Assembly: GCF_037094465.1 (NCBI RefSeq) | Contig: NZ_CP146609.1 | Span: 434,001 to 498,000 of the forward strand | Direction of reading: 5' to 3' | DNA: 64,000 nucleotides | Source of the DNA: Pseudodesulfovibrio sp. 5S69 | Lineage (GTDB): Bacteria > Desulfobacterota > Desulfovibrionia > Desulfovibrionales > Desulfovibrionaceae | Part shown: positions 1 to 64,000 of the stretch, in pieces | How positions within the stretch are numbered: position 1 is the stretch's first letter | How the letters are laid out: every line of letters begins with the position of its first letter | Made by a program: the position numbers and the translations under genes | Notes under the pieces: model-generated | What the model saw: only the letters and a program-made list of their open reading frames with translations | Told to the model about the DNA's origin: nothing | The model's database searches: none

Positions 1-159
1 TTCACGGCCGAGCACGGGGACCTGGTGGTCGTGGTCGTGTCCGCCGACCGGCCCGTGTCGATCATCAAGGACGGGGTGGAACTGACCGCGCGCTGCCATT
101 TCCAGCACATCTGCGGGCTACGGCGGCCGCCGCTTTTGGCCGAATGGGTCATGAGCTAG
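1..159 (+). CDS. C-terminal 52 residues of an unidentified protein (truncated by window edge)
   Basis: Frame 1 is open from the first base and stops at TAG 157-159. The translated tail begins FTAEHGDLVVVVVSADRPVS and ends with EWVMS, with codon use like the genes around it. The hydrophobic beta-strand-like VVVVV stretch suggests the end of a soluble globular domain. I do not recognise the family and the N-terminus lies outside the window, so no function is proposed. The next gene starts 19 bases downstream on the same strand, so the two may be co-transcribed. Confidence 0.55.
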   Translation, partial: FTAEHGDLVVVVVSADRPVSIIKDGVELTARCHFQHICGLRRPPLLAEWVMS

Positions 160-178
160 CCGGGCCCGGTCTTCGAGC

Positions 179-406
179 ATGCGCGCCGACTGGCTGTCCG
201 ATCCCCTGTTCTGGGTCCTGGCCCTGCCCGCCCTGGCCGTGTCCGGGCTGCTCTTCCAGATGATCCTCTCCCTGTTCAACTGCTGCGCGGCCTTCAAATT
301 CCGAGGCCGGGCCGTGCAGCTCAAATGGTGGATGATCCCGGCCGCTTCGGCCGTGAGCGGACTGTTGTGGCTGCTGGCCGCGCTGTATGCCGCGTTCCTC
401 GCCTGA
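179..406 (+). CDS. Small two-helix membrane protein, unknown function
   Basis: This 75-residue protein has two predicted membrane segments: about residues 10-32 (WVLALPALAVSGLLFQMIL) and about 52-73 (MIPAASAVSGLLWLLAALYA). They are separated by a short basic loop (KFRGRAVQLKW), which would favour a hairpin with the loop in the cytoplasm. It follows the stop of the upstream truncated gene by 19 bases and may share its transcript. The Shine-Dalgarno site is weak. The size and even hydrophobicity look real, but I cannot name a family. Confidence 0.5.
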   Translation: MRADWLSDPLFWVLALPALAVSGLLFQMILSLFNCCAAFKFRGRAVQLKWWMIPAASAVSGLLWLLAALYAAFLA

Positions 407-442
407 CCCTTCCATCCCTTGATAATCATTACGGTTGTCGAC

Positions 443-491
443 GTAACAGAAAATCCCCCCAGATGTAACGTGAGTGTTACGCCACTGTAAC
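443..491. promoter_or_regulatory. Helically phased GTAAC/GTTAC repeats upstream of the chemoreceptor gene
   Basis: The pentamer GTAAC occurs at 443-447, 465-469 and 487-491, and its reverse complement GTTAC at 476-480. The steps are 22, 11 and 11 bases, so all copies face nearly the same side of the helix. Adjacent copies form two overlapping inverted repeats with 6-base spacers. The array ends about 90 bases before the ATG at 584. The layout resembles a cooperative operator for a dimeric regulator; the protein that binds it is unknown. Confidence 0.4.
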
Positions 492-583
492 AAATCGGGT
501 CGCCAAAACCGTGCCCGCAGGTAGTCTTCCCCCTTCAATCGTACGCATCCGAGCGGCCCGGCGGCGCCGCACAAGGGGGGATA

Positions 584-3139
584 ATGCGACTCAGCGTGAA
601 GATGATTCTGTTCTGCCTGCTGGTGGCGATTGTGCCTTTGGCGGGCATGGCGGGTTACAGTTTGCACAACGCCTCGGTCAGCCTGAAGGAGCAGTCCTTC
701 AGCAAACTGGTCTCGCTCCAGGAGGCCAAGTCCCACGAGCTGGACACCCTGACCGAACTGTGGAATCGGGACATCACCATGTATTCCGAGGCCAAATACG
801 TGTACAGCGCCCTGGTCCGGCTTCGGGACATCATCTTCTACGCCGCACAGCCCGGCCAGCCCATGGACCTCAACGACGAGGACTACGCCCACGCCCTGAA
901 GCGGGTCGAACCGGACTTCACCCCATGGGTCAAGGTGCGCGGCTATGCCGACGCCCTGATCTTGGACGACACCGGGCGCATCGTCTATTCCCTGGCCCGC
1001 GGCAAGGAGCTGGGCGAGGACATCGCCAAGGGACCGCTGGCCAAGAGCCAGCTCCTCGACGCCTGGAAGCGGGCCCTCAAGGGCGAGACCGTGTTCGTCG
1101 ACTTTTCCCCCTACGCCCCGCTGAACGGCCAGCCCTGCGCCTTCATCGCCGCGCCTATCCGGCGCTACGGCGAGGGCATCGAGGGCGTGGCCATGCTGCG
1201 CATCCCCATCGAGTCCGTGAACACGGTCATGCGCACCCGAGCGGGCATGGGTGAGACGGGCGAGGCCTACCTGGTCGGCCCGGACGGGCTCATGCGCTCC
1301 GACCTCCACTCCGACCCCGACGGCCACAGCGTGGTCGCCTCCTTTGCCAATCCCCGGGGCGGGGACATGCGCTCCGAGCCCGCCCGGCGTGCGCTCGAAG
1401 GCCGGACAGGCCGGATGGACAGCGTGGATTACCGAGGCCGCGAGGTCCTGGCCGCCTATTCCCCGGTCAAGGTGGGCGGCACCTCCTGGGGCCTGGTGGC
1501 CAAGATCGATTCCTCCGAGGCCCTGGCCCCGGTGCGCAAGCTCAAGGAGGCCGCCATGGTCGTGAGCGGCGGATCGGTGGCGGGCATCGTCCTGATCACC
1601 CTGTTTTTCCTGCGCCTCGTCCTGCTCAAGCCGCTCAAGGAGCTGCGCGTCTACGCGGGCCGGGTGGCCGAGGGCGACCTGGCGGCCAGGCCGCGCGGAC
1701 GGTTCAAGGGCGAACTCGGCGAGGTCACCGAGGCCATCGAGCGGATGGTTCACAATCTGGGCGAGAAGATGGAGGAGGCCGAGGAGGCCTCGCGCCTGGC
1801 CCAGACCCGCGCCGTCGAAGCCGAGGCCGCCGTGGTCCGGGCCGAGGGCGAACGCCGGGCGCGCACGGACGCGGCCCGCTCCCAGCGCGAGGGCATGCTC
1901 CAGGCCGCGGGCATGCTCGAAACCGTGGTTTCGGGTATGCGCGAGGCATCGGCCACGGTCAACCAGGAGTCCGACCGGATCATGGAAGGGGCCAACAGCC
2001 TGAGCACCCGGGTGGAGACCACGGCGGCCTCCATGGAGGAGCTGGCCGGTTCCATCCGGGAGGTGGCCGAGAACGCCGAGACCGCGTCCGAGGACGCGGC
2101 CAACGCCCGGCAGCGGGCCCAGGAGGGGTCCGAGGTGGTCCGCCGTACCGTGGAGTCCATCGGCGACGTGCACGCCATCACCGAAAAGCTCCGGGCGCAG
2201 GTCGCCAGTCTCGGGTCCAAGGCCGACTCCATCGGCAAGGTCATGAACGTCATTTCCGACATCGCGGACCAGACCAACCTGCTGGCCCTGAACGCGGCCA
2301 TCGAGGCGGCCCGCGCGGGCGAGGCCGGGCGCGGTTTCGCGGTGGTCGCCGACGAGGTCCGCAAGCTGGCCGAGAAGACCATGGACGCCACCCGCGAGGT
2401 GGGCGGGTCCATCGCGGCCATCCAGGCCGACGTGCGCGAGAACATCAGGGGCATGGATCAGGCCGCGGACCAGGTGGACGTGGCCAACCGGCTGGCCGGG
2501 GAATCGGGCCGGGCCCTGAACGAGATCATGGAATTCTTCGAGACCGTGACCCGCCAGGTGGAGGCCATCGCGGCCGCGAGCACCCAGCAGTCCAACGCGG
2601 GCGAGGAGATCAACCGGGCCGTGAGCGAGGTGGACGCGGTCTCCACCCAGACCGCCGAGGCCGTGGCCCAGACCGGCGGGGCCATCGGCGAATTGACCGG
2701 CCAGATCGAGACCCTGTCCAAGCTCTACGGGCTGTTCATGCTCCTGGGCCAGGGCGTGGTCCAGAAGCAGGTCGAGTCCCTGGCCAAGGCCCCGGATCTG
2801 ATCACCGGGAGCGCGGGGAAGCAGTTCGACCTGCTCCAACGGGTGGTCCGGGACAATCCCAGCCTGGAGATGGCCTGGGTCATCGACCCGCGCGGCGTGC
2901 AGGTCACGGAGTTTGCCATGGCCCACGGCAAGGGAGACGGCTCCAAGGGCGGCCCCGGCACCAGTTGGGCCGACCGCGACTGGTTTCGCGAGCCCGTGCG
3001 CACGGGCGAGAGCTTCATCTCGAACATCTACTATTCCAAGACGATAGACGACTACTGCCTGACCGTGGCCACGCCGGTGAAGAACCGCGAGGGGAGCATC
3101 CTGTCCGTGCTGGCCGTGGACGTCCGCCACGCGGGCTAG
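584..3139 (+). CDS. Methyl-accepting chemotaxis protein with periplasmic Cache domain and an additional C-terminal sensor-like domain
   Basis: This 851-residue chemoreceptor starts at ATG after AAGGGGGG. Order of parts: TM1 (about residues 6-28), a periplasmic double-Cache-type region (about 30-315, with [12 protein letters not shown] and WGLVAKID), TM2 (about 325-347), HAMP (about 348-400), and a coiled-coil signalling domain with the conserved hairpin tip ([16 protein letters not shown], about 565-580). It would couple ligand sensing to CheA/CheW. Unusually, about 140 residues follow the signalling helices. Residues about 765-851 contain [24 protein letters not shown] and a final VLAVDV strand, a pattern typical of a Cache/PDC sensor fold that should here lie in the cytoplasm. 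Confidence 0.93.
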
Positions 3140-3439
3140 GCGACGCGGACCTGTCGGCCAATCGCCGCGAACCGGTCAGGAATCGATAGCGGCCGGGGAC
3201 GAGTCTTCCCACTGAACCCCGCGCCGCAGGCGCATGAAAGGGAGGCAAAGGTGTGCCCCTTGCCCGCCGACCAATCCGCAGGACAGCGAATTTGGACGTT
3301 GCGGTCTTTCCGCAACGCCCCGAAGGGGTGAGCTCCCTGGAGGGGGCGAATCAAGGCGAAATCACCCGACAATGCCACGCAGCGGCCTTCCCTCCCTGAT
3401 TTCCTCTTCAGAGAACCAACGCGGGAGAGCGCGATCTGA
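3140..3439. other. Non-coding stretch with several short hairpins
   Basis: No convincing gene is present between the chemoreceptor stop and the remnant starting at 3440. The sequence can form local hairpins, notably GTTGCGG/CCGCAAC around 3297-3316 and CCCC-GAA-GGGG around 3317-3328, followed by AGCTCCCTGGAGGGGG. It could be a terminator region or a structured RNA. I compared it by eye with the c-di-GMP, cobalamin, TPP and glycine riboswitch cores and saw no match. Confidence 0.3.
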
Positions 3440-3598
3440 TTCCAGCACAAGACCTATACGCATGAATTCTTCGCCGCCGAGTTGGGCGACCTGCGCAGGC
3501 TGTCCCGGACGGCCAAACGCGGCATGACTGCGGTGGCGGGCGTCGCGCTGCTGGCCATGGCCGTGGTGGCCCAGGCGTCCGTCATCTACGCCCTGTAG
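3440..3598 (+). pseudogene. 5'-truncated coding remnant ending in one membrane helix
   Basis: A frame opens after TGA 3437-3439 and runs to TAG 3596-3598 with coding-like composition. It reads FQHKTYTHEFFAAELGDLRR and then a basic stretch before the hydrophobic segment AVAGVALLAMAVVAQASVIY. There is no ATG or GTG until MTAVAG within the helix, and no Shine-Dalgarno site, so it looks like the 3' end of a lost gene. A 35-residue product from TTG 3482 is possible but unsupported. The last 13 bases overlap the 3' end of the convergent gene. Confidence 0.3.
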
Positions 3599-4707
3599 CG
3601 GCGGCGCAGAAGCGCTATCAGAGCGGCCATCGCGGCCAGTCCGGCGGCCCAGGCCAGGCCCGTGGCCGGCAGGACCGGGCGCTCCTCCACCTTTCCGGCG
3701 GGCGGGTTGACCACCTCGGCCTTGTCCGGCGCCTTGAGCCCGAACCGGGCCAGGGCCGTGCCGTCGAAGCGCAACACCGGCTGCGTGGACCGGGGCAGCA
3801 TCTCGCGCACGTTCCCGCCCCGCAGGACCTTGAGGACCACGCGGGCCGCGTCCGCGCCCACCCCTTTGGCCGAGAGCATCCACCCCCCCACCGCCCCGGA
3901 CCCGAAGACCGCGTCGCTGAGGAGATAGACGGGCGAGGCCGCCCGCTCACGGATCAGGGCGGCCAGATCCTCGTCCGAGACCGGGTTGCCGTCCCGGTCC
4001 TCGGCAAACCCCAGGAACAGCACCGCGCCCGTGGACGGTACGCTGGCCAGGGTGGTGCCCAGTTCGTGGAGGTCGAGCCCCCGGTCGTCACCCGCCTCGA
4101 AGCCGGGGAACATGATCTGCGCCCGGTCCAGATAGGGCCGCATGGCCTGGTCGACCCGGTCCATGAGCCGGGCCGATTCGGGTGTGCGGTCCGCGATGGC
4201 CACCACCAGCCGGGTCTCGGGGCGCATGGCGAAGATGAGGTCCACGCTCTCCCGCACGGCGCTGGCCGCGGACAGGCCGGTGCAGTTGCCGCACTCGGAA
4301 AGGGCCTCGGGATCGGGTCGGGCCATGGCGCAGAAGATCACCGGCGCGTCCGGAAACAAATTCAAGTACTTGCGGGCAAAGGCGAAGGCCACGGGCCCCT
4401 CGGTGACCACCGCCTCGGGCGCGTCCCCGGCCAGGGCCTCGGACAGGTGCCGGTAGACGTCGTCGTAGGCGTCCTCGTCCGTGCCGGTCGCCTGGAGAAA
4501 GGCTTGGCGCACGGAGGCCGCGCTGCCGAGCCCCTCGATGAGGCCCGCGGCCAGCCGCTGGTTCCAGGGCGTGGGGCCGGGCCCGGAATGGAGCAGAAGG
4601 ACCTCGGCGGCCAGGGCCGGTCCGCAAAGCGACAGCAACCAGGCTACGACGAATACCGGTAATAATCGGAAGTGTATAACGCTTTCTTTTAACAAACGAT
4701 TCTCCAT
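3586..4707 (-). CDS. Membrane-anchored periplasmic substrate-binding-like protein (ABC_sub_bind fold)
   Basis: The 373-residue product has an N-terminal signal segment (about residues 10-33, ending PALAAEV). A periplasmic domain of about 300 residues resembles the ABC substrate-binding-like sensor regions found on some histidine kinases (VLLLHSGPGPTPWNQRL, PDAPVIFCAMARPD, GAVLFLGF). One C-terminal membrane helix (about 346-366, TGLAWAAGLAAMAALIALL) precedes a basic tail. There is no kinase or cyclase domain after the helix, so it is a stand-alone anchored sensor. It starts 32 bases after the diguanylate cyclase stop on the same strand. A plausible but unproven reading is that it feeds a ligand signal to that enzyme. 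Confidence 0.72.
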   Translation of the reverse strand: MENRLLKESVIHFRLLPVFVVAWLLSLCGPALAAEVLLLHSGPGPTPWNQRLAAGLIEGLGSAASVRQAFLQATGTDEDAYDDVYRHLSEALAGDAPEAVVTEGPVAFAFARKYLNLFPDAPVIFCAMARPDPEALSECGNCTGLSAASAVRESVDLIFAMRPETRLVVAIADRTPESARLMDRVDQAMRPYLDRAQIMFPGFEAGDDRGLDLHELGTTLASVPSTGAVLFLGFAEDRDGNPVSDEDLAALIRERAASPVYLLSDAVFGSGAVGGWMLSAKGVGADAARVVLKVLRGGNVREMLPRSTQPVLRFDGTALARFGLKAPDKAEVVNPPAGKVEERPVLPATGLAWAAGLAAMAALIALLRRRYRA

Positions 4708-4739
4708 CGACAGCTATCGATAACCGCCGATGTAGTGCG

Positions 4740-5783
4740 CTATTTCGGGGCCGTGCAGACCCGGTTGCGGCCCGAGTTCTTGGCCTGATACAGGGCGACG
4801 TCCGCGGCCCTGATCAGCTCCCCGGCGGACCAGCCGACCTTCAGGCGCGCCACGCCCACGGACACGGTGAAGTTGATGGGCGTGTCCAGTTGACCGTTGG
4901 TCCGGACGCGGAAGTCGTAGTGCTCCACGTCGGCCCGCAGGGCCTCGGCCTTGACCGCCGCCTGGTTCAGGTCCATGTCCTGTACGACCACGACCAGCTC
5001 CTCGCCGCCGTAGCGGGCCGCAAAGCCGCCGTACTGGATGGCGTGGGTGGTGACGATCCCGGCCAGGGCCCGGAGCACGTCGTCGCCCGCCTGGTGGCCG
5101 TGGGTGTCGTTGACGTTCTTGAAGAGGTCCACGTCGATCATCATCAGGCACAGGGGCGTGCCCGAGCGGGCGAACTCCTCCACCGCCGCCTTGAGGTGGG
5201 CCTCCAGAGAGCGGCGGTTGTGCAGCTCGGTGAGCAAGGGGTCGAAGTCGGCGGTCATGCGGAAATGCTCGGCCTTGGCGTTGAGCACGCGCGCCTCCTC
5301 GCGGAACTCCTCGATGAGCTCCTGGAACATGCCGCGCACCCTGGACAGGATATGGGATTTCTGGCTGCCCTCCCGGATGACCTCCGCGGTCTCCTCTCGG
5401 AAGGAGTTCAACCGGTGGTCCTGGCGCTCGTTGGCCCCGTGCATGCTCGTGATCATCTCGTTCATCTCGTTGATGAGCAGGCCGGCCGTGCGCTTCTCCT
5501 GGCTCAGGGCATCCTCCATCTCCAGGGCCCCGATGGTCTGCAACAGGTACCCGTCGAGCAGGGCAAGGACCGTCTCCAGCCGCTTCTCGGAGAAATCATT
5601 CTCCATGAGCTGCTCGCAGACCTCGAACTGGATCTCGGACTTCTTGTCGTCGGAATAAATGGTCAGTCGGGGGAGGAGGTTGCGGACGAACAGGATGACG
5701 GCCATCCACTCCCCCTCGTGGGGGTTGTCGGTTTCGTGCAGGTTCCTGAAAAAGAGATCGATCTCGCTGGAGCTTTTGGACAT
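4740..5783 (-). CDS. Diguanylate cyclase (GGDEF domain), I-site absent
   Basis: This 347-residue soluble protein has a helical N-terminal region (about residues 1-175) followed by a GGDEF domain. The domain shows DPLLTELHNRRSLE, the metal-binding LMMIDVDLFKNVND and the active-site motif ARYGGEEL. It should make cyclic di-GMP from two GTP. The four residues that normally form the RxxD product-inhibition site, five before the GGEEL, read QYGG, so feedback inhibition by that site is not expected. There is no membrane segment. The membrane-anchored binding protein gene lies immediately downstream. No clear Shine-Dalgarno site is visible; the start is chosen from the conserved length and the upstream hairpin. 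Confidence 0.9.
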   Translation of the reverse strand: MSKSSSEIDLFFRNLHETDNPHEGEWMAVILFVRNLLPRLTIYSDDKKSEIQFEVCEQLMENDFSEKRLETVLALLDGYLLQTIGALEMEDALSQEKRTAGLLINEMNEMITSMHGANERQDHRLNSFREETAEVIREGSQKSHILSRVRGMFQELIEEFREEARVLNAKAEHFRMTADFDPLLTELHNRRSLEAHLKAAVEEFARSGTPLCLMMIDVDLFKNVNDTHGHQAGDDVLRALAGIVTTHAIQYGGFAARYGGEELVVVVQDMDLNQAAVKAEALRADVEHYDFRVRTNGQLDTPINFTVSVGVARLKVGWSAGELIRAADVALYQAKNSGRNRVCTAPK

Positions 5784-6402
5784 CGCTGAAGTTTCCCGGT
5801 GTGATGGACTCTGGAAATGCCCGGCCCCGCTGTCGGCCGGGTAAAAGCGCCGCCTTTCCGGTTTGATAGCACCGGTTGTCGTCCCGACTCAAGGGGAAAG
5901 GGGGACGGATGGGCATAAAAAAAGTGCGCCTTGCCGGGTTTCCCGGCGGGCATCAGGGCCTGACATTTCAAAATATGCACTTTATGACGGCCTGGTGCGT
6001 GGTTATTTTGGCGCACGGTGCTCTTTCTGTGAGCGGGGCGACTCCATTCGCCACATGTCTGTTCGAAGAAATCGGTGTCTATTTCCTCCCATCCTCCGTC
6101 TGCGTTCTTCGTAAGCCTCTTTCGAGGTCCCTTGCCGTTGAGTAAAATATACGCCCCCTGGAAATCGGACGCAAGGGTGCGGGCCGCACAAACCGTCACA
6201 TTGGGCGCAACCTTCGGTCAGGCTTGGAGATAAAAATGCATTTTTGTCGGGAGGCGGGTCGGGTCACCGGGCAGGGACAGTTGGAAAAGAGAAGGTTCAA
6301 TTATGACAATATATTGTGTCTACAACCAAAAAGCAAGCACAAAGGCGGACAGACCTATTTTCAGGCCTGCCCGAACCGTTTTCGTCGGACGAAATTCCGG
6401 AT
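5784..6402. other. Long gene-free leader region upstream of the diguanylate cyclase
   Basis: About 620 bases separate the cyclase start from the next gene. Short open frames exist on both strands but lack ribosome sites and family-like sequence. The minus strand carries a hairpin with a T-run (listed separately). Further upstream, around 6100-6130, the minus strand can form CCTC-GAAA-GAGG. The region could contain the cyclase promoter and a regulatory leader RNA, but I found no known riboswitch core. Confidence 0.35.
5917..5982 (-). terminator. Hairpin with T-run on the minus strand, terminator or attenuator ahead of the cyclase
   Basis: Read on the minus strand, AAGTGC (5982-5977) pairs with GCACTT (5927-5922). 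An inner perfect stem GCCGGG-AAA-CCCGGC (5947-5933) lies inside, and seven T residues (5923-5917) follow. It could terminate the transcript of the 88-residue gene at 6669-6403. It could also act as an attenuator, because it lies about 135 bases before the cyclase start in the same direction. Confidence 0.45.
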
Positions 6403-6669
6403 CTAGTCGTCTTCGAAGGGATCGCTGATCAGGTCCAGGACCCTGGCGTGGTCGAGGCGATGTGCGTCCGCCCCCTGCGCGGCCAGATCGAGGCCCAGGT
6501 CTCCCAGACTTCTTTCCGCCTCGGTCGCTTCGCGGCGGCCCAGGTTCCGGGTCACGGCGGACATGGCGTCGTCCAGGCCCTCGGTGGCCCGGGCCTTGAG
6601 TTGCTCTATGCGTTCACGGGCGGCCCCGGCCGCATCGGTCCGGGTCGAGACAGGTTGGATAGCGGGCAT
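6403..6669 (-). CDS. Small soluble protein of unknown function
   Basis: This 88-residue protein begins MPAIQPVSTRTDAAGAARER and ends LISDPFEDD. It is preceded by AAGGAGA seven bases before the ATG, which fixes the start. The middle is rich in Ala, Arg and Glu and should be helical; the tail is acidic. No membrane segment, cysteine or recognisable motif is present. The ribosome site and codon bias support a real gene, and long non-coding stretches on either side suggest an independent transcript. I do not know its function. Confidence 0.6.
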   Translation of the reverse strand: MPAIQPVSTRTDAAGAARERIEQLKARATEGLDDAMSAVTRNLGRREATEAERSLGDLGLDLAAQGADAHRLDHARVLDLISDPFEDD

Positions 6670-6740
6670 TTTCGTCTCCTTCTTGTTGGCTGTCCAACAG
6701 AAAGCAAGACCCGTGCTCCAATAAAAATATCCTTTTATAT

Positions 6741-7178
6741 TTAGTTGTTGAGTTTTTCCCGGTCGCGCGGATCGGCAGGTTTTGCCGCCCGGCGGACCGG
6801 GACCAGGAGCAGGGTCAGGACAATAAGCCCGAAAAACAGGCCGTAGGCCACCGCGAACCAGACCGGCGCGAAGTCCAGAAAGAGCACGCGCCCCAGCCAG
6901 TAGCCCACGAACGAGGCAGGCTCATTGCCACCCTCGCCCGCAGCGCGCCGCAGGGCCGCCTCCCAGACGGTCAGCGGGCAGAGTTTCCCGGCCACGGTCT
7001 CGGCCAGGACAACGCCCATCAGTCCGGCATGGGTCCAGCGGAACCACGGGTTGCGCACGAACCGCCATCCGGCGGCCGCCCCGATCCAGATGACCGGCAA
7101 TCCCAGGGTGAGGGAGGCCGCAATGCCGAAATGGATGACCAGGACCACGTCCGCCCAGAAAGCCGGGATTCCCGTCAC
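6741..7178 (-). CDS. DUF2784-like small membrane protein
   Basis: The GTG at 7178-7176 overlaps the stop of the upstream hydrolase (GTGA), giving a 145-residue product. It has four predicted membrane helices: about residues 7-28, 29-45, 50-75 and 108-132. The pattern ADVVLVIHFGIA, a conserved WTH, and a Cys-containing ETVAGKLCPLTVWE region match the DUF2784 family as I remember it. The function is unknown. Translational coupling suggests it is made together with the hydrolase. Confidence 0.75.
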   Translation of the reverse strand: MTGIPAFWADVVLVIHFGIAASLTLGLPVIWIGAAAGWRFVRNPWFRWTHAGLMGVVLAETVAGKLCPLTVWEAALRRAAGEGGNEPASFVGYWLGRVLFLDFAPVWFAVAYGLFFGLIVLTLLLVPVRRAAKPADPRDREKLNN

Positions 7179-8011
7179 CCGCACCGCTCCGACAGCCCGC
7201 GCAGGAACCGGCCCAGCCCCTCGGCGTATCCCGAGGTGCTCATGAACCCGCAGTTGTGGTCGCCGGACAGGGCCCAAAACAGCTTGGGCCCGGCATAGCC
7301 CTCGTACAGCGCCCGGCCCATGGAATAGGGCACCAGGTCGTCCTCCGGGCTGTGCAGGAACAGGGCGGGCACCCGCACCCCGCGCAGGGCATGCACGCTG
7401 TCGTACCGGTTCCGCACCAGCCAGCGGACCGGCAGCCACGGGTAGCGCGCCGCGCCCATGGCCGTGACCGAGGTGAACGTGGATTCCATGATCAGCCCGC
7501 CCGGCTCCGTGCCCGCCTTGGCCAGGTCCGCGGCCAGCCGCGCGGCCACGCCCCCGCCGAGGCTGCGCCCGAACAGGACCACCCGCCCCGGCGCGATGCC
7601 CTTGTCCCGGACCAGCCAGTCCCAGGCCGCCCGCGCATCGCTGCGGGTGGCCTTTTCCGACGGCCGCCCCCCGCTTCGCCCGTAGCCCGAATAGTCGAAG
7701 GACAGCACCGACAGCCCGAGATCATGAAAAATCCGGTACGTCTCCATCAGATACGAGACGTTGCCGCCGTTGCCGTGGCAGAGCAGCAACACCCGCTCCG
7801 CCCCCTCGCAGGGCAGCCACCAGCCGTGGAGGCGCGTGCCCTGCCCGGTGATCAGCCAGACGTCCTCGAACGCCAACCCCGCCTGGTCCGGGGTGGCGGC
7901 CAGCCCCCGCCTCGGGCAATAGACCAGCCCGCGCTGGGTGAGAAATACCCAGGCCGCGATGGCCGCGTACACCACCCCCGCGCCGCCCGCTATCTTCAAC
8001 GCCGTCCACAT
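7175..8011 (-). CDS. Membrane-anchored alpha/beta hydrolase (serine aminopeptidase / BEM46-like)
   Basis: The 278-residue product has an N-terminal hydrophobic anchor (about residues 5-27, IAGGAGVVYAAIAAWVFLTQ) and an alpha/beta-hydrolase fold. The oxyanion motif is LLCHGNGGN and the nucleophile elbow is LFGRSLGGG. The acid lies in HSPEDDLVPY and the catalytic His in LSGDHN. The layout matches BEM46/YqkD-type hydrolases, which are often lipid-active or of unknown substrate. ATG at 8011 is chosen because it places the signal anchor at the N-terminus. It overlaps the DUF2784 gene by four bases and is divergent from the mobA-like gene. Confidence 0.88.
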   Translation of the reverse strand: MWTALKIAGGAGVVYAAIAAWVFLTQRGLVYCPRRGLAATPDQAGLAFEDVWLITGQGTRLHGWWLPCEGAERVLLLCHGNGGNVSYLMETYRIFHDLGLSVLSFDYSGYGRSGGRPSEKATRSDARAAWDWLVRDKGIAPGRVVLFGRSLGGGVAARLAADLAKAGTEPGGLIMESTFTSVTAMGAARYPWLPVRWLVRNRYDSVHALRGVRVPALFLHSPEDDLVPYSMGRALYEGYAGPKLFWALSGDHNCGFMSTSGYAEGLGRFLRGLSERCG

Positions 8012-8083
8012 GCGCGGACCATACACCCGGCAGCCCGATTTTGCACCCTTTCCATTTCCCGCCCCTTGTTCTATTTTGCCCCC

Positions 8084-8689
8084 ATGGACATCGCAGGCAT
8101 CATCCTGGCCGGCGGGCTCGGCACCCGCATGGGCCACGTCAAGAAGGCGTTCCTGACCATCAACGGCCGGACCATCCTCGACCGCCTGCTCGCTGTCTAC
8201 CGGCCCCTGTTCACCGAAATCCTGATCGCCGCGCGCGACAAAAACGACTACAAGGCGTATGACTACCCGGTCGCCGAGGACCGGTTCGAGGCCCGCTCGT
8301 CCCTGACCGGCATCCACGCGGGCTTAAGCGCCATGCGCGCCTCCCACGGGTTCATGGCCGCCTGCGACGGTCCGTTCCTCCAGCCCGGCCTGGTCCGGGC
8401 GCTCCTCGACCAGGCCGCCCCGGAGGACGACGTCGTCGTCCCCCTCAAGGAGGACGGCTACGTCGAGCCCCTCTGCGCCGTCTACTCCAAACGCTGCATC
8501 CCCCATATCGAGGCCCAACTGAAGCGGGAAAATTTCCGCATCATCGGCTTCTTCGACCAAGTCCGCGTCAAAGAGGTCCCGGTCTCCCTGCTCCTTCCCG
8601 GCGACCCCCACCAGGTCTCCTTCTTCAACGTCAACTCCCCGGACGACCTGCGCCAGGCCGAACACCTGGCCGCCGAACTCGGCCTCTAG
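8084..8689 (+). CDS. mobA: Molybdenum cofactor guanylyltransferase-like nucleotidyltransferase
   Basis: The 201-residue protein has the MobA-type nucleotide-binding start ILAGGLGTRMGHVKKAFL. It also has the metal-binding Asp in AACDGPFL and the late motif FFNVNSPDDL, all typical of MobA enzymes that attach GMP to molybdopterin. This cofactor is used by formate dehydrogenases and related enzymes common in sulfate reducers. The ATG at 8084 lacks a strong ribosome site but fits the family N-terminus exactly. The gene is followed by the VOC-HAD fusion 81 bases downstream. A related nucleotidyltransferase with another substrate is possible. Confidence 0.85.
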   Translation: MDIAGIILAGGLGTRMGHVKKAFLTINGRTILDRLLAVYRPLFTEILIAARDKNDYKAYDYPVAEDRFEARSSLTGIHAGLSAMRASHGFMAACDGPFLQPGLVRALLDQAAPEDDVVVPLKEDGYVEPLCAVYSKRCIPHIEAQLKRENFRIIGFFDQVRVKEVPVSLLLPGDPHQVSFFNVNSPDDLRQAEHLAAELGL

Positions 8690-8770
8690 GCCGAAAGCTC
8701 CCCCCGGATGTTGCGCGGTGGGGCCCGGCAAGGTAGGTTATCCGGCAAACCGTGCAGCCAAGGAGTCGAG

Positions 8771-9562
8771 ATGGCCACATTCCCGCCTGTCACCGTATTG
8801 GTTCGAAACATTGACAAATCCGCGCGCTTCTACAAGGCGGCGCTGGGGTTCGACCTGGCCTGGGACGGGCTGCTGGTCGGTCCGTACGGCCAGTCGCTGC
8901 GGTTGGTGGAGGGGCCGGGGACCACGGCCGGGGGGTGCGTCATCGTGACCATCGAGGTGCCGGACGTGGCCCGTGCCGTGGACGCCATTCTGGACAACGG
9001 CGGGGGCCGGGCCGAGAAGCTCATGGGCGACGCCCCACTGTACCTCGGACCGGATGGCGAGATGCTCGCCTTGTCCGGGCGCGGGCTGCCGGGTGCGGAG
9101 CGGATACGCATGGTCATCTACGACTTTGACGGGGTCATGACCGACAACCAGGTCCAGATCGACCAGGACGGGCGCGAGGCCGTGCGGGCCAACCGCAGCG
9201 ACGGGCTGGGCGTGGGGCTCATCCAGGCGCTGGGCATCCGGCAGCTCATCCTGTCCACCGAGGCCAACCCCGTGGTCAAGGCCAGGGCGGACAAGCTCGG
9301 CCTGGAGGCGCTGCACGGCATCCGCCACAAGAGCTCGGCCCTGCTCGGGCTGGCGGAGAAGTACGGGATTTCCGTGGGCGACGTCCTGTTCGTCGGCAAC
9401 GACATCAACGACGCCGGCGCCATGGGACTGGCCGGGTTCAAGGCCGCGCCCGCCGACGCCCACCCATCCATCCTGGCCATGGCCGACTACGTCACCGACG
9501 CCAAGGGCGGCTGCGGCGTGATCCGCGAAATGGCCGACGTGCTGACCGCGGCGCGGGAGTAA
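8771..9562 (+). CDS. VOC (glyoxalase-like) domain fused to a KdsC-type HAD phosphatase
   Basis: This 263-residue protein starts at ATG 8771 after AAGGAG. Residues 1-110 form a VOC/glyoxalase-like domain (VTVLVRNIDKSARFYKAALG, then VPDVARAVDAILDNGG). Residues 115-263 form a KdsC-like HAD domain with the nucleophile pair in YDFDGVMTDN, LILSTEAN, and the acidic motif FVGNDINDAGAM. KdsC-type enzymes dephosphorylate KDO-8-phosphate or related sialic-acid precursors, normally as short stand-alone tetramers. The VOC domain has lost some obvious metal ligands, so it may act in binding rather than catalysis. No capping kdsA or kdsB is nearby. Confidence 0.82.
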   Translation: MATFPPVTVLVRNIDKSARFYKAALGFDLAWDGLLVGPYGQSLRLVEGPGTTAGGCVIVTIEVPDVARAVDAILDNGGGRAEKLMGDAPLYLGPDGEMLALSGRGLPGAERIRMVIYDFDGVMTDNQVQIDQDGREAVRANRSDGLGVGLIQALGIRQLILSTEANPVVKARADKLGLEALHGIRHKSSALLGLAEKYGISVGDVLFVGNDINDAGAMGLAGFKAAPADAHPSILAMADYVTDAKGGCGVIREMADVLTAARE

Positions 9563-10084
9563 CTATTTCCTGGGGTGGGTCCTGCGCCACCGGCCCGGGG
9601 TCATGTCCAGGCCGCCCTTGATCCAGAAACCGCGCTTTTCCCGGCGCGCCTCCTCTTCGGCCTGTTTGATCCGGTCGCAATACCGGGTGTTCGGCTTAAT
9701 CCGCAGGGGGACGGCCAGCCCGGCGCGCACCAGCTCCTCGTTGAGCATGCGGCCGTCCGCATAGACGTAGGCCAGGGTGCGGCCGTAGCGGTCGCGGCGC
9801 TCCCTGTCGAACTCCAGACGCAGGGTCTTGCCCCGGCAGAAGCGCCGGGAGAAATCCCTGGCCTTGCGGCTGTATTCCTGCCTGTACTCCGGGGCATCCA
9901 CGCCGATGAGCCGGACCTCCAGGACCTCACCCGCGTGATCAACGCGCAAGGAGTCGCCGTCCAGGGCCCGCAGGAAGCGGGCGTCCAGGCCGTTTGCCCC
10001 GGCTTGGGCGGATAGGAGGCAGGTCCAGGCGAAGACCAGGACGAGAAGAAACGCGTTGGGGAAAAGGGAGTTGCGGCGGCGCAT
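9563..10084 (-). CDS. Secreted thermonuclease-family (SNase-like) nuclease
   Basis: The 173-residue protein carries a signal peptide (about residues 1-31: RRR, then AFLLVLVFAWTCLLSAQAGA). An SNase domain follows, with ALDGDSLRV, VRLIGVDAPE, and the catalytic cluster DRERRDRYGRTLAYVY. The tail contains REKRGFW, typical of the family. It should hydrolyse nucleic acids outside the cytoplasm. Start 10084 is chosen so that the signal peptide is N-terminal; a longer frame exists but has no ribosome site. It is convergent and end-to-end with the VOC-HAD gene, and divergent from the MBL-fold gene. Confidence 0.88.
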   Translation of the reverse strand: MRRRNSLFPNAFLLVLVFAWTCLLSAQAGANGLDARFLRALDGDSLRVDHAGEVLEVRLIGVDAPEYRQEYSRKARDFSRRFCRGKTLRLEFDRERRDRYGRTLAYVYADGRMLNEELVRAGLAVPLRIKPNTRYCDRIKQAEEEARREKRGFWIKGGLDMTPGRWRRTHPRK

Positions 10085-10145
10085 GGATTGAGCATAGACT
10101 CTTTTCCCATGTCCTGCCAGTAGACCGAAACCACGGAGGCACCTG

Positions 10146-10976
10146 ATGGAACTGACCTTTCTGATAGACAACAACGCCCTGGTGGGCACCCGGCTCCTGG
10201 CCGAGGCCGGGCTGTCCATGCTCATCGAAGCGGACGGCAAGCGTGTGCTGTTCGACGCCGGCTATTCGGACGCGTTCCTGGCCAACGCCCGGTGCCTGGG
10301 CGCGGACATGGACCACCTGGACTGGATCGCCCTGTCCCACGGCCACTCGGACCACACCTGGGGGCTGGGCATGCTGCTGCGGCACTACGACATGACCCCG
10401 TGCGGGGACCGCACCCGGGCGGGGCTGCTGGCCCACCCCAAGGCGCTGGGCACCAAACGGCACCGGGGCATCCCCGAGTTCGGCTCCTTGGTGGCCGAAG
10501 ACAAACTGGCCAGCTATTTCGATTTGCAACTCACGGCCGAGCCCGTCCGGCTGACCGACTCCCTGTTCGCCCTGGGCGAGATCGAGCGGGTAACGGATTT
10601 CGAGAAGCCCGCGCCCCTGGGCGAGCGGCTGGAGGACGGCGCGTTCGTGCCCGACGACATCCCGGACGACACGGCGCTCGCGTACGTCACGGACACGGGG
10701 CTGGTGGTCATAGCGGGCTGCGCCCACGCGGGCATCTGCAACACCGTGGAGCAGGCCAGGCGGGTCACGGGCGTGGACAACGTCCGGGCGGTGCTGGGCG
10801 GATTCCACCTGCAAAAGGCCCGGCCCGAGCGGCTCGGCCCCACGGCGGACTACCTGGCCGCGCTCGACCTGGAAGGGCTGTGGTGCTGCCACTGCACGGA
10901 CCTGGCCGCCAAGATCAGCCTGGCCGCCAAGTGCCCTGTCCTGGAGGTGGGCTCAGGGATGAAACTGGTGTTCTAG
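10146..10976 (+). CDS. MBL-fold metallo-hydrolase
   Basis: The 276-residue protein starts after CACGGAGG and shows the metallo-beta-lactamase signature LSHGHSDHTWG (HxHxDH). Later metal ligands lie in AGCAHAGICN and in the C-terminal CHCTD. The early VLFDAGYS strand matches the group annotated as dihydropterin ribofuranosyl-aminobenzene phosphate synthase-like hydrolases. That name is only a homology label, since methanopterin synthesis is not expected in this organism. The protein is soluble with a dinuclear metal site. It is followed by the convergent CPBP gene. Confidence 0.85.
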   Translation: MELTFLIDNNALVGTRLLAEAGLSMLIEADGKRVLFDAGYSDAFLANARCLGADMDHLDWIALSHGHSDHTWGLGMLLRHYDMTPCGDRTRAGLLAHPKALGTKRHRGIPEFGSLVAEDKLASYFDLQLTAEPVRLTDSLFALGEIERVTDFEKPAPLGERLEDGAFVPDDIPDDTALAYVTDTGLVVIAGCAHAGICNTVEQARRVTGVDNVRAVLGGFHLQKARPERLGPTADYLAALDLEGLWCCHCTDLAAKISLAAKCPVLEVGSGMKLVF

Positions 10977-11004
10977 ACCGGGCCTGCGGGATTCCGAAGC
11001 CGGG

Positions 11005-11655
11005 TCAGGCCCGAGCGAGCAGGTAGAAATCCAGGCAATAGTGGATGACCGTGGCGGGCACGATGCTCCCCGTCCGCAAGGTCACGGCCATAAACAGCAG
11101 GCCGTAGGCGAAGCAGTCGAGAATGTTCCCCAGCCCCGTGGACCAATGGACCAGGGCGAAGATCAGGGACGAGACCAGGAGTATGATGACCGGATTGCGG
11201 GTGAAGGGCTTCAGGGCGGACAGGGCCAACCCCCGGAAGACGATCTCCTCGCTCACGACCACCAGCCCCAGGCCCAGGGTCATATCCAGGGCGAACAGCG
11301 CCGATCCCCGATCGTAGGCTACTGACGATACCGCCCACACTCCATCCAGCGGCGCAAGCCATGGCCCGCTCGCCAAATGATAGCCAAAGCTCATGGCCGC
11401 CAAGAGCAGCGTCCAATACACCAATGCCCCTTTATCCCTGAAGGAAAGAAAGAGGTCCGCCGGCTTAAGGTTCCTCCGGCGGACCATCGCGGCGACAAAC
11501 CCCAGCACGACCAATCGGCAGGCGTAGTCAATCAATACCCACTGACTGTAAGATGAACCGTAAACGTTGCTGAAGTCATTGAAAATAAAGGGAATGATCG
11601 CAATCAGGTAGATCATCCCTTTGCTCTTGCTTGCGTTTATCCTGACCTTGATCAT
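11005..11655 (-). CDS. CPBP-family intramembrane metalloprotease
   Basis: The 216-residue membrane protein has about six or seven hydrophobic segments and the CPBP (Abi/CAAX) motifs. These are EEIVFRG at about residues 136-142, the FALVHWSTG motif at about 165-173, and an HYCLD-type motif near the C-terminus. These place the metal-binding Glu and His residues in the membrane. Family members cleave prenylated or membrane substrates or give bacteriocin self-immunity. The start lies seven bases after the stop of the unknown gene upstream on the same strand, so the two are probably co-transcribed. The substrate is unknown. Confidence 0.85.
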   Translation of the reverse strand: MIKVRINASKSKGMIYLIAIIPFIFNDFSNVYGSSYSQWVLIDYACRLVVLGFVAAMVRRRNLKPADLFLSFRDKGALVYWTLLLAAMSFGYHLASGPWLAPLDGVWAVSSVAYDRGSALFALDMTLGLGLVVVSEEIVFRGLALSALKPFTRNPVIILLVSSLIFALVHWSTGLGNILDCFAYGLLFMAVTLRTGSIVPATVIHYCLDFYLLARA

Positions 11656-11661
11656 ACATCC

Positions 11662-12282
11662 CTATCCGCGAAGACCGGAAGTTCCACCTCGAGGCCTATC
11701 ATCTCGTTCCTCCAGGCCATGCTCATGCAACCATTTCGTCACCCCTCGGAGCATACGGATCGTCGGCGACGCTGGTTCCCTGAATTTCTCTTCCGCTTTC
11801 AACTTCGCCGCATCCTGTGCCGAACTGCGTTGCACCGTGCCCGCATCCTGCTCAGTCTCTTGGTTCCTATCCGCATTGGAACCGGTTGGTCTTTGCTCCG
11901 CCAGGGCAGCCCCGTCCTCTTTTACCGCCTGCCCTCCCATGGCGAGCAGGGTGCGGGGCAGTGCTGTAGGCTGGGGCCCGGCGAACGCGGGCCGGTCCGT
12001 CGGCGCGTTCGCCTGTTTGCTCGCGGCCCCTTCCGGTCGGCCGTAGTCGTGATTCAGGGAGACCTTTCTCCCCTCCTCGGCGGGGTCCCAGTCGAGCGGC
12101 TTTTCCACGGTCCACCAGTCCAGGGACCGTTTGTTGCCGTGGAACTTCTTGGCCAGGCTGCCCTCCTTGCGGACCGGCTCCATCACGCCGTCCGCGTATT
12201 CGAGCCACTGCCGACGGGGTTCGCCGGTGAACCTGTCCACTCTTGTACGGGTAAATGCATCGCTTTTCAACAGGTCGTTCAT
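11662..12282 (-). CDS. Uncharacterised hydrophilic protein next to the phage capsid genes
   Basis: This 206-residue protein starts at ATG 12282 behind AAAGGA. It is highly charged and has no membrane segment. The N-terminal half (DRFTGEPRRQWLEYADGV, then SLDWWTVEKPLDWDP) looks ordered. The C-terminal half is low-complexity, rich in Ala, Gln, Glu and Thr, and probably disordered. I do not recognise the family. A terminator lies between it and the head-type gene upstream, so it may be read from its own promoter or by readthrough. A scaffold or cargo role linked to the capsid is possible but unsupported. Confidence 0.62.
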   Translation of the reverse strand: MNDLLKSDAFTRTRVDRFTGEPRRQWLEYADGVMEPVRKEGSLAKKFHGNKRSLDWWTVEKPLDWDPAEEGRKVSLNHDYGRPEGAASKQANAPTDRPAFAGPQPTALPRTLLAMGGQAVKEDGAALAEQRPTGSNADRNQETEQDAGTVQRSSAQDAAKLKAEEKFREPASPTIRMLRGVTKWLHEHGLEERDDRPRGGTSGLRG

Positions 12283-12313
12283 ATCGATTGTCCTTTCTAG
12301 GCTGTTTTCTTGT

Positions 12314-12338
12314 AAAAAGGGCCTCCCGAAGGAGGCCC
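12314..12338 (-). terminator. Intrinsic terminator after the capsid/head gene pair
   Basis: On the minus strand, GGGCCTCC (12338-12331) and GGAGGCCC (12326-12319) form a perfect 8-bp stem with a TTCG loop. Five T residues follow (12318-12314). It lies 46 bases past the stop of the small head-type gene, so the capsid and head genes end as one transcript here. Confidence 0.85.
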
Positions 12339-12383
12339 ATAGAGGGGGAAGTGCCCCCAACGTCAATCTCCTCTGTTTGTCCG

Positions 12384-12629
12384 TTAGGCGGTGATCACGG
12401 TGACCGCGCCGTCCGTGTTGGCCGCGACCATCAGGTCGATGGCGGCGGCGTAGTTGGCGCCGGTGCAGGCGATGACGATGTCGCCGGTCTCCAGATTGTA
12501 GTCCTCGGCCGCCTGGTCGAAGTAGCCCGGCCCGGATACGGTGGCCGCGTCGTCCTCGGTGCGGTAGATGAACAGCTGCTGGCCGGGAACGCCGCCCATG
12601 AGCCGCATGTCTTCGCTGGTGTATGCCAT
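12384..12629 (-). CDS. Small phage head decoration/fibre-like protein
   Basis: The 81-residue protein ([20 protein letters not shown] at the N-terminus) has AGGAG eight bases before its ATG. It is predicted to be mostly beta and ends in GAVTVITA, a typical compact head-protein edge strand. It lies 43 bases downstream of the major capsid gene on the same strand, which is the usual place for decoration or head-fibre proteins. The identification rests on size, composition and position rather than on a diagnostic motif. A perfect terminator follows. Confidence 0.6.
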
Positions 12630-12672
12630 GGTGTGTTTCTCCTTTTGCGGTTGGTTGTGGTCGGTTGCGGTC

Positions 12673-13506
12673 CTAGGCGATGGCCGCGTCGTCGTCGCAC
12701 TGAATCTGGACCACGCCGTCCGGATCGATGAGGCAGGCCCCGGCCGAGAGCATGTGGTCCACCATGTGGGCGGCCTTTTCCGGCACCCAGTCAACGAACG
12801 CCTGGACCTTCTGGCCCTCGGCCAGGCCCGCGGCGTTGCGGTGGTAGATGTAGCACTTGCGCATGCCCGCCTCGTCCAGCGGCAGGCCGGTGTGGAACAT
12901 CCAGGTGATGCCCAGCCAGGTGCGGGACTCGGTGCCCTTGAGCCAGGCGTACTGCTCGCCCGCGTAGTCGCTGGACTTGAACTCCTGGATGTTCAGCAGT
13001 TCGTTCCACTGATGCGGGCCGACCACGGCGAAGCGGTGGCCGTCGTCGGGCACGTCGTTGGCGTTCAGAGTGCCGAAGGCCTGGAGGATCTTGTCCTTGG
13101 TCAGGCCGGTGGCCGCCTCGGCGACCACGTTGGTGGCCCCGTCGAGCTTGGTGATGATCAGTTCGTCGATCTTGCGGCCCAGCGCCCAGGCGCCCGCATT
13201 GGCGGCCACCTGCTTCTCGTCGCTCTTGTCCTTGAGCTCGTCGAGCTTGTCGATGTACTCGGCGGCGTACCAGTCGGACAGGGTGCAGGACACGTTTGAA
13301 TGGTTGAGGTTCATGAGCGGCACGTTGCCGTGGCGGGTCTTCTTCCCGGCCGCGCCCTTGCCGACCTTCTGGAAGATGCACTTGGAGCCCTCCACCTCGG
13401 TCTGCAGGCGGACGGTCTGGCGCATCTTGGAGCCCTGGGCCTGATAGGCCTGATGGACCATCTCGACATACTGGGAGACAAAGGCATTGCTGACAGTCGT
13501 GGACAT
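12673..13506 (-). CDS. Phage major capsid protein (intact, orphan)
   Basis: The 277-residue protein starts at ATG 13506 after AAGGAG. It resembles the HK97-fold capsid group seen in many tailed phages, with an N-terminal helix ([20 protein letters not shown]) and an early beta region ([26 protein letters not shown]). Other parts are the [15 protein letters not shown] helix, a central [15 protein letters not shown] region and a late [13 protein letters not shown] strand. It is full length with no stop or frameshift. No portal, terminase, head protease, tail or lysis gene lies nearby, so it is either a remnant or domesticated. It is divergent from dus. Confidence 0.8.
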
Positions 13507-13762
13507 CGGTTTCTCCTTGTCCGTTGCGGTTGTGACAGGCCGGGTATCCGAGCTGCGTCCGCAGGGCGGGTGTCCGGGAGCGGGCGGGCGAACCGTTCGC
13601 CTCCACCACCGGGCCGCGTGCAAGACCTCCGGGCCGGGTGCGCAAACCGTACCACCGGTTTTTCGCAACTCCCGGTTTCGTTGAAGAATGTCAGGGAAAA
13701 ACAGCCAGGAGGTATAAAAAAGCAACTTGACAGGGTTTCAAATCCGGGCAGATTCGGCCGGT

Positions 13763-14809
13763 ATGCAACTGCTCGACGACAACCGCAAACAGAACCTGGC
13801 CGGACGCCTCGACCGACCGCTGGCCATCGGCTCCAAGACCGTGGCCAACCGCCTCTGGCTCGCGCCCCTGGCCGGGCTGGGCAACGTGGCCTTCCGCGAA
13901 GTGCTCGACGGCTACGGCGGGTGCGGGCTGATGTTCACCGAGATGTGCGGGGCCAAGAGCGTGCCCACCGAGAGCCCGCTGGTCTCGCCGGTCTTCCGCT
14001 GGCGCGAGGCGGAGTTGCCCCGCCTGGTCTGTCAGGTGGCGGGCGCCACCCCGGAGCAGATGGTCCCGGCCGCCCGGCGCGTCCAGGACTGCGGCTTCTT
14101 CGGCTTCGACATCAACATGGGCTGCTCGGTCTCCGGCATCGTCAAGAAGAACGCGGGCGCGGCCCTGCTCAAGGACCCGAACCAGGCCGTGCGCGTGGTC
14201 GAGGCCGTGCGCAAGGCCATCTCCATCCCCCTGTTCATCAAGTTCCGCACCGGCTGGACCCCGGACATCGAACCCGCCGTGGCCCTCGCCCGCCGGTTCG
14301 AAGACGCGGGTGCGGACTGCCTGGTCTTCCACCCGCGCATGGCCCCGGACAAACGCACCCGGCCGCCGGTCCGCGAACACATCAAGGCCGTGGCGGACGC
14401 GGTCTCCATCTCGGTCTTCGGCAACGGCGACGTGGTCACCCCGGCCGACTGCCTCGACATGCTCGAAACCACGGGTTGCGCCGGGGTCTCGGTGGGCCGC
14501 ATGGCCATAGCCCGCCCCTGGCTGTTCGCCGAGTGGACCGCGGGCCACACCCCGGCCGAGACCTGCTTCCGCGACTACGCCCTGCGGCTGGCCGACGCCC
14601 TGGACCGCCACTTCGACCCGGTGCGCGCGCTCAAGCGCTACCGGCTGTTCACCATCTATTTCGCGGCCAATTTCCTGTTCGGCCACTCTCTGCAATCCCG
14701 GTTCCTCAAGGCCAAAAATATGGATGAAATACGAGACGTAATACGAGAGCACATCCAACCCGATCTGCAACTCGTCAAACGGCCGAACCTGAGCATGTAC
14801 AATATCTGA
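13763..14809 (+). CDS. dus: tRNA-dihydrouridine synthase
   Basis: The 348-residue flavoenzyme reduces uridines in tRNA. It shows the FMN-binding start WLAPLAGLGNVAFREVL, the catalytic Cys in DINMGCSV, and the FMN-phosphate motifs FGNGDV and GVSVGRMAIARPW, arranged as in DusA/B/C proteins. ATG 13763 is preferred because homology-like sequence starts there. A TTG at 13727 would add 12 residues, but it sits within a TTGACA that may be a -35 box. AGGAGG lies 14 bases before that TTG, so the choice is not certain. The cyclase gene follows 12 bases downstream. Confidence 0.9.
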   Translation: MQLLDDNRKQNLAGRLDRPLAIGSKTVANRLWLAPLAGLGNVAFREVLDGYGGCGLMFTEMCGAKSVPTESPLVSPVFRWREAELPRLVCQVAGATPEQMVPAARRVQDCGFFGFDINMGCSVSGIVKKNAGAALLKDPNQAVRVVEAVRKAISIPLFIKFRTGWTPDIEPAVALARRFEDAGADCLVFHPRMAPDKRTRPPVREHIKAVADAVSISVFGNGDVVTPADCLDMLETTGCAGVSVGRMAIARPWLFAEWTAGHTPAETCFRDYALRLADALDRHFDPVRALKRYRLFTIYFAANFLFGHSLQSRFLKAKNMDEIRDVIREHIQPDLQLVKRPNLSMYNI

Positions 14810-14821
14810 CGGAGGGAAGCC

Positions 14822-15457
14822 ATGCAGACCATCGATCTCAGCCATACCATCCGCACCGGCATGCCAGTCTATCCGGGCGACGAAGCGCCCGTTGTCCGCC
14901 GCACCCATTTCATCAAAAAGCACGGGTTCGCCCAGACCGCCCTTGCCCTGCCCACCCATGCCGGGACGCACGTGGACGCGGCCGCACACCTGTTCCTCGA
15001 AGCGCCCGGACTGGACGGACTCGGCCCGGACAACTTCACCGGCTGGGGCGCGGTCCTCGACCTGACCGCGCTTTCGGCCCCGGTCATCGACCAGCCCGAC
15101 CTCGCCGCCCTGGCCGACATCGACAGCCTGGACTTCGCCTTGCTGCGCACCGGCTGGGACCGATACTGGGACAGCGACCGCTACTACCGGGATTTCCCCG
15201 CCCTGACCCCGACCGCAGCCCGCTTCCTGGCCGGGCTCGGGCTCAAGGGCGTCGGCCTCGACACCCCGTCGCCCGATCCCGTGGATTCCCATGACCTGCC
15301 CGCCCACCGCATCCTCTTCGACCACGGCCTGGTGATCGTCGAAAACCTCACCCGCCTCGGCGAGCTGCCCGACGAAAGCTTCCTGTTCTGCTGCCTGCCC
15401 CTGAAGATAGCCGACGGCGAAGCCTCGCCGTGCCGAGCCGTGGGGATTGCCCTGTAG
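14822..15457 (+). CDS. Cyclase / kynurenine formamidase-like metal hydrolase
   Basis: The 211-residue protein starts after GGAGG and begins MQTIDLSHTIRTGMPVYPGD. It carries the family metal site HAGTHVDAAAHLF (HxGTHxDxxxH) at about residues 43-55. Members of this cyclase family hydrolyse N-formylkynurenine or related amides and lactones using a zinc or manganese pair. Tryptophan catabolism genes are not nearby, so the substrate is unknown. It is placed 12 bases after dus, probably on one transcript. Confidence 0.87.
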   Translation: MQTIDLSHTIRTGMPVYPGDEAPVVRRTHFIKKHGFAQTALALPTHAGTHVDAAAHLFLEAPGLDGLGPDNFTGWGAVLDLTALSAPVIDQPDLAALADIDSLDFALLRTGWDRYWDSDRYYRDFPALTPTAARFLAGLGLKGVGLDTPSPDPVDSHDLPAHRILFDHGLVIVENLTRLGELPDESFLFCCLPLKIADGEASPCRAVGIAL

Positions 15458-15549
15458 GGGATGGGCGAGGGGTCTCCCCGCCAGCCCTCCCTCGCCCTTG
15501 CCTCGGGCCCTGATTCCCGTGTAGTGCTGACCGAAACCGGGAGGCAGAC

Positions 15550-16263
15550 GTGAGCGATTCGAGCGCGGACAAGGCGGCGGAGTTGGCCGGGGTGATCCGG
15601 CAGTTGGCGGCGCACTACGGGTTGTGGCTGGCCGAGAGTGTGCACCAGCTCGGGCTGGACGCGGCCCTTACCGCCGAAGGCGAGGCCGGGGACCGTCTGG
15701 AGTCGATCCTGCGCGGCAAGCTGGAGCGGGCCCTTGGCAGGGAGCCGGGCGGGCTGCTGGCCGGCGTGGCCCCGGCGGTCCTGGACGATGCGGCCCAGGC
15801 GTTGCGCACGGGCTGGCTGGCTGCGGACGGGGTCTGGTTCCAGGCCGTGGAGCGCATGGCGGGCATGGACGCGGCCAAGCGGGTCAACGACACTTGCTGG
15901 GCCCGGTTCGCGCCGCTGGAGGCCCGCCGGGTCAAGGCCCTGCTCAAGCTGCCGGAAAACGGCGGGATCACCGCGCTCAAGGCCGGGCTGGCCGCGCGCA
16001 TGTACGGGCATCTCAATGAGTGGGAGTTCGTCGAGGAGACGGAGGACTCCATCGTTTTCCGCATGACCGACTGCCGGGTGCAGACCGCTCGCAAACGGCG
16101 CGGCCTTGCGGATTATCCATGCAAATCCGGTGGCACCACCGAATATGCCGGGTTTGCGCGCGAGATCGATTCCCGGCTGCGCTGCGAGTGCGTGGGCTGC
16201 CCGCCGGACCCGCACCCCGACGAATGGGCCTGCGCCTGGCGCTTCACCCTGGTGGAAGAGTAG
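15550..16263 (+). CDS. DUF6125-like cysteine-containing protein
   Basis: The 237-residue product starts at GTG 15550 after GGGAGG. It is helical and soluble. The C-terminal half carries a pattern of conserved-looking Cys residues (MTDCRVQ, DYPCKSGG, RCECVGCPPDPHPDEWACAW) that could bind an Fe-S cluster or metal. The middle contains NDTCWARFAPLEARRVK. The layout matches the DUF6125 family as I recall it, found in anaerobes and of unknown function. It lies alone between the cyclase and mutM; a GC-rich inverted repeat follows its stop. Confidence 0.7.
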   Translation: MSDSSADKAAELAGVIRQLAAHYGLWLAESVHQLGLDAALTAEGEAGDRLESILRGKLERALGREPGGLLAGVAPAVLDDAAQALRTGWLAADGVWFQAVERMAGMDAAKRVNDTCWARFAPLEARRVKALLKLPENGGITALKAGLAARMYGHLNEWEFVEETEDSIVFRMTDCRVQTARKRRGLADYPCKSGGTTEYAGFAREIDSRLRCECVGCPPDPHPDEWACAWRFTLVEE

Positions 16264-16281
16264 GCCTGGACCGGATTTTCG

Positions 16282-16305
16282 GCCCGGCCTGTCATCGGGC
16301 CGGGC
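16282..16305 (+). terminator. GC-rich hairpin after the DUF6125 gene
   Basis: GCCCGGCC (16282-16289) pairs with GGCCGGGC (16298-16305) around an 8-base loop, starting 19 bases after the stop. Only a short, mixed T stretch follows, so termination would be weak. Confidence 0.4.
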
Positions 16306-16386
16306 GATTTCCCCTTTGAAACTTCCGATGCCCGGAGCGGGGCGAGCCGCTTTTCACCCGCACGGATTTCGGGTACTCACCAAACC

Positions 16387-17205
16387 ATGCCGGAACTGCC
16401 TGAAGTGGAAGTGATTGCGCGCGGGCTGAACGCGTCGGTAACGGGCCGGACCATCGAGTCGGTGGAGGTGCCGGGCCTGACGCGGTTGAGCGAGTCCGAG
16501 GAGACCCTGGTGCCCAAGGTGCTGGGCCGTACGGTCACGCGCGTCCGGCGGCGGGCCAAGGTCCTGCTCGTGGAGCTGGACAACGGCTCGACCCTGGCCT
16601 TCCACCTGAAGATGACCGGGCGCGTGGTCCACGGGCCCCGGCGCGCGGCGGAGAAACACGACCGCATCCTGTTCCACCTGGACGACGGTTCCTTGTTGTC
16701 CTTTGCGGACATGCGCAAGTTCGGCTACGTGCGCTGTTTCGGGCCGGGCGAGTTGGACTGCTGGGATTTCCTGTGCAAGGCCGGGCCCGAGCCGCTGGAG
16801 ACCGCGCCCGAGCTGCTGGCCGAGCGGGTCACCGGGCGCAACTGCGCCATCAAGGCCCTGTTGCTGAACCAGTCGGTGGTGGCGGGCGTGGGCAACATCT
16901 ACGCGGACGAATCCCTGTTCCGGGCGGGCATCAATCCCGAGACACGGGGCAGCCGGGTGGGCCGCGAGCGGGCGGTGAAGCTGTTCACCGAATTGCGGGC
17001 CGTGCTCGAACAGGCCATTGCCGAAAACGGCAGCTCCATCTCCGACTATGTGAACGCGCACGGCGACGCCGGGGCGTTCCAGAACAGCTTCAACGTGTAC
17101 GGACGGAAGGGTCAGCCGTGCAAGCGGTGCGGCGGGACGTTGCGCGCCGTGACCGTGGCGGGCCGGACCTCCACCTTCTGCCCCCAGTGCCAACGCAGAC
17201 GATGA
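16387..17205 (+). CDS. mutM: Formamidopyrimidine-DNA glycosylase
   Basis: The 272-residue repair enzyme removes 8-oxoguanine and ring-opened purines from DNA and nicks the abasic site. The start MPELPEVEVIARGL supplies the catalytic Pro2 and Glu3. LKMTGRVVHGP holds the conserved Lys. NQSVVAGVGNIYADESLF is the helix-two-turn-helix motif, and the C-terminal zinc finger has CKRC and CPQC pairs. Length and order match Fpg. A bulky intergenic region of about 260 bases without a gene follows before murJ. Confidence 0.96.
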   Translation: MPELPEVEVIARGLNASVTGRTIESVEVPGLTRLSESEETLVPKVLGRTVTRVRRRAKVLLVELDNGSTLAFHLKMTGRVVHGPRRAAEKHDRILFHLDDGSLLSFADMRKFGYVRCFGPGELDCWDFLCKAGPEPLETAPELLAERVTGRNCAIKALLLNQSVVAGVGNIYADESLFRAGINPETRGSRVGRERAVKLFTELRAVLEQAIAENGSSISDYVNAHGDAGAFQNSFNVYGRKGQPCKRCGGTLRAVTVAGRTSTFCPQCQRRR

Positions 17206-17466
17206 ATTTCGAACCGCAACGGCCCGCGAAAGGAGGTTGCGCTTCAAGCGCAGCGGTCGGGCCGGGTCCCGGACCGGGTGGACGGCGGTGCCGGGCGACG
17301 GTTGCAGCGCCGGGACCGGCGGCTCCTCAGCCGGTCGGTCGCGAAGGAACAGATGGATAAAACAGGCAGTCATTCCGGATGGAAAGATCATTTTCTAAAA
17401 TTTTTCTAGAGCTTATCCTGTGCAGAAAATCGAACAACGGCGAAACGAATCCGGACGGTTGATCCA

Positions 17467-19011
17467 GTGAGCGATCACGGCAGGCGCATAGCCCGAAACG
17501 CGGCGGTGGTGGCTGGGGCCACCCTGGTCTCGCGCCTCCTGGGGTTCGTCAGGGACATCATCGTGGCCTTTGCCCTGGGCGCGGGGCTGTTCGCGGACGC
17601 CTTCTTCGTGGCCTTCCGCATCCCGAACCTGCTCCGGCGGCTGTTCGGCGAGGGGTCGCTGACCATGGCCTTCATCCCCATCTACTCCCGGATCATGGAG
17701 GAGGAGGGGGAGGAGGCGGCCCAGGCCATGGCTCGGTCGGCCGCGGCCTGGCTGGCCGTGGTGCTCATCGGCATCACCGTGGTTGTGGAGTTGCTGGCCC
17801 GCCCGCTGACCATGGCCATCGCGCCGGGATTTTTGGACAACCACGAGCAGTTCGCGGTCACCGTGGATTTGGTGCGCATCTGCTTCCCCTACGTGGTGCT
17901 CATCTGCGGGGTGGCCCTGTGCATGGGCATCCTCAACTCGCGCAACCACTTCCTGGCCCCGGCCCTGGCCCCGGTGGCCCTGAACGTCTCGCTCATCGGG
18001 GCGGCCCTGTTCGGTTATTTCATGGGCTACAACGTGGCCTACTGCATGGCCTACGGCGTACTCGTCGGCGGTGCGGCCCAGTGGCTGCTGCAACAGCCGT
18101 TTCTGGCGCGTACCGGGTTTTCCTGGCGCGGACCGTGGTCCTGGCACAACAAAGGCGTGGCGCGGATGGGCATGCTCATGCTGCCCACGGTCTTCGGCGC
18201 GGCCGTGTACCAGTTGAACATCCTGCTCGGCACCCTGCTGGCCTCGTTCCTGCCGGTGGGCTCCGTGTCCTATCTCTATTACGCGGACCGGCTGGTCCAG
18301 TTCCCGCTGGGCGTGTTCGGCATCGCCATCAGCACGGCGGCCCTGCCGTCCCTGTCCCGGCTGGCGGCCAAGGGCGAGATGGCGGAGTACGACGAGGCCC
18401 TGTCCGCGTCGCTCGGCTTGACCCTGTTCATCAGCCTGCCCGCCGCGGCCGGGCTCATCGGCCTGGCCGGACCGGTCATCGGCCTGCTCTTCGAACGCGG
18501 CGCGTTCACGCCCGAGGCGGTCACGGCCACGGCCAACGCCCTGGTGGCCTATTCCGTGGGGTTGCCGTTCATCGCCCTGTCGCGCCCGCTGGTGGCCGGG
18601 TTTTATGCCCTGGAGGACACCCGCACCCCGGTCAAGATCGCGGTCCTCTGCCTGGTGGCCAACATCGGCCTGGGCCTGTTGCTCATGCAGTCCCTGGCCC
18701 ACGTGGGACTGGCCCTGGCCGTGAGCGCGTCCTCCCTGCTCAATTTCTGCCTGCTGTACGTGCTGCTGAGCCGCAAGCGCGGCTCGTCACCCCTGCCCGC
18801 GTGGGCCGCCCTGCGCATGCTGCTGCTGTCCGCGCTCATAGGCGGGGGCGCGTATATCAGCGCAGGCTGGCGGCCGTGGTGGGTGCTGCTCATCCCGGCC
18901 TGGGTCGCGGTCTATATGTTGCTGTCTCTGGCCCTGGGGTTGAAGGAGGCCCGCCTGTTCGTGGACATGTTCCGCTCCAGGGTGCGACGCAAACTGTCGG
19001 GCACCAAATGA
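17467..19011 (+). CDS. murJ: Lipid II flippase MurJ
   Basis: The 514-residue membrane protein has about 14 hydrophobic segments and the MviN/MurJ N-terminal signature ARNAAVVAGATLVSRLLGF, followed by FADAFFVAFRIPN and GSLTMAFIPIY. MurJ moves the peptidoglycan precursor lipid II across the inner membrane, and the Arg residues in the first helices and FFVAFRIPN match the family cavity. Translation starts at GTG 17467 with no strong ribosome site. Its stop overlaps the start of the methyltransferase gene by four bases (ATGA). Confidence 0.95.
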   Translation: MSDHGRRIARNAAVVAGATLVSRLLGFVRDIIVAFALGAGLFADAFFVAFRIPNLLRRLFGEGSLTMAFIPIYSRIMEEEGEEAAQAMARSAAAWLAVVLIGITVVVELLARPLTMAIAPGFLDNHEQFAVTVDLVRICFPYVVLICGVALCMGILNSRNHFLAPALAPVALNVSLIGAALFGYFMGYNVAYCMAYGVLVGGAAQWLLQQPFLARTGFSWRGPWSWHNKGVARMGMLMLPTVFGAAVYQLNILLGTLLASFLPVGSVSYLYYADRLVQFPLGVFGIAISTAALPSLSRLAAKGEMAEYDEALSASLGLTLFISLPAAAGLIGLAGPVIGLLFERGAFTPEAVTATANALVAYSVGLPFIALSRPLVAGFYALEDTRTPVKIAVLCLVANIGLGLLLMQSLAHVGLALAVSASSLLNFCLLYVLLSRKRGSSPLPAWAALRMLLLSALIGGGAYISAGWRPWWVLLIPAWVAVYMLLSLALGLKEARLFVDMFRSRVRRKLSGTK

Positions 19012-19781
19012 ACGGCGTGGACACCAGGACGATCCTCGACCGACGCGCCTATTTCCCGCGCGGCCTGGTCCAGCCCGAGAGCGGCTACCGCTTCTCCCTG
19101 GACTCCCTGCTCCTGGCCTCCTTCGCCAACGTGACCAGGGGCCAGAGGGGCGTGGACCTGGGCTGCGGCTGCGGCGTGATCGGCCTGGCCCTGCTCCTTC
19201 GTCAGCCTGGGCTCCGCCTGACCGGAATCGAACTGAATCCCCATGCCGTGGCGGCTGCCGAGGAAAACGCGGTCAATTTGCATCTTACCGATAAGTTGAC
19301 GATAAGACAGGGCGACGTGGCCGACTGGCGGCCCGATGGGGTGGTCGATTTCGTGGTCGCCAACCCCCCCTACCGCAAACTCGGCAAGGGCCGGGCGAGC
19401 GCGGAAGCGGACCGGAGAAACGCCCGCTTCGAGGGGACCGGGACCTTTGCCGCCTTTGCCCGGTGCGCGGCCGTGGCCCTCAAGACGCGGGGCCGGTTCG
19501 CCTTCGTGCACCTGCCAGAGCGGCTGCCCGAGATCATGACCGACCTCGCCGAGGCCGGGCTGACCCCCAAGCGTCTGCGCATGGTCCACGGCAAGACGGA
19601 CCAGGAGGCCCGCATGGTGCTCATGGAGACGGTCAAGGCGGCCGGGCACGGCCTTCGCGTGGAGCCGCCGCTGATTCTGCACGAGGGGACGGGAAAGAAG
19701 ACCCGCCTGAGCGGGCAGGCCCTGGAGTTCTGTCCGTTTCTGGCCTGCAACCCCAAAGGGGACGAAGAAGAGGAGACATAG
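19008..19781 (+). CDS. TrmN6-like SAM-dependent adenine-N6 methyltransferase
   Basis: The 257-residue enzyme has a class I methyltransferase fold. The SAM motif is VDLGCGCGVIGLALL, the acidic motif is GIELNPHA, and the target-base motif is VANPPYRK (NPPY), typical of N6-adenine methylation. The early FSLDSLLLASFA region matches tRNA1(Val) A37 methyltransferases (YfiC/TrmN6). Most of the protein is present, and the C-terminus is acidic (GDEEEET). It overlaps murJ by four bases and ends directly before the next ATG, so three genes are probably co-transcribed. Confidence 0.85.
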   Translation: MNGVDTRTILDRRAYFPRGLVQPESGYRFSLDSLLLASFANVTRGQRGVDLGCGCGVIGLALLLRQPGLRLTGIELNPHAVAAAEENAVNLHLTDKLTIRQGDVADWRPDGVVDFVVANPPYRKLGKGRASAEADRRNARFEGTGTFAAFARCAAVALKTRGRFAFVHLPERLPEIMTDLAEAGLTPKRLRMVHGKTDQEARMVLMETVKAAGHGLRVEPPLILHEGTGKKTRLSGQALEFCPFLACNPKGDEEEET

Positions 19782-20276
19782 ATGGCGAGCGATTTCGTGA
19801 AGGACCGGCTGCTGGAGCTGTTCGGGGATAATAAATTTCTGTGCGCCGAGTCCGTGGTCCAGGTCATTGCCGAGGCGGGCGGGCGCGAGAGCCGGGACGC
19901 GGTCCGCGCGGCCACGGGCTTTTGCAGCGGCCTGTCGCGGACCTGCGGCCAGTGCGGGGCCGTGTCCGGCGCGGTCATGGGCATCGGCCTGTACGCCGGG
20001 CGGAGCAAGGCCGGGGAGGACCACGAGGCGTGTTACGCCCTGGTCCAGGAACTGCTGGACCGCTTCGACGGCCAATACGGGTCCATCAACTGCTTCGAAC
20101 TGATCCAGTGCGATTTCACCGACCCGGACGACAAGGCGCGCTACCGCCGGGACAACCTGCGCCGCGACTGCTACCGCATGGCCGTGTTCGCCGCCGAGAC
20201 CGCCCTTTCCATTCTCCGGGAACACGGCTACCTTCCGGATGAGGCGGGCCGGGACAAGTCCGGTCTCGCTTCGTAA
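19782..20276 (+). CDS. C_GCAxxG_C_C family redox-like protein
   Basis: The 164-residue protein shows the family cysteine pattern: FCSGLSRTCGQCGAVSGAVMG at about residues 47-67, with a second half containing CFELIQCDF and RRDCYRMAV. The family is common in anaerobes and probably binds a metal cluster or acts in redox, but its function is not established. It starts directly after the methyltransferase stop. The fourth family position reads Val in CGAVSG. A 114-base gap separates it from the split Rad50 locus. Confidence 0.85.
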   Translation: MASDFVKDRLLELFGDNKFLCAESVVQVIAEAGGRESRDAVRAATGFCSGLSRTCGQCGAVSGAVMGIGLYAGRSKAGEDHEACYALVQELLDRFDGQYGSINCFELIQCDFTDPDDKARYRRDNLRRDCYRMAVFAAETALSILREHGYLPDEAGRDKSGLAS

Positions 20277-20390
20277 GAACTGCTTCGGGGCCAGCGCGCG
20301 GCCTCGCCGGAGGAAGGGCGGAAATATGCGCCGAAGGCGGTGCCGGGAATCGTATCGAAATTCAGAGGTAAGCAGGTATATCTTTAATAT

Positions 20391-21749
20391 ATGATTACTA
20401 AAATCATTATCGATAACTTCATGGCGCACGAGCACACCGAGCTTGCGCTCGGCCCTGGCGTGACCATCCTGACCGGCTCCAACAACACCGGCAAGTCCGC
20501 CGTGGTCGAGGCCCTGCGTTGCCTGGCCACCAACCCGGCGCGCAGCCCGAACCCGGCCCTGTACATCCGCCACGGGGCCAAGGAGGCGCGCGTGGAGGTG
20601 GAGGTGGACGACGGCACCCGCGTGGCCTGGGTGCGCACCAAACGGTGGGCCAAATACGAAGTCTGGGCACCGGGCGCCGAGGAGCCCGAGGAGTACCACA
20701 AGCTCCAGGGCAGGGTGCCCGAGGACGTGGCCAAGATCCTGCGCCTGGACCAGGTGGAGCTTGAAACGCGCAAGGACTCCGTGGACGTGCACCTGGGCAA
20801 CCAGCGCGATCCGGTCTTCCTGCTCAACCAGCCCGATTCGGTCATGGCCGAATTTTTCGCCGCGTCCACCGAGTCCGCCCACCTGCTGGCCATGCAGAAC
20901 GCCCTCAAGATACGCGTACGCGACGCCAAGCGCGAGGAGCGCGGCCTGGACGAGCAGGCCGGCCGCATCGGCTCGGACCTGGACCGCCTCGTCCCGCTGC
21001 CGGACATCACTCTGCGCATGGACGAGGCCGAGAACCTGGAGCGCGCCGCCACCGCATTGGAACAGGCCATCCCGGCCCTGGAAGCGGGATTGGCGGAGCA
21101 TCGCACCCTGATCGCCGCCCTCGATCGCGAGCGGGCCGCGAGCGCGGTCCTGGAGGCGATCCAACCTCCCCCGTCGGTCCAGGACGTGGACCGGCTCAAG
21201 CAGTACATCGCGTCCATGGGCACGGTCTCGGCCCAGCGCGACCGGGCGACCCGCACCGCCGGCGCTCTGGCCGGGCTCGACACCCCGCCCGAAGCGGCGG
21301 ACACCGGCCCCCTGCGCCATCTCCTGCGCGACCTGGCCCTGACCGGGGCGACCCTGCACCGGGCCTCGATCCATCAGACGGCCCTGGCCGGGCTGACCAC
21401 CCCCCCGGACCGGGAGGACACCGCGCGGCTGGCCGGGATGGTGGACGAACTGTACGTCCTGCGCACCCGCAACAAGCGGCTGACCCGCCTGGAAGCGGCC
21501 TTGGGGAAGATTGCGGAACCGCCCGTGCCCGTCCCCCTGGTCGGCCTGGGCGGCACGGTCACTGAACTGGCCGGATTAACGAATAAAATTTCTGCGCGCC
21601 GGGCCGAGCTGGACGGCCTGGAGACGGACTTGCGGTCCGTTGTGGTCGCCATGGACGAGCGCATCCGGGCCGTCGGCTGCTGCCCGGTCTGCGGCGGCGA
21701 CCTGACCACCGACTCCTTCCTGGACCACGGGTGCGGACATGACACTTGA
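20391..21749 (+). CDS. N-terminal half of a split Rad50/SbcC-like ATPase, with zinc-hook CxxC at its end
   Basis: The 452-residue protein starts with the Rad50/SMC head (ITKIIIDNFMAHEHTELAL). Walker A GSNNTGKS is at 29-36 and a Q-loop-like FLLNQPDS at 143-150, followed by a helical arm. It ends CPVCGGDL (Cys431, Cys434) 18 residues before the C-terminus, where Rad50 has its zinc hook. No Walker B or signature motif is present; these lie in the protein encoded at 23012-23677. The arm contains four repeats of about 39-40 residues, each opened by a Pro-Pro pair (about 259, 299, 338 and 377). The stop overlaps the next gene by 11 bases. Likely role: DNA-end processing or repair, or phage defence. 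Confidence 0.85.
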   Translation: MITKIIIDNFMAHEHTELALGPGVTILTGSNNTGKSAVVEALRCLATNPARSPNPALYIRHGAKEARVEVEVDDGTRVAWVRTKRWAKYEVWAPGAEEPEEYHKLQGRVPEDVAKILRLDQVELETRKDSVDVHLGNQRDPVFLLNQPDSVMAEFFAASTESAHLLAMQNALKIRVRDAKREERGLDEQAGRIGSDLDRLVPLPDITLRMDEAENLERAATALEQAIPALEAGLAEHRTLIAALDRERAASAVLEAIQPPPSVQDVDRLKQYIASMGTVSAQRDRATRTAGALAGLDTPPEAADTGPLRHLLRDLALTGATLHRASIHQTALAGLTTPPDREDTARLAGMVDELYVLRTRNKRLTRLEAALGKIAEPPVPVPLVGLGGTVTELAGLTNKISARRAELDGLETDLRSVVVAMDERIRAVGCCPVCGGDLTTDSFLDHGCGHDT

Positions 21750-22698
21750 GCATATCAAGGCGAACGGCCTGTTCCTGGTGGCCGACCCGCACCTGGCCGA
21801 CCATCCGCCGGGCCAGCGGCTGGAGGGGTATCTGGACCAGATCATGGCCAAGCTCGCCGCCTGCCTTGCCCGGGCCGACGAACTCGGCATGGCCCTCGTC
21901 CTGCTCGGCGACCTCTTCCACTGGCCGCGCGACAACTCCAACCGCATGCTCGTGGAACTCATCCGCCTGTTCGGCGGCCGCACCGGCGATCAAACCGTGT
22001 TTGTGCTGGTGGGCAACCACGACAAGTACCAGTCGCGCTTCACGGACGACGTGTCCCTGGCCGTGCTCGAAACCGCGGGCGCGGTCCGGCTGATGAAGGA
22101 ACTCGGCCCGCAGTTCGTCCTGGACACCCCGGACGGCGCGGTCCTGGTCGGGGCCAGCCCGGACGGCGCGCCCCTGCCCAAGGCCTACGAGCACGAAGAG
22201 GGCGACCCGGACACCGTGGTCTGGCTGACCCATCACAACATCCGCTTCCCGGAGTTCATCGACAAGGCCTACTCCATCAAGGAACTGCCGGGCATCGACT
22301 GGGTCGTCAACGGCCACATCCACCGGCCCCAGCCCACGGTGACCAAGGGCGGGACCACCTGGGCCAACCCCGGCAACATTACCCGCCTGACCTTCACCCG
22401 GCGGTCCATGGTCCGCGAACCCGCAGCCGCCGTCTGGACGCCCGGCTGCACGGAGCTGGAACCATGGGTGGTCCCGTACCTGCCCTTCGACCAGGTCTTC
22501 CCGGACCAAGACCTGCCCCCCGAGGAGCAGGAGGCCGAGGGCGAATCGAATTTCATCAAGGGGCTGGAACGGCTGGCCTGGCAACGTACCCACGAGGGCA
22601 CGGGCCTGAAGCAGTTTCTGACCGAAAACCTGAGCACCGAAACCCCGGAAGGCAAGCTCATCTGGGAACTCTACGAGGAGGTCGTCAACGGTGAATAG
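21739..22698 (+). CDS. Mre11/SbcD-like metallophosphoesterase
   Basis: The 319-residue protein has the full set of calcineurin-like phosphoesterase motifs: DPHLAD (Asp16, His18), GDLFHW (Asp58), GNHD (93-95), the LTHHN motif (His165) and NGHIHRPQ (His193, His195). This is the Mre11/SbcD arrangement of a dinuclear-metal nuclease. A C-terminal region of about 100 residues beyond the catalytic core (KGLERLAWQRT and WELYEEVV) may bind the Rad50 arm. It overlaps the upstream ATPase half by 11 bases and the downstream coiled-coil gene by 8 bases, so all are translationally coupled. Confidence 0.87.
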   Translation: MTLEHIKANGLFLVADPHLADHPPGQRLEGYLDQIMAKLAACLARADELGMALVLLGDLFHWPRDNSNRMLVELIRLFGGRTGDQTVFVLVGNHDKYQSRFTDDVSLAVLETAGAVRLMKELGPQFVLDTPDGAVLVGASPDGAPLPKAYEHEEGDPDTVVWLTHHNIRFPEFIDKAYSIKELPGIDWVVNGHIHRPQPTVTKGGTTWANPGNITRLTFTRRSMVREPAAAVWTPGCTELEPWVVPYLPFDQVFPDQDLPPEEQEAEGESNFIKGLERLAWQRTHEGTGLKQFLTENLSTETPEGKLIWELYEEVVNGE

Positions 22699-23011
22699 CA
22701 ACCCCAACCAAACAGGGACAACCAGGGATTCCCAGGTGGAACAGGAACTTAACACCCTGCGCCGCCAGTATGAGCAGTTGCGCGACCGCAAGGTGCGCAC
22801 CGAAGAGGCCGTGGCCCAACTCTCCCACCAGTTGGAGACCCTGAAGCAACAGGCCGAGGCCGAGTACGGGACCAGCGACCTCAAGGAACTGCAACAGCTG
22901 CTTGAAGAGAAACGCAAGCAAAACGAAGAGGTTGTCGCCAAGTACCGCGAACACATCCAAGAGGTGCAGGCCGACCTCGCCCAGGTGGAAAACGCGGTGG
23001 AGGACGACTAG
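22691..23011 (+). CDS. Small coiled-coil protein of the split Rad50 operon
   Basis: The 106-residue protein starts at GTG 22691, within the end of the phosphoesterase gene. Residues 15-100 form one long predicted coiled coil with heptad-spaced Leu and Val (LNTLRRQYEQLRDRKV, VAQLSHQLETLKQQAE, LKELQQLLEEKRKQNEE). It has no enzyme motif. Because the C-terminal ATPase half carries only a short arm, this protein could supply the missing return strand of the Rad50 coiled coil. That role is inferred from position and shape only. The next gene begins immediately after its stop. Confidence 0.75.
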   Translation: MNSNPNQTGTTRDSQVEQELNTLRRQYEQLRDRKVRTEEAVAQLSHQLETLKQQAEAEYGTSDLKELQQLLEEKRKQNEEVVAKYREHIQEVQADLAQVENAVEDD

Positions 23012-23677
23012 GTGCCCGTGTCCACGGACCTCAGCGAACTGCGCCGAGCCCGCCGGGAGGCCGAGGGACGTCTGCACCGGCTGTCCGCCCTGGGCGAGCA
23101 GTGGCACGCCGAGCACGGCCGCGTGCGCCGCAAGCTCGCCGAGATGCGCGAGTTCCTGGACCTCGCCCCCAAGGCGCGCGACACGCTGGAGGAGCTGTCC
23201 ACCGCCCTGTTCGGCCGCATCCTCGACGAGGTGGAGGCCAACCTGACCCACGCCATCCGCGAGATTCTGGGCCAGGACCGGGTGGTGGTCACCGAACGCG
23301 AGGTCAAGAACAACCGCCTCCAGATCCATTTCCTGATCCGCAACCAGGGGCGCGAAGACGAGATCGAGGACATCATGTCCGGCCAGGGCGGCTCGGTCTG
23401 CAACATCCTGTCCGTGGGCCTGCGGCTCATCGCCCTGTCCCAACTGCCCGAGGTCTCTCACCGGCCGTTCCTGGTGCTCGACGAGCAGGACTGCTGGCTC
23501 AAGCCCGGCCTGATCCCCAAGTTCATGAAGCTGATCCAGGAGATCGCCACCCGGCTGGAACTCCAGCTCCTGGTCATCAGCCACCACCCGCTCGACCTCT
23601 TCGCCGGGTCGGCCGACCGCATCTTCGAGCTGACCCCGGACCGCGAGGCCGGAGCCGTGGTCAAGCAAGTGAAGTGA
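23012..23677 (+). CDS. C-terminal half of a split Rad50/SbcC-like ATPase
   Basis: The 221-residue protein begins at GTG directly after the previous stop. Residues 5-70 form a short coiled-coil arm. The ABC-signature-like segment SGQGGSVCNILSVGLRL is at 123-139, Walker B plus catalytic Glu FLVLDEQD at 153-160, and the H-loop VISHH at 188-192. Walker A is absent and lies in the protein encoded at 20391-21749. The two halves would assemble into one Rad50-type head. The signature differs from the usual LSGGE. No fifth gene follows on this strand. Confidence 0.83.
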   Translation: MPVSTDLSELRRARREAEGRLHRLSALGEQWHAEHGRVRRKLAEMREFLDLAPKARDTLEELSTALFGRILDEVEANLTHAIREILGQDRVVVTEREVKNNRLQIHFLIRNQGREDEIEDIMSGQGGSVCNILSVGLRLIALSQLPEVSHRPFLVLDEQDCWLKPGLIPKFMKLIQEIATRLELQLLVISHHPLDLFAGSADRIFELTPDREAGAVVKQVK

Positions 23678-23710
23678 CCCTCCCGCAGGAGGGCCACGCC
23701 ATTCTTCCTC

Positions 23711-24490
23711 TTACAGCCAGGTGACCCGCGCCGCGTCCCGGGGCGGGATCAGACGGTGCTTCAGCCGGGGGTGCCCGAGCATGATCGCGCCGCCCACCTT
23801 GCTGCCTTCGGGCACGCCGAGCACCGGGAGCAGTTCCGGAACGACCGTGCTCGCGTATGTGACCAGCCCGGCCCAGCAGGTGCCGAGCCCCATGGTCGCG
23901 GCCAACAACTCCATGTAGGTCAGGGCGAGGGTGGAGTCGATGGCGGTCCAGAAAGAGCGCGCGGGCCCGTGCACTACGGCCAGAGCGGTGGCGTCGCGCA
24001 GGATCACGTCCCGCCCCTGCCGGGCGGCCTCCATGTAGTGCGAGCGCGCCGGGTTGGTGCCCATCCATTCGAGAGACAGCTCCCGAACGCGGTCGAGCCG
24101 TTGCGGATCCTGGATCATGGTCCAGGACAGCTTTTGGGCGTTGGACGCCGTGGGCGCGCACCGGGCCGTTTCCAGCAGCCGTTCCAACTGCTCCCGCTCG
24201 ACCGGCTTCTTGCGGAAGGATCGCGCCGAGCGCCGCGAAACGAGCAGGTTCTCCATGGCCTCGGCGTCGGGCCGCTTGTCGGGCACCGGCAGGTACTCCC
24301 CGGCGGGCGTAAGCGCGTTGTCCAGGGCGCCCGTGGGGCATACGGCCACGCAGTGTCCACAGCGGATGCAGCGGTCGGCGGCCCCGTCGACCTCCTCGGG
24401 GAAGCCACCGTCCATCTTGATGATATTCACGGGACAGGCCAGGACGCAGAGCCCATCCTGGGTACATTTCCGGGCATCGATGGTGATCAT
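23711..24490 (-). CDS. Ferredoxin-domain nitroreductase
   Basis: The 259-residue protein joins an N-terminal two-cluster ferredoxin (CTQDGLCVLACPVNII and CIRCGHCVAVCPTGAL, the CxxCxxCxxxCP patterns) to a nitroreductase FMN domain. The FMN domain shows SRRSARSFRKKPV, RCAPTASNAQ and GLGTCWAGL. Such fusions occur in anaerobes and are thought to pass ferredoxin electrons to FMN for substrate reduction. ATG 24490 is the start because the ferredoxin motif begins six residues later. It is convergent with the split Rad50 operon, whose stop is 33 bases away. Confidence 0.9.
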   Translation of the reverse strand: MITIDARKCTQDGLCVLACPVNIIKMDGGFPEEVDGAADRCIRCGHCVAVCPTGALDNALTPAGEYLPVPDKRPDAEAMENLLVSRRSARSFRKKPVEREQLERLLETARCAPTASNAQKLSWTMIQDPQRLDRVRELSLEWMGTNPARSHYMEAARQGRDVILRDATALAVVHGPARSFWTAIDSTLALTYMELLAATMGLGTCWAGLVTYASTVVPELLPVLGVPEGSKVGGAIMLGHPRLKHRLIPPRDAARVTWL

Positions 24491-24930
24491 GACAAAATAT
24501 CTCCTGTATGTGGTCCTTGGATCCCGCTGACCATACCACTTGGCGGCCGCAAGACAAGAAGGCACGATGCGGTGCCCCGGTTTCCTGGCGGGAACCGCCC
24601 CACGGTACCCGCTTCCGTTGCCGATTTCGCTGGGCGGCCTCTGGACAAATCCGCCGGAGTGCTTACTTCTATAGTGCCAAAGATGGCCATAAGGGAAAGG
24701 CCCGAAAGGGATCGGCCCATGACATATATGACGACAACCCGAACGGAGGATTCCACCCGTTAAACCACAGCAGACCATATATCAGCGAATCGAGTCGCGC
24801 CCCCAAAAAGCATAGTGTGCGCATGGACCCCCGAGGCAAGCAGAGCCAGGGACCGCCGGGTAATCCGGCCAGCGCACTTTTTTTGCGCCCGATTTTCGGG
24901 AGAGGCCCTCGCCGGGCGGGCGTCTCCGAC

Positions 24931-25069
24931 GGCCAGGGCGCTGCCCTGGACCCGCCAAAGAACCCTTATCGCTGCTGTCGCCATCTCTAAAGCTCGAAGA
25001 CTCGCTAAGAGCTGCCGCTGAAAAGGGTTCTCCGGACTCTCCGAAACTTTTTGTGTGCCTTCGGCAGGG
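24931..25069 (+). repeat. Dispersed intergenic repeat, copy 1
   Basis: This copy opens with AGGGCGCTGCCCTGGA and ends with a block of about 36 bases containing AAACTTTTTGTGTGC and TCGGCAGGG. Between them AACCCTT and AAGGGTT form an outer stem around a longer insert. The closing block matches the copy at 35141-35237 with about four differences. It looks like a non-coding dispersed repeat of this genome rather than an insertion sequence, since it encodes nothing. Confidence 0.7.
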
Positions 25070-25185
25070 ACGTGCGGGGGCGGGAGGGCATGCTTCTTTT
25101 TAGTTCAAAGGGCAATCTCCCGCGCTCCCTCCCCGCGAAGCGACGCCAAAAAGTTTAGGAAGGGAGAGGAGATGGGGGGGCCGGT

Positions 25186-25235
25186 GGAAGGGGAGAGGGG
25201 GACCCTTTTCTCAAAGGGTCCCCCTCTCCCCTTCC
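25186..25235. repeat. Perfect 23-bp inverted repeat with 4-base loop
   Basis: The arm at 25186-25208 (GGAAGGGGAGAGGGGGACCC then TTT) is exactly complementary to 25213-25235, leaving a TCTC loop. It is purine-only on one arm apart from ACCCTTT. The hairpin sits 75 bases before the efflux gene start. It lacks a T-run, so it is more likely a mobile palindromic element or an mRNA 5' structure than a terminator. Confidence 0.8.
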
Positions 25236-25310
25236 ATCGGCCGTCGGAGGCACCCGCAAAGACATCTTCACCGTGGCGGGGGCGGGGGATTGTGTGGTAG
25301 GAGTTTGGTT

Positions 25311-26441
25311 ATGCGAAAAATAATCCTGAACATATTGTCAATTGTCTTGTTCTCGGCCGTGCTGGCCGGTTGCGGGCAGGAGCCTCCGGCAGCGGTGAAA
25401 AGGGGGCCGGGGTACGAGCCCGAATCCTCGGCCGTGGCCGAACGCACGGTCCTGCCGCGCCTGTTCGACGCCGTGGGCACGGTCCAGGCCAAGACCGACA
25501 TCCGGGTGGAGGCCCAGGTCACGGGCCGCGTGCTGGAAGTGCTCGTCCGGCCCGGCGACCGCGTGGCCAAGGGCGACAAGCTGGTGGTCCTGGACAGCCG
25601 CGCCTCCAACACCCGCCTGGAACGCTCCCGCCAGGCCCTGGCCTCGGCCCGCAGCCAGGTTGCCCAGGCGCGCGACGCACTGGATTCGGCCAAGGCCGCC
25701 TACAACAAGTCCGAATCCACCTACCGGCGTATGAGCACCCTGTTCGAACAGAAGGTGGTCACCGCCGAGGAAGTGGAAAAGGCCGAGTCCGCCTACCTGC
25801 AGGCCAAGGCCGCGCTGAGCCGGGCCGAGCAGGGCGTTTCCGGGGCGGAGGCCCAGGCCCGCGAGGCGGGCAAACTGGTCCAGGAAGCCGACATCGACAT
25901 GGGCTACACGACCATCACGGCCCAAGAGGCGGGCGAGGTGGCCAAGCGGCTGGTGGAGCCGGGCGACCTGGCCTTTCCCAACAAGGCGCTGCTGATCCTG
26001 CACACGAGCGGGGCCATGCACCTGGAGGCCATGGTCCGCGAGGCGCTCATCGGGCGCATCAGGCTCGGCGACTCCCTGTCCGTGGTCATCACCGCCCTGA
26101 GCGACAAGACGCCCCTGACCGGCGTGGTCCAGGAGATCGAGCCCCTGGCCGATCCCGTGACCCGCTCCTTCCTGGTCAAGGTCCGGCTGCCCGACCGGCC
26201 CGGCCTGTATCCGGGCATGTTCGGCCGGTTGCTGATCCCCCTGGGCGAGCGTGAGACCGTGCTGGTGCCCAGGGAGGCCGTCCGCCACGTGGGCCAGCTT
26301 GAGACCGTCATGGTCAAGGGCGACGGCACGTGGCAGCCGGTCTACGTGCGTACCGGCCGGACCGTGAACGGCAAGGTCGAGATCCTGTCCGGCCTGTCCG
26401 GCGGCGAGACCGTGGGGTTGAGCCCGGAGGGAGGCCGTTGA
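25311..26441 (+). CDS. RND efflux periplasmic adaptor (membrane fusion) lipoprotein
   Basis: The 376-residue protein starts after AGGAG. It has a lipoprotein signal with lipobox LAGC at about residues 20-23, so it should be tethered to the inner membrane. Parts follow in family order: a barrel-lipoyl half (RVLEVLVRPGDRVAKGDKL), a long helical hairpin (about 100-190), the second lipoyl half (TTITAQEAGEVAKRLVEPGD) and a beta-barrel domain. It would link the RND pump at 26441 to an outer-membrane channel. No channel gene is adjacent. The stop overlaps the pump start by one base. Confidence 0.93.
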   Translation: MRKIILNILSIVLFSAVLAGCGQEPPAAVKRGPGYEPESSAVAERTVLPRLFDAVGTVQAKTDIRVEAQVTGRVLEVLVRPGDRVAKGDKLVVLDSRASNTRLERSRQALASARSQVAQARDALDSAKAAYNKSESTYRRMSTLFEQKVVTAEEVEKAESAYLQAKAALSRAEQGVSGAEAQAREAGKLVQEADIDMGYTTITAQEAGEVAKRLVEPGDLAFPNKALLILHTSGAMHLEAMVREALIGRIRLGDSLSVVITALSDKTPLTGVVQEIEPLADPVTRSFLVKVRLPDRPGLYPGMFGRLLIPLGERETVLVPREAVRHVGQLETVMVKGDGTWQPVYVRTGRTVNGKVEILSGLSGGETVGLSPEGGR

Positions 26442-29400
26442 TGGAGCCCGACAAGTCCAGAGTCCAGGGACTGCTGCCGTCCTTTGTCCGCTATTTCCTG
26501 ACCTCGCAGATGTCCATCATCCTGGCCCTGGCCTCACTTCTGGTCGGCGTGGCCGCCATCATGGTCACACCGCGCGAGGAGGAGCCGCAGATCGTGGTGC
26601 CCATGGCCGACGTCATGGTCCAAGTGCCGGGCGCGTCCGCCGAAGAGGTGGAAAAGCTCGTGACCACGCCGCTTGAGCGGCTGCTCTGGCAGATCGACGG
26701 GGTGGAGTACGTCTACTCCACGTCCAGCAAGGACCACACCGCCGTGACCGTGCGCTTCTATGTAGGCGAGAACCGCGAGGACTCGCTCATCAAGCTGTAC
26801 AACACGATCATGAAGAACCAGGACATGGTGCCGTCCGTGGTCTCGGGCTGGGTGGTCAAGCCGGTGGAGATCGACGACGTACCCATCGTCACCCTGACCC
26901 TGCACGCGGACCACGGGTTTGAGGGCCGGTACACCGATTTCGACCTGCGGCGCATGGCCGAGGAGCTGTTCCACCGGTTGGCCGAGGTCGAGGATATTTC
27001 CAGGGTGCGCCTGTACTCGGGCCGCTCCCGCGAGGTGCGCGTGGAGCTGCACCCGGACCGCATGGCCGGGTTCCACGTCTCGCCCCAGGAGATCGCAAAA
27101 GCCCTCAAGGGCGCGGACAGTTCCCTGGCCGCCGGGCATTTCATGGCCGACGACAAGGACACCCCGGTGGTCAGCGAGTCCTTCCTGCTGTCCGCCGACG
27201 ACGCCGCCTCCCTGGTGGTCGGCGTGTTCAACAACAAGCCCGTCTACCTGCGCGACGTGGCCGACATCATCGACGGCCCGGCCGAACCGACCAGCTATTC
27301 ACGCATCGGATTCTCCGACCTGTACATGACCGAGCACGGCAAGGAGCCCGAGAACGTCTCCCGGCCCGCCGTGACCATCGGCTTGTCCAAGAAAAAGGGC
27401 GTCAACGCCGTGGGCGTGGCCGACGCGGTCATCAAGCGCGCCCATGAACTCGAACGCGACGTCCTGCCCGAGGGTGTCACCCTGACCGTGACCCGCGACT
27501 ATGGCCAGACCGCCCACGCCAAGGTCAACGACCTGCTTTCCTCCCTGCTCTTCGCCATCATCACGGTCATCGCGCTCCTCGCCTTCACCCTGGGCTGGCG
27601 CGAGGCCCTGGTGGTCGCCCTGGCCGTGCCCATGAGCTTCTCGCTGGCCCTGTTCGTCAACTACCTTCTGGGCTACACCATCAACCGGGTCACCCTGTTC
27701 GCCCTCATCCTTTCCCTGGGCCTGGTGGTGGACGATCCCATCACCAACGTGGACAACATCCAGCGGCACATCCGCATGGGGCTGCGCGACCCGCTCGAAG
27801 CCACCCTGGCCGCCGTGAAGGAGGTCCTGCCTCCGGTCATCCTGTCCACTCTGGCGATCATCGTCTCCTTTGCCCCGCTCTTCTTCATCACCGGCATGAT
27901 GGGCCCGTACATGGCCCCCATGGCCGCCAACGTCCCCCTGACCGTGTCCTTCTCCACCGTGGCCGCCCTGACCGTGGTGCCGTGGATGGCCTACTTGCTG
28001 CTGCGCAATCACAAGTTCAGGAAACCCGCGCCCAAGGACGGCACCTCCGGCGGCAAAACCGGCACCCGGCTCCAACGCTGGTACGGCGCGATCATCACCC
28101 CGTTCCTGAACAGGGCGCGCAACCGCTGGCTGCTGCTCTTCGTCATCCTGGCCGGGCTCGGCCTGTGCGCCGGGCTGGTGCTCATGCGCATGGTGCCGCT
28201 CAAGATGCTGCCCTTCGACAACAAGAACGAATTCCAGATCCTCGTGGACATGCCCGAAGGGACCACCCTGGAGCGGACCGACCGCGCCGTGCGCGACTTC
28301 GAGGCGTACCTGCGCACCGTGCCCGAGGTGACCGACTTCGTGACCTACGCGGGCACCCCCTCGCCCATGGACTTCAACGGCATGGTCCGCCACTACTACT
28401 GGCGCGAACAGCCCAACCTCGCGGACATCCGCGTCAACCTGAAGGACAAGTCCGAGCGCTCCATGCAGTCCCACGCCATCGGCCTGCGGCTGCGCAACGA
28501 CCTCCAGGCCATCGCCGACCGCAACGGCGTGCGCATGAAGCTCGTCGAGACCCCGCCCGGCCCGCCGGTCATCGCCACCCTGACCGCCGAGATCTACGGC
28601 AGGCCCGGCATGGACTACCGTTCCCTCATCCAGGGCGCGCGCCACGTGGAATCGGTCATGTCCACCCTGCCCGGCCTGGTGGACCTGGACGACTCGTCCG
28701 AGACCGACCGGACCATGTACGACTTCGTCCTGGACAAGGAAAAGGCCGCCCTGCACGGCGTGACCACCGCCGATGTGGTCGATACCCTGCGCATGGCCCT
28801 GTCCGGGTCCATCCCGGCCAACGTGCACCTGCCCAACGAACGCCAGCCCCTGCCCGTGCGCATGGTTCTGCCCGTCGGCCTGCGCACCGGCCCCGACACC
28901 CTGGGCGAACTGCGCATGAAGACCGCGTCCGGGGCCATGGTCCCCCTGGCCGAACTCGGCTCCTTCCGTGAAGTTCCGGCCGAACAGCCCATCTATCACA
29001 AGAACCTCAGGCGCGTGGCCTACGTCTACGCGGAGACCGCGAGCATCCCGCCCGGCGAAGCGGTTATCGACCTCCAGTCCATGCTCAAGAAAGATCCCGC
29101 CCAACCCGGCCTGACCACCGAGTGGGCGGGCGAGGGCGAATGGAAGATCACCCTGGACGTGTTCCGCGACCTGGGCATTGCCTTCGCGGCCGCCCTGGTC
29201 GGCATCTTCATCCTGCTGGTCGGGCAGACCGGCTCGTTCGTCATGCCCACGCTGATCATGTCCGCCATCCCGTTGACCCTGCTCGGCATCCTGCCGGGAT
29301 TCTGGCTGCTCAACCTGGTGGCGGGCGACACGGTCGGCGGGTTCGGCGACCCGGTCTTCTTCACCGCCACCTCCATGATCGGCATGATCGCGCTCGGCGG

Positions 29401-29698
29401 CATCGTCATCCGCAACTCGCTCGTGCTCATCGAATTCATCCAGTCCGAGGTCGAGGACGGCGTGCCCCTCAAACAGGCCATCGTCCAGTCCGGCGCCGTG
29501 CGCATGCGCCCCATCGTGCTCACCGCGCTGACCACCGCGCTGGGCGCCTGGCCCATCACCCTGGACCCCATCTTCTCCGGCCTGGCCTGGGCCCTGATCT
29601 TCGGGCTGGTCGCCTCGACCCTGTTCACCCTGGTCGTGGTCCCGAGCGGGTACTATGCGCTGTACGGCGGCAAGGAAAGCGACGGAGAGACGGCGTAG
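26441..29698 (+). CDS. RND-family efflux permease
   Basis: The 1085-residue inner-membrane pump has 12 predicted helices and two large periplasmic loops in RND order. The porter region begins MVQVPGASAEEVEKLVTTPL. The TM4 proton-relay region reads LSLGLVVDDPITNVDNI with paired Asp residues. The late helices include GGIVIRNSLVLIEFI and RMRPIVLTALTTALG. It is an AcrB-type proton antiporter of the metal/drug group, but the substrate cannot be told. ATG 26441 overlaps the adaptor stop, giving a two-gene operon. Confidence 0.93.
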   Translation: MEPDKSRVQGLLPSFVRYFLTSQMSIILALASLLVGVAAIMVTPREEEPQIVVPMADVMVQVPGASAEEVEKLVTTPLERLLWQIDGVEYVYSTSSKDHTAVTVRFYVGENREDSLIKLYNTIMKNQDMVPSVVSGWVVKPVEIDDVPIVTLTLHADHGFEGRYTDFDLRRMAEELFHRLAEVEDISRVRLYSGRSREVRVELHPDRMAGFHVSPQEIAKALKGADSSLAAGHFMADDKDTPVVSESFLLSADDAASLVVGVFNNKPVYLRDVADIIDGPAEPTSYSRIGFSDLYMTEHGKEPENVSRPAVTIGLSKKKGVNAVGVADAVIKRAHELERDVLPEGVTLTVTRDYGQTAHAKVNDLLSSLLFAIITVIALLAFTLGWREALVVALAVPMSFSLALFVNYLLGYTINRVTLFALILSLGLVVDDPITNVDNIQRHIRMGLRDPLEATLAAVKEVLPPVILSTLAIIVSFAPLFFITGMMGPYMAPMAANVPLTVSFSTVAALTVVPWMAYLLLRNHKFRKPAPKDGTSGGKTGTRLQRWYGAIITPFLNRARNRWLLLFVILAGLGLCAGLVLMRMVPLKMLPFDNKNEFQILVDMPEGTTLERTDRAVRDFEAYLRTVPEVTDFVTYAGTPSPMDFNGMVRHYYWREQPNLADIRVNLKDKSERSMQSHAIGLRLRNDLQAIADRNGVRMKLVETPPGPPVIATLTAEIYGRPGMDYRSLIQGARHVESVMSTLPGLVDLDDSSETDRTMYDFVLDKEKAALHGVTTADVVDTLRMALSGSIPANVHLPNERQPLPVRMVLPVGLRTGPDTLGELRMKTASGAMVPLAELGSFREVPAEQPIYHKNLRRVAYVYAETASIPPGEAVIDLQSMLKKDPAQPGLTTEWAGEGEWKITLDVFRDLGIAFAAALVGIFILLVGQTGSFVMPTLIMSAIPLTLLGILPGFWLLNLVAGDTVGGFGDPVFFTATSMIGMIALGGIVIRNSLVLIEFIQSEVEDGVPLKQAIVQSGAVRMRPIVLTALTTALGAWPITLDPIFSGLAWALIFGLVASTLFTLVVVPSGYYALYGGKESDGETA

Positions 29699-29819
29699 GG
29701 GATGCCTCCGGCAGCCTTCGGGGAGCCCCCTCGCCGGAGACACCGACAAAATCCAATCCATGTGTTGAGCAGGCCTCCCGTATGGGCTATTGTGGCGGGA
29801 AGCAGACATTGGAGGTCGC

Positions 29820-31208
29820 ATGTTTCGAATCGAGACGGACAGCCTGGGCGAGGTCCGGGTGCCGGAAGAGGCGTTGTGGGGTGCGCAGACGCAGCGGGCG
29901 TTGACGCTGTTCACCATAGACGGCGAGCTGATGCCCAGGGAGATGATCCGGGCGTACGCGATCCTGAAGAAGGGATGCGCCCTGGCCAACGGCGGGGCCG
30001 GGAAGCTGGATGCGGAGCGGCGCGACCTGATCGTGGCGGCCTGCGACGAGATCCTGGACGGGCAGCACGCGGACATGTTCCCGTTGCCGGTATGGATCTC
30101 GGGCAGCGGCACGCAGTTCAACATGAACGTGAACGAGGTCGTCGCCAACCGCTGCTCGCAACTGGCGGGCAGGCCCATGGGCTCCAAGGAGCCGGTCCAC
30201 CCCAACGACCACGTCAACATGAGTCAGTCAACCAACGATAACTTTCCGACAGTCATGTATATGGCTGTTGCAAATGAAATTATTGACCGGCTCCTGCCAT
30301 CGTTAACCGCCATGCGCCAGGAGCTTTCGGCCAAGGCCGGTGCGTGGGCGGAGATCGTCAAGATCGGGCGGACGCACATGCAGGACGCCACGCCCCTGAC
30401 CCTGGGGCAGGAGTTTTCCGGCTACGCCTCGATGCTGGAGGACGACGAGCGGCGCATCCGGGCGGCGCTCGAAACCGTGTTCGAGCTGACCTTGGGCGGC
30501 ACCGCGGTGGGCACCGGGGTGAACAGTTGGCCCGGATTCGCCGAGGCGGCCATCGGGCATATCGCGGAACTGAGCGGGCTGCCGTTCGTCCCTGCCCGGA
30601 ACCGGTTCGCGGCGCAGGGCAGCCACGACGCGCTGGTACACGTCTCGGCGGCGCTCAAGACCCTGGCGGGTTCCCTGAACAAGATCGCCTCGGACATCCG
30701 GCTGCTGTCCTGCGGGCCGCGCGCCGGGCTGGGCGAACTGATCATCCCGGCCAACGAGCCGGGCTCGTCGATCATGCCCGGCAAGGTCAACCCGACCCAG
30801 TGCGAGGCCCTGACCATGGTCTCGCTTCAGGCCGTGGCCAACGACCTGGCCGTGACCCTGGGCGGCACGGGCGGAGTGCTGGAGATGAACGTGTACAAGC
30901 CGCTGATCGTGCGCAACGTGCTCCACTCCGTGCGCCTGCTCGGCGACGGCATGAACAGTTTCACGGAACATCTGCTCAAGGGGCTTGAGCCCGACCGGGG
31001 ACGCATTGCCGCCCACGTGGCGCATTCGCTCATGCTGGTCACGGCCCTGACCCCGGTCATCGGCTACGACAAGTCGGCCAAGATCGCCCTGCATGCCCAT
31101 AAGACCGGGCAGAGTCTGCGCGAAGCGGCCCTGGAGCTGGGCTTCGTCACGGCCGAGGAGTTCGACCGGGTGGTGGTTCCCGAGGAGATGATCAGGCCCA
31201 AGGGCTAG
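29820..31208 (+). CDS. fumC: Class II fumarate hydratase
   Basis: The 462-residue enzyme interconverts fumarate and malate without an Fe-S cluster. It shows the fumarase/aspartase superfamily motifs: [59 protein letters not shown] and the signature [16 protein letters not shown]. Length matches FumC. The start at 29820 is preceded by GGAGGT. Its stop overlaps that of the convergent LysE-type exporter (shared CTAG). Confidence 0.96.
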
Positions 31209-31798
31209 ACGAACAGAGCATACATGGTCGCCCCGACCATGACCGCCACGAGCGCGCAGTTGACCCCGGTGAGCACGGCCCCGGACTTGAGGGTGCGCAG
31301 GATGGCGGCTCCGGCCAGGCCCCAGGCCGAGTGGAAGGACACCTGGAAGACCATGAAGGTCAGGACAAAGACCGCGACCTGCCCCGGCAGCGGCAGGGAC
31401 GGGTCCGCGAACTGCGTGAACCCGACCAGGGCCATGGCCCAGCTCTTGGGGTTGAGCGGGTGCAGGATGACCCCTTCCCAGAAGGTGAACCGGCGATTCA
31501 CCGTGTGGCTCCCCAAGCGCATGGTCAGGAGTTTCCAACCGAGGTACAGAATGTAACACGTTCCGCAAACTTTCATTATCATCGCGAGGTTGGGTGAGGT
31601 CTGGATGATCTTTCCCAGGCCGAGCGCCACGGTGGTGTCCAGGCTGACCGCGCCCACGGTGGCCCCGATCAAAAAGGGGATGGCGGACTTGAAGCCCGTT
31701 GTCTGGCCGATGCCCATCATGGTCAGGTTGCCCGCGCCGGGCGTGCCGGTCATGACGATGACGAAGAGGACGAAGGCGGCGTATGTTTCCATGTTCAT
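31205..31798 (-). CDS. LysE/RhtB-family amino acid exporter
   Basis: The 197-residue protein has about six membrane helices. The LysE signature is near the start ([20 protein letters not shown]), with the later motif [19 protein letters not shown]. Members export amino acids such as homoserine, threonine or lysine, or small cationic metabolites. ATG 31798 is preferred over a longer frame, and a second in-frame ATG lies at 31792. It is transcribed divergently from the MocR regulator 107 bases away, the usual pairing of a regulator with its target exporter. Confidence 0.9.
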
Positions 31799-31893
31799 GG
31801 CGCTAACTCCCCGGACCGCCACGTTTTCGGGCGGTCCTGCTGCGATTTTTCGTCCTTAGACGACTACGGTTGACTTTGTGTGTAGTCAATGAA

Positions 31894-31916
31894 TATATTG
31901 TCTGCATGACAATATA
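31894..31916. promoter_or_regulatory. Palindromic operator candidate covering the MocR start codon
   Basis: TATATTGTC (31894-31902) and GACAATATA (31908-31916) are perfect 9-bp inverted arms around a 5-base spacer TGCAT. The ATG of the regulator gene (31906-31908) lies inside the site. Upstream, GACTAC (31862-31867) and GTAGTC (31882-31887) form a second inverted pair. This suits autorepression by the GntR/MocR protein and control of the divergent exporter. Confidence 0.55.
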
Positions 31917-33270
31917 CGCACCCGCACTGGGCAGGGATGAAGGTCCCTTGTACCTGGCATTGGCGGACGCCATCGAACGGGATATCACGGCCGGGACGCT
32001 CGCGCCCGGCGAACGGTTGCCCACGCACCGCGATCTGGCCGACGTGCTCCGGCTGAACGTGTCCACGGTGACGCGCGGCTATCGCGAGGCCGAGAAGCGC
32101 GGATTGATCTCCGCCACCGTGGGGCGCGGCACCTTCGTCACCTCGGACGCGGTGACGAACTCGTCCATGGTCTCCTTCGAGCCGTGTGCGCCCGGAATGC
32201 TCGAACTCGGGCTCATCGCGCCGCTCGACCACCTGGACCCGGAGATATCGGAAGGCTTCCGGCGCATTGCCCGGCGCAAGGACCCGTCCGCGCTGCTGCG
32301 CTATTCCGATCCCCGCGGCCAGGCCGAACACCGCAAGGCGGGCGCGCTCTGGGCCGAGCGGTACGGCGTCCCCGCCAGCGCGGAGGACATCATCGTCTGC
32401 GCCGGGTCCCAGCATGCCCTGACCTGCGCCCTCGGCGGCCTGCTACAGCCCGGCGACCGGGTGGCCGTGGACGGGCTGACCTATCCCGGCCTCAAGACCC
32501 TGGCCGCCATGCTCGGCCTGCGGCTCGTGTCCATCGCCATGGACGAATACGGCATGATCCCGGCCAGCCTGGACGCGGCCTGCCGCCGCGACGACATCAA
32601 GGCCCTCTACCTCATGCCCGGCGTGCACAACCCGACCACCGCCTCCCTGCCCGAAGCCAGGAGGAACGAGATCGCCCGACTGGCCGACAAGCACGACTTC
32701 ATCCTCATCGAGGACGACGCCTACGACCTGACCGACCCCGGCCGCATCGCCCCGGTGGGCAACCGTGTGCCGCACCGCTCCGTGTACATCGCGGGCATGT
32801 CCAAGTCCCTGGCCGCAGGCCTGCGCGTGGCCTTCACCGTCGCCCCGCAACACATGCTCAAACCCCTGGCGCAGGCCGTGCTCAACACCATCTGGATGGC
32901 CCCGCCCCTGAACGTGGAACTGACCGCCATGTGGATCACGGACGGCACCGCCGACCGCGTCGTGGCCGCCAAACGGGCCGAGGCCGCCCGCCGATACATG
33001 CTCGCCTGCGACATTCTCGAGGGACTGCGCTTCCGCGGCAAAGGGACCGGCTTTTTCCTCTGGCTCGAACTTCCCGAGCCCTGGACCGGCTACGCCCTGG
33101 AACAGGCCGCCGCAAGGCACGGCGTCAACGTCTTCGGCGCCGAAAAATTCGTGGTCGGGCAAAGCCCCGCGCCCAACGCCGCCCGCGTCTCGCTCACCGG
33201 GACCGAGTCCCTGGACCAGTTGAAGCAGGGCTTGCTGACCCTGCGCGAGATCCTGCGGGGCCGTCCGTAG
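31906..33270 (+). CDS. MocR-type GntR regulator with aminotransferase domain
   Basis: The 454-residue protein has an N-terminal GntR winged helix (IERDITAGTLAPGERLPTHR, LNVSTVTRGYREAEKRGLI) and a class I aminotransferase-like C-terminal domain. The PLP region includes the LIEDDAYDL strand and the Lys-containing AGMSKSLAAGLRVAF. Such proteins sense PLP or an amino-PLP adduct and control vitamin B6, taurine or GABA genes or exporters. No pdx or gab gene is here. The target is likely the divergent LysE exporter and itself, given the palindrome over its start. Confidence 0.9.
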   Translation: MTIYAPALGRDEGPLYLALADAIERDITAGTLAPGERLPTHRDLADVLRLNVSTVTRGYREAEKRGLISATVGRGTFVTSDAVTNSSMVSFEPCAPGMLELGLIAPLDHLDPEISEGFRRIARRKDPSALLRYSDPRGQAEHRKAGALWAERYGVPASAEDIIVCAGSQHALTCALGGLLQPGDRVAVDGLTYPGLKTLAAMLGLRLVSIAMDEYGMIPASLDAACRRDDIKALYLMPGVHNPTTASLPEARRNEIARLADKHDFILIEDDAYDLTDPGRIAPVGNRVPHRSVYIAGMSKSLAAGLRVAFTVAPQHMLKPLAQAVLNTIWMAPPLNVELTAMWITDGTADRVVAAKRAEAARRYMLACDILEGLRFRGKGTGFFLWLELPEPWTGYALEQAAARHGVNVFGAEKFVVGQSPAPNAARVSLTGTESLDQLKQGLLTLREILRGRP

Positions 33271-33309
33271 AGAGGAAGTGAGCCCCCCTGACGGCCGGAG
33301 GCCTCCCGA

Positions 33310-35043
33310 TCAGATGGCGGTTTCGCCTCGGGGCAGGGTGACGCGGACAACGGTGCCGGTTTCCGGCGAGGTGTCCATGGCTATGTTGCCGCCGTGCGCT
33401 TCGGCGGCGAGGCGGGCGGAGTAGGTGCCCAGGCCGGTACCGTTGTGCTTGCCGTGGGTGGAGTACTTGTCGAAGAAGGAATGGCGGACCTCTTCGGGCA
33501 CGGGCAGGTGGTTGCGGATTTCGAGTACGCAGGGGTCGCCGCTGGTCACGTCCACGCGCACGGGCTGACCGCCCGAGGCCTCGACCGCGTTCTTGAGCAG
33601 GTTGGCGGCCATGCCGTAAAGCAGGGTGCCGTCCCCCTGTATGACGAGCTGCATGCCCTTTTTTACCTTTTGGCCGTCCAGGGTGGTTTCCACCGAGCAG
33701 GCGGGTTCGCGGTGCATGGAGGTATCGCGCACGGCACGCATGATGATGGCGAGCCAGTCCACGGACTGGGGCTGGTGTTCGTAGGTCCCGGATTCGAGCT
33801 TGTACAGGGTCAGGGACTGGTTGATCAGGTCCATCATCTGCATGCCCGCCTCTTCGACCACCTGGAGCATCTCCTTTTGCCGGTCCGAGAGGTTCTCGTC
33901 CTCCTGCATGATGCGGGGCAGGCCGATGATGCCCATGAGCGGCGATTTGAGGTCGTGGCGGACGATGCGTTCCACGTCTTCTTTCAGTTTTTCCGCTGCC
34001 TTGCGTGCAGTGATGTCGATCCCTATGCAGAGGATGCCCGTGGCGTGGCCCAGCTCGTCCACGATGACCGAGGTGCCGAGCGACAGGGTGGCGCGGGTCT
34101 CGTTGCGGCGCATGACCTCCACCTCGGTGAAGGTGTGGCCCGGATTGCGTTCGAGCAGGTCCCGAAAATGGGCGCGCAGGTCGCGGCCCTGATCGTCGGT
34201 GGCGGGCAGGAGCAGCCCCACCGCGTCGCGGCCGGTCAGCTCCCCTTCGCGGAACCCGTAGAAGTCCAGCCCCCAGCGGTTGATGAAAAAGACCTTGCCC
34301 TCGGTATCCACCTCCAGGACGATGAAATGCGATTGCTCCACCAGGTCGCGGTACAGCCGGCGGCTCTCGCGCAGCCGGTTCTCGGCCTCTACCCGCTGGT
34401 CGATGATCCGGTTGCTGGCCCGTGCGCCCAGAAAGGTGCCCTCCTCGTTGGTCACCGGCACGCAGCGGTGGGACAGCCAGTGTTGCGTGCCGTCGGGCCG
34501 GATGATCCGGAAATCCAGGGTATCCGTCTCCAGCGTCCGGTGCTCGTTGAACAGGTGCGTCTTGACCATGGGCCGGTCTTCGGGATGCACCATCCTGAAC
34601 ATCAGGTCCGGGTCCTTCATGAACGCGGACGGGGGATACCCCGTAATCCGCTCGCACGACGGCGACATGTACAGGAATTCACCCTCAGGGCCGCGCCAGT
34701 ACTCCCAGTCGTAGGTGAAGTCCGCCACGGTCCGGAACCGCTCTTCGCTCCGGGCCAGCTTCTCGTTGGCCGCCTTGAGCTGTCGGAAGATCGGCCGGAT
34801 CTGCAGGACCCCGAGCAGGATGATGACCGAAACCAGCAGGCCGATGAGCTCGAAGGCCGGGTCGGGCTGTGCCCTGCCCTCCCAGAACATGTACAGGGTG
34901 TGCACCCGCCGATGGACCATGCCGATCAACCCCGCCGCGATCAGTATCCACGACCAGCGGCGGCCCGTCTCCGGGATCAAAAACAGCGCCAGCCCGGCGG
35001 CCGCAAGCTGTATGCCTATGGAAGCAATGATGATCAGGTCCAT
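33310..35043 (-). CDS. PAS-domain sensor histidine kinase
   Basis: The 577-residue kinase has three N-terminal membrane helices (about residues 3-23, 30-48 and 67-87). Two PAS domains (about 95-225 and 228-350) follow, the first containing EFLYMSPSCERITGYPPSAF. The phosphorylation box is IVRHDLKSPLMGIIGLP (His about 370), and the ATPase domain has NLLKNAVEAS and NGTGLGTYSAR. It is a membrane-bound hybrid-free kinase; no response regulator gene is adjacent, so its partner is unknown. It is convergent with the MocR gene. Confidence 0.92.
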   Translation of the reverse strand: MDLIIIASIGIQLAAAGLALFLIPETGRRWSWILIAAGLIGMVHRRVHTLYMFWEGRAQPDPAFELIGLLVSVIILLGVLQIRPIFRQLKAANEKLARSEERFRTVADFTYDWEYWRGPEGEFLYMSPSCERITGYPPSAFMKDPDLMFRMVHPEDRPMVKTHLFNEHRTLETDTLDFRIIRPDGTQHWLSHRCVPVTNEEGTFLGARASNRIIDQRVEAENRLRESRRLYRDLVEQSHFIVLEVDTEGKVFFINRWGLDFYGFREGELTGRDAVGLLLPATDDQGRDLRAHFRDLLERNPGHTFTEVEVMRRNETRATLSLGTSVIVDELGHATGILCIGIDITARKAAEKLKEDVERIVRHDLKSPLMGIIGLPRIMQEDENLSDRQKEMLQVVEEAGMQMMDLINQSLTLYKLESGTYEHQPQSVDWLAIIMRAVRDTSMHREPACSVETTLDGQKVKKGMQLVIQGDGTLLYGMAANLLKNAVEASGGQPVRVDVTSGDPCVLEIRNHLPVPEEVRHSFFDKYSTHGKHNGTGLGTYSARLAAEAHGGNIAMDTSPETGTVVRVTLPRGETAI

Positions 35044-35140
35044 GCATCCCCCTGTACGTTGCAACGGAGCCCGTTCACCCAGCTTAGCCTTTAATCCATT
35101 TATTAGGCAAATACCATTCATGGACCGCCCCGGCGGCCTG

Positions 35141-35237
35141 CCTCCGGCGGCCGGGGCGCTGCCCCGGACCCCGCCAGGAAACCTTTTGAAAAAGGTTCCC
35201 TGGACCCTCCCAAACTTTTTGTGTGCTTTCGGCAGGG
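35141..35237 (+). repeat. Dispersed intergenic repeat, copy 2
   Basis: This copy opens with CCGGGGCGCTGCCCCGGA, then AACCTTTT-GA-AAAAGGTT as a compact stem. It closes with a block of about 36 bases containing AAACTTTTTGTGTGC and TCGGCAGGG, shared with the copy at 24931-25069 apart from about four positions. The middle insert of copy 1 is missing here, so the conserved unit is the two flanks plus a variable stem. Confidence 0.7.
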
Positions 35238-35413
35238 GTGAGTGGGTGCGGGGTGGAGGATTGCTGCGCGTGGAGGAGGGAGTAGCTTGGTCGGGACGGT
35301 TGCCAACGCCGCAGGCGGGACAGGCGGAACTCAAAGAATGGGGTTTGCGGCATTGGGGAACGGGGAGAGGGATTTTTTAGCAAGCTATTTCATTCCCCAA
35401 AAAAACAAAACTC

Positions 35414-35496
35414 GCGATTTCGGACGGGGAAAACGGCGCAATTCGTTGCGGGAAGCGGCACGCCCCCCCCCCACCGTTTTCCCCGCCCGAAATCGC
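35414..35496. repeat. Long inverted repeat with 23-bp arms and 37-base loop
   Basis: The arms at 35414-35436 (GCGATTTCGGACGGGGAAAA then CGG) and 35474-35496 pair with a single mismatch. The loop is asymmetric and ends in the ten-C run. It does not look like a terminator, and it encodes nothing. Confidence 0.75.
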
Positions 35497-35658
35497 CAAC
35501 CGGCACGACGGAAGGCGTTCTCGTCGCGGTCTTCCGCTGCCGCACGCCCCTGAGCGAAGCGAACATGGGGGTCCAGGGGGCTTTGCTCCCTGGCAGGTCC
35601 AGGACAGCGTCCTGGTCTCTCCGAAGGAGCCCCCCGGGAAGGCCGCCGGAGGCAGCCC

Positions 35659-36396
35659 TTACCCCGTAATGACGACCAGGTGCATCTCTCTGGGGCCGTG
35701 TGCGCCGTGGACGAGCTGGGCTTCGATGTCGGCGGTCTTGGACGGACCGGAGATGAAGGTAAAGGAGGCGGGCAGGTCGCCGTAGTTTTCGAGCAGGGCG
35801 TAGCCTTCGGGCAGATCGGCCACGAGGCGGTTCAGGGGCAGGACAGCGATATGGATGGACGGGACCAGGGACACGGCGCGGCCGTGGCCGGGGCCGGACA
35901 GCAGGGCGATGGCCGCGCAGTCCGCGGCGCACCAGTCCACGCCGGTCAGGCCGATGTAGGCCTGTTCGGCGATGGCGCGGAGACGCTGCTTGCCCGCTGG
36001 TTCGTCCTCGCCGGGGTGGAAGCGGGCCACGTCCACGGCGATGGGGTCGTCGGCCAGGAGTCCGGGCAGGTCGAGACTGTGGAGCAGCGGGTCGTCGTGC
36101 ATGAGGACGTGCTTGTCGCCGCCCCATTCGGTGTCCGAGGCACGGGCCAGATCGGCGATGCGGCGCCCGGCCTCCTGGACGTCCTCGGCCACGTGGACGT
36201 TGAGGTTCAGGGGCGCGGCGGATTGCTGGAGCAGGCCGAGGAGCTCGAGCCGCTCGTCGCGGCTGCGGTCGGCGCGCGAGAGCAGCCCTTCGAGTTCGCC
36301 TTGGGGGCGGCTGGTGAAGAGGGTTTCGGCGGCGGGCGCGCTTTTGCGGCCAAGGGCCTTGCGGATGCGTTTGAGGAAGTATTCTTCGTTAGTCAT
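35659..36396 (-). CDS. lutC: LutC-type LUD-domain lactate utilisation protein
   Basis: The 245-residue protein has the LUD fold. It begins MTNEEYFLKRIRKALGRK and shows GLTGVDWCAADCAAIALLSG, a central SLVPSIHIAVLP and the tail FISGPSKTADIEAQLVHGAH typical of LutC. LutABC together oxidise L-lactate to pyruvate, with LutC the small non-Fe-S subunit. It starts inside the end of lutB (8-base overlap), so translation is coupled. If the lutB frameshift is real, LutC may be poorly made. Confidence 0.93.
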   Translation of the reverse strand: MTNEEYFLKRIRKALGRKSAPAAETLFTSRPQGELEGLLSRADRSRDERLELLGLLQQSAAPLNLNVHVAEDVQEAGRRIADLARASDTEWGGDKHVLMHDDPLLHSLDLPGLLADDPIAVDVARFHPGEDEPAGKQRLRAIAEQAYIGLTGVDWCAADCAAIALLSGPGHGRAVSLVPSIHIAVLPLNRLVADLPEGYALLENYGDLPASFTFISGPSKTADIEAQLVHGAHGPREMHLVVITG

Positions 36397-37839
36397 GATC
36401 GGTCTCGTTGAGGCGCTTGGCGTGGTCGGTCTTCCACCGTTCGGCGAAGGTCTTTTTGGCGACGGGCGGGAAGTCGCGGGTGGCGGTCCATTTGGCCAGC
36501 GGGCCGACGCCTTTGGAGAGCGCGCCGTCCTTGACGAACGGGGCCTGAGCGAGACGTCCGGCCTTGACCAGCAGGTTGTAGGCGATGCGGCTGGACATGG
36601 CCGCGCTCCAGGCCTTGAAGGCCCGCGCCTCGCTCCTGTCCACGGGTTCAACCTCCCAGGTCTCGTCGCCGTAGGCGAGCATGTGCCTGAGTTCGGAGAG
36701 CATGCGCGGCAGGTCGTTGTTGACCGGGCAGATGTCCTTACACGCGCCGCACAGAGACTCGCCCCGGCAGAGGTCGGCGTGCTGGTTGACGCCCTGGAAC
36801 AGGGGCATGACCACCGCGCCGATGGGACCGGGGTAGGGGCCGTTGTAGGCGTGGCCGCCGATGCGGCCGTAGACCGGACAGATGTTCAGGCAGCCGCCGC
36901 AGCGGATGCAGGACAGGACCTCGCGGAACCGGGGGTCGGCGAGCATCTTCATGCGCCCGTTGTCGATGACGACCAGGTGGAATTCCTCGGGCCCGTCGGT
37001 CTCGCCGGGCTGGCGGGGGCCGCCCAGAAAGGAGACGTAGGTGGAGACCTTCTGGGCCGCGGCGCCTCTGGTCAGCAGGCGCAGGAGCATGTCGTGCTCG
37101 GCCAGGGTGGCGGTGACCCGCTCCATGCCCATGAGGGCGATATGCACCTTGGGCATGGTCGTGGACATGCGGATATTGCCCTCGTTGGACACCAGGCAGA
37201 CGTGGCCGGTCTCGGCGCAGGCGATGTTCAGCCGCTCAGGCCCATGTCCGCGGTCAGAAGCTTTTCGCGCAGGGCCTTGCGGGCGGCCCTGGTCAGGGTG
37301 GGCGGGTCCTCGGAGTAGGGGATGCCGAGCTTTTCCTGGAAAAGCTTGCCGATCTGGCGCTTGTTCATGTGGATGCACGGGGCGATGATGTGCGAGGGCG
37401 TGTCCCCGGCCAGTTGGATGATGTACTCGCCGAGGTCGGTCTCGACCACCTCGATGCCTTCGCTCTCGAACAGGGGGTCCACGCCGATCTCGGCCGAGGT
37501 CATGGACTTGCCCTTGACCACGCGCCTGACGTCGTGCTTGCGGGCCACTTCCAGGCAGTAGTGACGCGCTTCCTCGGCCGTGGCCGCGAAATGGACGTGC
37601 CCGCCGCGGGCGCGGATCTTTTCGGCCAGCGCGGCCAGGACCTCGTCGAGGTTGTCCAGGGTGCGCAGACGCGCCTCCTTGGCCAGGCGGCGGTGTTCCG
37701 GGGTGATCTCGTCCCGCCACAGGGCCTGGGCGGACTTGCCGATGCGGTCCTGGATCATGCGGATAGCCGCGTGCAGTTCCTCGTTGCCGATGGCGTCGTG
37801 GGCCAGCTCGGCGTAGGTCTTGTCGCTCGGTTGGTTCAT
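36389..37839 (-). pseudogene. lutB: lutB (LutB Fe-S/LUD lactate utilisation protein) with a one-base frameshift
   Basis: The first 203 residues read as LutB (MNQPSDKTYAELAHDAIGNE at the start, then LLTADMGLSG) and stop at TGA 37230-37228. Directly after, one frame over, the protein continues NIACAETGHVCLVSNEGN through two ferredoxin motifs (CIRCGGCLNICPVY, CGACKDICP) to TAA 36391-36389. LutB proteins normally read SG-x-NIA here, so GGCTGAAC looks like GGC-TGN-AAC with one base missing. Restored, the length is 483 residues, normal for the family. It is either a true inactivating deletion, a programmed shift or a sequence error. Confidence 0.87.
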
Positions 37840-37840
37840 G

Positions 37841-38587
37841 CTATTTCCCCTCCCCGGCCAGGATTTCGGCGATGTGCAGGGCGCGCACGTTCGAGCCCAG
37901 GCGGGAGAGTCGGCCCTGGATGTTCATCAGGCAGCTCACGTCGCAGCCGACCACGGCTTCGGCCCCGGTGTCCAGGATGGTCTTGACCTTGTCGTCGACC
38001 ATGGCCGTGGAGATTTCCGGATACTTGACCGCGAAGGTCCCGCCGAAGCCGCAGCAGCGGTCGGACTCGTCCATCTCGATGAGGGTCAGGCCGGGGGTGT
38101 TCTCCAGGAGCAGGCGGGGTTGCCGGCGGATGCCCAGGCCGCGCGACAGGTGGCAGGAGTCGTGGTAGGTCACGGCCCCGTCGAAGCGGCAGCCGAGCTG
38201 CGCGCCGGGGTCGGTCACGCCCAGGACGTCGACCAGGTATTCGGTGAACTCGAAGGTCTTGTCCGCGACCATGCGCGCCCGGGCCAGTTGGGCGGGCTCG
38301 TCGCGGAAGAGATCGAGGTAGTGATGGCGGACCATGTGCACGCAGGAGCCGGACGGGCAGACGATGGCCTCGCTGTTTTCAAAAATGTCGAGGAACCGTC
38401 GGGCGGCCTTGGCCGCTTCCCTGCGATACCCGGAATTGAAGGCGGGCTGGCCGCAGCAGGTCTGGTCCGGCGGGTAGTGCATGCGCACGCCGAGCCGTTC
38501 CAGCACACGGACCATGGCATCCCCGGTCTCGGGCGACAGGGAATCCACCAGGCACTGGATGAAAAGGGTCACGGTGGGTCGGGTCAT
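37841..38587 (-). CDS. lutA: LutA-type (Fe-S)-binding lactate utilisation protein
   Basis: The 248-residue protein has the two CCG-type Fe-S motifs of the LutA/GlcF/HdrB family: QTCCGQPAFNSG at about residues 44-55 and RCCGFGGTFAVKYPEI at about 189-204, with DSCHLSRGL between. It is the first gene of lutABC, ending one base before lutB starts. The operon replaces or supplements lactate dehydrogenase, a key step for lactate-using sulfate reducers. A perfect palindrome ACTTGCAAGT lies at 38650-38659 in the shared upstream region. Confidence 0.94.
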   Translation of the reverse strand: MTRPTVTLFIQCLVDSLSPETGDAMVRVLERLGVRMHYPPDQTCCGQPAFNSGYRREAAKAARRFLDIFENSEAIVCPSGSCVHMVRHHYLDLFRDEPAQLARARMVADKTFEFTEYLVDVLGVTDPGAQLGCRFDGAVTYHDSCHLSRGLGIRRQPRLLLENTPGLTLIEMDESDRCCGFGGTFAVKYPEISTAMVDDKVKTILDTGAEAVVGCDVSCLMNIQGRLSRLGSNVRALHIAEILAGEGK

Positions 38588-38742
38588 TTTACAAAATCCG
38601 GAATGTAGGTAAGGGTGGCAGGGGCCGGATGTTGCACCCTTAGGCCGCAACTTGCAAGTCCTTTAATGTTGCTATAGAAAAATCGACACGTTAGCGGATT
38701 TTACGGGATTGTCCCAGCTTCTGTTCCTTTCGAGGGGGTTCC

Positions 38743-39708
38743 ATGAAACGTTGTCTCTGTCTTTTCGCCATGCTGCTCGTTCTGGGCGCGGCGACGCTCG
38801 CCCACGCGGGCAAGGTTCTCATCGACATCAGCCAGTTCGTCGAGCACCCGGCCCTGGACGCCGTTCTCAAGGGGTTCCAGGATGAACTCAAGGACGGCGG
38901 GATCGACGCGGAATACAAGATCTACAATTCCCAGGGCAACATGAGCATGGCCTACCAGATCGCCACCCAGGTGGCGGCCGATAAACCGGACATGATCGTG
39001 GCCATCGCCACGCCCAACGCCCAGGCCCTGGTCAAGCAGTACGACAAGAGCGAGTCCCTCAAGGGCACGCCCATGCTCTTCACGGCCATCACCGACCCGC
39101 TGCTCGCCGGTCTGGTGACCAACTACGAGCATCCGGGCGGCGACGTGACCGGCGTGTCCAACCAGATGCCCATGGACAAGCACGTTGAGATGCTGCTCAA
39201 GTTCCTGCCGGACATGAAGAAGCTCGGCTTCCTGTACAACGCGGGCGAGATGAATTCCGTATCCAACCTGAAGCGGATCACGGTTGCGGCCAAGGAGCGG
39301 GGCATCGAGGTCGTGCCCGTCACGGTGAGCAGTTCCGCCGACGTGCAGCAGGCCGCGTCCAGCCTGGTGGGCAACGTGGACGCCATCTATATTCCCACGG
39401 ACAACACCGTGGTCTCGGCCATGGAGGTGGTCGTCAAGGTGGGGCAGCGGAGCAAGACGCCGGTCTTCGTGGCCGACGTGGACTCCGTGACGCGCGGGGC
39501 CATCGCCGCGCTCGGCTTCGACTATTACCTGCACGGCCGCCAGACCGGGGCCATGGCCATCCGCATCCTGAACGGGGCCAAGCCCGGCGACACTCCCGTG
39601 GAATTCCAGAAAAAGCTCTCCTTCCACATCTACCCGGCAGCGGCCGGAAAGATGGGCATCAATATCCCTCCCGCGCTTCTTGAGGAAGCCGACGTGATCC
39701 ACCAATAG
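38743..39708 (+). CDS. ABC transporter substrate-binding protein (TrpX/YtrF-like, orphan)
   Basis: The 321-residue protein has a signal peptide (residues 1-22, ending ATLAHAG) and the ABC_sub_bind fold. Diagnostic parts are VLIDISQFVEHPALDAVLKG, MIVAIATPNAQAL, GTPMLFTAITDPL and VTGVSNQMP, as in TrpX-type aromatic amino acid or related binding proteins. It should bind a small ligand in the periplasm. No permease or ATPase gene is adjacent, and a terminator follows directly, so it works with a transporter elsewhere or as a sensor. It is divergent from lutA. Promoter-like TTGCAA...TATAGA elements lie at about 38653-38680. Confidence 0.9.
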   Translation: MKRCLCLFAMLLVLGAATLAHAGKVLIDISQFVEHPALDAVLKGFQDELKDGGIDAEYKIYNSQGNMSMAYQIATQVAADKPDMIVAIATPNAQALVKQYDKSESLKGTPMLFTAITDPLLAGLVTNYEHPGGDVTGVSNQMPMDKHVEMLLKFLPDMKKLGFLYNAGEMNSVSNLKRITVAAKERGIEVVPVTVSSSADVQQAASSLVGNVDAIYIPTDNTVVSAMEVVVKVGQRSKTPVFVADVDSVTRGAIAALGFDYYLHGRQTGAMAIRILNGAKPGDTPVEFQKKLSFHIYPAAAGKMGINIPPALLEEADVIHQ

Positions 39709-39730
39709 ACGCGGGTGCCGAACCGACGAC

Positions 39731-39767
39731 AAGGGCCGCCCCTCCTGCGAGGAGGGACGGCCCTTTT
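39731..39767 (+). terminator. Intrinsic terminator after the orphan binding protein gene
   Basis: AAGGGCCG (39731-39738) and the CCTCC region pair with GGAGGG and GGCCCTT (39751-39765) around a TGCGA loop. TTTT follows. The A-run on the other side lets it also serve the convergent chemoreceptor gene ending at 39790. Confidence 0.85.
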
Positions 39768-39789
39768 CCGTCGGGATGGCGATGCCGGG

Positions 39790-41820
39790 CTAGAACCGCT
39801 CGAAATCGGCCGCGCCGTCGTCGTCCATGTCCAGATTCATACCTCCCTCGAGCCCGCCGGACGCGGGGGCCGGCCTGGCCGCGGGCAGGGCGGCCGCCGG
39901 GGTCTTGCGCACCTGTACCTTCGCGCGGCTGCCCCGGGCGGAGGTGCCCACGTTGAAGAACGACATGGTCTCCTGGAGCTGCTGGCTCTGCCCGGCCAGT
40001 TCCTCGCTGGTGGAGGCCATCTCCTCGGAGGCCGAGGCGTTCTGCTGGATGACCGTGTCGAGCTGGCTGATGGCCTGGTTGATCTGGGTCGCGCCCGCGT
40101 TCTGCTCGTTGCTGGCCGCGGTGATCTCCTGGACCAGGGAGGCGGTCCGCTCAATGTCCGGGACCAACTGGCCGAGCATGGTGCCCGCCTTTTCGGCCAC
40201 CTCCACGCTGGACGAGGAGAGGTCGCTGATCTCGGCCGCGGCCGTGCCCGAACGTTCGGCCAGCTTGCGGACCTCGGCGGCGACCACGGCGAATCCCTTG
40301 CCGTGCTCCCCCGCCCTGGCGGCCTCGATGGCGGCGTTCAGGGCCAGCAGGTTGGTCTGCCGGGCGATCTCCTCGATGATGGAGATCTTTTCCGCAATCT
40401 CCTTCATGGCCTCCACGGTCTGGCCCACGGCCCCGCCGGTCTCGCGGGCGTCCGAGGCCGCCTTGGAGGCCAGAGCCTCCGTCTCGCGGGCGTTCTCGGC
40501 GTTCTGGCTGATGTTCGAGGCCATCTGCTCCATGGAGGAGGAGACCTCTTCGATGGACGCGGCCTGCTCCGTGGCCCCCTGGGACAGGGACTGGGACGAG
40601 GCGGACAGCTCGGCGCTGCCCCCGGCCACGTTGTGAGTGGCGGAGTCCACGTCGGCCACCACGACCTGGAGCCGGGAGACCATGTTGTTCAGGGCCTGGG
40701 CCAGGATGCCGATCTCGTCATGCTGGTCGATGGCCAAGGTGCTGGTGAAATCGCCTTCGCTCATGCGCTTGGCGAAGTCCACCCCCTGCAGGATCGGCCG
40801 GGTGATCATGCGCGTCAGCGCCCAGGCCAGGATGACCCCGATGAGGAAGGCGGCGCCCAGCCCGATGGCCATGACCATGGACGCGGTGTCCATGGACGTC
40901 ACGGCGGCGTTGGCCCGGTCCTGGGTGGCCTCCACGCCCGCCGTGGCCGTGTTCCGGGCCGCATCGAGCACGGCCTGACCGGCCGCGTTCCGGCGCTGGT
41001 TCAGTTCGCTCAGCGACTGGAAATTGCTCGCGAATGCGCGCATGGCCGTGCCGTATTTTTCGCCGGAGTCCAGGATCGCCTGCAGTTGACGGAGGTTTTC
41101 GGCCCGCCGGGTGACGGCCTTGAGGGCCTCGTACTTGGCGCGCATGAGCGGGAAGCTCTCCAGGGTCGTCTTCATGATCTCGGGATCCCTGGCGGCCTGG
41201 GACTTGAAGTTGCCGATACGGATGGCGTTGCACAGGTCGATGAGCTCGTGGGCCATAGAGATCTTGTTGTGCCGCTCGGTGAGCTCACCCATGGTCGCGC
41301 CGGACGCGATCTCCCGCTCCAGGGCCTGGTCCTGCGAGCTCAGGAAATCCATGCAGTTCTTCATGAAGGCAGCCGCCGCCGCATCCATGGTCTGTCTGTT
41401 CCCGGCGATGTCGGTAATCAGCTTCCTGGTCTCGCCCGCCAGTCCGTCATACACGGAGACGCCCTGTTGGGCGGCCTCGGCGTCCTGTTTCAGCTTAATC
41501 AGGCGGGGGTATTGCTCGGCATGGGCCTTGGCCTTGCGCAGAGTTTCCCCGACCTCGTCCAGCCGTTTGCGGCCCTCGGTCCAATATGCCTCGGACTCGC
41601 TCAGGGAATAGCCCCGGAAGGCATACATGGTCAGCAGGGCGACCCGCTCCAACTGGTTGGCAATGGCCACCTCGGGGACGTACTCCTCGGCAAGTTGACG
41701 CGAATCCTCCCCCACGGCCAGCATGTCGTAAATGGCCATGCCGCCCAGCGCGGCGGCGATGAGTATCAGGCACCCGAAGCCTAATCCGAGCTTCAGGCCA
41801 AGATTGAGATTCTTGAACAT
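39790..41820 (-). CDS. Methyl-accepting chemotaxis protein with helical periplasmic sensor
   Basis: The 676-residue chemoreceptor starts after GGAGG. TM1 is at about residues 10-32, an all-helical periplasmic domain of about 260 residues (HBM-like, two helical bundles) follows, and TM2 lies at about 300-322. HAMP comes next. The signalling domain tip reads [20 protein letters not shown]. The final residues DFERF resemble the aromatic pentapeptide tether that recruits CheR and CheB, after a flexible Ala/Pro-rich linker. Helical HBM sensors often bind organic acids. It is followed by the terminator shared with the convergent gene. Confidence 0.93.
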
Positions 41821-42010
41821 ATGCCCTCCAAGATGCGTGTTTGGTTGCCGGGGGAACCCCAGGGACCCCTGCTTAGGCACGGATCCCGCCTATATGTTTC
41901 ATTGCATACCGGAGCGGGGTGCGCGCGGACTATTATATTTAGGTTATAAATGGGTTGGATAGATATAGCAGACCGCATTGGTGCGGTTTTCCCGACGCCG
42001 GGGCGGGGAA

Positions 42011-42907
42011 TCAGCCTTCGGGGAAATACTGCACCACGGACCGGGAATCGAGGTATCCCTTGACTTCGCGGTCTATTCCCCCGGGTTCAGAATGCCGGTG
42101 ATGGACAGGTCGATGTCCTCGCCCAGCCGGTAGATCATGGCGTCGCGCTTGGGGATGTTCGCGTCGTAAATGACCACTTCCGGCAACAGGGGGTTGGCCG
42201 GGTCCACCGAGACCACCACGCCCACGTCGCCGGAGCTGAACCGGCACACGGTGCCGGGCGGGTACACCCCGAGCATCTTGATGAAGGTCTCCAGGTATTC
42301 GCCCTGGAATTCCTTCCGCTTCTTGGCGAACATCAGGGCGAGGGCCTTGTGCGGGGCGAGCCCGCGCTTCACGTCCCGGGCGTTGACCAGCCGGTCGTAC
42401 ACGTCCGCGATGGCCACGATCTTGCTGAGGTCGGAGATAGTGTCGCACTTGAGGGCCTTGGGGTATCCCCTGCCGTGGCACTGCTCGTGATGTTGATAGA
42501 CGATCTTCATGACCGTCGGGTCGATACCGGGCAGCTTGGAGAGCAACTGCACGCCGGTCAGGGGGTGCCGCTTGACGAGAATCCACCCGGCCTTGCTCAG
42601 TTTGGGGCTGCTCGCGATGCCTTCGGGCAGAAGCAGTTGCCCCACGTCGTGGAGCAGAGCGCCCAGGCTCAGGGGGTTCATGTCCTCCCTGGAGAGGCCC
42701 GACTGCCCGCCGGGCACGCAACTCCGATGCCTTTTCCCGCTTGCGGCGGGATTTGGTAACCGACCCCGCGCCGTGGGCGGAGGCCTCCAGGGCCCGATCC
42801 TCGGCAAGCGGGGTCGAACGGTTCTTCTGGGGATCATAGAGCACGGTGGCCCGGCCGATGGCCGTATGAAACTTCTTGCTTTCGTCGATAACGAGCAGTT
42901 GCAGCAT
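42011..42907 (-). pseudogene. HD-GYP phosphodiesterase gene with internal deletion and two compensating frameshifts
   Basis: The start (MLQLLVIDESKKFHTAIGRA, AGGAG before ATG 42907) is in one frame, up to about residue 65 (REKASELRARRAV). The HD-GYP core (LSLGALLHDVGQ, then QHHEQCHGRGYP) follows in a second frame and runs to TAG after ILNPGE near 42073. The family-like tail IDREVKGYLDSRSV then resumes in the first frame. The first half of the HD domain is missing, so part of the gene was lost. The second shift lies in a GGGGG run. An active enzyme would hydrolyse c-di-GMP. Confidence 0.75.
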
Positions 42908-43119
42908 GGGAGTGCTCCTGTGTTCCGTATAGGATTCGGATGTCGCTCCGCCTGGAAAAGAGGGCCTGAGGCGTCACTGGCAACTGCACGATCAGATGTA
43001 ACGACCCACAACCTGTGGTGGCGGAAACCGCCGGTTGAGGGCTTCGTATTTTTTAATCAGTATAGTATAGTGTATATACCAGCGATTGGTAACAAGCTAC
43101 AATAGTTACTATTTCCATA

Positions 43120-43136
43120 GATTCATAATTTGAATC
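43120..43136. promoter_or_regulatory. Perfect palindrome in the AT-rich region before the HD-GYP gene
   Basis: GATTCA (43120-43125) and TGAATC (43131-43136) flank TAATT, forming a 6+5+6 inverted repeat. It lies in an AT-rich block (43030-43140) upstream of the minus-strand HD-GYP gene, where its promoter is expected. A regulator-binding site is likely; the factor is unknown. Confidence 0.35.
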
Positions 43137-43202
43137 ATGGGTATATCTGTCAATGGTTACCGTTCTCTGATCGGCAACCTTCCGAAGCGGGGCCGCATAC
43201 CG

Positions 43203-45899
43203 TCAGCCGTCCTGGGACGCACGCTTCTTGTCGAACTCCACGATGGCGTAGGCGGCCAGGCCGCAGCCGAGGACCCTGGCCCACTGCACGAGGCCCAGGG
43301 GCGCGCTGGCGAACAGTTGGTGCATGACCGGGGCGTAGGTGTACAGGAGCTGGAGGACGAACATCAGGCCGCAGCCGCCCAGGACCCACTTGTTGGTGCC
43401 CAGCCCCAGGGCCAGGGGCGAGCGGGTGAACGACCGGGCGTTGAGCAGGTAAAAGGCCTCGATGGTCACGAAGACGTTGACCGCCACGGTCCGGGCCACT
43501 TCCATGGACGCCCCGGCCGCCAGTTCCCATTGGAACATGCCGAAGGCGCAGGCGAGCAGCAGCAGGCTGACCACGGCGATGCGGCGCAGGATGGGCCGGC
43601 CCAGGAGGGGGCTGTCCGGCCGCCGGGGCGGGCGGTCCATGCTGCCCGGCTCCATGGGCTCGAAGGCGAGCGTGATGCCCAGGCAGCCGGCGGTGGTCAT
43701 GTTGATCCACAATATCTGCACCGGCAGGATGGGCAGGGCCGCGCCGAACAGGACGGCGGTCAGGATGACCAGTCCCTCGCCCGCGTTGGTGGGCAGGGTC
43801 CAGGCGATGAACTTGACAAGGTTGGCGAACACGCCGCGCCCTTCCTCCACGGCGGCCTCGATGGTCGCGAAATTGTCGTCGGTCAGGACCATGTCCGCAG
43901 CATCCTTGGCCACTTCGGTGCCGGCCTCGCCCATGGCTACGCCGATGTCCGCCTGCTTCAGGGCCGGGGCGTCGTTGACCCCGTCGCCGGTCATGGCGCA
44001 GACCTCGCCGTTCTTTTGCAGGGCCATGACCAGGCGGAGCTTCTGCTCGGGCGAAACCCGGGCGAAGACCGGGATGCCGGGCACCCGTTCGATCAGCTCC
44101 GCGTCGTCCAGTTCGGCGATCTCGTGCCCGGTCATGACCGGGCACTTCCCGTCGCAGTCCCCGCCGCTCAGGCCGAGGCGCAGGCCGATGGCCTGGGCGG
44201 TCAGGGCGTGGTCGCCGGTGATCATCTTGACCTTGATCCCGGCGTGCAGGCAGGCGGCTATGGCCGCCTCGGCCTCTTCGCGCGGCGGATCGATCATGCC
44301 CTGGAGCCCGAGAAAGGCCATGCCCGCGCACGCGGCCGAGCGTTCAAGCCGCCCGTCGCCGGGCAGCTCCCTGCGGGCGAAGGCCAGGACGCGCAGCCCC
44401 TTTTCGGCCATGGCGCGCTGGGCCCGGATCACGGCCCCGGCATCCAGCTCCCCGACCTCGCCCGAGGGCAGCAAGGTCTCCTTGCAGCAGTCCAAGACCT
44501 TCTCCACCGCGCCCTTGAGATAGACCACGCGGCCCTCGTTGCCGGGCGCGTCGTGCAGGGTGGCCATGTACTGCCGCCCGGATTCGAAGGGCAACTCGTC
44601 CAACCGCGGAAAGGCATCGCGTTCCCGGTCCCTGTCCAGGCCGTACTTCCCGGCCGAGACCAGCAGCGCGCCCTCGGTCGGGTCGCCCTCCACCCGGTGG
44701 CGGCCATCACGGACGCCGATGCCCGCATCGTTACACAGCAACCCGGCCCGCAGGCACTCCGCGAGGGCCTCGCCGGGACCGTCCCCGCCCTCCGCCGGGG
44801 TGACCTCCCCCCGCGGCGCGTAGCCCAGGCCCGAGACCGCGTAGGCCCTGCCCCCGGCGTAGATCTCCTGGACCGTCATCTGGTTCTCGGTCAGGGTCCC
44901 GGTCTTGTCCGAACAGATGACCGTGGTGCCGCCCAGGGTCTCCACGGCCGGGAGCTTGCGGATGATCGCCTTGCGCCCGGCCATGCGCGACACGCCCAGC
45001 GCCAGGATGATGGTCACGGCCGCGGGCAACCCCTCGGGGATCGCGCCCACGGCCAGGGCCACGGCGGCCATGAACATCGCGGTCACGGGCTCGTCGCGGA
45101 GCACGCCCAGGACAAAGGAGGCCGCGGCCAGTCCCAGGATGGCCAGCAGGAGCACCCGGCTGAACCGGGCGATCTTGCGGGTCAACGGGGTCTGGAGCTC
45201 GTCGGCCGAGTCGATGAGCCCGGAGATGCGCCCGATCTCGGTGTGGTTGCCCGTGGCCACGGCCACGCCCGCACCCTGGCCCGAGCTGACCAGGGTGCCC
45301 GCATAGGCCATGTTCCGGCGCTCGGCCAGGACCGTGTCCGGGGGCAGGGGGGAGCCGTCCTTGGCCGCGGGCAGGGATTCGCCGGTGAGCATGGACTCGT
45401 CGATGCGCAGCTCCTTTTCCGAGAGCAGGCGCAGGTCCGCCGGAACCTTGTCGCCGGAACGCAGCAGGACCACGTCGCCGGGGACCACCTCGGGCGCGGG
45501 GAGCCGGACCGCCTTTCCGGCGCGCAGGACCCGGGCCTCGGCGCTCAGGTTGGCGGACAGGGAGTTCAGAGCCCTGACCGCCTTGGATTCCTGGAAATGC
45601 CCGACCAGGGCGTTGACCAGGACCACGCCGAAGATGACGCCCGAGTCTATCCACTCGCCGAGAAAGGCGGTCACCGCCCCGGCCGCGATGAGGATGTAGA
45701 CCAGGGGCTGGTGGAACTGAAGCAGGAACCGGGCCAGGGCGGACGCGCCTTTCCTGCCGGAGATGCTGTTTTCGCCGAACCGCTTGCGCCGCCTGTCCAC
45801 CTCGAACTCGTCGAGGCCCCCGGCCGGGTCCGTGTCCAGGAGACGGGCCGCCTCCGCGCCTTCGAGGTGATGCCACTGCTTGTTCAATATGGTTTCCAT
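43203..45899 (-). CDS. P2-type cation-transporting ATPase (Ca2+-like)
   Basis: The 898-residue pump has the full P-type set. These are TGES in the actuator (about residue 172), PEGLPAAVTIILALG in TM4 (SERCA-like ion site), the phosphorylation motif SDKTGTLT, and the hinge GDGVNDAPAL. Six hydrophobic C-terminal segments follow. The N-terminus (HHLEGAEAARLLDTDPAGGL) is the cation ATPase N-domain. PEGLP and overall length favour P2A calcium/manganese or related sodium pumps, but the ion cannot be fixed from sequence. It is divergent from the TetR export operon. Confidence 0.92.
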   Translation of the reverse strand: METILNKQWHHLEGAEAARLLDTDPAGGLDEFEVDRRRKRFGENSISGRKGASALARFLLQFHQPLVYILIAAGAVTAFLGEWIDSGVIFGVVLVNALVGHFQESKAVRALNSLSANLSAEARVLRAGKAVRLPAPEVVPGDVVLLRSGDKVPADLRLLSEKELRIDESMLTGESLPAAKDGSPLPPDTVLAERRNMAYAGTLVSSGQGAGVAVATGNHTEIGRISGLIDSADELQTPLTRKIARFSRVLLLAILGLAAASFVLGVLRDEPVTAMFMAAVALAVGAIPEGLPAAVTIILALGVSRMAGRKAIIRKLPAVETLGGTTVICSDKTGTLTENQMTVQEIYAGGRAYAVSGLGYAPRGEVTPAEGGDGPGEALAECLRAGLLCNDAGIGVRDGRHRVEGDPTEGALLVSAGKYGLDRDRERDAFPRLDELPFESGRQYMATLHDAPGNEGRVVYLKGAVEKVLDCCKETLLPSGEVGELDAGAVIRAQRAMAEKGLRVLAFARRELPGDGRLERSAACAGMAFLGLQGMIDPPREEAEAAIAACLHAGIKVKMITGDHALTAQAIGLRLGLSGGDCDGKCPVMTGHEIAELDDAELIERVPGIPVFARVSPEQKLRLVMALQKNGEVCAMTGDGVNDAPALKQADIGVAMGEAGTEVAKDAADMVLTDDNFATIEAAVEEGRGVFANLVKFIAWTLPTNAGEGLVILTAVLFGAALPILPVQILWINMTTAGCLGITLAFEPMEPGSMDRPPRRPDSPLLGRPILRRIAVVSLLLLACAFGMFQWELAAGASMEVARTVAVNVFVTIEAFYLLNARSFTRSPLALGLGTNKWVLGGCGLMFVLQLLYTYAPVMHQLFASAPLGLVQWARVLGCGLAAYAIVEFDKKRASQDG

Positions 45900-46062
45900 G
45901 GGGATCGTGCTCCGTGTGTTCTTCAGGGTCGGCCTCAGTATAAAGCCTGAAACAAAGGGGAGCCCGCGTCAAGGTGGCCTCGCGTTTCGGCCTTCCCGTT
46001 CCGGCTGCCCGAGAGGCTGTTCCCGCCCGTCCAGCTCCGCTCATCTCATCTTGACTTTCCTT

Positions 46063-46080
46063 AGTGAATGACCGTTAACT
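46063..46080. promoter_or_regulatory. Operator-like imperfect palindrome before the TetR gene
   Basis: AGTGAA (46063-46068) and TTAACT (46075-46080) are inverted arms with one mismatch around TGACCG, ending six bases before the ATG. TTGACT at 46051 may be the -35 box, so a bound TetR dimer would block its own promoter. Confidence 0.5.
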
Positions 46081-46086
46081 GACAAC

Positions 46087-46734
46087 ATGAGGAAACGTCT
46101 CGACAGCGACGTCCGCAGAGGACAGATAGCCGAAGCGGCCCTGGAACTGGTGGTCTCCGAGGGGATCTCCGCCCTGACGGTCAAGAACATCGCCAGCCAG
46201 GTGGGGGTCACGCCCCCGGCCCTGTACCGGCACTATGCGGGCAAGACCGAAATCCTGGCCGCCGTGGTGGATCACATCCTCGGCGTGTACACCGAGAGCC
46301 GGGATCGGGCCTTCCGCGAGGCGACCGGGCCGGTCGGCCTGCTGCGCGAGCTTTTCTTCTCCCATGTGCGCCTGTTCAAGCGGCACCCGGCCGTGCCGGT
46401 GCTCTTCTATTCGGACCTGCTCTGGCTGGAGGAGCCCTCCCTGGGCGAGCGCCTGAACCGCCACCTGGACGGGTTCGCGGACGAGGTGGCCGGGGTCATC
46501 CGCCGGGGCCAGGACGGCGGGCGCATCCGGGCCGACGAGACGGCCGAGCGGCTGTTCATCGCCTTTCTCGGGCTGTTCTCCACCCTCGGCATACTGGCCG
46601 GGCGGGGACTGTGCCAGGTGGACGTGGCCTCCCAGGCCGGGACCAACTGGAAAATTTTCGAAGACTACATCACCCGGACGGACGGACGCCCCTCGGAGGA
46701 CGTCCAACGCGACAACTGCGAGGTGGTCCCATGA
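46087..46734 (+). CDS. TetR-family repressor of the export operon
   Basis: The 215-residue regulator has an N-terminal TetR helix-turn-helix (IAEAALELVVSEGISALTV, then VTPPALYRHYAGKTEIL) and a variable C-terminal ligand domain. The longer linker FFSHVRLFKRHPAVPVLF and the C-terminal segment match CecR/YbiH-like regulators that often sit before HlyD-ABC exporters. It starts the operon, overlapping the adaptor start by four bases (ATGA), and a palindrome lies just before its ATG. It probably senses the exported compound. Confidence 0.93.
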   Translation: MRKRLDSDVRRGQIAEAALELVVSEGISALTVKNIASQVGVTPPALYRHYAGKTEILAAVVDHILGVYTESRDRAFREATGPVGLLRELFFSHVRLFKRHPAVPVLFYSDLLWLEEPSLGERLNRHLDGFADEVAGVIRRGQDGGRIRADETAERLFIAFLGLFSTLGILAGRGLCQVDVASQAGTNWKIFEDYITRTDGRPSEDVQRDNCEVVP

Positions 46735-47807
46735 AACGCAAGTTCGGCCCGTTGCTGACGGGCATGCTCATTCTGATCGTCTTGGGCGGCGCCGGGGCCT
46801 GGTACTGGCTCAACCGGGACGTGACCGAGGCCGGGTTCGCCGAGGGCAACGGGCGCATCGAGGCCACGGAGATCGACGTGGCCGCCAAATGGGGCGGCAA
46901 GGTGGCCGAGGTCCTGGCGGACGAGGGCGACTACGTACAGGCGGGCGACGTGGTGGCGCGCATGGACATGCAGACGGAAAAGGCCCAGGTGGCCGAGGCC
47001 CGGGCCGACCTGGCCAGGGCCCGGAGCGCCTTGGAAACGGCCAGAGCCCAGGTCTTTCAGCGCCAGGCCGAGGTGGCCACGGCCCAGGCCGACCTGGCCC
47101 GGCAGCAGAGCGTCCTCGACGTGGCCCGCAAGAGCGACAAGCGCATCCAGACCCTGGTCAAGAGCGGGGTGGTCTCCCAGCAGGACGCGGACAACAGCCA
47201 GGGCGACCTGCGCACGGCCCAGGCGGCCTGGCGCGCGGCCCAGGCCCAGGTCAAGGCGGCCCAGGCGGCGGCCCAGGCGTCCAAGGCCCTGGTGGCCCAG
47301 GCCGGGGCGAACATCAATGCGGCCCAGGCCGTGGTCGACCGCCTGGAACAGGTCCTCGAAGACGGCGTGCTCCGCGCGCCCAAACCCGGCCGGGTCCAGT
47401 ACCGCGTGGTCGAGTCCGGCGAGGTGGTCGCAGCCGGGGGCAAGGTGGTCAGCCTGGTGGACCTGAGCGACGTGTACATGACCTTCTTCCTGCCCGAGGT
47501 CCAGGCGGGGCGTGCGGCCATGGGCGGCGAGGCCCGCGTCGTTCTGGACGCCGCGCCCCAATACGTCATCCCGGCCAAAATCTCCTTCGTGGCCAGCGTG
47601 GCCCAGTTCACGCCCAAATCCGTGGAGACCAGCGACGAGCGCCAGAAGCTCATGTTCCGGATCAAGGCCCGCATCGACCCGGAACTGCTCCGGCGCTATG
47701 CCCGGTACGTCAAGACCGGCCTGCCCGGCGTGGCCTGGGTGCGCATCGACCGCGACGCCCAATGGCCCGACAGGCTGGCCGTGAAGCTCCCGGAGGAGAG
47801 GAAGTGA
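46731..47807 (+). CDS. HlyD-family membrane fusion protein of an ABC exporter
   Basis: The 358-residue adaptor has one N-terminal membrane anchor (about residues 6-27), a lipoyl half (GRIEATEIDVAAKWGGKVAE), a very long Ala/Gln-rich coiled-coil hairpin (about 85-205) and the returning lipoyl/beta-barrel half (VLRAPKPGRVQYRVVESGE). It is the YhiI/YbhG type that pairs with RbbA-like ABC exporters. It overlaps both neighbours by four bases, so the operon is translationally coupled. An outer-membrane channel must come from elsewhere. Confidence 0.93.
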   Translation: MKRKFGPLLTGMLILIVLGGAGAWYWLNRDVTEAGFAEGNGRIEATEIDVAAKWGGKVAEVLADEGDYVQAGDVVARMDMQTEKAQVAEARADLARARSALETARAQVFQRQAEVATAQADLARQQSVLDVARKSDKRIQTLVKSGVVSQQDADNSQGDLRTAQAAWRAAQAQVKAAQAAAQASKALVAQAGANINAAQAVVDRLEQVLEDGVLRAPKPGRVQYRVVESGEVVAAGGKVVSLVDLSDVYMTFFLPEVQAGRAAMGGEARVVLDAAPQYVIPAKISFVASVAQFTPKSVETSDERQKLMFRIKARIDPELLRRYARYVKTGLPGVAWVRIDRDAQWPDRLAVKLPEERK

Positions 47808-50545
47808 GCCACGCGCCGAGCGTCGGGGAGCGGCCGGACCCCGTCGTCCGGCTCAGGTCCGTGACCCACCGCTACGGCCGGACCCTGGCCGCCGACAACG
47901 TCTCCCTGGAGCTGCCCGCCGGGAAGATGGTCGGTTTCATCGGCCCGGACGGGGTGGGCAAGTCCACCTGGCTCGGGCTCATGGCCGGGGCGCGCCGCAT
48001 ACAGCAGGGCGCGGTCACTGTGCTCGGCGGCGACATGCGCTCCCGCCGCCACCGCGAAGCCCTGTTTCCGCGCATCGCGTACATGCCCCAGGGGCTGGGC
48101 AGGAACCTCTACCCGACCCTGTCCGTGCGCGAAAACATCGACTTTTTCGGCCGCCTGTTCGGCCAGTCCCGGCCCGAGCGCGACCGGCGCATCCGGGACC
48201 TGCTGCACAGCACGGGCATGAGCGACTTCGCGGACCGGCCCGCGCGCAAGCTCTCGGGCGGCATGAAGCAGAAGCTCAGCCTGTGCTGCGCCCTGGTCCA
48301 CGACCCGGACCTGCTCATCCTGGACGAACCGACCACCGGCGTGGACCCCCTCTCCCGGCGGCAGTTCTGGGAACTCATCGAGCGCATCCGGGCCGGACGG
48401 CCGTCCATGAGCGTGCTCATCGCCACGGCCTACATGGAGGAGGCCGGGCGGTTCGACTGGCTGGTGGCCGTGGACGACGGCAGGAAACTGGCCGAGGGCC
48501 CCCCTGCGGAACTGCTTGAACGCACCGGGGCCGAGGACCTGGAAGGGGCGTTCCTGGCCCTGCTGCCCGAGGAGCGCAAGCGCGGCCACCACGAACTGCG
48601 GATACCGGCGCTCGACAAGGGCGAGACGGTCATCGAAGCCACGGGCCTGACCATGCGCTTCGGCAACTTCACCGCCGTGGACGACGTCAACCTGTCCGTG
48701 GACCGGGGCGAGATCTTCGGCTTCATCGGCTCTAACGGGTGCGGCAAGTCCACGACCATGAAGATGCTCACCGGCCTGCTCGAACCGACAAGGGGCGAGG
48801 CCCGGCTCCTGGGCCGCAAGCTGGACGCCCGGAACATGGCCACCCGGCGGCGCGTGGGCTACATGTCCCAGGCCTTCTCCCTGTACGGCGAGCTGTCCGT
48901 GCGCCGCAACCTGGAGCTGCACGCCAGGCTCTTCCACCTGCCCCCGGACAAGGCCGTCCGGCGCGTGGACGGGCTGGAGGAGCGTTTCGGCCTGGCGCGC
49001 TACCGCGACGACCGCCCCGACGACCTGCCGCTGGGCATCCGGCAGCGGCTGCAACTGGCCGTGGCCGTGCTCCACCGGCCCGACGTGCTCATCCTGGACG
49101 AACCCACCTCGGGCGTGGACCCCGTGGCCCGCGACCGATTCTGGGAGCTGATCATCGACCTGTCGCGCAAGGACGGGGTGACCATCTTCATCTCCACCCA
49201 CTTCATGAACGAGGCCTCGCGCTGCGACCGGGTGGCCCTGATGCACGCGGGCAAGATCCTGGACACGGACGCCCCGCGCACCCTGCAGGAGAAGCGCCGG
49301 GCCGGGACCCTGGAGCAGGCCTTCATCGCCTACCTGGAGGAGGCCGCGGCCGAGACCTCCGGGGCTGGAAACGGAGAGGGCGTCTTCACGGCCGAGACAC
49401 CGGGGAAGAGGGGCGTGCCCCACCCCCGGTTCAGCCCATCCCGGCTGCTCAGCTTCTCCATCCGCGAATCCATGGAGCTCAAGCGCGACCCCATCCGGCT
49501 GGGCATGGCCCTGTTCGGCACGCTCATCCTCATGCTGGTCATGGGTTACGGCATCAACCTGGACGTGGAGGACCTGTCCTTCGCGGCCCTGGACCAGGAC
49601 CGGACCACGGCCAGCCACGGATACATCCTGGAATACGAGGGGTCGCGGTACTTCTCGCCGAAAAGACCGGTCCTGAGCCCGGCCGGGATGGACCGGCGCA
49701 TGGTCGCGGGCGAGTTGTCCGTGGTCATCCAGGTTCCGCCGAACTTCGGCCGCGACCTGGACCGGGGCGCCGTGCCCGAGGTCGGAGCGTGGATCGACGG
49801 GGCCATGCCCAGCCGGGCCGAGATCGCCAGGGGCTATGTCCAGGGCGTACACGGCGAATACCTGTCCAGGCTGGCGGCCCTGTCCGGCAGGACGGCCTCC
49901 CCGTACGCCATGCAGGTCCGCTACCGCTACAACCCGGAGATGAAGAGCATCATCGCCATGGTCCCCAAGGTCATCCCCCTGCTCCTGGTGTTCATCCCGG
50001 CCATGCTCACCGCACTCGGCGTGGTCCGCGAAAAGGAGATGGGCTCCATCCTCAACGTGTACACCACGCCGGTGACCAAGTTCGAGTTCCTGGTGGGCAA
50101 GCAACTGCCCTACATCGGGCTTTCGCTGATCAACTTCGCCTTCCTGTTCGTCATGGCCGTGACCCTGTTCCGGGTGCCCTTCTCGGGCAGCCTGGCGACC
50201 CTGACGGCCGGGGCCGTGGTCTACGTGGTGGCCACCACCGGACTCGGGCTGCTGGCCTCGACCCTGACGTCGAGCCAGGTGGCGGCCATCGCGGGCACGG
50301 CCATCTTCACCCTGCTCCCGGCCATCCAGTTCTCCGGGCTCATCGATCCGGTCTCCACCCTGGAGGGCGCGGGACGGCTGGTCGGGTCCCTGTACCCGAC
50401 CACCTACTACCTGCTCATCAGCGAGGGGACCTTCTCCAAGGGGTTGGGCCCGGCCCACCTGGCCGGGTTCTTCTGGCCGCTGCTGGCGGCCATTCCCGTG
50501 ACCACGATCCTGAGCGTGCTCTTCCTCAGGAAACAGGGGGCCTAG
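47804..50545 (+). CDS. RbbA-like ABC exporter with two ATPase domains and a permease
   Basis: The 913-residue protein starts at GTG 47804. It joins two ABC ATPase domains and one ABC-2 permease. Domain 1 has Walker A GPDGVGKST, signature KLSGGMKQKLS and Walker B LLILDEPTTGVD. Domain 2 has GSNGCGKST and LILDEPTSGVD, but its signature reads DLPLGIRQRLQ rather than LSGGQ. The C-terminal part (about 545-913) has six helices with a periplasmic loop. This triple architecture is that of RbbA/YhiH proteins, working with the HlyD adaptor and the YhhJ-type permease. Confidence 0.92.
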   Translation: MSHAPSVGERPDPVVRLRSVTHRYGRTLAADNVSLELPAGKMVGFIGPDGVGKSTWLGLMAGARRIQQGAVTVLGGDMRSRRHREALFPRIAYMPQGLGRNLYPTLSVRENIDFFGRLFGQSRPERDRRIRDLLHSTGMSDFADRPARKLSGGMKQKLSLCCALVHDPDLLILDEPTTGVDPLSRRQFWELIERIRAGRPSMSVLIATAYMEEAGRFDWLVAVDDGRKLAEGPPAELLERTGAEDLEGAFLALLPEERKRGHHELRIPALDKGETVIEATGLTMRFGNFTAVDDVNLSVDRGEIFGFIGSNGCGKSTTMKMLTGLLEPTRGEARLLGRKLDARNMATRRRVGYMSQAFSLYGELSVRRNLELHARLFHLPPDKAVRRVDGLEERFGLARYRDDRPDDLPLGIRQRLQLAVAVLHRPDVLILDEPTSGVDPVARDRFWELIIDLSRKDGVTIFISTHFMNEASRCDRVALMHAGKILDTDAPRTLQEKRRAGTLEQAFIAYLEEAAAETSGAGNGEGVFTAETPGKRGVPHPRFSPSRLLSFSIRESMELKRDPIRLGMALFGTLILMLVMGYGINLDVEDLSFAALDQDRTTASHGYILEYEGSRYFSPKRPVLSPAGMDRRMVAGELSVVIQVPPNFGRDLDRGAVPEVGAWIDGAMPSRAEIARGYVQGVHGEYLSRLAALSGRTASPYAMQVRYRYNPEMKSIIAMVPKVIPLLLVFIPAMLTALGVVREKEMGSILNVYTTPVTKFEFLVGKQLPYIGLSLINFAFLFVMAVTLFRVPFSGSLATLTAGAVVYVVATTGLGLLASTLTSSQVAAIAGTAIFTLLPAIQFSGLIDPVSTLEGAGRLVGSLYPTTYYLLISEGTFSKGLGPAHLAGFFWPLLAAIPVTTILSVLFLRKQGA

Positions 50546-50546
50546 G

Positions 50547-51686
50547 ATGGCAAACGCGCTTTTGGGCAGCCTGTCCAACATCTTCACGCTCGGGGTCAAG
50601 GAGTTCCGCAGCCTGCTTTACGACAAGGCCATGCTCTTCCTGATCCTGTTCATGTTCACGGGCACGGTCTACGCCGACGCCAGGGCCAAGCCCGAGTCCC
50701 TGAGCCGGGCCACCGTGGCCGTAGTGGACGAGGACCGGTCCCAATTGTCCGGCCGGATCATCGCGGCCCTGCACCCGCCGCAGTTCATGTCCCCGGTGCT
50801 CATCGGCCTGGCCGAAATGGACAAGGGCATGGACTCCGGGCGGTACACCTTCGTCCTGGACATCCCGCCCGACTTCCAGCGGGACGTCGCCGCCGGGCGC
50901 ACCCCTGACCTGCAACTGAACGTGGACGCTACGCGGTTGTCCCAGGCCCAGACCGGGACGGCCTACCTGCAGAACATCGTGGACGGGGAGATCCGGGCCT
51001 GGGCGCAGCGATACCAGTCCTCGGCGGCCGTGCCCGTCAAGCTGAACATCCGGGTCTTCTTCAACCCCAACGTCCGCCAGTCCTGGTTCGCGGCCATCAA
51101 CTCCATCGTCAACAACATCACCCTGCTCGGCATCCTGCTGACCGGGGCGGCGCTCATCCGCGAGAGCGAGCACGGGACCATCGAGCACCTCCTGGTCATG
51201 CCCGTGACCCCGCTGGAAATCATGGTCTCCAAGGTCTGGTCCATGGGGCTGGTGGTCCTGGCGGTCTCGACCCTTTCGCTCCATGTCATGGTCCAGGGCG
51301 CACTCGGCGTGACCCTGAACGGCTCCACCCCGCTGTTCGCCTGCTGCACCCTGCTCTACCTCTTCGCCGCAGCCTCCATCGGCATCTACATGGCCACCCT
51401 GGCCCGGACCATGCCCCAGTTCGGCCTGCTGGCCATCCTGGTCCTCCTGCCCCTGGAGATCCTGTCCGGCGGGACCACCCCGCGCGAGAGCATGCCCCAG
51501 GTCATCCAGTGGGTCATGTCCCTGGCCCCGACCACCCACTACGTCTCCCTGGCCCAGGCCATCCTCTTCCGGGGAGCGGGCCCCTCGGTCATCTGGCCCG
51601 ATTTCCTGGGCATGGCCGGGATAGGCGGGTTCTTCTTCTGGTTCGCCCACCGGAGGCTGCGCCGGATGATCGGCTCCCTGCACTGA
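50547..51686 (+). CDS. ABC-2 type permease (YhhJ-like) of the same exporter
   Basis: The 379-residue membrane protein has one N-terminal helix (about residues 23-40), a periplasmic domain of about 150 residues (VVDEDRSQLSGRIIAALHPP, RRYTF-like strands) and five C-terminal helices. It includes ILLTGAALIRESEHGTIEHL, the ABC-2 membrane signature, followed by LLVMPVTPLEIM. It should pair with the permease part of the RbbA-like protein to form a heterodimeric channel. It starts one base after the RbbA stop, and the operon ends here. Confidence 0.92.
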   Translation: MANALLGSLSNIFTLGVKEFRSLLYDKAMLFLILFMFTGTVYADARAKPESLSRATVAVVDEDRSQLSGRIIAALHPPQFMSPVLIGLAEMDKGMDSGRYTFVLDIPPDFQRDVAAGRTPDLQLNVDATRLSQAQTGTAYLQNIVDGEIRAWAQRYQSSAAVPVKLNIRVFFNPNVRQSWFAAINSIVNNITLLGILLTGAALIRESEHGTIEHLLVMPVTPLEIMVSKVWSMGLVVLAVSTLSLHVMVQGALGVTLNGSTPLFACCTLLYLFAAASIGIYMATLARTMPQFGLLAILVLLPLEILSGGTTPRESMPQVIQWVMSLAPTTHYVSLAQAILFRGAGPSVIWPDFLGMAGIGGFFFWFAHRRLRRMIGSLH

Positions 51687-51954
51687 CCGGGCCGGCTGTC
51701 CAAGCCCGTTGACTCCCGGCCGGAAAATCCGCAGCAAGAGGGAGACGGCGGACGCTGCGGCAAGCCCCCCGAGGACCCGGAGGGCCGCTCCGCGTCCGGG
51801 AGCATGGCCGCAGCGCCCGGACCAGGAAAGCGGGGAACGGCCGCACGGCACTGCGTTCCGTGCCGGTCGACGGCGGGTGGACTTCGCCGGACATTTGCCA
51901 AACGGCGCCGAAGGGCATAAGTACGGGAATTCATCGGGACCGCCGAAACAGACC

Positions 51955-52911
51955 ATGAAAATACGCATCCTCTTCATCCTCGTGCAGTTGGCCATTCTGG
52001 CCGCCTGCCTCTATTACCTCTGCACGGACGTGGATTGGCCGGTCCTGGCGGACACGTTCTCGCACTACTCGCCGCTCAGGGCGCTGGGCGTCCTGGCCTC
52101 GACCCTGCCCATCTACGCGTTCATGGGGCTGCGCCTGAGCCAGCTTTCGGAAGGGCGGCTGACGGTCGCCCTCGGGGTGTTGGGGACCCTGCTCGCCCTG
52201 GCCCTCAACAACGTCCTGCCGACCAAGTTGGGGGAATTCGCCAAGGCCGCGTATTTCAAACGCAAGTCCCCTCTGGGATTCTCCCGGTCCATGGGCATCA
52301 TCTTTCTGGAACGGTTCCTGGACGTGAACATCCTGGCCCTGACCGGGCTGGCCGTGGCCCTGGCCTTCGGCCTGGGAGGGTATGCGCTGCCGCTGATCCT
52401 GGCCGTGGTCGCGGGCTGGGCGGTGCTGGCCGTCGCCGCCCGCCGCATCCCCCCGGAGGGGCTGCACCTGGCGCGCATCCCCAGCGAGCCGGTGCGCCGC
52501 TTCGTGCGCCTGGGGACCGCCGCCGTCCGCCAGGCCCTGCAGGGCCGGGTGCTGGTCAAGCCGCTGTGCTCCACGCTGGTCCTGTGGGTCTGCAATTTCT
52601 TCTACCTGGGCCTCATCCCCATCTGGCTGATGGGTATGGACCTCAGCGCGGCCCAGTTGCTGGGCGTATACGGCGCGGTGTACCTGGGGTTGACCGTGCC
52701 CGGCCTGCCCGGGGGCATCGGCATGACCGAGGGGGCCATGGTCGCCGTCCTCGCTCTGGGCGGCCTGCCCAAGACCGAGGCCCTGGCCATCGCCCTGACC
52801 GTCCGGGCCTACAATTTCATCCCGCCCACCCTCCTGGGGCTCGCCGTACTCGCCACGGCCGGACACTCAAGGGAGTTGCTCCACGTGCGCGAAAAGGACG
52901 CTGAATCCTGA
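51955..52911 (+). CDS. Lysylphosphatidylglycerol synthase TM-region-like (UPF0104) membrane protein
   Basis: The 318-residue protein has about eight membrane helices. It shows the flippase-domain features of MprF-like proteins: NNVLPTKLGEFAKAAYF, IIFLERFLDVNILALTG, and PGLPGGIGMTEGAMVAVL (the conserved GG-G-E motif). Proteins with only this part are thought to move lipids or lipid-linked sugars across the inner membrane. ATG 51955 is chosen because it opens the first helix. It lies 323 bases before the glycan cluster on the same strand and may supply its flippase. Confidence 0.82.
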   Translation: MKIRILFILVQLAILAACLYYLCTDVDWPVLADTFSHYSPLRALGVLASTLPIYAFMGLRLSQLSEGRLTVALGVLGTLLALALNNVLPTKLGEFAKAAYFKRKSPLGFSRSMGIIFLERFLDVNILALTGLAVALAFGLGGYALPLILAVVAGWAVLAVAARRIPPEGLHLARIPSEPVRRFVRLGTAAVRQALQGRVLVKPLCSTLVLWVCNFFYLGLIPIWLMGMDLSAAQLLGVYGAVYLGLTVPGLPGGIGMTEGAMVAVLALGGLPKTEALAIALTVRAYNFIPPTLLGLAVLATAGHSRELLHVREKDAES

Positions 52912-53234
52912 GCCCCGCCTGTCGACGGGAGCGTCCCGGCGGACAATGCGGCTCCTTTCCGCCGCCAGCCCCCGCTTGCGGGGCCAAAACCGGCTTTTGC
53001 CTTGACAGAAACGGCGATTTGGGGTGAATCAATCTTTTTTATATTAAAAGTCCGAGAGACTTATTTTTCGCAACTATTCCGAAAGCAGACAATTTTTGAC
53101 CGCATCCCGATCCGAGGTGCCTCGGTTCGTTTCCACCCCGGCCACTCCACGCACGGCGCAGGAACCCGACCCCACCCCCATATGATCCGAGACGGCGACC
53201 TTTCGGCAACAAACGGATTTAAGGAGAACCATAC
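52912..53234. other. Intergenic region ahead of the glycan cluster
   Basis: No gene is visible. CCCCGC-TT-GCGGGG (52968-52981) is a short hairpin that could end the preceding transcript. An AT-rich block at 53030-53060 and TTGACA at 53002-53007 suggest a promoter for the cluster, with a leader of about 200 bases before the epimerase start. Confidence 0.45.
53002..53030 (+). promoter_or_regulatory. Candidate sigma70-like promoter for the glycan cluster
   Basis: TTGACA (53002-53007) matches the -35 consensus exactly. At 17-base spacing TGAATC (53025-53030) is a weak -10. The AT-rich TATATT at about 53040 is an alternative. Position fits the downstream operon. Confidence 0.3.
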
Positions 53235-54308
53235 ATGGCAGTCATCATCGTAACCGGCTCGTGCGGCCTGATCGGCGCGGAGACGGTCCGCTTCTATGCC
53301 GCCAAGGGATTCGACGTGGTCGGTGTGGACAACAACATGCGCTCGTATTTCTTCGGCGAGGAGGCTTCCACCCACTGGAGCCAGCTCAAGCTGGAACACG
53401 ACCTCCCCCGATACACCCATGCCGCGATCGACATCCGGGACGAGAACGCCGTTGACGAACTTTTCGCCAAATATTCCAGCGATATCAGCGCGGTGATCCA
53501 CACTGCGGCCCAGCCCTCGCACGACTGGGCGGCCCGCGAGCCGATCACCGATTTCTCCGTGAACGCAACGGGCACTCTGGTCCTGCTGGAGGCCACCCGC
53601 AAGCACTGCCCCGAGGCCGCCTTCCTGTTCACCTCCACCAACAAGGTTTACGGCGACACCCCCAACGCCCTGCCCCTGGTCGAGCAGGAAACCCGCTGGG
53701 AACTGGAGCCGTCCCACCCGTTCGCGGAACACGGCATCGACGAGACCATGAGCATCGACCGCTGCACCCACTCCCTCTTCGGCGTGTCCAAGGCCGCGGC
53801 CGACCTGCTGGTTCAGGAATACGGCCGGTACTTCGGCATGAACACGGGCGTGTTCCGCGGCGGCTGCCTGACCGGCGGCGGGCACTCCGGCACCGAGCTG
53901 CACGGGTTTCTTTCCTATCTGGTGCGCTGCTGCCTGACCGGCCGCCACTACTCGATCTTCGGCTACAAGGGCAAGCAGGTCCGCGACAACATCCACTCCT
54001 CGGACCTGGTCAACATGCTCTGGCACTTCCACCAGAAGCCGCATCCGGGCGAGGTCTACAACGTGGGCGGCAGCCGGCACTCCAACTGCTCCATGCTGGA
54101 GGCCATCGACATGTGCGAGCGGCTCACCGGCAAAAAGATGGACTACACCTACACGGACGACAACCGGATAGGCGACCACATCTGGTACATCAGCGACGTC
54201 CGCAAGTTCAAGGCCCATTACCCGGACTGGGAATACACTTACGACATCGAGGCGATCATCCGGGAGATCATCGACGGATGGCGCGTCCGAGGCGCAGAGC
54301 AGGGATAA
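53235..54308 (+). CDS. NAD-dependent sugar epimerase (CDP-paratose 2-epimerase-like)
   Basis: The 357-residue SDR protein starts after AAGGAG. It has the Rossmann motif [15 protein letters not shown], the catalytic Ser/Thr region [12 protein letters not shown], and [13 protein letters not shown] where the usual YxxxK Tyr reads Phe. The FGEEASTHW and [19 protein letters not shown] segments match the CDP-tyvelose/paratose 2-epimerase group. It probably converts a nucleotide sugar for surface glycan. The missing Tyr at the canonical YxxxK position is notable and resembles that subgroup. The next gene starts three bases downstream. Confidence 0.82.
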
Positions 54309-54310
54309 CC

Positions 54311-55756
54311 ATGTCCACTATCTTCGAGCTGTACGAACAGTGCAGGAAAGAGCACCGGCAGGAATATATCGACGTCTACGGCGCCAGGGCCGAGGAGCGC
54401 ATAAGCGACCTCTCCGGGGCCAAGGGATACCTCTACCGGAAACTGCGCGACATGGTGCGGTTCTACGTCGAGCCCGGCAAGCGCGTGCTCGCGGTCAACG
54501 CCGACGCGGGCCAGTACCTCGCCTGGACGGAGCCCTCCTACGGCGTGGGCGTCGAGACGGCGCCGAAGCTGGTCGAGGAGGCGCGCAGGGCGCACCCGGA
54601 ATTCACCTTCCATACCTGCGCACCCGAGGAGTTCGAGGCCACCGAGCAGTTCGACTACATCCTCATCCTGGATGCGGTGAACAACATGTTCGACGTCCAG
54701 ACCGCCCTGGAAAGGCTCCAGGGCGCCTGCCATCCCGGGACCCGGCTGATCATCACCTGGTACAACTTTTTCTGGAAGCCGTTCCTCCGGTTCGCGGAGC
54801 GGCGGGGCATGAAACGCCCGTCCACGCCGCAGAACTGGCTGTCCAAGGCGCACATCGAGCAGCTCGTCACCCTGGCCGGGTTCGAGCCGACCGCCCACAC
54901 CCGCAAGATCCTCGCGCCCTACAAGGTCCCGATCCTCTCCGAGCTGGTCAACAACTACATCGCGGGCCTGCCGGTCATCAACCACCTGTGCCTGATGAAC
55001 ATCATGGTCGCCCGTCCGGTCCCGGCGGTGGACAGGGGCGAGTTCGGCGTATCGGTGATCGTGCCCTGCAAGGACGAGGCGGACAACATCGAGGCCGCCG
55101 TGCTGCGCACCCCCGAGATGGGCAGCCATACCGAACTGATCTTTTGCGACGACAAGTCCACGGACGGTACGCCGGACGTTGTCCGGCGTATGCAAAAAGA
55201 GCACCCGGACAGGGACATCAAGCTGGTCGACGGCCCCGGCATCAGCAAGGCCGAGAACGTCTGGACCGGCTTCAACGCCGCCACCCAGGACATGGTCATG
55301 ATCCTGGACGGCGACCTGACCGTGCCGCCCGAAGACCTGCCCAAGTTCTACAACGCCATGGCGTCGGGCAAGGGCGAATTCATCAACGGCACCCGGTCGG
55401 TCTACCCCATGCGCGACGACGCCATGCGGCTGGCCAACATCTTCGGCAACAAGGCCTTCAGCCTGCTCTTCTCCTATATCCTGAGCCAGTCCGTCACCGA
55501 CACCCTGTGCGGCACCAAGGTCCTCTGGCGCGAGGACTGGCTGCGGCTCAAGGAGCTGCTCGGCAGTTGGGGCATCGACGACCGCTGGGGCGACTACGAA
55601 CTGATCTTCGGCGCGGCCCGCCTGGGCCTCAAGCATCAGGACCTGCCCGTGCGCTACATGGAGCGCGTCAACGGCGAGACCAAGATGACGGGGCGGCTGA
55701 AGAACGCCATGATCATGCTGCGCATGTGCTTGGCGGCGTACAGAAAATTCAAGTAG
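54311..55756 (+). CDS. Fusion of a class I methyltransferase-like domain and a GT2 glycosyltransferase
   Basis: The 481-residue protein has two parts. Residues 1-235 form a class I methyltransferase-like fold (RVLAVNADAGQYLAW, FDYILILDAVNNMFD, LIITWYNFFWKPFLRF); its SAM-binding Gly motif is degenerate. Residues 245-481 form a GT2 glycosyltransferase of the dolichol-phosphate mannose synthase type (VSVIVPCKDEADNIEAAV, LIFCDDKSTDGTPDVV, MILDGDLTVPPEDL with DxD-like acids, and DTLCGTKVLWREDW). It probably makes a polyprenyl-phosphate-linked sugar that the GT-C-like protein at 57427 uses. The fusion is unusual. Confidence 0.85.
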   Translation: MSTIFELYEQCRKEHRQEYIDVYGARAEERISDLSGAKGYLYRKLRDMVRFYVEPGKRVLAVNADAGQYLAWTEPSYGVGVETAPKLVEEARRAHPEFTFHTCAPEEFEATEQFDYILILDAVNNMFDVQTALERLQGACHPGTRLIITWYNFFWKPFLRFAERRGMKRPSTPQNWLSKAHIEQLVTLAGFEPTAHTRKILAPYKVPILSELVNNYIAGLPVINHLCLMNIMVARPVPAVDRGEFGVSVIVPCKDEADNIEAAVLRTPEMGSHTELIFCDDKSTDGTPDVVRRMQKEHPDRDIKLVDGPGISKAENVWTGFNAATQDMVMILDGDLTVPPEDLPKFYNAMASGKGEFINGTRSVYPMRDDAMRLANIFGNKAFSLLFSYILSQSVTDTLCGTKVLWREDWLRLKELLGSWGIDDRWGDYELIFGAARLGLKHQDLPVRYMERVNGETKMTGRLKNAMIMLRMCLAAYRKFK

Positions 55757-55993
55757 CGGCAGGGCCGGGCCGCTTCGCCGAGGCGTTCCTCGCGCGGCCG
55801 GGCCTTCGTACCGGCGAGAAGGCGGAGCCCGTGCGGCCCGCCATCCGCTGGAGCCTCCCCGCGCGACCTGCCGCCGGACTGGATTTTTTGCCTCCGGCGG
55901 CTTAAGGAAAAATTTCTGCGGCCCCTCGGTTCGCGGCAGGCGATGCCCGCCGCGAACCTTTTATGAACGACCACCCGAAGCGGATAACAGCTC

Positions 55994-57421
55994 ATGGCAA
56001 ACGTACTCCTGGTCCTTCCCTCCATTTTATCCAATGAAAACGACGGTATCGTCACCAAGACGACGGCCAGTTTCCTGCCGCCGCTCGGCCTGGCGTCCAT
56101 TGCCGCCGTGCTGCGCGAGAACGGCCACGGCGTGGCCATCATCGACGGCGTGGCCGAACACACCCCGCTGCAGGAGATCGTGGACCGGGCGCGGGACTTC
56201 GACATCGTCGGCGTCAGCGCCATGACCGCCCACGCCAAGCGGGCCCACGAACTGATCCGCATGCTCCGTTCGCAGCTCGACAAGCCAATCATGGCGGGCG
56301 GCGTGCACGCCACCACCATGCCCGCAGAATTTCTGGAAAACGGCGCCGATTTCGTGGTCGTGGGCGAAGGGGAAATGACCACGCTGGAGCTGGCCCAGGC
56401 GCTGGACAGCGGCCTGCCGAGAGAGCGGTTCGCCGAGATCAGGGGCCTCTGCCTGCTGCGCGACGGCGAACTCTTCCGCACCCCGAGGCGCCCGCTGATC
56501 GAAGACCTCGACAGCCTCCCCCAGCCCGCCCGCGACCTGCTGCCCATGCACCTGTACAGCGCCACCGTGGCCCGGACCACCCGCCAGCCGTCCCACATGC
56601 TGCTCGCCTCGCGCGGCTGCCCCGGCGTGTGCAGTTTCTGCGTACACAAGCTCTTCGGCAAAAAGGTGCGCTACAACTCGCCGGAACGGATCATCGACGA
56701 GTTCCTCCTCCTGGTGAACGAATACGGGGCCAAGGACGTGGCCATCTTCGACGACAACTTCGCGGCCAACCGGGAGATGGTGATCAAAGTCTGCAACAAG
56801 CTCATCGAGCTGGACCTCGACCTGACCTGGTCCATCGAGTCCAGGGTGGACAACGTGGACCGGGAGATCCTGGAGTTGCTCGCCAAGGCCGGGTGCACCT
56901 TCATCGCCTACGGCATCGAGTCGGGCTCCCAGCGCGTCCTCGACCAGATGAACAAGGGCGTCACCCTGGACCAGATCCGCGAAGCGGTCAGGATCACCAA
57001 CGAGGTGGGCATCAAGACGCGCGGCTATCTGATGCTCGGCCACCTGGACGAGACCCCGGAGGAGATGCGCAAGACCATCGAATTCGCCAAGAGCCTCGAC
57101 CTGGACGTGGCCTCGTTCACCCTGTTCGTGCCCCTGCCCGGCACCCAGGACTACAAGCGCGCCCAGAAATTCGGCCAGTTCGATCCGCAGTTCTACATGA
57201 AGGACCTGCTGCTCGAATACAACATGCCCAAATACCCGGTGTACGTGCCCGCGGGCATGACCTCGGAAGAGCTCATGGCCATCCATCGCGAGGCGTACAA
57301 CAAGCTGTACCTCCGCCCCGGGTACATCTTCAAAAAACTTTTCGAGGTCAGGAACTTCCATGACGTCCGGTCGCTGGTCAAAGGCGGCCTGACGGTGATG
57401 AGCAACTTCTTCAGGAGATAA
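55994..57421 (+). CDS. B12-binding radical SAM enzyme (BchE-like class)
   Basis: The 475-residue protein has an N-terminal cobalamin-binding domain (about residues 1-150: VLLVLPSILSNEND, GVSAMTAHAKRA, IMAGGVHATTMPAEFLENGA). A radical SAM domain follows (about 190-420) with the Fe-S motif SRGCPGVCSFC, then FDDNFAANREMV and GIESGSQRVLDQMNKGVT. Such enzymes methylate unreactive carbons or rearrange substrates. In this setting a lipid or sugar methylation is likely. It lies within the glycan cluster, with the GT-C-like gene five bases after its stop. Confidence 0.9.
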   Translation: MANVLLVLPSILSNENDGIVTKTTASFLPPLGLASIAAVLRENGHGVAIIDGVAEHTPLQEIVDRARDFDIVGVSAMTAHAKRAHELIRMLRSQLDKPIMAGGVHATTMPAEFLENGADFVVVGEGEMTTLELAQALDSGLPRERFAEIRGLCLLRDGELFRTPRRPLIEDLDSLPQPARDLLPMHLYSATVARTTRQPSHMLLASRGCPGVCSFCVHKLFGKKVRYNSPERIIDEFLLLVNEYGAKDVAIFDDNFAANREMVIKVCNKLIELDLDLTWSIESRVDNVDREILELLAKAGCTFIAYGIESGSQRVLDQMNKGVTLDQIREAVRITNEVGIKTRGYLMLGHLDETPEEMRKTIEFAKSLDLDVASFTLFVPLPGTQDYKRAQKFGQFDPQFYMKDLLLEYNMPKYPVYVPAGMTSEELMAIHREAYNKLYLRPGYIFKKLFEVRNFHDVRSLVKGGLTVMSNFFRR

Positions 57422-57426
57422 GCCCC

Positions 57427-58929
57427 ATGCCCTCCCGCCTCGACAGAATCTTCGCCTGGGCCGAGAGGCATCCCGCCCAGGTACTCCTCCTGCTTTTCCT
57501 GTTCAGCCTCCTGGTCCGGTTCGTGACGGCGGAATACCTGATGGACGGCGACAACGCCAGCAAGTGGATGGAGGCGCGCCGCCTGGCCGCCGGATTGGGC
57601 ATCTCCCACTGGTACAACCACTCCATGCGCTGGGCCGTCATCCTGCCCCTGGCCGGGCTGATCAAACTCTTCGGGCCGAACCCCCTGTTGACCTATGTGC
57701 TGCCTTTCACCCTGGCGTCCGTGGCCTCGGTCTGCATCTGCCTCATCGGCGAGAAAATCCACTCGCTCAAGCTCGGCATCGCCGCTTCCCTGCTGACCAC
57801 CCTGCTGCCGCTCATGGTGGTCACGGGCAGCCAGATATTTCCCGGCGTGTTCGAACTCGGGTTCACCGCGCTCATGGTCTGGCTGGTCATGGTCTGGATA
57901 GACAGGCGGTCCTCCTGGCTCCTGGTCCTGGCGGGCGTCTGCTTTTTCCTGGGCTGGGGGGCGCGCGTGACCGAGCTCTACACCTACCCCGGCATCATCC
58001 TGCTCATCTGGCTGCCCACACGCGACGTCAAGGCCGTGCTCCTGTTCACCGCCGTGGCCGCGGGACTGTGTTTCGCGGAGTGGGGCTGGTTCTGGTGGGA
58101 TTCCGGCAATCCCATGGGGCGGCTCGGCCTGCTCAGCGCCACCAGGGGCGATCATCCGGACCTCCCCATCACCCTCAAGAACTACCTGCTGCAATTCGTC
58201 GAACTGAAAAAACTCAAGGGGCTCCTGCCCATAGCCGTATTGACCCTGGCCGCATCCGGAGCCGCCCTGCGCGACAGGGACATGCGCGTGCGCGGCCTCG
58301 GCGCGCTGTACCTGGGGTGCATGTTTCTGGTCCTGTACATGATCTCCGGGGTTGCGCCCCTCAAGCTGGCCCTGCCGTACGGCGCGCGATACTACCCCCA
58401 GATGGCCCCCTACGGCCTGCTGCTGCTCCTCTACTTCCTGTTCAAGCTGAAGGACCGCCACAGGCGCACGGGGATCGCGCTCATCGCCATCCTGTTCATC
58501 AGTTTCGCCGGGTTCTCCATCAAGCGGATTCCGCCCACCAACTCCCTGGTCCAGATGTCCCGCGATTACGCGCTTCTCAGGCCGGTACTCGCCGCGGACA
58601 GGCCCATCGTCCTGGTCAACGAGCCGTGGGAGCCCAATTTCATCGAAAAGATACTCATAGAAACCTTCACCAATCCAGCCAGGAAGAAACCTCGGGGTGA
58701 CAGCTCCATACGCCTCGACATGAGCCGCGACCAGGAGCGCATGGGCGCCCTGTTCCTCGACGACATCGGTCGGTACGCCCAGTTCATCAACGCCCCGCTT
58801 GTCCGGGTGGAGAAGTACCGTTACATCCTTCCGTCTTCAAACGGCGGCATCGAGTCCCCAGCGGCCGAATCCGTCTTCGGTCGGAAACTGCACCGCGCGT
58901 TCCCCCTGCCTGCGAAAAGCGACTCCTGA
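57427..58929 (+). CDS. GT-C-like membrane glycosyltransferase (PMT/ArnT type)
   Basis: The 500-residue membrane protein has about ten helices. The first periplasmic loop carries TAEYLMDGDNASKW, whose acidic residues match the catalytic loop of GT-C enzymes using polyprenyl-phosphate sugars. The later TYPGIILLIWL region is a family-like membrane segment. The C-terminal 120 residues are soluble (YALLRPVLAADRPIVLV). It should transfer a lipid-linked sugar, such as one made by the upstream GT2, to a periplasmic acceptor. It starts five bases after the radical SAM gene and ends the cluster on this strand. Confidence 0.8.
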   Translation: MPSRLDRIFAWAERHPAQVLLLLFLFSLLVRFVTAEYLMDGDNASKWMEARRLAAGLGISHWYNHSMRWAVILPLAGLIKLFGPNPLLTYVLPFTLASVASVCICLIGEKIHSLKLGIAASLLTTLLPLMVVTGSQIFPGVFELGFTALMVWLVMVWIDRRSSWLLVLAGVCFFLGWGARVTELYTYPGIILLIWLPTRDVKAVLLFTAVAAGLCFAEWGWFWWDSGNPMGRLGLLSATRGDHPDLPITLKNYLLQFVELKKLKGLLPIAVLTLAASGAALRDRDMRVRGLGALYLGCMFLVLYMISGVAPLKLALPYGARYYPQMAPYGLLLLLYFLFKLKDRHRRTGIALIAILFISFAGFSIKRIPPTNSLVQMSRDYALLRPVLAADRPIVLVNEPWEPNFIEKILIETFTNPARKKPRGDSSIRLDMSRDQERMGALFLDDIGRYAQFINAPLVRVEKYRYILPSSNGGIESPAAESVFGRKLHRAFPLPAKSDS

Positions 58930-59092
58930 CCGCCTGGGCGGCCTTCTGCGGGCTGAACCGGACACAGGGGGATAGAAGAACGCCGCCGACGGTTCGCCGG
59001 TGTTAAGACCGGCACTCGATAGGGCGGGCATGCGGGGTTGCGCGCCGGACGAAATCCGGCCGCGGGACGTCGGAGCGAACGCCCCCGGGACG

Positions 59093-60043
59093 TCAGTTGT
59101 TTTTCAGGAATTCCTCGAAATAGGCGATCGTCTTGACCAACCCGTCGCGCAGGGCGACCTTCGGCTCCCAGTCCAGGGTCTCTTTGGCCAGGGATATGTC
59201 CGGCTTGCGCTGGGTCGGATCGTCCACGGGCAGGTCCTGAAACACGATCCTGGACTTGGAGTTGACCAGATCGAGGACGGTTTCGGCCAGTTCCAGGATG
59301 GTGAATTCACTGGGGTTGCCCAGGTTCATGGGGCCTGTGAAGTCATCCGGCGTCCGTTCCATGAACCGGACGAAGGCCTCGATCAGGTCGTCCACATAGC
59401 AGAAGCTGCGGGTCTGCTCCCCCTTGCCGTAGACCGTGATATCCTCGCCGCGCAGGGCCTGGACCACGAAGTTGGAGACGACCCGGCCGTCGTCCAGGGC
59501 CATGTGGGGGCCGTAGGTATTGAAGAGGCGGGCCACCTTGATGCGCAGGCCATGCTGGCGGCGGTAATCGAAGAACAGGGTCTCGGCGCAACGCTTGCCC
59601 TCGTCGTAGCAGGCGCGCGGTCCGATGGGATTGACGTGCCCCCAGTAGGATTCCGGCTGGGGATGGACGGCGGGGTTGCCGTAAATCTCGCTGGTCGAGG
59701 CCTGGAATATCTTGGCTCCGGTGCGCTTGGCCAGGCCGAGCATGTTGATGGCACCGTGCACGCTGGTCTTGGTGGTCTGCACCGGGTCGTGCTGGTAGTG
59801 GATGGGCGAGGCCGGGCAGGCCAGATTGTAGATCTCATCCACCTCCACATACAGGGGGAAGCAGATGTCGTGACGGAGGACCTCGAAATAGGGATTGTCC
59901 ATCAGGTGGAGGATGTTGCTCTTCTTCCCGGTGAAGTAATTGTCCACACAGAGGACGTTCCGCCCCATGTCGAGCAGCCGTTCGCAAAGGTGCGAGCCGA
60001 GAAAGCCGGAGCCGCCGGTGACGAGGACACTCTTTTTCTTCAT
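59093..60043 (-). CDS. UDP-glucuronate decarboxylase-like SDR epimerase
   Basis: The 316-residue SDR enzyme starts [19 protein letters not shown] and has the catalytic Tyr-Lys in [31 protein letters not shown] and [13 protein letters not shown] are diagnostic for UDP-xylose synthase (Uxs). It would convert UDP-glucuronate to UDP-xylose for surface glycan. ATG 60043 is preferred because MKKKSVLV opens the family; an upstream ATG adds 12 unlike residues. It is convergent with the GT-C-like gene and next to the small island. Confidence 0.9.
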
Positions 60044-60136
60044 GCGGTGACTTCTTACAGTAAAACAGCGTGCTGTCAACTACCGGGCCCCGCGACTTGC
60101 CGTTCGCGGACCGGGCGAAATTGAAGTGCCCCCACT

Positions 60137-60532
60137 TCCGACCTGGATTTCGAGAATGGCAAGATCAGGCCGTGGGCTCGCAAGCGGGAGGGCGGTTCTC
60201 TGGAGTACGATTGGCTTCCGCTGACCAATCGACTGCGGCAAGCGCTTTCAGAACACCATAAACAGCGGATTGGTGAACATGTCTCCAGCACCGAGGACGG
60301 CTCCCCGTATAAGTGGCGACAGCACCTCATGAAAATCCTGTGCAAGCGGGCGGGAGTGAAGCACTTCACGTTTCACGGAATCCGACACCTGACGGCCTCC
60401 ATCCTTGCGCAAGAGGGGGTGGACATCCCGACCATTCAAGCCATCCTGCGGCACAAGAACTCGATGACTACGACTCGATATATACACCGGCTGGGCATCA
60501 CCAAAAATGTCTTGGAGGACGTGTTCGGTTAG
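60137..60532 (+). pseudogene. 5'-truncated tyrosine recombinase (phage integrase) remnant
   Basis: The frame carries the C-terminal half of an integrase: SDLDFENGKIRPW, a helix-rich middle, FHGIRHLTASILAQEGVDI (catalytic His and Arg), LRHKNSMTTTRYIHR (His and nucleophile Tyr), and stop TAG 60530-60532. The N-terminal DNA-binding half and the first catalytic Arg are missing, and no ribosome site precedes the frame. Only a short 67-residue frame from ATG 60329 remains intact. It marks an old insertion next to tRNA-Glu. Composition is less GC-rich than the flanking uxs-like gene. Confidence 0.85.
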
Positions 60533-60646
60533 CTGGCAACAGACCCCGCAAGTGGACGTCTTCAGGCTTTCCCTTCGTCCATGTGTACTTGTTGAGAATA
60601 GGCGCCTGTACTATGCTCGGCCAACCAATCTCAAAAAGGACCTATA

Positions 60647-61678
60647 ATGAGTGATACTAAAGCCGCACCAGACTCTCGAATAGAGATATTCAACGCCCCG
60701 GACGGCGGAGTTTCCGTCAAAGTTCACGTGGAAGACCAGACAGTCTGGTTGACGCAGCGATCCATGGCCGAATTGTACCAAACCACCACGCAAAACATCG
60801 GAATGCATCTTAAATCGGTTTATGAGGAAGGGGAGCTGGATGAGCAAGCAACTTGTAAGGAATACTTACAAGTTCGAAGTGAGGGGAATCGCGAAATAAA
60901 TCGCAATTTGAAGCACTACAGCCTGGATGCCATCATTGCTGTGGGATACCGAGTTCGCTCTGCCGTGGGTGTCCAATTTCGGCGATGGGCCACCGAACGG
61001 TTGCGGGAGTACATGGTCAAGGGCTTCACCATGGACGACGAGCGGCTGAAGAATCCCGGCGGCTGGGATTACTTCGATGAACTGCTTGAGCGCATCCGGA
61101 CGATCCGGGCCTCGGAGAAGCGGTTTTACCAGAAGGTCAAAGACCTGTTTTCTCAGACCAGTGCCGATTATGACGGCAAGTCGGAAACAGCCCAGATGTT
61201 CTTTAAGACCATCCAAAACAAGATGCTTTTTGCCACTACGGGCAAGACTGCCGCAGAAATTGTGGTGGAACGCGCAGACGCGGCCCTGCCCAACATGGGG
61301 CTAACCAGCTTCAAAGGGGATGTGGTCCGCAAGGGTGACGTAATGACCTCCAAAAACTACCTCCAACAAGACGAACTCACCAAGCTGGACCGCCTTGTGG
61401 TCATGTTCCTCGACTACGCCGAGGATCGCGCCGAGCAGAGACAGCGCATCACTATGGACGAATGGATTGAAATGACTGACCGCTTCTTGACCTTTAACGA
61501 GCGCGACGTCCTCACCAATGCCGGGAAGGTCTCCCACAAGCAGGCTGAAAAGCATGCCCACGGTGAATACAAGACGTATGACGATGCTCGTAGGCGGCGT
61601 GAGTTGGAAGAGGCCGAAATCGAAGCCGAGCGGGACTTTGAGGAATTAGTGAAGGGGATTGAGCGGGGAAAAGCTTAA
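60647..61678 (+). CDS. RhuM-family (virulence-associated) protein
   Basis: The 343-residue protein follows an AAGGACC ribosome site. Its N-terminal part matches the RhuM family: VKVHVEDQTVWLTQRSMAEL, QTTTQNIGMHLKSVYEEGEL, REINRNLKHYSLDAIIAVGYR and VQFRRWATERLREYMVKG. RhuM proteins occur in genomic islands, often with toxin-like or mobile genes; their action is unknown. The C-terminal part is helical and charged (ELEEAEIEAERDFEELVKG). It is AT-richer than the core genes and sits behind the integrase remnant, so it came with the island. Confidence 0.9.
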   Translation: MSDTKAAPDSRIEIFNAPDGGVSVKVHVEDQTVWLTQRSMAELYQTTTQNIGMHLKSVYEEGELDEQATCKEYLQVRSEGNREINRNLKHYSLDAIIAVGYRVRSAVGVQFRRWATERLREYMVKGFTMDDERLKNPGGWDYFDELLERIRTIRASEKRFYQKVKDLFSQTSADYDGKSETAQMFFKTIQNKMLFATTGKTAAEIVVERADAALPNMGLTSFKGDVVRKGDVMTSKNYLQQDELTKLDRLVVMFLDYAEDRAEQRQRITMDEWIEMTDRFLTFNERDVLTNAGKVSHKQAEKHAHGEYKTYDDARRRRELEEAEIEAERDFEELVKGIERGKA

Positions 61679-61763
61679 TTGGGAAGGGGTTCCGAATGAT
61701 AGCCACAATCAAAACCTGATCCATGGCTTGATATCGGTGTGAAATTTTTTTCACTAGCGAGGA

Positions 61764-62429
61764 ATGTCTATGCCTCCAATCGACAGAAAAGCTATGCGGG
61801 CTAGTCTGAGGTCAACCCATGTGCGTATGATGAAATGTTGGCTTACGACTAACCCCTTCCCGACAAACCCGATCGAATATCATGAGTCTGAATGGGCTGG
61901 GTGGATTGACCGTGTGAAAGGTGGTGCAGAAGCTGCATTAAATGCTATTCCCCAGCTCCCAGCGGGTTGCCCCCCAGATTATTATGCCGAAGAGATTGTA
62001 AGAGAACGTGAGCTATCTCGGATTATGCTCGCAGCTTTAACCGTCGGAATGTGGGCAAAGCTTGAAGACTTTTTGAGACGCTGCATTAGAGCGTGGAACT
62101 ATGATGCCCTCTCTCCAATTCAATACGATTGCCATAAGATAGTAGATTTCGTTAAGTGCTTTGACCAAGCTGTTGGCATAAAACTAGACGATCTCCCAAG
62201 ATATGAATATGCCAATGCCATTAGGGTCCTCGCGAACACATTTAAGCACAATAACGGACGCTATAAACCAGATTCCTTTCCGATAAATACCACAATTGCA
62301 AAACGATGGGGAATTGAGGAGCGCCAAAAGGTGGACTATGAAGGACTGCCTTTTGCCGATTTACTGCTTGATTGTGGAGCATTTTGTGGCGAGTTGTCGG
62401 AAAGAGTGCGTTCCAAATTGACTATTTGA
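61764..62429 (+). CDS. AT-rich island protein of unknown function, possible HEPN-like helical fold
   Basis: The 221-residue protein is strongly AT-rich in codon choice compared with the chromosome, which marks recent acquisition. It is mostly helical. The segment AIRVLANTFKHNNGRYKPDS, near residues 152-171, has an R...N..KH..G arrangement like that in some HEPN-type proteins, many of which are RNases in toxin or defence systems. The Arg-to-His spacing is longer than the classical motif, so this is only a hint. It follows the RhuM gene by 85 bases and ends about 100 bases before tRNA-Glu. Confidence 0.6.
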   Translation: MSMPPIDRKAMRASLRSTHVRMMKCWLTTNPFPTNPIEYHESEWAGWIDRVKGGAEAALNAIPQLPAGCPPDYYAEEIVRERELSRIMLAALTVGMWAKLEDFLRRCIRAWNYDALSPIQYDCHKIVDFVKCFDQAVGIKLDDLPRYEYANAIRVLANTFKHNNGRYKPDSFPINTTIAKRWGIEERQKVDYEGLPFADLLLDCGAFCGELSERVRSKLTI

Positions 62430-62464
62430 ACCAGAAGGTTCGTTCTCTGGGGTTTTTCGGCATC

Positions 62465-62486
62465 ATTTTACACGTAATTTTACACG
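62465..62486. repeat. Tandem ATTTTACACG direct repeats near tRNA-Glu
   Basis: ATTTTACACG occurs at 62465-62474 and again at 62477-62486, 12 bases apart. The spacing of about one helical turn and the position between the island and the tRNA resemble integrase arm-type binding sites. No matching tRNA-end duplicate was seen on the other side of the island. Confidence 0.4.
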
Positions 62487-62495
62487 CAAACAAAA

Positions 62496-62524
62496 ACGGG
62501 CTACAGCGATTTGCTGTAACCCGT
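62496..62524 (-). terminator. Intrinsic terminator of the tRNA-Lys/tRNA-Glu transcript
   Basis: On the minus strand, ACGGGTTACAGC and GCTGTAGCCCGT pair with one mismatch around a 5-base loop, then TTTTG. It begins 11 bases past the encoded CCA of tRNA-Glu, so it should end the tRNA operon. Confidence 0.8.
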
Positions 62525-62534
62525 TGATTTGTCT

Positions 62535-62610
62535 TGGCGTCCCCAAGGGGGTTTGAACCCCTGTTGCCGGCGTGAGAGGCCGGAGTCCTAGGCCACTAGA
62601 CGATGGGGAC
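62535..62610 (-). tRNA. tRNA-Glu (CTC anticodon)
   Basis: The minus strand folds as a full cloverleaf. The 7-bp acceptor stem is GTCCCCA/TGGGGAC. The anticodon stem is CCGGC/GCCGG with loop CTCTCAC, giving anticodon CTC. The T arm is GGGG-TTCAAAC-CCCC, the discriminator is G, and CCA is encoded (62537-62535). It lies six bases after tRNA-Lys and forms the edge of the integrase-remnant island. Confidence 0.97.
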
Positions 62611-62616
62611 GCATTC

Positions 62617-62692
62617 TGGTGGGTCGTACTGGGCTCGAACCAGTGACTCTCTGCTTAAAAGGCAGATACTCTACCAACTGAGTTAACGACCC
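62617..62692 (-). tRNA. tRNA-Lys (TTT anticodon)
   Basis: The minus strand has acceptor stem GGGTCGT/ACGACCC, D arm with AGTTGGTAGAGT, anticodon stem TCTGC/GCAGA with loop CTTTTAA (anticodon TTT), and T arm CTGGTTCGAGCCCAG. The discriminator is A and CCA is encoded (62619-62617). It precedes tRNA-Glu on one transcript. Confidence 0.97.
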
Positions 62693-62890
62693 ATGACCCG
62701 TCAGGGAAAGTATGAGTATCCATTTGGTATCCCGGTGTCAAGCATATTCTGCAACTTCCCGTTATGGCAAATTGTGCTTGCAACTGTTCGGAATGTCTGT
62801 AAAATTAAAGTTTTTCTTGCAAAATTATTCCGGTGTGTTATAGTCCCGCTCCCTGTCCGATATGGAATCCAAGCCACCAAGGAGCTACAT

Positions 62891-64000
62891 ATGACACGAA
62901 AAGACCGTACCGAGGGAATCTATTCCCGCCGCGAGGTGCTCGACGAGTCCGAGCGCAGGCAGTACTGCCAGTTGCAGTTAAAAGAGCTGCTTTCCTATGC
63001 CTACAGGTACTCCGAGGACGTCAAGAAGCGGTTCGACCGCGCCCAGTTCAACGTGGACAAGTTCCGCGTGCTCAACGACCTCAAGCATATCCCCATCATC
63101 AAGAAAAAGGAACTGATCTTTCTCCAGTCCATGGGCCCCCGCCTCGGCGGGCTGCTGACCAAGGACCTGGGCGAATTGCAACGCGTGTTCCTTTCCCCGG
63201 GCCCGATCTTCGACCCCGAAGACCGCTCCGAGGATTACTGGGGCTGGACCGAAGGCTTCTACGCCGCGGGCTTCCGCTCCGGCGACCTGGCCCAGATCAC
63301 CTTCAACTACCACCTGGCCCCGGCCGGGCTGATGTTCGAAGAGCCCCTGCGCAACCTGTCCTGCGCCGTGGTGCCCGCCGGTCCCGGCAACACCAACTCG
63401 CAGATCGAGATCATGCAGAAGCTGCGCGTCACCGGCTACGTGGGCACCCCCAGCTACCTCATGCACCTGGCCCAGAAGGCCGAGGAAGCGGGCCTGTCCC
63501 TGCGCAAGGACCTGTTCCTGGAAGTGGCCTTCGTCACCGGCGAAAAGTTCTCCGAGAAGATGCGCTCCACCCTGGAAAAGAAGTTCGACTGCATCATGCG
63601 CCAGGGCTACGGCACCGCGGACGTGGGCTGCATCGGCTACGAGTGCTTCCACAAGTCCGGCCTGCACCTGTCCAACCGCGCCTTTGTCGAGATCTGCCAC
63701 CCCGACACCGGCATCCCGCTCAAGGACGGCGAGGTCGGCGAGATCGTGGTCACCGCCTTCAACCGCACCTACCCGCTCATCCGCCTGGCCACCGGCGACC
63801 TCGGCTACCTGGACCGCACCCCGTGCGCCTGTGGCCGCACCTCCCCGCGCCTGGGCGGCATCGTCGGCCGCGTGGACACCACCGCCCGCATCAAGGGCAT
63901 GTTCGTGTACCCGCATCAGGTCGAGCAGGTCATGGCCCGGTTCGAAGAGGTCAAACGCTGGCAGATCGAAGTCACCAACCCCGGCGGCATCGACGAGATG
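62891..64000 (+). CDS. Phenylacetate-CoA ligase-like (PaaK-family) protein, 3' end outside window
   Basis: ATG 62891 follows AAGGAG, and the frame stays open for 370 codons to the window end. The fold is that of PaaK/adenylate-forming enzymes: ELLSYAYRYSEDVKKRFD at the start, VPAGPGNTNSQIEIMQKLRV, YVGTPSYLMHLAQKAEE, RQGYGTADVGCIGYEC, PLIRLATGDLGYL, CACGRTSPRLGGIVGRVD and the hinge KGMFVYPHQVEQVM. The usual Gly/Ser/Thr phosphate loop (SSGTTG) is absent; that position reads FLSPGPIFDPED. So it may be a divergent or non-ATP-using relative. It follows the tRNA pair on the other strand. Confidence 0.88.
   Translation, partial: MTRKDRTEGIYSRREVLDESERRQYCQLQLKELLSYAYRYSEDVKKRFDRAQFNVDKFRVLNDLKHIPIIKKKELIFLQSMGPRLGGLLTKDLGELQRVFLSPGPIFDPEDRSEDYWGWTEGFYAAGFRSGDLAQITFNYHLAPAGLMFEEPLRNLSCAVVPAGPGNTNSQIEIMQKLRVTGYVGTPSYLMHLAQKAEEAGLSLRKDLFLEVAFVTGEKFSEKMRSTLEKKFDCIMRQGYGTADVGCIGYECFHKSGLHLSNRAFVEICHPDTGIPLKDGEVGEIVVTAFNRTYPLIRLATGDLGYLDRTPCACGRTSPRLGGIVGRVDTTARIKGMFVYPHQVEQVMARFEEVKRWQIEVTNPGGIDEM

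Follow-up and report, generated by a model that had tools for sequence, protein, structure and literature searches.

A four-gene module of Pseudodesulfovibrio, other bacteria and phages that probably encodes a split Mre11-Rad50 (SbcCD-type) complex

The four genes and the two halves of the ATPase

In the window, the whole stretch of 64,000 nucleotides of the sulphate-reducing bacterium Pseudodesulfovibrio sp. 5S69 that was analysed, four open reading frames (ORFs) lie on the + strand at positions 20391-23677 in the order WA-PE-CC-WB, each overlapping or abutting the next. These genes, with their coordinates and motifs, had been given in a preliminary description of this DNA, and an ORF and motif check confirmed them:

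20391..21749, + strand: WA, 452 aa; N-terminal half of a Rad50/SMC-type ATPase with Walker A, Q-loop, arm and terminal CPVC
20475..20498, + strand: Walker A GSNNTGKS, WA residues 29-36
20790..20807, + strand: HLGNQR, which we take to be the Q-loop, WA residues 134-139
20868..21674, + strand: WA arm, residues 160-428; predicted helices
21681..21692, + strand: zinc-hook type CPVC, WA residues 431-434; the chain ends 18 residues later
21739..22698, + strand: PE, 319 aa; Mre11/SbcD-like metallophosphoesterase; shares 11 bases with WA
22691..23011, + strand: CC, 106 aa; small coiled-coil protein; shares 8 bases with PE
23012..23677, + strand: WB, 221 aa; C-terminal half of a Rad50/SMC-type head; abuts CC; GTG start
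23030..23269, + strand: N-terminal helix of WB, residues 7-86 (predicted fold)
23378..23395, + strand: signature-type SGQGGS, WB residues 123-128
23468..23491, + strand: Walker B FLVLDEQD, WB residues 153-160
23576..23587, + strand: ISHH, presumably the H-loop, WB residues 189-192

CC also begins with GTG, with GAGGAGG upstream. A promoter/terminator scan gave no result on the + strand.

In the family libraries, WA appears as an AAA_15/AAA_23 P-loop half with a weak Rad50_zn_hook match (E 0.011); the match to AAA_27, the YhaN marker, is partial, falls below the cut-off (E 0.0077) and does not cover the full domain. WA maps to residues 2-148 of Pyrococcus furiosus Rad50 (a chain of 1f2t and 1f2u) and matches the Rad50 hook chains 6zff and 1l8d, and the best PDB sequence matches of its end are Rad50 hooks (E 0.007 and 0.016). 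The CxxC is kept in 23/23 rows of WA set A2 and in 55 of the 57 WA proteins that have Walker A (window and genome loci). Judged from these sequences, the CxxC at the tip of the WA arm is of the zinc-hook type that marks Rad50/SbcC.

The family libraries give only weak matches for WB and CC. Relatives of WB in databases are mostly named hypothetical protein, some P-loop NTPase and a few 'DNA repair exonuclease SbcCD ATPase subunit'. WB maps to P. furiosus Rad50 residues 738-882 (again a chain of 1f2t and 1f2u), and its predicted helix at residues 7-86 would put the stub of a descending arm on the head. The textbook signature is LSGGE; the preliminary description had assigned a signature to WB, and a signature-type motif is indeed present, with the sequence SGQGGS rather than LSGGE. 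Among 53 aligned sequences of each protein, G29, N31, N32, G34, K35, S36, H134 and Q138 of WA and G124, G126, G127, D157, E158 and H191 of WB are invariant, so that the motifs are more than chance.

Walker A, Q-loop, signature, Walker B and H-loop are thus all present across WA and WB together. The predicted half-folds correspond to complementary chains of Rad50 heads and of SMC heads alike; the scores are about equal, so Rad50 cannot be singled out by fold alone. The proposal that the halves are complementary parts of one Rad50/SMC-type head is supported by their matches to the two chains of the P. furiosus construct. A single polypeptide with both head lobes was not found; the lobes are encoded by two genes in the window and in its relatives. 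Sequence distances of WA, PE, CC and WB correlate at 0.83-0.94 over 55 loci, values that co-inheritance alone could give.

PE carries all five phosphoesterase metal motifs (DPH, GDLFH, GNHD, THHN and NGHIH) and is classified as Metallophos in the family libraries. Its ten best PDB profile matches are named Mre11, SbcD or 'Exonuclease, putative' (E 3e-9 to 2e-6). The first assignment of PE as an Mre11-type phosphoesterase with a complete set of metal motifs therefore holds, with Mre11 and SbcD as its closest solved relatives.

Length of the WA arm and the small protein CC

The WA arm is predicted to consist of helices at residues 160-200, 203-256, 266-293, 306-333, 345-372 and 386-428. In the model (pTM 0.39, with pLDDT lower at the linkers), the middle helices are 28 residues long, lie 39-40 residues apart and are broken at PP linkers. 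A similar step appeared when arms were compared between loci. The window and 80 genome loci were considered and 55 WA proteins used (the window and 54 loci); 11 loci had no WA and 15 had no Walker A or CxxC in the piece, 13 of these lacking Walker A, mostly as cut pieces, and two (L107 and L132) lacking CxxC. The distance from Walker A to the hook falls into clusters at 317, 348-365, 387-402, 430-441, 467-480 and 507-509 residues, with nothing between. The best period is 40.5 residues (R 0.76), or 39.0 (R 0.71) for the 30 unique values; its p is the floor of 2000 draws, and the sequences are related. Counting LxxPP as repeat units was tried and rejected. As these counts tracked arm length only loosely (rho 0.55), the steps were judged from the length clusters.

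CC looks helical and charged, and in PDB searches it matched general coiled coils only. The preliminary description called it a pure coiled coil; it is probably not one straight helix, judging from a conserved YGTSD turn at residues 59-63 between two helical stretches. The same description proposed that CC replaces the missing return arm. The WA arm spans 317 to 509 residues and lengthens by about 40 at a time, but the length of CC does not change with it (rho -0.11, p 0.44, n=55, counting the CC of L085, 62 aa in a broken frame). A return arm that paired over the full length would be expected to lengthen with the WA arm. It is therefore more probable that CC has one constant region as its partner, and the data do not support CC as a substitute for the entire return arm.

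Distribution in bacteria and phages

WA is present without an internal stop in all 25 genomes of the host's genus (its own included), and the WA search found none in 16 other genomes of the host's order. The order WA-PE-CC-WB is kept in 20/20 loci, from 20 of the 24 relatives in the genus. Upstream of all 20 lie homologues of the window's neighbours, a methyltransferase-like gene and two that we take to be mutM- and murJ-like, and in 16/20 of its C_GCAxxG gene.

For a wider view, species genomes were scanned with a WB profile, and the best 80 of 104 relatives were taken. By name they are Desulfovibrionaceae, other Desulfobacterota and many Planctomycetota, together with single bins named Bacillota, Clostridiales, Sumerlaeia and Parachlamydiaceae, where the bin name is no proof of origin. 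Of these best 80 of 104 WB loci, 69 show the full order WA-PE-CC-WB; contig ends truncate 4, and WB stands alone in the other 7, 2 of them at contig ends. The conserved four-gene neighbourhood that the preliminary description proposed to look for was thus found, both in the genus and in the wider set. In a sample of 297 genomes of the phylum, WB was found in 14 at E 1e-20.

WA was then searched in nine genomes, seven of which are those with WB alone. G042 and G043 (Pirellulaceae by name) have a full-length WA on another contig than WB, and in G043 that contig carries WA-PE-CC and no WB. In G046 the contig with the full-length WA stops short of WB, and G045 has an end fragment of WA followed by PE and CC, with no WB within the 5 kb read. 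The search gave only short P-loop matches in G041, G044 and G047. For the five draft bins in which WB stands alone away from contig ends, this makes two with a full-length WA (G042, G043), one with a fragment (G045) and two with none (G041, G044). To judge from these drafts, WB is a gene in its own right, separate from WA, in G042 and G043 at least, where WA sits on another contig.

The module also occurs in phages. Microcystis phage Mvi-JY20 carries all four genes in the order of the window. In Bacillus phage vB_BboS-125 an AP2 gene follows WA; then come a 78-aa protein at the position of CC, WB, a small gene and PE, with an annotated Holliday junction resolvase and a UvsW-type helicase a few genes further on. 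The CC profile does not recognise the 78-aa protein, which was taken as CC by position, size and 22% identity in an alignment. A viral scan with WB of this phage yielded 27 relatives, the query phage included, and when compared with the vB_BboS-125 proteins all 27 contigs carry WA-CC-WB-PE in order, 7 of them with an AP2-type gene between WA and CC. A viral scan with the WB profile A4 gave 11 pattern matches and no relative, and tblastn of the window WB against phages gave none. In the jumbo phage LR745208, WA, PE and WB are scattered over about 8 kb near RecA and PD-(D/E)XK genes, with no recognised CC. In the stretches of Microbacterium phage Magritte that were read, a WB was identified and none of the other parts. 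Because the kit recurs in distant bacteria and in phages, a split version of this universal repair machine appears to be real and long-lived.

A separate complete sbcC, which in the preliminary description would have weakened the idea of a split ATPase, was sought in the host's own genome and not found: there was no match to TIGR00618, to the curated SbcD model TIGR00619 or to AAA_27 at E 1e-3. TIGR00618, the curated SbcC model, has a strict cut-off, reached in 1/14 control genomes. Besides WA, the genome has nine AAA_23 matches, two of which were assigned: one, the strongest, is RecN-like (E 7e-110, under its cut-off), and UvrA accounts for the only long frame; the other seven are frames of 243-608 aa. 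In the family, 55 of 149 genomes have a strong WB (E 1e-58 or better), or 88 if all matches to E 1e-3 are taken, the remainder being partial. AAA_27 occurs in 50 and SbcC matches (E 1e-10) in 35, scoring the best 19 and the best 4 first-look candidates per genome, respectively. The AAA_27 proteins are single chains that contain the full AAA_27 domain; most of their frames measure about 1000-1600 aa, and they mark a pair that we take to be YhaN/YhaO.

No genome of the 149 has both a strong WB and AAA_27. WB occurs with SbcC in three (G011, G089 and G177), and in G089 and G177 the SbcC matches are weak fragments. The interrupted SbcC of G011 was considered as a second natural split and rejected, since an IS3-like insertion lies inside it. 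By genus, with these three genomes set aside, 18 have WB, 25 a one-chain YhaN or SbcC, none both and one neither (Fisher p 2e-11, or 5e-8 if the 3 common genera are counted, in both cases with kinship ignored). Neither WB nor a one-chain protein was found in 20 of the 149 genomes. Outside the family the exclusion is not strict: 4/20 genomes with the module have an SbcC match at E 1e-5, one of them full-length, and 5 of the nine genomes searched for WA contain frames of 1220-1241 aa that match at the N-terminus.

Interpretation and comparison with known machines

The four genes most probably encode a split Mre11-Rad50 (SbcCD-type) complex for the processing of DNA ends, with the ATPase chain in two pieces, which takes the place of SbcCD/YhaNO in the host's family; we give this reading a probability of roughly 0.85. 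WA would supply the lobe with P-loop and Q-loop as well as an arm with the zinc hook at its end, and WB the lobe with signature, Walker B and H-loop and a short descending helix, so that one WA and one WB may form one head. Two such heads would be joined through the WA hooks, and ATP may close them and gate the PE nuclease at DNA ends. CC would be an added subunit of constant size, probably filling out one set stretch of the coiled coil close to the head or to the hook.

A more far-reaching version is possible, if rather doubtful: an old separate branch in which the heads are WA-WB heterodimers, the WA arm runs one way from head to hook in helix units of about 40 residues, two arms pair with each other or each folds on itself, and CC is a true third subunit. 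As the lobes are separate proteins, heads could then be dismantled or regulated by exchange of WB, a regulation impossible for a one-chain Rad50.

Phage defence, as the preliminary description had suggested, is not favoured. The system would then be an ATPase plus nuclease of the Lamassu or Gabija kind, and SMC-type complexes such as Wadjet and Lamassu do act in defence (excerpts of PMC10586767). PADLOC models for AriA, GajA and others match WA, the longest being LmuB over WA residues 2-441 (E 7e-10), and mad3 matches WB (E 8e-7). However, these are assorted ATPase models, most of the 25 WA matches listed span only the first 45-100 residues, no model matches PE, and no PADLOC system is completed. 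The locus is moreover universal and syntenic in the genus (25/25 genomes, 20/20 loci), and viruses themselves carry it, in one case ahead of the resolvase and helicase genes, all of which makes a defence system quite unlikely.

It is very unlikely that WA and WB act apart, as homodimers or with other partners, next to a stand-alone phosphoesterase. The few draft bins with WB away from WA, and the scattered genes of LR745208, would fit such an arrangement, whereas each half has by its motifs only half an ATP site, the genes are side by side in 69 of the best 80 of 104 loci, and the distances of the four proteins are correlated.

An assembly artefact, or the decay of an ordinary SbcC into a pseudogene, is hardly conceivable as the source of the split: CC and WB of the window do lie in one frame across a single TAG, but their relative frames fall in all three classes elsewhere (13, 22 and 39 of 74 loci), so that read-through from CC to WB is not a general rule, WB and WA lie on different contigs in G042 and G043, each half is conserved over several phyla, and the uninterrupted WA of 25/25 genus genomes with 20/20 ordered loci answers the earlier concern that resequencing might join the halves in one frame.

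The split Mre11-Rad50 reading places the module close to several known systems. Rad50 is described as one chain that folds back at its hook. Rad50/SbcC with Mre11/SbcD has the same head halves, the CxxC hook and an adjacent Mre11-type nuclease, whereas here the ATPase is in two polypeptides with a third small subunit, the WA chain stops at the hook without return, and arms differ in length by steps of some 40 residues. In the P. furiosus Rad50 construct (1f2t, 1f2u), the N and C halves are two chains like WA and WB; that split was reportedly made in the laboratory, whereas the one described here is natural, and WA keeps arm and hook. The YhaN/YhaO-type pair, by mutual exclusion, holds the same place in related genera with one chain. 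No natural split of Rad50/SbcC was among the matches listed in mainly open-access literature, which is weak evidence of absence. A natural version in two pieces, with a chain that stops at the hook and arms that lengthen by discrete units, would, if true, be a direct test of which covalent links the Rad50 machine needs; it raises the questions of whether a return arm is needed, whether arm length matters and whether the lobes can work in trans. WB, mostly named hypothetical protein, and the phage-borne copies would gain a role as well.

How the split arose is a matter of speculation. An AP2 gene between WA and CC in 7/27 viral contigs suggests a mobile endonuclease acting in a phage. A precedent for a split phage enzyme is the ribonucleotide reductase of phage Aeh1, whose genes, said to have been described by Friedrich et al. 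in 2007 (a paper listed among the references of PMC5135824), are reportedly in pieces, split by a mobile endonuclease, and still functional; the window has no such mobile element.

Altered gene architecture of the same machine, also linked to viruses, is seen in Mre11/Rad50 fusion proteins such as Mimivirus R555 and others (excerpts of PMC3175470), although the change there is the opposite one, fusion against fission. Two of these fusions, from Anaerostipes and a Bacillus phage, are without one P-loop segment according to the same excerpts (PMC3175470).

Hook and tail of the N-terminal half

Beyond its CxxC hook, the N-terminal Rad50-type ATPase half (WA) carries a short FLDxGxxH tail (residues 443-450; window 21717-21740), which is kept across the genus and in which the histidine is nearly invariant. 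This tail could provide an extra metal ligand. CxxC was absent from the last 90 residues of WA at two loci of relatives, L107 and L132, both with Walker A, and this may reflect either hook loss or a wrong frame.

Surroundings and irregular forms of the module

One gene lies immediately upstream of the module and is present in 16 of 20 genus loci:

window 19782-20276, redox-type protein with the motif C_GCAxxG_C_C

The genes for the small coiled-coil protein and the C-terminal ATPase half (WB) are separated by additional sequence at two loci, about 1.4 kb in L069 (991-2364) and about 0.9 kb in L081 (6102-6974). In L085 (UBA4079), matches to the phosphoesterase and WB are fragmented and spread across different frames, perhaps because of an assembly error. 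In jumbo phage LR745208, two ORFs whose C-terminal parts bear TnpB-like zinc motifs (L150 13971-16210; judged by eye) sit beside the genes for the split Rad50.

Interrupted SbcC and base composition

In G011, a genome of the same genus, an IS3-like transposase pair breaks the canonical one-chain SbcC (L149 3900-7813; judged by eye), and that genome carries the split module as well. In the window itself, GC content is 0.53-0.56 at 60001-64000, against 0.63-0.70 elsewhere.
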